A stretch of 17,814 bases of DNA from NCBI GenBank assembly GCA_016186235.1, contig JACPMD010000064.1:1-17814 (forward strand). The letters are read 5' to 3'. Numbering within the stretch: the stretch's first letter is position 1; each line of letters starts with the position of its first letter. The notes beneath the pieces are model-generated. The model searched no databases, was not told the DNA's origin, and worked only from the letters and a program-made list of their open reading frames with translations. Source of the DNA: Candidatus Roizmanbacteria bacterium (lineage in GTDB: Bacteria; Patescibacteriota; Microgenomatia; UBA1406; GWC2-37-13). Below are positions 1 through 17,814 of this stretch, one piece after another. The position numbers were made by a program, and so were the translations under genes.

Positions 1-531
1 GGAGAAGCTCTTGATAAGGCAGCAAAAATGTTGGGGTTAGGTTATCCGGGTGGCCCCGTTATCGAACGTTTGGCGGCGGAAGTAAAGAATCAGGATTTTT
101 ATCAATTTCCACGACCGATGGCCAAATCTCAAACGCTCGAATTTTCATTTTCCGGGCTGAAAACTTCATTTTTCTATTTTCTAAAAAAAATTTCTCAGGA
201 AGAGAAAAGTAAAAAGATGAGAGAATTAAGTAGTTCCTTCCAGGAAGCGGTATTCGAGACGCTTGTTTTAAAAACACAACTTGCAATAAAAAAAGCAGGC
301 ATCAATCGGTTGGTTGTTGGAGGCGGAGTCATTGCCAACCTCCATTTACGAAAATTATTAAGAGATCTTTTAAAAAGGCATTCGGGAACCGTTTACTTTC
401 CTCCCTATCCGTATCTCACCGGTGATAACGCAGCGATGATAGGGGTAGCTGCATACTTTAAAGCACAGAAAGGAATGTTTATAAAGGATATCGAAAGGCT
501 CGATCGCGTCCCTCGATTACAATTAGCTTGA
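1..531 (+). CDS. tsaD: tRNA N6-threonylcarbamoyladenosine transferase TsaD, C-terminal part
   Basis: This is the 3' end of a gene that begins before the window; 176 codons are visible, in frame from base 1. TsaD transfers the threonylcarbamoyl group from TC-AMP onto A37 of ANN-decoding tRNAs in the cytoplasm, working with TsaB and TsaE. Recognition rests on the family run GEALDKAAKMLGLGYPGGP at the left edge, a glycine-rich nucleotide-binding segment (VVGGGVIANLHLR, near bases 313-351), and the C-terminal PYLTGDNAAMIG (near 409-441), whose Asp is the conserved metal ligand of the TDNAAM motif. The C-terminus ends shortly after, as is normal for the family. The TGA stop (529-531) lies inside the putative promoter of the next gene. 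The gene is housekeeping and probably not functionally linked to the Suf cluster. Nothing suggests degradation. Confidence 0.95.
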   Translation, partial: GEALDKAAKMLGLGYPGGPVIERLAAEVKNQDFYQFPRPMAKSQTLEFSFSGLKTSFFYFLKKISQEEKSKKMRELSSSFQEAVFETLVLKTQLAIKKAGINRLVVGGGVIANLHLRKLLRDLLKRHSGTVYFPPYPYLTGDNAAMIGVAAYFKAQKGMFIKDIERLDRVPRLQLA

Positions 532-556
532 TTTTCAAGATCACATTCTTTAAACT
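528..556 (+). promoter_or_regulatory. Putative promoter of the rrf2-suf operon with overlapping inverted repeat
   Basis: TTGATT (528-533), a 17-base spacer and TAAACT (551-556) give a moderate sigma-70-like match (4 of 6 at each box), placing transcription start near 563, about 10 bases before the rrf2 ATG at 573. The -35 box lies within a perfect inverted repeat CTTGA-TTT-TCAAG (527-539), a possible operator for the Rrf2 protein encoded just downstream. The promoter overlaps the tsaD stop codon. Both assignments are inferred from sequence alone. Confidence 0.4.
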
Positions 557-572
557 ATTACTCATAAGGTAT

Positions 573-974
573 ATGTTAACTATCACGAATCAGTCTGATT
601 ACGGAATTTTATTTTTATCCTATCTTTTAGATAAGAAGTATTATGTTCCTCTTTCTGAGCTTATCAAAAATACGAATCTTCCGAAGCGTTTCATTGCTCG
701 AATTTCTGCAGCGCTTGCGAAGCATAACATCGTGAAAAGCAAGGAAGGTAAGTTCGGCGGTTATCAACTCACGGCTGATTTAAAAAAAATTTCATTGTTT
801 GAGTACTTAAGGATCTTTGAACATGACATCGCGTTGACAAAATGTGTGGACGCTAGTTTTAATTGTCCGTACGACTCAATTTGTTTACACAAAAATTATC
901 TTCGTCATAAACTCAATCGCATCGTTGTAAAGGAGTTAAAAAAAACGTACTTGAGTGAAGTTGTAAATGGATAA
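573..974 (+). CDS. Rrf2-family transcriptional regulator (IscR/SufR-like Fe-S sensor)
   Basis: A 133-residue winged-helix regulator. The N-terminus MLTITNQSDYGILFLSYL matches the usual Rrf2 start, which is why the ATG at 573 is chosen over a TTG at 528 that would add 15 unrelated residues. A helix-turn-helix region spans roughly residues 25-60 and is followed by the wing GKFGGYQL (59-66). Three cysteines, C91, C98 and C104, with a nearby H106, sit where IscR-type proteins bind a 2Fe-2S cluster (IscR spacing C-x5-C-x5-C; here C-x6-C-x5-C). This suggests a cluster-sensing repressor or activator. It is first in the suf operon, the position expected for an autoregulated Fe-S homeostasis switch. 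AAGG at 566-569 is a weak, closely spaced ribosome site. Function is inferred from family and context; the exact orthology (IscR, SufR or other) cannot be decided. Confidence 0.88.
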   Translation: MLTITNQSDYGILFLSYLLDKKYYVPLSELIKNTNLPKRFIARISAALAKHNIVKSKEGKFGGYQLTADLKKISLFEYLRIFEHDIALTKCVDASFNCPYDSICLHKNYLRHKLNRIVVKELKKTYLSEVVNG

Positions 975-1695
975 TATGCTACAACTAAGAAAACTTTCCG
1001 TGACAGTCAGAAACAAAAAAATCCTTACTGATATAGACTTTCAGTTTGAAAAGGGAAAGATTTATGCGGTAATGGGTCCGAATGGATCGGGGAAATCAAC
1101 ATTAGCATATTCAATTATGGGGCACCCTCTTTACAAAGTTACCGCGAAATCAAAGATCATCTTTGGAAAAAGAAATATCTCTGCCCTCTCGCCAGATAAG
1201 AGGGCAGGAGTAGGTATTTTTTTGTCGTTTCAATCGCCGCTTTCTCTTTCCGGGGTCAAAGTCTACCAGCTCCTGCAACTTGCTTTAAACGGAAAAAAAG
1301 ATCCGATTGCTGTAAGATCTGTCGTTAAAAAATATGCCCAGGAATTAAACATCAATGAAGATTTATTATCAAGATCTTTGAATGATGGGACTTCAGGGGG
1401 AGAAAAGAAAAAGCTTGAAGTCTTGCAAGCCGCGGTTCTCGATAAAAAACTTATGATTTTCGACGAAGTTGATACAGGCGTAGATATTGATGCGTTGAAA
1501 TCAATAGCGCGATTTCTAAATAAGCATAAAAATGGTAAGACTTATATTCTCATTACTCATTACAACAGAATTTTGCATCACTTAAAGCCAGATAAAGTAC
1601 TTGTCATTATCGATGGGAAGTTAAAGAAAGTTGGAGATCATAGGTTGGCTGAGAAAATTGAGAAGCTAGGGTATGAAAAAGTGATTAAAAATTAA
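967..1695 (+). CDS. sufC: Fe-S cluster assembly ATPase SufC
   Basis: A 242-residue soluble ABC-type ATPase that powers the SufBCD scaffold. Visible motifs: Walker A GPNGSGKST (37-45), Q-loop SFQSP (Q89), ABC signature SGGEKKK (143-149), Walker B LMIFDE (162-167) followed by the SufC-specific DTGVDIDALK (169-178), and the H-loop His198 in LITHYN. Length is normal for SufC (about 245-260). The ATG at 967 overlaps the rrf2 stop by 8 bases (ATGGATAA); a second in-frame ATG at 976 would give a 1-base gap and cannot be excluded, because neither has a clear Shine-Dalgarno. It is followed 9 bases later by sufB. SufC partners with the SufB and SufD encoded downstream. Confidence 0.96.
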   Translation: MDNMLQLRKLSVTVRNKKILTDIDFQFEKGKIYAVMGPNGSGKSTLAYSIMGHPLYKVTAKSKIIFGKRNISALSPDKRAGVGIFLSFQSPLSLSGVKVYQLLQLALNGKKDPIAVRSVVKKYAQELNINEDLLSRSLNDGTSGGEKKKLEVLQAAVLDKKLMIFDEVDTGVDIDALKSIARFLNKHKNGKTYILITHYNRILHHLKPDKVLVIIDGKLKKVGDHRLAEKIEKLGYEKVIKN

Positions 1696-1704
1696 TTAAT
1701 CTTT

Positions 1705-4188
1705 ATGCAACAGCAACAGGGTAATTTAGATTTTGAATACCGATACGGTTTTGCGATGCCGCAAAATTATGTTTTTAAGGCAAAGAGAGGCTTAAATCAG
1801 CAGATTGTCAAAGAGATCTCTTGGATGAAGAAAGAACCTCAATGGATGACTGACTTTCGTCTAAAATCCTATGATATTTTTACAAAAAAAATAATGCCGA
1901 CGTGGGGTCCTGATCTGTCACGAATCAATTTTGACGATATCTACTACTATATAAAACCCATAGATAAACAAGCGAGTTCATGGGAAGATCTCCCAAAAGA
2001 AATAAAAGAAACCTACGATCGGATAGGAGTTCCAGAAGCTGAGAAAAAGTTTTTAGCGGGGGTCTCGGCCCAGTATGAAAGCGAAGTTATCTATGAGAGT
2101 ATTAATCGAGAATTAAATAAGCTGGGAGTAATTTTCTGCGATATGGATACTGCTCTACGAAAATATCCCCAGATCGTAAGAGAATATTTTGGAACACTCA
2201 TTCCTCCTCACGATAATAAGTTTGCAGCACTCAATTCTGCTGTGTGGTCGGGAGGATCCTTTGTCTATGTCCCAAAGGGAGTCAAAGTATCTCTCCCTCT
2301 TCAGGCATACTTCAGAATCAATGCCGAGAATTTTGGTCAATTCGAGAGAACTTTGATCATTGGCGAAGAAGGGAGTCAAGTACACTACATAGAAGGATGC
2401 CTTCCTGCAGGTGAGAAGATCTCTATAGGTCAAACATGGGCGAACATAGAGACAGTAAAACCAGGCGATTTTGTAATGACAGGAAATGGATATCTTTCGA
2501 AAGTAAGCAAGGTAATGGTGAGGAAATATAAAGGGAGAATGTATAAAATCACGCCGATTTCTCCCGTGAACTCTTTTTCTCTTACGAAAGAGCATCCCAT
2601 ATTATCAATTAAAAGAAAAGATGTTCTCGTTAAAAGAAAAATTCGAAACAACTGGCTGCCGGAAGTCGATTCAAAAAAATTAGTGAACGAAGTACCAGTC
2701 TACAGGAAAGTGACAGAACTAGAGAGAGGGGATTTTATCATCTTTCCGAAGCCAAAAAAACAATTTCTCAAACAAACTCTTCTCACCGATGAAGAGATAG
2801 AATTTCTCGGATTTTATACAGCGGAAGGGTCGCTTCATTTTCATAAGAAGCTGCGTCAGTATATTGTTGCTCTTACTTTTTCAGAAAAAGAGGAAGAGAA
2901 TATTGAAAGAGTCAAAGAATTAATTTTTAAAATAACAGGTAAAAAAGCAATGGTAGTAAAAAGCAAAGAAAAGCATGCTGTTACAATAGTTATTTATTCT
3001 CTGAAACTCCACGATTTATGCCTTAGATATGTAGGAAAACATGCATATAAGAAAAAACTAAATGATGAAATACTTAATCTGTCAAACACTCAATTAGAAA
3101 ATTTTTTCTGGGCTTATTTTAAAGGAGATGGAAATTTGTTTATTAAAACTTCTTCAGGAAGTCATTTATACAGAGCATCTACTGCTTCTTACGAATTAGC
3201 AATTCAGCTTCAAGAAATTTTGGCAAAGATCGGAATTTTTGCCAGTATGCAGTTCAGAAAGGGAGGAGAAGATATAGTATTAGGGAGAACAATCTTACGA
3301 AAAGATCAATACATCATAGCATTTACAAAACCTAAACAGTGGACTGAGGTACGAGAAACAGAAGATTACTATATTGTGCCTATAAAAAAAATAGAGGAAA
3401 CAGATTTTGATGACTTTGTATTTAACTTAGAGGTAGAGGGAGCAAATTCATACCTAGTAAAAGGCTTTGCAGTTCATAACTGTACCGCCCCCGTTTATAC
3501 TACTGATTCGCTCCATGCAGCTGTTGTAGAAATTTTTGTGAAAAAAGGCGCTCGTGTTCGTTACACAACTGTTCAGAATTGGAGCAAAAATGTATACAAC
3601 CTCGTAACAAAAAGGGCAAGGGCAGAAAAAGAAGCCTTTATGGAATGGATCGACTGTAATTTAGGCAGTCAGATTACTATGAAGTACCCGAGTGTATATC
3701 TCTACGGAGAAGGCGCAAAAGGAGAGGTACTGTCAATTGCGTTTGCTGGGAAAGACCAACTCCAGGATGCGGGCGCAAAGATGCTGCATTTTGCTCCCAA
3801 TACTTCTTCACGCATTGTCTCGAAGTCTATTTCAAAAAGTGGCGGGAGAACTTCCTACAGAGGATTAGTACAAGTCTTTCCCGGCGCGAAAAATTCTTCG
3901 GTGTATGTATCGTGTGACGCGCTCATTTTAGACAAAGAATCTCGATCAGATACGTATCCATCCATGAAAATAAAAGAAAACGATGTAACCATACAGCATG
4001 AGGCGACGGTTGAGAAGCTTGGAGATGAAAAACTCCTCTACTTGATGTCCAGAGGGATAAAAAAAACAGACGCAGAAGGGCTTATCGTGAATGGATTTAT
4101 AGAGCCGGTAGTGAGAGAAATACCACTTGAATACTCAATCGAGCTCAATAGACTTATCAATTTAGAAATGTCCGGTTCGGTCGGCTAA
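1705..4188 (+). CDS. sufB: Fe-S scaffold protein SufB precursor with an in-frame intein
   Basis: An 827-residue precursor: N-extein 1-231, intein 232-592, C-extein 593-827. Splicing would leave a 466-residue SufB, a normal length. The start MQQQQGNLDFEYRYGF is followed by the family-typical KRGLNQQIVKEIS and EPQWM, supporting the ATG at 1705. The N-extein contains WSGGSFVYVPKGVKVSLPLQAYFRIN and ends VHYIEG; the C-extein resumes CTAPVYTTDSLHAAVVEIF, so the interrupted site is EG/CTAP. The first C-extein residue, C593, is the conserved SufB cysteine implicated in accepting sulfur (E. coli Cys254 by family knowledge). The second scaffold cysteine, C737 in VYVSCDA, corresponds to E. coli Cys405. 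Also intact are IQHEATVEKLG (763-773) and the C-terminal MSRG...VNGFIEPVVREIP signature. SufB assembles nascent clusters with SufC and SufD; here it can only do so if the intein is removed. Confidence 0.97.
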   Translation: MQQQQGNLDFEYRYGFAMPQNYVFKAKRGLNQQIVKEISWMKKEPQWMTDFRLKSYDIFTKKIMPTWGPDLSRINFDDIYYYIKPIDKQASSWEDLPKEIKETYDRIGVPEAEKKFLAGVSAQYESEVIYESINRELNKLGVIFCDMDTALRKYPQIVREYFGTLIPPHDNKFAALNSAVWSGGSFVYVPKGVKVSLPLQAYFRINAENFGQFERTLIIGEEGSQVHYIEGCLPAGEKISIGQTWANIETVKPGDFVMTGNGYLSKVSKVMVRKYKGRMYKITPISPVNSFSLTKEHPILSIKRKDVLVKRKIRNNWLPEVDSKKLVNEVPVYRKVTELERGDFIIFPKPKKQFLKQTLLTDEEIEFLGFYTAEGSLHFHKKLRQYIVALTFSEKEEENIERVKELIFKITGKKAMVVKSKEKHAVTIVIYSLKLHDLCLRYVGKHAYKKKLNDEILNLSNTQLENFFWAYFKGDGNLFIKTSSGSHLYRASTASYELAIQLQEILAKIGIFASMQFRKGGEDIVLGRTILRKDQYIIAFTKPKQWTEVRETEDYYIVPIKKIEETDFDDFVFNLEVEGANSYLVKGFAVHNCTAPVYTTDSLHAAVVEIFVKKGARVRYTTVQNWSKNVYNLVTKRARAEKEAFMEWIDCNLGSQITMKYPSVYLYGEGAKGEVLSIAFAGKDQLQDAGAKMLHFAPNTSSRIVSKSISKSGGRTSYRGLVQVFPGAKNSSVYVSCDALILDKESRSDTYPSMKIKENDVTIQHEATVEKLGDEKLLYLMSRGIKKTDAEGLIVNGFIEPVVREIPLEYSIELNRLINLEMSGSVG
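2398..3480 (+). mobile_element. SufB intein with LAGLIDADG homing endonuclease domain
   Basis: A 361-residue protein-splicing element. Splicing block A starts at C232 (CLPAGEKISIG). Block B is FSLTKEHPI, with the T-x-x-H residues T294 and H297. The C-terminal block F/G reads FVFNLEVEGANSYLVKGFAVHN (given in two parts: FVFNLEVEG, then ANSYLVKGFAVHN) and ends in the catalytic His-Asn, followed by Cys+1. All class 1 splicing residues (C1, block-B T and H, penultimate H, terminal N, C+1) are therefore present. Between them sits a two-motif LAGLIDADG endonuclease: LGFYTAEGS (368-376, acidic E374) and FFWAYFKGDGN (467-477, acidic D475). Both acidic residues are kept, so it may still be an active homing enzyme. 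By hand count the intein uses CGN codons for 4 of 15 arginines against 10 of 21 in the exteins, a small difference consistent with separate origin but not proof. A mycobacterial SufB intein is known at what I believe is the same site. Confidence 0.95.
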
Positions 4189-4194
4189 ATACCG

Positions 4195-4755
4195 ATGTTA
4201 AAACAAAACATCATCAATCTTAACAAACTTAAGATAAAGTCTCTTAAATTGGCAAAAGCAGGGAGGTACGTCGTATTTTTTAAAAATCTCGATGGAAGAT
4301 TTGTCTTTGAATTGATGTCAGCAAACATTCACCTTGATATCTATGGCCTTTTTATAGGAAAAAATAAAGATCAGTATAAAGTGGAGACTATTCAATACCA
4401 TAAGGCCCCTTCTTCAACGTCGAATCTTTTAATAAAAGGTGTGTTTGACGACGAGTCAAAATTTTATTATCAAGGGCTCATTCGGATCGAAAAAAAAGCA
4501 CAAAAAAGTCACGCCTATCAAAAGAATCAAAACCTCATTTTATCTCCAAACACCTATGTTGAGTCAAAACCCTATCTTGAGATTCTTGCCAACGACGTCT
4601 TTTGTACACACGGATCAACAACAGGCAAATTAAATGAAGACGAGCTTTATTATATGCAGACAAGAGGTTTGAACAAAAGCATTGCGAGAGAATTATACAT
4701 CGATGGTTTCATCGCGGACATTTTTGATAAAATCAAGAAAACCTCATATGATTGA
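4195..4755 (+). CDS. sufD: Short SufD-like Fe-S assembly protein
   Basis: A 186-residue SufD-family protein, less than half of a typical SufD (about 400-430). What remains is a stretch of beta-helix core (about 20-125) and the diagnostic C-terminal segment KPYLEILANDVFCTHGSTTG (125-144), then LNEDELYYMQTRGL (146-159) and the terminal helix GFIADIF, which in SufD binds SufC. C137 and H139 match E. coli Cys358 and His360; His360 is the SufD residue that pairs with SufB Cys405 in cluster assembly. The N-terminal domain is missing, but the reading frame is intact with no sign of a frameshift, so it looks like a reduced family member rather than a fragment. The ATG is 6 bases after the sufB stop; its end overlaps sufS by 8 bases (ATGATTGA). 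Confidence 0.9.
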   Translation: MLKQNIINLNKLKIKSLKLAKAGRYVVFFKNLDGRFVFELMSANIHLDIYGLFIGKNKDQYKVETIQYHKAPSSTSNLLIKGVFDDESKFYYQGLIRIEKKAQKSHAYQKNQNLILSPNTYVESKPYLEILANDVFCTHGSTTGKLNEDELYYMQTRGLNKSIARELYIDGFIADIFDKIKKTSYD

Positions 4756-5974
4756 CCCGAAATTACTCAAAAAAGACTTTCCTATTTTTCAAAGCCATCC
4801 TGATTTGGTATATCTTGACTCCAGCGCTACTTCTCTGAAACCTCGTTCTGTTATCGAGAAGGAAAGAGAGTATTACGAAGAGTATAGCGCGAATGTTTTT
4901 AGAGGTCTGTATCAGATTTCAGAAAAAGCTACTGAAGAGTATGAGGAATCGAGAAGTGTAGTGGCCACATTTATCAATGCAAAAAATCCTGATGAAGTCA
5001 TATTCACGAGAAATGCATCTGAATCATTGAATCTTATTGCCTATTCATTAGGAAGGAAAATTATGAAAAGCGGAGATGAAATCGTAACCACCATTATGGA
5101 ACATCACTCAAATTTTGTCCCTTGGCAGCAGCTAGCTTTGGAAAATGGCGGAATATTTAAAGTGATCGATATCAATGAAGAAGGGGCTCTGCCTCTAAAA
5201 GCGTTGGAACAGATAATTTCCAAGAAAACAAAGATTTTCGCCCTCACCCATATCTCAAATGTACTAGGAGTGATAAATCCAGTAGAAAAAATTGCCACTC
5301 TAGCTAAAAAGATCAATCCGAATATTATTATTGTCGTAGACGCTGCTCAATCGATTCCACATATGAAAGTCGATGTGCAGCAGTTAGGCTGCGATTTTAT
5401 CGCTTTTTCCTCTCACAAAATGCTCGGGCCAACGGGCGTCGGTGTACTCTGGGGCAAATATGCAATTCTTGACCAAATGTTTCCATTTCAGTATGGTGGA
5501 GAAATGATCGAAGAAGTCTACGTAAATAAAACGGTCTTTAAAAAACCGCCGCTTAAATTTGAAGCAGGGACTCCGCATATTGCAGGCGTAATTGCTCTAA
5601 AAGAGGCCGTTAATTATCTCAAAAAAATAGGCATTGAAAATGTCCGAAAACATGAAAAGACTCTCGTATCGTATGCGTATCGGCGTTTAAAGGAGACATT
5701 TTCAGATGGAATACATATTACTGGCCCACGCATAGCGCAAGAAAGAGGAGGAATTCTCGCTTTTACCTTTAAGAATTACCACCCTCATGATATTGCTCAG
5801 ATCCTTGATGAAGAACATATTGCAGTTCGGGCTGGCCATCATTGTGCAATGCCGCTTCATCAAAGGTTAAAACTCAATGCCACAACGAGGGCAAGCCTTT
5901 ATGTCTACAATACAAAAGAAGATGTAGATAAACTAGTTGATGGGTTAAAAAAGATAGAAAGAATGCTTAAGTAA
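4748..5974 (+). CDS. sufS: Cysteine desulfurase SufS
   Basis: A 408-residue PLP-dependent, group II cysteine desulfurase. It converts L-cysteine to alanine and a protein-bound persulfide for Fe-S assembly. Motifs: YLDSSATSLKP near 20-30, TRNASESLN, TTIMEHHSNFVPWQ (cofactor-stacking His), VVDAAQSIPH (PLP-binding Asp), SSHKMLGPTG with the Schiff-base Lys K224, and VRAGHHCAMPL with the catalytic persulfide Cys C366 on the short type II loop. The start MIDPKLLKKDFPIF matches the family N-terminus; an upstream ATG at 4682 in the same frame would add 22 residues read through sufD and is rejected. The gene overlaps the sufD stop by 8 bases, implying coupled translation. The sulfur acceptor is probably the SufU encoded next, since no SufE is seen. 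Confidence 0.97.
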   Translation: MIDPKLLKKDFPIFQSHPDLVYLDSSATSLKPRSVIEKEREYYEEYSANVFRGLYQISEKATEEYEESRSVVATFINAKNPDEVIFTRNASESLNLIAYSLGRKIMKSGDEIVTTIMEHHSNFVPWQQLALENGGIFKVIDINEEGALPLKALEQIISKKTKIFALTHISNVLGVINPVEKIATLAKKINPNIIIVVDAAQSIPHMKVDVQQLGCDFIAFSSHKMLGPTGVGVLWGKYAILDQMFPFQYGGEMIEEVYVNKTVFKKPPLKFEAGTPHIAGVIALKEAVNYLKKIGIENVRKHEKTLVSYAYRRLKETFSDGIHITGPRIAQERGGILAFTFKNYHPHDIAQILDEEHIAVRAGHHCAMPLHQRLKLNATTRASLYVYNTKEDVDKLVDGLKKIERMLK

Positions 5975-5975
5975 T

Positions 5976-6341
5976 ATGTCAATCTACCAGGATCTTATCC
6001 TCGATCATTACCGAAATCCGCACAATTTTGGCCCACTAAAAAAAGCAACAGCGAAATATTCGCTTATGAATCCTTTATGCGGCGATAAAATCGAGATACA
6101 GGTAGTAATTAAGAAGGATACATTAACAGCTGTGCGATTTTTAGGTGAAGGATGCGTCATTTCAAAAGCGTCTGCATCCATGCTTACTGATTTTGCACAA
6201 GGAAAAAGTCTTAATCAATTGAAAGCGCTCGATACACAGTTTATACTTAAGATGTTGGGCGTATCCTTAAGTCCAAACAGAGTAAAATGCGCGCTTTTGC
6301 CTTTAGAGGTATTACATAAGTTAGTAGTAAAAAATGGATAA
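5976..6341 (+). CDS. sufU: SufU-type sulfur-transfer/scaffold protein
   Basis: A 121-residue IscU/SufU-fold protein. The N-terminal IYQDLILDHYRNPHNFG (3-19) is diagnostic. The likely zinc- and sulfur-handling residues are C35 and D37 in NPLCGDKI, C60 in GEGCVISKASASML, and C105 in RVKCALLP. The neighbouring type II desulfurase SufS fits the Gram-positive pattern in which SufU is the zinc-dependent persulfide acceptor. SufU is usually near 140-150 residues; this copy is shorter, with the region between C60 and C105 compact, so a scaffold-like IscU role cannot be excluded. It starts 1 base after the sufS stop, without a clear Shine-Dalgarno, and overlaps the ferredoxin start by 8 bases (ATGGATAA). 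Confidence 0.93.
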   Translation: MSIYQDLILDHYRNPHNFGPLKKATAKYSLMNPLCGDKIEIQVVIKKDTLTAVRFLGEGCVISKASASMLTDFAQGKSLNQLKALDTQFILKMLGVSLSPNRVKCALLPLEVLHKLVVKNG

Positions 6342-6609
6342 TCAACAACCAAAAGATCCCCAAAATCCCTCAGGGCCTGTAGCGGTCAAACAGTTAAAGG
6401 TAAAAGTAGATAGAGATCTTTGTATAGGCGCGGCTACGTGTGTTGCTATTGCCCCAAAAACCTTTGTTCTCGACTCCGAGGCTAAGGCGATTGTATTAAC
6501 TACTGCTGATGAAGAAAGTCCAGAAACAATTATAGAATCTGCAAAAGGATGTCCTGTAGCCGCCATCATCATCGAGGATGAAAAAGGCGAGAGGATATTC
6601 CCAAAATGA
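6334..6609 (+). CDS. Single-cluster ferredoxin with an incomplete cysteine motif
   Basis: A 91-residue electron carrier. The core begins near residue 21 (LKVKVDRDLCIGAATCVAIAP); the cluster cysteines are C30 and C36 plus C73 in the C-P motif GCPVAAI. The usual middle cysteine of CxxCxxC is alanine (A33), so only three cysteines are available. This pattern occurs in 3Fe-4S ferredoxins of the P450-partner type and in small ferredoxins with a convertible cluster. The first 18 residues are Gln/Pro-rich and look like a disordered tail. The gene lies directly upstream of the 2-oxoacid:ferredoxin oxidoreductase, which makes it a candidate electron acceptor of that enzyme. It is also the first Fe-S client after the suf genes. 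It overlaps sufU by 8 bases and the following micro-ORF by 4. Confidence 0.9.
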   Translation: MDNQQPKDPQNPSGPVAVKQLKVKVDRDLCIGAATCVAIAPKTFVLDSEAKAIVLTTADEESPETIIESAKGCPVAAIIIEDEKGERIFPK

Positions 6610-6653
6610 TTCTCGAATGTCCTTCGTGCGGTTTTACGACTAAAAAGATATGA
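6606..6653 (+). CDS. Candidate 15-residue CxxC micro-ORF
   Basis: A complete reading frame of 15 codons (MILECPSCGFTTKKI) that starts on the ATGA overlapping the ferredoxin TGA and ends on the ATGA that starts the oxidoreductase alpha gene. It contains a CPSCGF zinc-knuckle-like CxxC. It fills the whole space between two genes that otherwise would be separated by 40 bases, in an operon where all other gaps are at most 9 bases. It could be a translated microprotein, a coupling device that carries ribosomes from ferredoxin to the alpha gene, or the remnant of a longer zinc-ribbon protein. No homologue is recognised by eye; expression is unproven. Confidence 0.4.
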   Translation: MILECPSCGFTTKKI

Positions 6654-8386
6654 AATTTACCTGGAAAATCGGCGGTGAAGCAGGATTTGGAATTCTCACA
6701 TCAGGGGTGGTTTTTTCTAAAATTGCCAATAGGAATGGATATTTTACCTTTGACTACATTGAGTATCCCTCACTTATTCGAGGAGGACATAATGCCTTAG
6801 AAGTTGTGGCTTCTGAGGAAGAAGTGAGAGCATTACAAAAGGATATCGATTTCCTTGTCTGCTTGAATCAAGACACATTTAAATTTCATCAGCATAGACT
6901 CACTCCGAAAAGTTATGTGCTTTATGATTCAGATGAATTTACTATTCAAGAAACAAACTTCATAAAGATCGCGATACCCTTCAAAAAAATTCTTTCTGAT
7001 TTAAAAGGACAGCTTGTAATGAAAAATACGATCGCCATCGGTGCTTCGCTTTCTATATTGGGCTCCGATCTTATCCAGTTGAATAAGATTATCGAAGAGC
7101 AGTTCGCTCGTAAAGGCCAGGAAGTTATCGATTTCAATAAAAAGTTCGCCCAGTTGGGATTCGACTATGTGAAGCAAAATTACACTCAACACATTACTTC
7201 ATATCTCTCTCCAAGGAAATCAGACCAGAAAGTAGTCATGACGGGCAATGACGCTTTCGCTTTGGCATCAGTGATAAGCGATTGCAGGGTTTACTCGGCA
7301 TATCCTATGACTCCTTCTTCGACGGTTCTTACCACATTAGCGGCGTGGCAAAAAACAACCGGAATGGTAGTAAGACATGCCGAAGACGAAATTTCTGTCA
7401 TCAATACTGCGTTAGGCGCATCGTTTGCCGGAGTTCGGGCCGCAGTTGGAACTTCGGGCGGTGGATTTGCTCTTATGGTTGAGTCGGTTTCACTCGCTGG
7501 GATTGCTGAAATACCTATCGTCATTTTTCTCTCTCAAAGAGCAGGTCCGGCAACAGGAATGCCTACATGGACAGAGCAAGGAGACATTTTATTTGCCGTA
7601 CACGCAGGACACGGTGAGTTTCCCAAAATGGTTTTTGCGCCTGGTGATATAGAGGAAATGCTCGAGTTGACTGCCAAAGCGTTTAACATTGCAGAGATTT
7701 ATCAGACGCCAGTGATCATTCTTTCCGATATGTTTTTGTCCGAGTCGCATAAATCGGTTTCGCAGGACTTTATTAACAAGCTGGCAAAAAACTACAAGGT
7801 TGATAATGGCAAAGTATTCAAACCGAACGGACTTGGTTCATTACAGGAAAGATACCTACGCTATAAATTAACCGAGGATGGGATCAGCCCACGGCTCATT
7901 CCAGGCGCTAAAGGGCACTTTTATCAAGCAAATTCTTATGAGCATGTAGAAGATGGACATACCACAGAAGACGCACAAGCTCGAAAACAGCAGGTAGAAA
8001 AGAGAAACAAAAAATGGGATACCTATCTTTCACGAGATTTTGAAGCGCCTAAGACATTTGGCGATTTAGACTCGGCAGAGATTGTTTTTGTTTCCTGGGG
8101 GTCAACAAAAGGTCCTGTTCTTGAAGCGCAAAAGCTCCTTAAGCAAGATGGGATAGCAACAGCGCTGATTCACTTCACCCACGTGTACCCCATGAAGACA
8201 GAAGACATCCTCCCTCTTTTTAAAGACAATAAACGCTACGTCTTGGTCGAAAATAACTCGCATAGTCAATTTGGAAAGCTTTTGCGAATGGAAACGGGAA
8301 TTGACATAAAAGAAAAACTATTGAAATACGATGGAAGGCCGTTTTGGCCCGAAGAAATAGTCAATTTTATTAATTCAACTAAATAA
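6650..8386 (+). CDS. 2-oxoacid:ferredoxin oxidoreductase, fused gamma-alpha subunit
   Basis: A 578-residue subunit of a TPP/Fe-S enzyme that oxidatively decarboxylates a 2-oxoacid (pyruvate, 2-oxoglutarate or similar) to the acyl-CoA and reduces ferredoxin. The gamma domain (about 1-185) opens with IGGEAGFGILTSG and carries IEYPSLIRGGHNALEV. The alpha domain starts near 195 (VVMTGNDAFALA) and shows the substrate-binding YPMTPSST (218-225), HAEDEISVINTALGAS, GTSGGGFALMVE and GPATGMPTWTEQGD (299-312), then GHGEFP. A C-terminal domain II begins near 478 (IVFVSWGSTKGP). The gamma-alpha fusion with a separate beta is the KorAB/archaeal two-subunit type, which often has broad substrate range; the substrate cannot be assigned from sequence. 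The ATG at 6650 overlaps the micro-ORF stop by 4 bases. Confidence 0.93.
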   Translation: MKFTWKIGGEAGFGILTSGVVFSKIANRNGYFTFDYIEYPSLIRGGHNALEVVASEEEVRALQKDIDFLVCLNQDTFKFHQHRLTPKSYVLYDSDEFTIQETNFIKIAIPFKKILSDLKGQLVMKNTIAIGASLSILGSDLIQLNKIIEEQFARKGQEVIDFNKKFAQLGFDYVKQNYTQHITSYLSPRKSDQKVVMTGNDAFALASVISDCRVYSAYPMTPSSTVLTTLAAWQKTTGMVVRHAEDEISVINTALGASFAGVRAAVGTSGGGFALMVESVSLAGIAEIPIVIFLSQRAGPATGMPTWTEQGDILFAVHAGHGEFPKMVFAPGDIEEMLELTAKAFNIAEIYQTPVIILSDMFLSESHKSVSQDFINKLAKNYKVDNGKVFKPNGLGSLQERYLRYKLTEDGISPRLIPGAKGHFYQANSYEHVEDGHTTEDAQARKQQVEKRNKKWDTYLSRDFEAPKTFGDLDSAEIVFVSWGSTKGPVLEAQKLLKQDGIATALIHFTHVYPMKTEDILPLFKDNKRYVLVENNSHSQFGKLLRMETGIDIKEKLLKYDGRPFWPEEIVNFINSTK

Positions 8387-8387
8387 A

Positions 8388-9239
8388 ATGTCAACGATAC
8401 AAGATTTTTCTGGATATACACCTACATGGTGCCCAGGGTGTGGAGATTGGGCGATCGGAGCTGGTATCAAGAATGCATTTGTTCAGCTTGGATTCGACCC
8501 TTCCTCGTTGATGGTAGTGTTTGGGATAGGCTGTTCTGGCAACATGAATGATTTCTTAAATGCGTACGCGATCCACGCGCTCCATGGAAGGGGGCTTCCC
8601 AACGCAATTGGAGCCAAAATAGCCAATCACTCGATGCCTGTAGTTGCAATCGTTGGAGACGGGGACTGTTATGGAGAAGGCGGTAATCATCTCATTCATG
8701 CGTGTCGAGGGAACCATGAGATAACAGTCATTGTGCACGATAACGGAGTTTACGGATTAACTACAGGACAGGTTGCTCCTACAGCGCAAAAAGGCTTTAA
8801 ATCAAAGTCTACGCCAGCGGGGATTATCGAAATTCCAGTTAACCCATTAACACTCACACTCTCTCAAGGCGCTACTTTCGTAGCGCAATCGTTTGCTGGA
8901 GAGATGAAACAGGTTGTTGAAATGATTAAACTAGGAATGCAGCATAAAGGTTTTTCGCTGGTTAATATATTACAGCCTTGCGTAACATTCAACAAGATTA
9001 ACACCTATCAGTATTACCTCAAGCATATCTATAAGCTTGGATCAGAGTATCAAAAGGACAATTTACAGTTGGCTTTACAAAAAGCGATCGAGATGAGTGA
9101 TGAAAAGTTTCCCTTGGGAGTTCTCTACCAAGTTCAAAGGCCTACTTTTACCGATCAGTTGCCTCAATTGAGCCAGTCTCCGCTTGTTCGGCAACCAAGA
9201 TTCACAGAGATTGAAACATTATTAGGGGATTTTGTATAA
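8388..9239 (+). CDS. 2-oxoacid:ferredoxin oxidoreductase, beta subunit
   Basis: A 283-residue TPP-binding subunit. TWCPGCGDW (13-21) supplies C15 and C18, GIGCSG supplies C49 and LQPCVTFN supplies C198; these four cysteines are the 4Fe-4S ligands of the family. The TPP/Mg motif is GDGDCYGEGGNHLIHACRG (90-108) with the distal NGVYGL (119-124), followed by TGQVAPTA. HGRGLPNAIGAKIAN is the usual loop after the second cysteine motif. The C-terminal region ends in the KorB-like SPLVRQPRF segment. It begins 1 base after the alpha stop, so the two subunits are co-expressed. The cluster links it functionally to the Suf system upstream, and the reduced acceptor may be the upstream ferredoxin. It is the last gene of the apparent operon. 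Confidence 0.94.
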   Translation: MSTIQDFSGYTPTWCPGCGDWAIGAGIKNAFVQLGFDPSSLMVVFGIGCSGNMNDFLNAYAIHALHGRGLPNAIGAKIANHSMPVVAIVGDGDCYGEGGNHLIHACRGNHEITVIVHDNGVYGLTTGQVAPTAQKGFKSKSTPAGIIEIPVNPLTLTLSQGATFVAQSFAGEMKQVVEMIKLGMQHKGFSLVNILQPCVTFNKINTYQYYLKHIYKLGSEYQKDNLQLALQKAIEMSDEKFPLGVLYQVQRPTFTDQLPQLSQSPLVRQPRFTEIETLLGDFV

Positions 9240-9240
9240 T
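9211..9240 (+). promoter_or_regulatory. Possible second, upstream promoter for lon
   Basis: TTGAAA (9211-9216), an 18-base spacer and TATAAT (9235-9240) lie at the end of the oxidoreductase beta gene. They would start transcription near 9247 and give lon a leader of about 88 bases. The -10 is perfect but the -35 is partly constrained by coding sequence, so chance is possible. Confidence 0.25.
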
Positions 9241-9295
9241 TATTTGATCCAAATTATAACTTTAGCCTATATAGACAATATAAAGCACTTTTGAC

Positions 9296-9324
9296 TTGAC
9301 AATTAGCAAACACTCTGTTATACT
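9296..9324 (+). promoter_or_regulatory. Near-consensus sigma-70 promoter of lon
   Basis: TTGACA (9296-9301, exact consensus), a 17-base spacer and TATACT (9319-9324, 5 of 6). The expected start is near 9330-9332, only 3-5 bases before the lon ATG at 9335, so the transcript would be nearly leaderless. It overlaps the CIRCE-like repeat. Confidence 0.75.
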
Positions 9325-9329
9325 GCTAA
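9303..9329 (+). promoter_or_regulatory. Degenerate CIRCE-like inverted repeat (putative HrcA operator)
   Basis: Arms TTAGCAAAC (9303-9311) and TACTGCTAA (9321-9329) with a 9-base spacer. The CIRCE consensus is TTAGCACTC-N9-GAGTGCTAA; each arm matches 7 of 9 and the spacing is exact, with the outer TTAGCA/TGCTAA fully symmetric. It covers the promoter spacer and -10, where a bound repressor would block RNA polymerase. A heat-shock protease downstream fits HrcA control. No hrcA gene is in the window. Confidence 0.55.
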
Positions 9330-9334
9330 TAACC

Positions 9335-11719
9335 ATGGTATTATTAGATAGCGCGTCAGAACAATCTAATTCTCCAATTGTCCCCGTAAGAGACGGCATA
9401 GTATTCCCCAATACAGAAAACGTTTTAGTTTTTGGACGCCAGAAGAGCATTTCTGCAATTGATGAGGGAATGAAGCGAGGAAAGAAAATTGTCCTCGTCA
9501 TGCAGAAAAATTCTTCTATCGACGATCCAAAGGTCGAAGATCTTTATTCGATCGGCGTCCTCGCAACGATTGAAAAGACAGTGGTTGGAGAAAAAGGAGA
9601 ACCATATCTCGAAGCAAAAATCGAAAAAATTCAAGATATGGTGATCGACGATGAAGAGATTCACGCGATGACGAAACATATTTCAAGCCAGATCAAGAAG
9701 ACAATCAACTTAGGCAAAACAATAGACTTTGTCTACCTCATGAATATCCTCAACATTTCTAATCCTCAAGACTTTTCTTACCAGATTGCTGCCGTTCTCG
9801 ATCTAAAGACTTATGATCGTCAAAAACTTCTCGAGGAAGCAAATTTGAAAGAGCGACTAAAAAAAGAGGTAGAGTTTATTAATAAAGAGCTCAAAATACT
9901 GGAGATTGAAAAAAACATCTCCTCAAAGACTTCCCAAAAATTCGAGCAAGGAATGAGAGAGACCTTCTTGCGAGAAAAAATGAAGACGATCGAAGAAGAA
10001 TTGGGAGGAAAAGGCGAGGATAAAGATATTCAAGAGTATAGAATGAAGATAAAAAATGCAAAAATGCCGAAGGAAGTGGAAGAAAAAGCGTTTAAGGAAT
10101 TGAAGCGTCTTTCGCAGATGTCTCAGTTTAATCCTGAATCTTCATATATTAGGACCTATCTCGATTGGCTCGTCGACCTTCCGTGGTCGGTGAGTTCTTC
10201 AAACGATATAGATATCAAAAACGCAGAGGATACGCTCAACAAGGATCACTATGGACTCAAGAAAATTAAAGAAAGGATTCTTGAGTATTTGGCGGTCATG
10301 GAGCTCCGAAAATTGAAACACGACGAAAAAACTAAAAAGGAATTCCAGCCGACCATCCTCTGTTTTGTGGGACCTCCAGGGGTGGGGAAAACCTCTCTTG
10401 GTAAGTCGATCGCCAAAGCCTTAGGAAGAAAATTCGTAAAAATTTCGCTCGGAGGAATTCGAGATGAGGCAGAAATCAGAGGTCACAGGAGAACCTACGT
10501 TGGGGCATTACCAGGAAGGATTATCCAGGGAGTGAAACAAGCTAAAACAAAGAATCCGGTATTTATGATGGACGAGATCGATAAGGTGGGGAGAGACTAT
10601 CGGGGCGATCCGTCTGCAGCTCTTCTTGAAGCGCTCGATCCTGAACAGAACCATTCATTTTCAGATCATTACCTCGAGGTTGACTTTGACCTCTCTGACG
10701 TCTTCTTTATCACCACTGCAAATATATTAGATACCATTCCCGATGCTCTTCTTGATCGCTTAGAGGTTATTCACTTTGCTGGCTACACGGAGGATGAGAA
10801 ATTTCATATCGCTAAAGAACATCTCATCGGAAAACAGCTCGATGCACATAGCCTTACTTCGAATGAAGTAATGATTGTAGAGTCAGGATTGCGAACGATG
10901 ATTCGAAGATACACGCGCGAAGCAGGAGTAAGAGAGCTTGAGAGGCAGATAGCAACCGTGTTTCGAAAAGTAGCCCGAGAAATTATTGAAAAGAAAGTTG
11001 CCAAAAAATCTGTTGGAATTTCTGATCTTTCAAAATATCTGGGGCCATATAAATATTCATCTCAGATAATTGAGGAAAGAGACACTATCGGTATCACTAC
11101 AGGCCTTGCATGGACAGCGGCAGGAGGAGATATACTCTTTATCGAGGTCGCCATCATGCCGGGGAAGGGTAATCTTACCTTAACTGGACACTTGGGAGAA
11201 GTTATGAAGGAATCCTGCCATGCAGCGTTATCTTATATTAGATCACGTTGGTCGCTCTTTGGCCTTAATAAAAATTTCTTTAACTCAATCGATATCCATG
11301 TCCATGTACCTGAGGGCGCAGTACCCAAAGACGGTCCATCTGCAGGACTTGCGATAACAACCGCGATGGTGTCTGCTCTCACGAAGATACGGGTAAAAAG
11401 AGAGGTGGGGATGACTGGAGAAATTACCTTGCGAGGGAGAGCTCTTGAGATAGGAGGAGTAAAAGAAAAAGTGGTTGCCGCACACAGGGCTAACATTAAA
11501 ACCGTTGTTCTTCCCAGGGATAACAAGAAAGACCTAGAAGATATTCCTCAAAACATTCTTAAAGACCTTAATTTTGTCTTTGTCGAGCATCTTGATGAAG
11601 TACTAGAGGCGGCACTTGCTTTCCCCAAAGAAAAACTCTATTTTCCTCCGGTGACTAAACCTTTTGCCGTCATACCCAGGATTCACAACCAAGAAAATCA
11701 CAGCAAAAAAATGAACTAA
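9335..11719 (+). CDS. lon: ATP-dependent Lon protease (LonA)
   Basis: A 794-residue cytosolic AAA+ serine protease that degrades misfolded and regulatory proteins. The N-terminal substrate domain begins at residue 15 (IVPVRDGIVFPNTENVLVFG) and a charged coiled-coil stretch lies near 165-235. The AAA+ module has Walker A GPPGVGKT (346-353), Walker B VFMMDE (409-414) and the GHRRTYVGALPGRIIQ pore/second-region segment between them. The protease domain carries PKDGPSAG with nucleophile S669 and GGVKEKVVAA with K712, spaced 43 residues apart as in E. coli (S679/K722). Length is standard. The ATG at 9335 is chosen because the same frame further upstream begins at a TTG that is the -35 box itself. 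The gene stands alone, with its own promoter and a CIRCE-like operator, and converges on the femAB-like gene with overlapping stops. Confidence 0.97.
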   Translation: MVLLDSASEQSNSPIVPVRDGIVFPNTENVLVFGRQKSISAIDEGMKRGKKIVLVMQKNSSIDDPKVEDLYSIGVLATIEKTVVGEKGEPYLEAKIEKIQDMVIDDEEIHAMTKHISSQIKKTINLGKTIDFVYLMNILNISNPQDFSYQIAAVLDLKTYDRQKLLEEANLKERLKKEVEFINKELKILEIEKNISSKTSQKFEQGMRETFLREKMKTIEEELGGKGEDKDIQEYRMKIKNAKMPKEVEEKAFKELKRLSQMSQFNPESSYIRTYLDWLVDLPWSVSSSNDIDIKNAEDTLNKDHYGLKKIKERILEYLAVMELRKLKHDEKTKKEFQPTILCFVGPPGVGKTSLGKSIAKALGRKFVKISLGGIRDEAEIRGHRRTYVGALPGRIIQGVKQAKTKNPVFMMDEIDKVGRDYRGDPSAALLEALDPEQNHSFSDHYLEVDFDLSDVFFITTANILDTIPDALLDRLEVIHFAGYTEDEKFHIAKEHLIGKQLDAHSLTSNEVMIVESGLRTMIRRYTREAGVRELERQIATVFRKVAREIIEKKVAKKSVGISDLSKYLGPYKYSSQIIEERDTIGITTGLAWTAAGGDILFIEVAIMPGKGNLTLTGHLGEVMKESCHAALSYIRSRWSLFGLNKNFFNSIDIHVHVPEGAVPKDGPSAGLAITTAMVSALTKIRVKREVGMTGEITLRGRALEIGGVKEKVVAAHRANIKTVVLPRDNKKDLEDIPQNILKDLNFVFVEHLDEVLEAALAFPKEKLYFPPVTKPFAVIPRIHNQENHSKKMN

Positions 11720-12720
11720 AAAATTCTTTTCAGACCGAGATAAAGCTTTCTTACGTGATAAAGAAGACTGTAAATCCTATAAGACGGCGGGGAAATAACC
11801 AAATCATAACTTCCAATAAATTCGATGAATTCGCCTCCATATCCCTCTTTATAGCGAGTAAAGCCGGCCCAGGGGTGACTTGAATCGTAGTTTGGTGGGA
11901 GAGAGCCCCACATGTCAAATTTTTTTGCTCCGAGCTTTATTCCTAGACGTATTGCTTCCCACATGATGAGATTTGAGGCCATGAGATTTCTATATTCAAG
12001 CGACGTGCCTCCGTATACATAGTAGAGAGTATTGTGAAAGTATAAAAGCTCAAATGCTGCGAGAGGAAGAGCCTTGTAATAGGCGATGAGAATGTAGGAG
12101 ATGCCGTTTTTTAGCGTTTTCCATAGTGCTTCGTGATATGCATAATTGTGGCCGTAATATTTTTGTCTTTTGCAGGTTTCAAAGTACAACTTGGCGAAAA
12201 TCTTGAAGCCTTCTTCATTATTTATTTCTTTCACATCAACGCCTTTTTTTTGAGCAAGCTTAATATTGTATCGAGTCTTTGGCTTCATTTTTTTTAAAAG
12301 TTGGTCTTCGGATAAAGTTAAATCGAGTATCTGTGTCCATTTAGGAAAAAGCGGATGAGGAGATTTCTTCAGGTCGGAGTTTTTCGTTTTTTGAGAATGG
12401 TTTGCAGCTAGCACGTAGGGCTCTATTTTTATAAAGATAACGTTGTTTTTTTGACCAAATTCTTTGAGAAACCGCAGCACTTCGTTTGAGGGAAATTCTG
12501 AGCGGGGAAGATAGCCAATTTTTATGCCAAAGTAAGGAATCGTGTGAAGAGTGAGTTGATAGACATGTTTCAACGTTTCTCCTTCAAATTCGCCTATTCG
12601 AATTACCTCAACGCCGTGTTTTTTTCTAGCCTCGCCCCATTCCCAAGACTGCAAAGGATGAATTGCTTTACTGTTATAGAGATTTTTATCAAAGTCACTG
12701 GCAATAATCTTTACTTCCAT
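11716..12720 (-). CDS. FemAB-family peptidyl/aminoacyltransferase
   Basis: A 334-residue member of the FemABX group, which moves amino acids from aminoacyl-tRNA to the stem peptide of lipid II or related acceptors at the inner face of the membrane. It has two GNAT-like halves. The first has HPLQSWEWGEARKKHG (21-36) and IGYLPRSE; the second has MKPKTRYNIKLAQKKGV (145-161), LYYVYGGTSLEYRNLMASN (232-250), the WEAIRLGIKLGAKKFDMWG stretch (254-272), and HPWAGFTRYKEGYGGEFIEFIG (282-303, here written as HPWAGFTRYK and EGYGGEFIEFIG). No signal peptide or membrane helix is seen. It is last in the polysaccharide operon, 15 bases after a GT4 gene, with no Shine-Dalgarno. Its TAG stop overlaps the lon TAA by 4 bases. 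In this context it may amidate or aminoacylate a peptidoglycan or glycan precursor; the acceptor is unknown. Confidence 0.88.
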   Translation of the reverse strand: MEVKIIASDFDKNLYNSKAIHPLQSWEWGEARKKHGVEVIRIGEFEGETLKHVYQLTLHTIPYFGIKIGYLPRSEFPSNEVLRFLKEFGQKNNVIFIKIEPYVLAANHSQKTKNSDLKKSPHPLFPKWTQILDLTLSEDQLLKKMKPKTRYNIKLAQKKGVDVKEINNEEGFKIFAKLYFETCKRQKYYGHNYAYHEALWKTLKNGISYILIAYYKALPLAAFELLYFHNTLYYVYGGTSLEYRNLMASNLIMWEAIRLGIKLGAKKFDMWGSLPPNYDSSHPWAGFTRYKEGYGGEFIEFIGSYDLVISPPSYRIYSLLYHVRKLYLGLKRIF

Positions 12721-12735
12721 TGCTTTGTAGTATTG

Positions 12736-13869
12736 TTAATATCCTTGTGCTACCAAGGTTAAGAGGTCGAGTGTCGCCTGTGTGCTTTTTTCCCAGGAAA
12801 AAAAACCGACGCGTTTCTTACCCCGCCTTATTAATTTTACTCTGAGAGGATGGTTTTCCTTGAGGAGAACCAGTTTTTCGTAGAGGTCCGAGGGGTCATT
12901 TGGATCAAAATAGAGGCATGATTCTCCACCAACCTCTGGCAAGCTTGAGGTAAATGATGAAATGACTGGGCAACCAAAGCTCATCGCCTCAAGAACCGGA
13001 ATTCCAAATCCCTCGTATAAAGACGGCATTACAAAACAAAAAGCATAACGATAAAGATCTATAAGTTCAGTATCTGAGACAAATCCCGCAAAAATAATGT
13101 ATTGTTCATAACCAAGCTCTTTTACTTTGGCAAAAATTTCGCTATACATCCAGCCTTTTCTTCCAGTGATAATAAGTTTAAAGGTAGGATATTGTTGGTG
13201 AAAACGGCGAAATGCTTCAATTAAAGCAGGGATATTCTTCCGAGGTTGGAGCGTACCTACATACAAGATATAATTTCCAATTTTCTCCCGATTTAATCGG
13301 GATTCAATGTTGCTTTTGCCTTTTACCTTTTGATTTTCGACTTTTTTTTCAAACCCATTATATATCACTTCGATCTTCTCCTCTGGTATCGAATAAAACT
13401 TGATAATATCTTTTTTGGTAGTTTTCGAAACAGCGATAATTTTTTTGGCGTTTTTTAAAGAGTATGATGTCCAATGTTTTAATTTAAAAAGATCTTGCTT
13501 TAAAAACTCTTCAGGGTAGTAAAAGTAGGAAAGGTCATGGATGGTAACCACAAATGGAGAAAAAACATAGCGAGGCGCATAATGTGCAGGAGCAAAAAAA
13601 ACGTCAACAGAGCGTCTCGTTATCTTATTTAAGATGAGCTGGAAGGGCAGGAAAATTTGTGACCAAAATATATTTCCCTTGACAGTTTTGTAGAAGAAAA
13701 ACTTCGTGGAGGTTGGAAGCGTATCATTCGGTCGTTTTTTTAAAAAAATGCAGAATTTGAGGTTTTTATACGCCTTCTTTTTAAAATACTCAAGATGTCT
13801 TTGAGTGTAAATAGATACGCCTACTTTTTCTTTTACATTCGCTTCATTTCCATCAATTCCTATTAACAT
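12736..13869 (-). CDS. GT4-family glycosyltransferase (A)
   Basis: A 377-residue GT-B fold retaining glycosyltransferase, probably using a nucleotide sugar to extend a lipid-linked glycan at the cytoplasmic face. The N-terminal half has MLIGIDGNEANV and VTIHDLSYFYYPEEF (108-122). The C-terminal nucleotide-binding half starts with ILYVGTLQPRKNI (201-213, with R210 and K211) and contains the E-x7-E motif EGFGIPVLE (E286, E294) and the SLPEVGGESCLYFDP loop. Residues about 175-196, the linker between the halves, are encoded by heptamer repeats and a 17-base palindrome that look inserted but stay in frame. It overlaps the upstream GT4 gene by 17 bases. The sugar and acceptor cannot be assigned. 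Confidence 0.92.
   Translation of the reverse strand: MLIGIDGNEANVKEKVGVSIYTQRHLEYFKKKAYKNLKFCIFLKKRPNDTLPTSTKFFFYKTVKGNIFWSQIFLPFQLILNKITRRSVDVFFAPAHYAPRYVFSPFVVTIHDLSYFYYPEEFLKQDLFKLKHWTSYSLKNAKKIIAVSKTTKKDIIKFYSIPEEKIEVIYNGFEKKVENQKVKGKSNIESRLNREKIGNYILYVGTLQPRKNIPALIEAFRRFHQQYPTFKLIITGRKGWMYSEIFAKVKELGYEQYIIFAGFVSDTELIDLYRYAFCFVMPSLYEGFGIPVLEAMSFGCPVISSFTSSLPEVGGESCLYFDPNDPSDLYEKLVLLKENHPLRVKLIRRGKKRVGFFSWEKSTQATLDLLTLVAQGY
13286..13302. repeat. 17-base palindrome inside a GT4 gene
   Basis: TCCCGATTTAATCGGGA reads the same on both strands apart from its central base (8-base arms). It lies in the linker-coding part of GT4 gene A, next to the heptamer repeats, and could fold as a strong small hairpin. 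It may be part of a small dispersed repeat. Confidence 0.7.
13312..13340 (-). repeat. Heptamer tandem repeat in GT4 gene A
   Basis: On the coding strand four degenerate 7-base units follow each other: TCGAAAA, TCAAAAG, GTAAAAG, GCAAAAG. They encode part of a Lys/Val-rich linker (residues about 177-186). The unit resembles the short heptameric repeats known from cyanobacteria. Confidence 0.65.
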
Positions 13870-14983
13870 AGGGTTTAAAATTGCTAAGAGTTTTAATCAT
13901 TTCTTCATAATATCTCTTCCAAGTAAATAACTTGCTTCTCTGTGCGCCTTTTTTTCTTAAGTCTTCTCTTAGATTGGGTTTTTCTAGCAAAGTAACAAGA
14001 GCAGATCTGATTTCTTCTATGTCAAACGGATCGAAAAGAATGGCAGAATTTTCAGCGATTTCTTTGAGTGAAGACGTCTTTGATGTGGCGACAGCGGCAT
14101 TCAATTTCATTGCCTCAACGATAGGATAGCCAAACCCTTCCCATAGCGAGGGATAGACAAAAAAAAGACATGAGGAATACAACGAATAGAGTTCTTGATC
14201 GGAGATGAAGCCTAAATATTTCACATTGGTAGCTCCATATCCAGAAGGTAATGCATTCCATCCTTTTTGTCCAACGATTATAAGATCTATATCTTTCTTT
14301 TGCAAAGATCGAAAAGCTTCAATCAGTCTTTTTAGATTCTTTCTTGGTTCAATTTTTCCAACTGTTAGAATGAAGGGTCGATCGAGCTCATATTTTTTGA
14401 TTGTTTTTTGAATTTCACCTTGGCTTGGTTTACCAACCTCGACTCCAGGATAGATGACATGAATGCTTCGAGGTTCAAGTTTCAGACAACTTACGAGATC
14501 TTCTTTCGTAGCATAGGAGTCTGCGAAGATTACGCTCGATTCTTTTTTAACCCATTCTAAGCGTTTCCCTTGTGTTTTTAATACTTTTTCATCGACGGTC
14601 TCTGGATAGCGAAGGTAAGCGAGGTCGTGGATCACCGTCGCCTTTTGAATGGATAGAGGTGGCTCTGTCCAGTCAGAGGTAATAAACCAGTCGAGAGAAG
14701 TTAAAAGTTTAAAGTTAAAAGTGAAAAGTTTTGAAAACGCATGGAGATCGTTCCAAAAAAAAGATAATAGTGACGGTGGCAGCCTCCACTTGATCAATGT
14801 ATGGCCTTTATCAATGATTTTTTTTTCTAGATTTGAACTCAACCTCCTTCTTAATGATGAGAAAAAAAAGAGCCATTTATTTTTTCTGTCGTATTCTAGT
14901 ATGGCGTGAGTTAATCCATGAGTAAAGCGAGAAACACCCGTGCCCTCGTAAACAATTTGAGAAATATCGATTCCTATATTCAT
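13853..14983 (-). CDS. GT4-family glycosyltransferase (B)
   Basis: A 376-residue GT-B glycosyltransferase. The start MNIGIDISQIVYEGTGVSRFTHGL is family-typical; an ATG 14 codons upstream (15025) would overlap the preceding gene and adds an unrelated charged stretch, whereas the ATG at 14983 has GAG-type ribosome-site bases just upstream and sits 7 bases after the preceding stop. ATVIHDLAYLRYPE (115-128) lies in the acceptor half; FILTVGKIEPRKNLKRLIEAF (204-224, here split as FILTVGKIEPRK and NLKRLIEAF) opens the donor half; the E-x7-E motif is EGFGYPIVE (E282, E290). Residues about 84-95 are encoded by heptamer repeats on the opposite strand, an apparent in-frame insertion before the SDWTEPP motif. 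The neighbouring GT4 genes suggest successive sugar additions to one glycan. Confidence 0.92.
   Translation of the reverse strand: MNIGIDISQIVYEGTGVSRFTHGLTHAILEYDRKNKWLFFFSSLRRRLSSNLEKKIIDKGHTLIKWRLPPSLLSFFWNDLHAFSKLFTFNFKLLTSLDWFITSDWTEPPLSIQKATVIHDLAYLRYPETVDEKVLKTQGKRLEWVKKESSVIFADSYATKEDLVSCLKLEPRSIHVIYPGVEVGKPSQGEIQKTIKKYELDRPFILTVGKIEPRKNLKRLIEAFRSLQKKDIDLIIVGQKGWNALPSGYGATNVKYLGFISDQELYSLYSSCLFFVYPSLWEGFGYPIVEAMKLNAAVATSKTSSLKEIAENSAILFDPFDIEEIRSALVTLLEKPNLREDLRKKGAQRSKLFTWKRYYEEMIKTLSNFKPYVNRN
14701..14728 (+). repeat. Heptamer tandem repeat in GT4 gene B
   Basis: Four 7-base units on the plus strand, the non-coding strand of the gene: TTAAAAG, TTTAAAG, TTAAAAG, TGAAAAG. They have the same A-rich heptamer style as the repeat in GT4 gene A about 1.4 kb away but the opposite orientation relative to the gene, and give a Phe/Leu/Lys-rich stretch in the protein. 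Confidence 0.65.
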
Positions 14984-14990
14984 GATCTCT

Positions 14991-16196
14991 TTATCTTTTC
15001 CTGCTTCTGATTTTTTCATAAACAATTTCTAATTTGTGAGCAATATTCTTCCAGTTATAGACCTCTTTGACAAGTTTGTAGGAGTTGTTTCGCAATTTTT
15101 CATAGAGGAGTCGATCGCTGAGCATTAAATTGATTTTTTTGATGAATTCGTCAGGGGAATCGGCAATGAGAATGTGATGGTTGTCTCTGACAAGAAGACC
15201 GGTAACGCCTGTTTTTGTGGAAACAACGGGAAGTCCTGTAGCCATTGCCGCTAAGATTTTAAGCCGCGTCCCGCCAGGCCCAAAGATAGGGGAGATGAAA
15301 ATGGTAGCTTGCTGATAGAGTTTTTTAACAACGTTTGTATCGTCTGGGCCAATATCAACGATGCTAATCGATTCACTTTGCAATTCGCTTAACTTACCTC
15401 GCGCATTTTGTCCAGCAATAATAATTTTAATATTTGGAATTTCTTCTTTTAGCCGCGGATAGATCTCATTTACTAAGTAATATGCTGCCTCGGTGTTTTG
15501 CAGCCAATAAAAGTTGCCTTGAAACAATACCGTTGGATTATTGAGATCTTTTTTTTCCAGAGTGGTGCTAATTATTTCTTCCCCGGCACCATTTGGAATT
15601 ACAACCGGAGTAATCTCCGGGTCTATTCTGGAGATGAGTTTTTTATCTGCATGAGAAACAGTTCCAACAAGATACGCCTTTTTCCAGTAATAGCTTTCCC
15701 AGTATTTCAGCTTGACAATATCGAAGTAAAAAAAATATCTCAGATAAAAAGGGAGCGATCTGACGAAGTGTTGATAGACTTCATATTCAATTGTTTGTTC
15801 GAGAAGAAAAATCGGTATCGTTGTTTTTGGAATATGGGGCATGATGTAGAACGTTTCGGCATGAATGACGTCAAAATATTCGTTCTCGAGAAGTTTTTGT
15901 ACGAGTTCTTTAGCCTCTTTTGAAAAGTTTCTCACCACAAGAAATGGGAGGAAAGAAAAGATTGATTTAAGGATAATATTTGGTTGCCAGGGCCTGTCGG
16001 CTCGCTTACAGAGATAAATTTTTTTACAGAACGACTCCAAATGCATTGCGTATCGCTTCTCTTGGTCGTTTTTGTAAAGAGAGATCAAGGTAATTTGGTT
16101 GTTCTTGCTGAGGTATTTTAACAGGTTGAGCGTTCGAATCTGCCCTCCAGAGGCCGGCGGAAACGGAAGATAAGGGGTCAACATGAGAATCTTCAT
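14991..16196 (-). CDS. GT4-like glycosyltransferase (C)
   Basis: A 401-residue GT-B enzyme from a different branch than A and B. The N-terminus MKILMLTPYLPFPPASGGQIRTLNLLKYLS (written here as MKILMLTPYLPFPP and SGGQIRTLNLLKYLS) has the Gly-Gly loop of glycosyltransferases that grip the donor. The donor half starts near PTVLFQGNFYWLQNTEAA (221-238) and includes IIIAGQNARGKL and GPGGTRLKILAAMATGLPV (307-325). In most relatives the last motif has Glu where this protein has Ala316 (KILEAMA versus KILAAMA), so the second acidic residue of E-x7-E seems absent. It resembles the sugar transferases found beside exopolysaccharide loci. Its ATG overlaps the upstream gene's TGA by 4 bases (ATGA), implying coupled translation. 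Confidence 0.9.
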   Translation of the reverse strand: MKILMLTPYLPFPPASGGQIRTLNLLKYLSKNNQITLISLYKNDQEKRYAMHLESFCKKIYLCKRADRPWQPNIILKSIFSFLPFLVVRNFSKEAKELVQKLLENEYFDVIHAETFYIMPHIPKTTIPIFLLEQTIEYEVYQHFVRSLPFYLRYFFYFDIVKLKYWESYYWKKAYLVGTVSHADKKLISRIDPEITPVVIPNGAGEEIISTTLEKKDLNNPTVLFQGNFYWLQNTEAAYYLVNEIYPRLKEEIPNIKIIIAGQNARGKLSELQSESISIVDIGPDDTNVVKKLYQQATIFISPIFGPGGTRLKILAAMATGLPVVSTKTGVTGLLVRDNHHILIADSPDEFIKKINLMLSDRLLYEKLRNNSYKLVKEVYNWKNIAHKLEIVYEKIRSRKR

Positions 16197-17632
16197 AAAA
16201 GAAACATGGTGAACTTGTCGTTTTCAAACACGGAAACGAAGTTCTTAGATTTTAAATCAGAGATATAATCCTTGTTGAAGATAACCATATATTTGTAGCC
16301 GAGCTCTCTGAGCGTGGCCGGATCTTTGTGTAAAGCCGGTGTACCCTTGCGATCCGAAAGATAGAGAAGTGTCGTATCGCCCGTTGTGTCGGTCGCAATC
16401 CTATCATTAGGTAAGGTGAGCGTCTGGATGACTTTGCCTATTTGTGTCAGGTCAGACGAGTAGTTATAGTAGTCCTTGACTTTATAATAGGAGAAAGAGA
16501 TCGTAAAGGCGGTTACCATGAAGATCATGAGGTATGTAAAAGCGAGATGAAACGTGTTTTTCGACCTACTCAATAGAAACTCGACCCCCAATCCAATAAA
16601 GACTGCTATGGGTGGAAGAATGAGGATTTGGTAATATTCATGTTGGACGTTACCTCCTTGGAAAGTAAAGAGATAAAGGAGTGCGCCTGCGAGAAATGTG
16701 TGGAAGAAGTAGCGGCGAGGTTTTTTGACGATTCCAAGAAGAAAAAAAAAGATTCCGTACCCTCCCAGAATGAGAGTTGCGATCCTTTCGTAAAATATCC
16801 AGCGAAAAAAAGCCGGGCGAAAAAAAATAATTTGCAGGCCTTGATATGTATTCACCTTAGTGAGCAACCAGTCGTTTACAGGGATGCCTTCAGGGTAGGA
16901 TTTTATATAGAGCCGCCAAGCTATTAAGGGGATGATGCCGATGAGAAAGTAGAGATAGAATGGCAGCTTTGTAAAGACTTTCCCTCTGTACGTTTTATAA
17001 AAAAGATATACCAAGACGAGCGCATAAAAGATCGTCGTGGGTTTTATTAAGAGCGAAATCGCAAAACATACGAGAGAACCTACATAGAGAATTATTTTTT
17101 TTGTACGGCCGACTCCATCAAGAGAACTATAGAGAGAATATATTGATAGCATTACAAATGCGAGTGCGGTGGTCTCGGGAAGAACAGTACGCGAAAAAAA
17201 GACGGAGAAGGGAAGACTAGCGTATGCGAGGGATCCTACCGTTGCCGCAAGTTGGTTGACTTCCTTGCGAAGGAGCAGGTAAATGACTGTCGTAATAACG
17301 AGCGAAGAGAAAACCGAAGTGAGCCTGCCATATACTTCTATGGGAAGAAGAGGCATAGCATTATAGAGAGTAGCAAAAAGAGCATTATAAATAGGAAACT
17401 CGACCATGCGATAGCCTTGCGGGTTTTCCTTCCCCGATTCAATGCTCGACAGATCATCGTAGCGAGGATGGAGAAGGTCAAATCCGCCACGGACAAAATT
17501 ACGAGCGACAGCAGCAGTATCTGCTTGGCGCCAAGAATGGAGATCTGCAAGCGGAGTAGTTATGCGATAGAGGCGAAGTGCTAAAGCTATAATGAGAATG
17601 AAGGAGAGTATGAAAAAATCTTTTTTATCCAT
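16193..17632 (-). CDS. Polytopic GT39/ArnT-like glycosyltransferase (GT-C fold)
   Basis: A 479-residue integral membrane protein with an N-terminal anchor (about 6-22) and roughly ten further hydrophobic segments. The first extracytoplasmic loop carries DLHSWRQADTAAVARNF (30-46), with the acidic residue expected of lipid-phosphosugar-dependent GT-C enzymes, then VEFPIYNAL (E78) and SRTVLPETTAL (E153). Such enzymes use polyprenyl-phosphate sugars to glycosylate lipids, glycans or proteins outside the membrane. The C-terminal ~90 residues form a soluble extracytoplasmic domain (NDRIATDTTGDTTLLYLSDRKG, written as NDRIATDTTGD and TTLLYLSDRKG). The ATG at 17632 is preferred because it gives the same 8-base ATGGATAA overlap seen at other junctions; an ATG at 17653 would add seven residues and a longer overlap. 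The acceptor is unknown. Confidence 0.88.
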   Translation of the reverse strand: MDKKDFFILSFILIIALALRLYRITTPLADLHSWRQADTAAVARNFVRGGFDLLHPRYDDLSSIESGKENPQGYRMVEFPIYNALFATLYNAMPLLPIEVYGRLTSVFSSLVITTVIYLLLRKEVNQLAATVGSLAYASLPFSVFFSRTVLPETTALAFVMLSIYSLYSSLDGVGRTKKIILYVGSLVCFAISLLIKPTTIFYALVLVYLFYKTYRGKVFTKLPFYLYFLIGIIPLIAWRLYIKSYPEGIPVNDWLLTKVNTYQGLQIIFFRPAFFRWIFYERIATLILGGYGIFFFLLGIVKKPRRYFFHTFLAGALLYLFTFQGGNVQHEYYQILILPPIAVFIGLGVEFLLSRSKNTFHLAFTYLMIFMVTAFTISFSYYKVKDYYNYSSDLTQIGKVIQTLTLPNDRIATDTTGDTTLLYLSDRKGTPALHKDPATLRELGYKYMVIFNKDYISDLKSKNFVSVFENDKFTMFLL

Positions 17633-17814
17633 GCTTAGATTCGAGAAAACCAATAAAAAGTCCTGCTACGGTCCAAAATGTGTAGGCGACTTTTGACGCT
17701 TCAAACACGTCGATATAGCCGGCGTTGAGCAGGAGTCCTGCAAAGCCAAACAGGAATCCATATAACACGAAATTTCTCGAAGGCAACTCTGCGCTAACAT
17801 ACCTCAAGACAAAC
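17625..17814 (-). CDS. C-terminus of a membrane protein, possibly O-antigen ligase-like
   Basis: The last 62 codons of a gene that begins beyond the right edge. Two hydrophobic segments (around FVLYGFLFGFAGLLLNAG and YTFWTVAGLFIGFL) flank YIDVFEASKVA, and the chain ends LESKHG. This arrangement resembles the C-terminal helices of O-antigen ligase/polymerase (Wzy/WaaL-like) proteins of Patescibacteria, which would fit the glycan cluster, but so little is visible that the family call is tentative. Its stop overlaps the GT39-like start by 8 bases. Confidence 0.5.
   Translation of the reverse strand, partial: FVLRYVSAELPSRNFVLYGFLFGFAGLLLNAGYIDVFEASKVAYTFWTVAGLFIGFLESKHG

Follow-up and report, generated by a model that had tools for sequence, protein, structure and literature searches.

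The sufB gene of a Candidatus Roizmanbacteria bacterium is split by an intein at the codon of the cysteine through which sulfur enters SufB, which raises the question of whether this intein controls iron–sulfur (Fe–S) cluster assembly or is a mobile element in a site that suits it. The window, by which we mean the whole stretch of 17,814 nucleotides that was analysed, lies on contig C41 of an 820-kb genome that is 80% complete; all of its features described here lie on the forward strand. It encodes the SufB precursor as one open frame of 827 amino acids (1705–4188), consisting of an N-extein of 231 amino acids that ends in HYIEG (1705–2397), an intein of 361 amino acids, or 361 codons (2398–3480), and a C-extein of 235 amino acids plus the stop codon (3481–4188). 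The first-pass annotation had described an intein that divides SufB exactly at its sulfur-handling cysteine, an 827-residue precursor with an expected 466-residue product, and cysteine nucleophiles at C1 and C+1. All of this was confirmed, the insertion to the base: it lies between EG and CTAP, the exteins add up to a predicted spliced SufB of 466 amino acids (231 + 235), and the spliced junction peptide expected from this protein is HYIEGCTAPVYTTDSLH (...HYIEGCTAPVY...).

An intein at the sulfur-entry cysteine of SufB

The precursor scored 691.8 bits with the SufB equivalog profile TIGR01980 (cut-off 346.4), of which positions 2–224 align with the N-extein, and it matched SUFBD_core at 1.4e-80. 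An HMMER alignment to 5awf_A placed precursor residue C593, the C+1 residue (codon TGT, 3481–3483), opposite E. coli SufB residue 254, as had been proposed for it. Just two columns of the SufB alignment are Cys in 90% of rows or more; they correspond to residues 232 and 376 of the spliced protein, and both are Cys in 71 of 71. By alignment these are the equivalents of E. coli Cys254, the sulfur-entry cysteine, and Cys405 (precursor C737; codon 3913–3915). The junction between EG and the Cys254 equivalent is the site at which the M. tuberculosis SufB is interrupted. Sixteen other bacterial genomes and one viral contig have inserts of 355–390 amino acids at the same junction, so the insertion is not a matter of chance.

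The intein carries the residue set of a class 1 intein: Cys1 as first nucleophile (codon TGC, 2398–2400), a block B TxxH sequence motif (T63–H66; 2584–2595), the penultimate His360 (3475–3477) and terminal Asn361 (AAC, 3478–3480), and the C+1 cysteine. Cys1 is conserved in 17 of 17 bacterial copies, and the splicing residues are likewise present in the 16 bacterial copies other than that of the window. The profile TIGR01443 (intein_Cterm) scored 20.6 bits against a cut-off of 15.6, and Intein_splicing scored 34.5 bits, slightly below its cut-off of 35.8. LAGLIDADG_3 matched the precursor at 5.1e-8, and two LAGLIDADG motifs were recognized, each with its acidic residue: E143 in GFYTAEGS (2824–2826) and D244 in AYFKGDGN (3127–3129). 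Both acids are retained in all 17 bacterial copies, a count taken from the sequences themselves; the motif-1 pattern overlooked four copies that read VGYYLAEG. AlphaFold2 modelled the intein as a splicing (HINT) domain plus an endonuclease (pLDDT 85.5, pTM 0.83), and Foldseek matched this model to TliVMA (7qsu; E = 3.6e-17) and PI-SceI (1vde_A; E = 2.4e-14). The TliVMA, PhoVMA and PI-SceI inteins resemble the window intein in overall splicing and LAGLIDADG fold, but share 11–18% identity with it and lie in other host proteins. A search of the intein sequence against PDB sequences returned a single irrelevant match (E = 0.76), and a model of the full precursor (pLDDT 72.1, pTM 0.50, below 50 at the junctions) was too poor to interpret.

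In the reaction expected from these residues, an N–S acyl shift at C1 would be followed by transthioesterification by C+1, cyclization of Asn361 and an S–N shift. The spliced product would be an ordinary SufB of 466 residues, its cysteine restored.

Distribution and history of the SufB inteins

Related genomes were searched for sufB with and without the insertion, as the first-pass annotation had advised, and both forms were found. In the window's family, 64 of 72 genomes matched the precursor, and four of these (G000, G032, G033 and G057) have an intein at the EG|C junction; the 64 include one genome that apparently matched through an intein in another gene only (G018) and one with an intein at another SufB site (G063). 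Of the 373 genomes sampled from the class, 187 had a SufB match, defined as the C-terminal half at E ≤ 1e-20, and 15 of the 187 have an intein at EG|C. Together with G032 and G125, the latter from another class, this brings the bacterial copies at EG|C to 17: 11 in a core clade (355–365 amino acids) and six in a second clade (379–390 amino acids; split 100/100). The EG|C site of SufB has been invaded recurrently in Patescibacteria, by two intein clades. This kind of intein is already known from mycobacteria, and what looks new is its occurrence in several small uncultured bacteria and on one phage-like contig; in the open-licence literature we found no paper that joins inteins with Patescibacteria under that name. 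With two clades and a phage-like copy, the sulfur-entry cysteine of SufB is a recurrent intein target far beyond mycobacteria.

Three further inteins occupy two other SufB sites. One site, AQYE|...HN|SEVVY, is occupied in G063 (L036) and G614 (L157), which belong to two families, and the other, NLG|...HN|SRLTM, in G316 (L101), whose SufB has two inteins, the second being at EG|C. Like those at EG|C, these inteins are full-length and end in HN, followed by an invariant or near-invariant residue; unlike the Cys at EG|C, C+1 is Ser at both sites. In another relative, G717, the SufB frame stops past the junction and resumes in another frame, through mutation or assembly error. Among plasmids, 151 records matched the precursor and none covered 80% of it, and among named phages 15 records had weak intein matches, most of them annotated as other proteins.

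The SufB tree comprised 71 of 73 rows, two partial rows having been dropped. On this tree, the presence of the intein needs 12 changes, at least nine of them forced by well-supported (starred) branches, in counts that do not separate gain from loss. Shuffled labels needed a mean of 13.8 changes, and 69 of 500 shuffles were as low as 12, so the intein label is nearly as scattered as expected by chance. For 11 core copies, the intein data rejected the SufB topology (AU p = 1.25e-5) and the SufB data rejected the intein topology (AU p = 6.4e-4). The clearest case of conflict between the two trees is that of G513 and G593, which lie in one seven-row SufB clade (100*) and carry inteins of two different clades (split 100/100). 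The other five rows of this SufB clade, including G520 next to G513, are intein-less. The nearest rows of G513 and G593 in the full tree, G520 and G161, are likewise without the intein, and the two appear as direct sisters (100/100) only when intein-bearing rows are analysed alone. No co-conversion tract was visible in a comparison of G513 with G520.

Inteins show roughly twice the divergence of exteins, and the distances of the two correlate (Mantel r = 0.66, p = 0.0008), so common descent followed by losses may account for part of the intein history. Recent transfer among the first six copies was not seen: in 15 of 15 pairs the inteins (42–62% identity) are less alike than the exteins (68–80%). 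Intein exchange has happened, though not recently among the copies compared. The SufB of G125 (L112), from another class, groups with that of G057 of the window's family (93 SH-aLRT), as if sufB may have moved together with its intein.

Viral contigs contained 72 SufB loci, one of which has a frame of more than 600 amino acids. This locus (L258, 2971–5460), on the 111,848-bp contig IMGVR_UViG_3300020057_000035, encodes a SufB with a 359-amino acid core-clade intein at EG|C...HN|CSSP. The extein groups on a long branch with 11 SufB rows of other viral contigs and is separated (99*) from almost all Patescibacteria rows; its best plain identity is 64%, to a Patescibacteria row (G614). From its gene content, we read this contig as a putative phage. 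It has phage-type replication and RNA-repair genes, encoding a primase, a DnaB-like helicase, a phage DNA polymerase, a polynucleotide kinase and RNA ligases, one of which holds part of another intein, along with a thymidylate synthase and an A-type Fe–S carrier. No structural gene was among the proteins scanned, no PF03237 (Terminase_6N) terminase matched at E ≤ 1, and sufC was not found on the contig. On the evidence of the phage-like copy, the intein seems able to move out of its bacterial lineage, and phages may be what carries it between hosts. Records of named phages matched the viral SufB in 32 cases, none covering 80% of it in one place. The gene for the A-type carrier lies near the intein-bearing SufB. 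At 53 of the 72 viral loci the SufB match starts no more than 100 bases from the contig end, as if prophages often adjoined sufB; this placement may reflect an integration site or an effect of trimming.

The suf cluster and possible redox control

The genes of the cluster are ordered Rrf2, sufC, sufB, a short sufD, sufS, sufU, ferredoxin, and the alpha and beta subunits of a 2-oxoacid:acceptor oxidoreductase. The first-pass annotation had placed an Rrf2 Fe–S sensor at its head. The family assignment held, as the first gene (573–974) encodes a protein with three cysteines (CX6CX5C) that matches PF02082 at 1.7e-19; its scores fall below the cut-offs of TIGR00738, TIGR02944 and IscR, and the label of Fe–S sensor is therefore conjectural. 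It is followed by sufC (967–1695; TIGR01978, 240.6 bits, cut-off 212.8) and, after sufB, by the genes for a 186-amino acid SufD-like protein with the core domain only (4195–4755; PF01458, 4.5e-43; TIGR01981, 158.2 bits, below the cut-off of 222), the cysteine desulfurase SufS (4748–5974; TIGR01979, 563.9 bits, cut-off 475.1) and SufU (5976–6341). This last is the only NifU_N match in the 80% complete genome, in which one sufB was found. The SufD-like protein is without its N-terminal part, and the corresponding frames of relatives are about 190–220 amino acids long. An Rrf2 gene precedes sufC in all three intein-bearing genomes of the family that have upstream DNA (G000, G032 and G033). Counting matches up to 3 kb upstream (E 1e-5), it does so in 8 of the 13 intein-bearing genomes with upstream sequence, although not adjacently in G513 and G593, and the contig ends there in four more. 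Of 20 family genomes examined that have no intein, 13 show the same arrangement (E 1e-4), so the intein and the regulator are not paired.

The SufB intein of M. tuberculosis has the same insertion point as that of the window. As described in PMC8891592 and PMC8735848, the N-extein of this SufB (Pps1) is 252 amino acids long, and residues 251–254 read EGCL, with Cys as C+1. The two inteins are alike in site, in length (359 versus 361 amino acids) and in the endonuclease domain and canonical residues as described. The suf operon opens with a regulator gene in both bacteria, which belong to different phyla: a SufR homologue, Rv1460, in M. tuberculosis (according to PMC6034842) and an Rrf2-family gene in the window. 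According to PMC8529194, which cites Huet 2006 and Topilina 2015, the unspliced intein prevents M. tuberculosis SufB from binding SufC and SufD; by analogy, unspliced SufB would be expected to be inactive here, in agreement with the first-pass annotation. The stress-sensitive splicing that it mentioned for the mycobacterial SufB intein is also on record: oxidants are reported to produce a C1–C+1 disulfide, with build-up of precursor or N-cleavage (PMC8529194; also PMC6195587). By the account in PMC6195587, three class 1 inteins of M. tuberculosis differ in oxidant sensitivity, which is not universal in the class. These data on splicing and redox concern the mycobacterial intein. Having Cys at both C1 and C+1, the window intein could possibly form the same disulfide, and sensitivity to oxidants may follow from thiol chemistry alone. 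Only C1, C+1 and C737 are invariant among 11 precursors, which revealed no extra invariant redox cysteine; such a residue is dispensable if C1 and C+1 pair with each other.

We put the probability at roughly 85% that sufB in the window is interrupted, at the sulfur-cysteine codon, by a full-length, canonical class 1 intein that is mobile and whose LAGLIDADG homing endonuclease is apparently intact, and that any oxidant effect is a by-product. As DNA, it would be an element that has repeatedly entered, and been lost from, the EG|C site. This site suits an intein because its sequence is nearly unchangeable, a Cys is available as C+1, and imprecise deletion should not be tolerated. As protein, it would have to splice for SUF to function, and oxidant effects would be by-products unless shown otherwise. 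The findings best fit a mobile element that sits at an invariant cysteine, and we infer that the intein splices, that its endonuclease is active and that it has been transferred by homing. Inheritance from an old ancestor with many losses and little or no homing is improbable: although the correlated distances, the roughly twofold faster divergence of inteins and the inability of change counts to tell gain from loss would fit it, the two topologies reject each other, one SufB clade contains inteins of two clades, and core-clade copies occur in another class (G125) and on the phage-like contig. Least credible is a degenerating, non-splicing insertion that leaves sufB inactive. The complete frame and catalytic residues of the window copy, the same residues in the 16 other bacterial copies and the finding of a single sufB in the genome outweigh the Intein_splicing score just under its curated cut-off and the broken frame of G717.

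It is also unlikely that the intein serves as a post-translational redox switch, in which oxidants would join C1 and C+1 and SufB would stay unspliced until reduction, on top of Rrf2 control. No cysteine beyond those noted is invariant in 11 precursors, 17 of 17 bacterial copies still have both endonuclease acids, four of 64 matching family genomes have the intein at the site, and the regulator keeps no company with it (13 of 20 intein-less and 8 of 13 intein-bearing operons); to block an Fe–S scaffold under oxidative stress is, by reasoning, not obviously useful either. These points are set against the two cysteines, the oxidant-induced disulfide and blocked SufC/SufD binding of the same-site intein of M. 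tuberculosis (as described in PMC8529194), the Rrf2 gene before sufC in G000, G032 and G033, and the fact that a single SufB and a single NifU_N scaffold were seen in the 80% complete genome, so that splicing would gate the pathway. The two-layer redox control of the first-pass annotation has a parallel in M. tuberculosis, where Rv1460 is first in the suf operon (according to PMC6034842). Site and residues stand as described; as an evolved function here the control is not supported, given the patchy occupancy, retained acids, cysteine pattern and intein-less Rrf2 operons. Redox control of the window's SufB is possible, without specific support; we saw no sign in the sequences that it has been selected for, and we infer that the intein has no selected regulatory role. 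Intein-bearing and intein-free relatives provide material for asking whether a SufB intein carries a cost or has any regulatory effect.

Related inteins at cysteines of other proteins

Inteins of the same phylum were also gathered from other proteins with the SufB intein sequence or profile as query, which biases the sample. Their identity to the SufB intein is 23–32% where given, and their C+1 is a conserved-looking host cysteine, presumably a catalytic residue or metal ligand. Full-length inteins lie in NifU_N scaffolds at GNP(I/V)|C...HN|CGD (L068, 1219–2742, and L096, 640–2172; G267 and G528). Other inteins lie in a UDP-glucose dehydrogenase at GGK|C...HN|CFPKD (L083) and in a radical SAM protein at CAF|C...GN|CQN (L094); the hosts of all four were identified by Pfam. 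Further ones lie in OFOR beta proteins at CPG|C...HN|CGDFG (L086 and L093; host by Pfam for L086) and in a DnaG-like protein, named by eye, at HCFG|C...SN|CGKGGD (L092). PMC5874633 states, of replication and repair proteins, that inteins are often located in catalytic or ligand-binding sites. Given this remark and the related inteins at host cysteines, it is unsurprising for an intein that C+1 falls on the sulfur cysteine of SufB, and no regulatory reason is needed.

C+1 is the cysteine that is persulfide-charged in the SUF relay, so splicing would be blocked if a persulfide were transferred to it in the unspliced precursor; splicing would then read sulfur flux and not only oxidants. We consider this very unlikely. 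If it were true, the NifU_N and phage SufB inteins would put several sulfur-relay steps under self-timed maturation. Redox or sulfur control in these small-genome bacteria would be independent support for SufB inteins as selected sensors; if there is no such control, chemistry would seem a better account of the mycobacterial case than adaptation.

The window's own genome has a second intein, at PAH|C...HN|CWTPW (G000:C26; L002, 391–2877). Pfam recognized the intein only, and we take its host to be an EndoQ-like protein.
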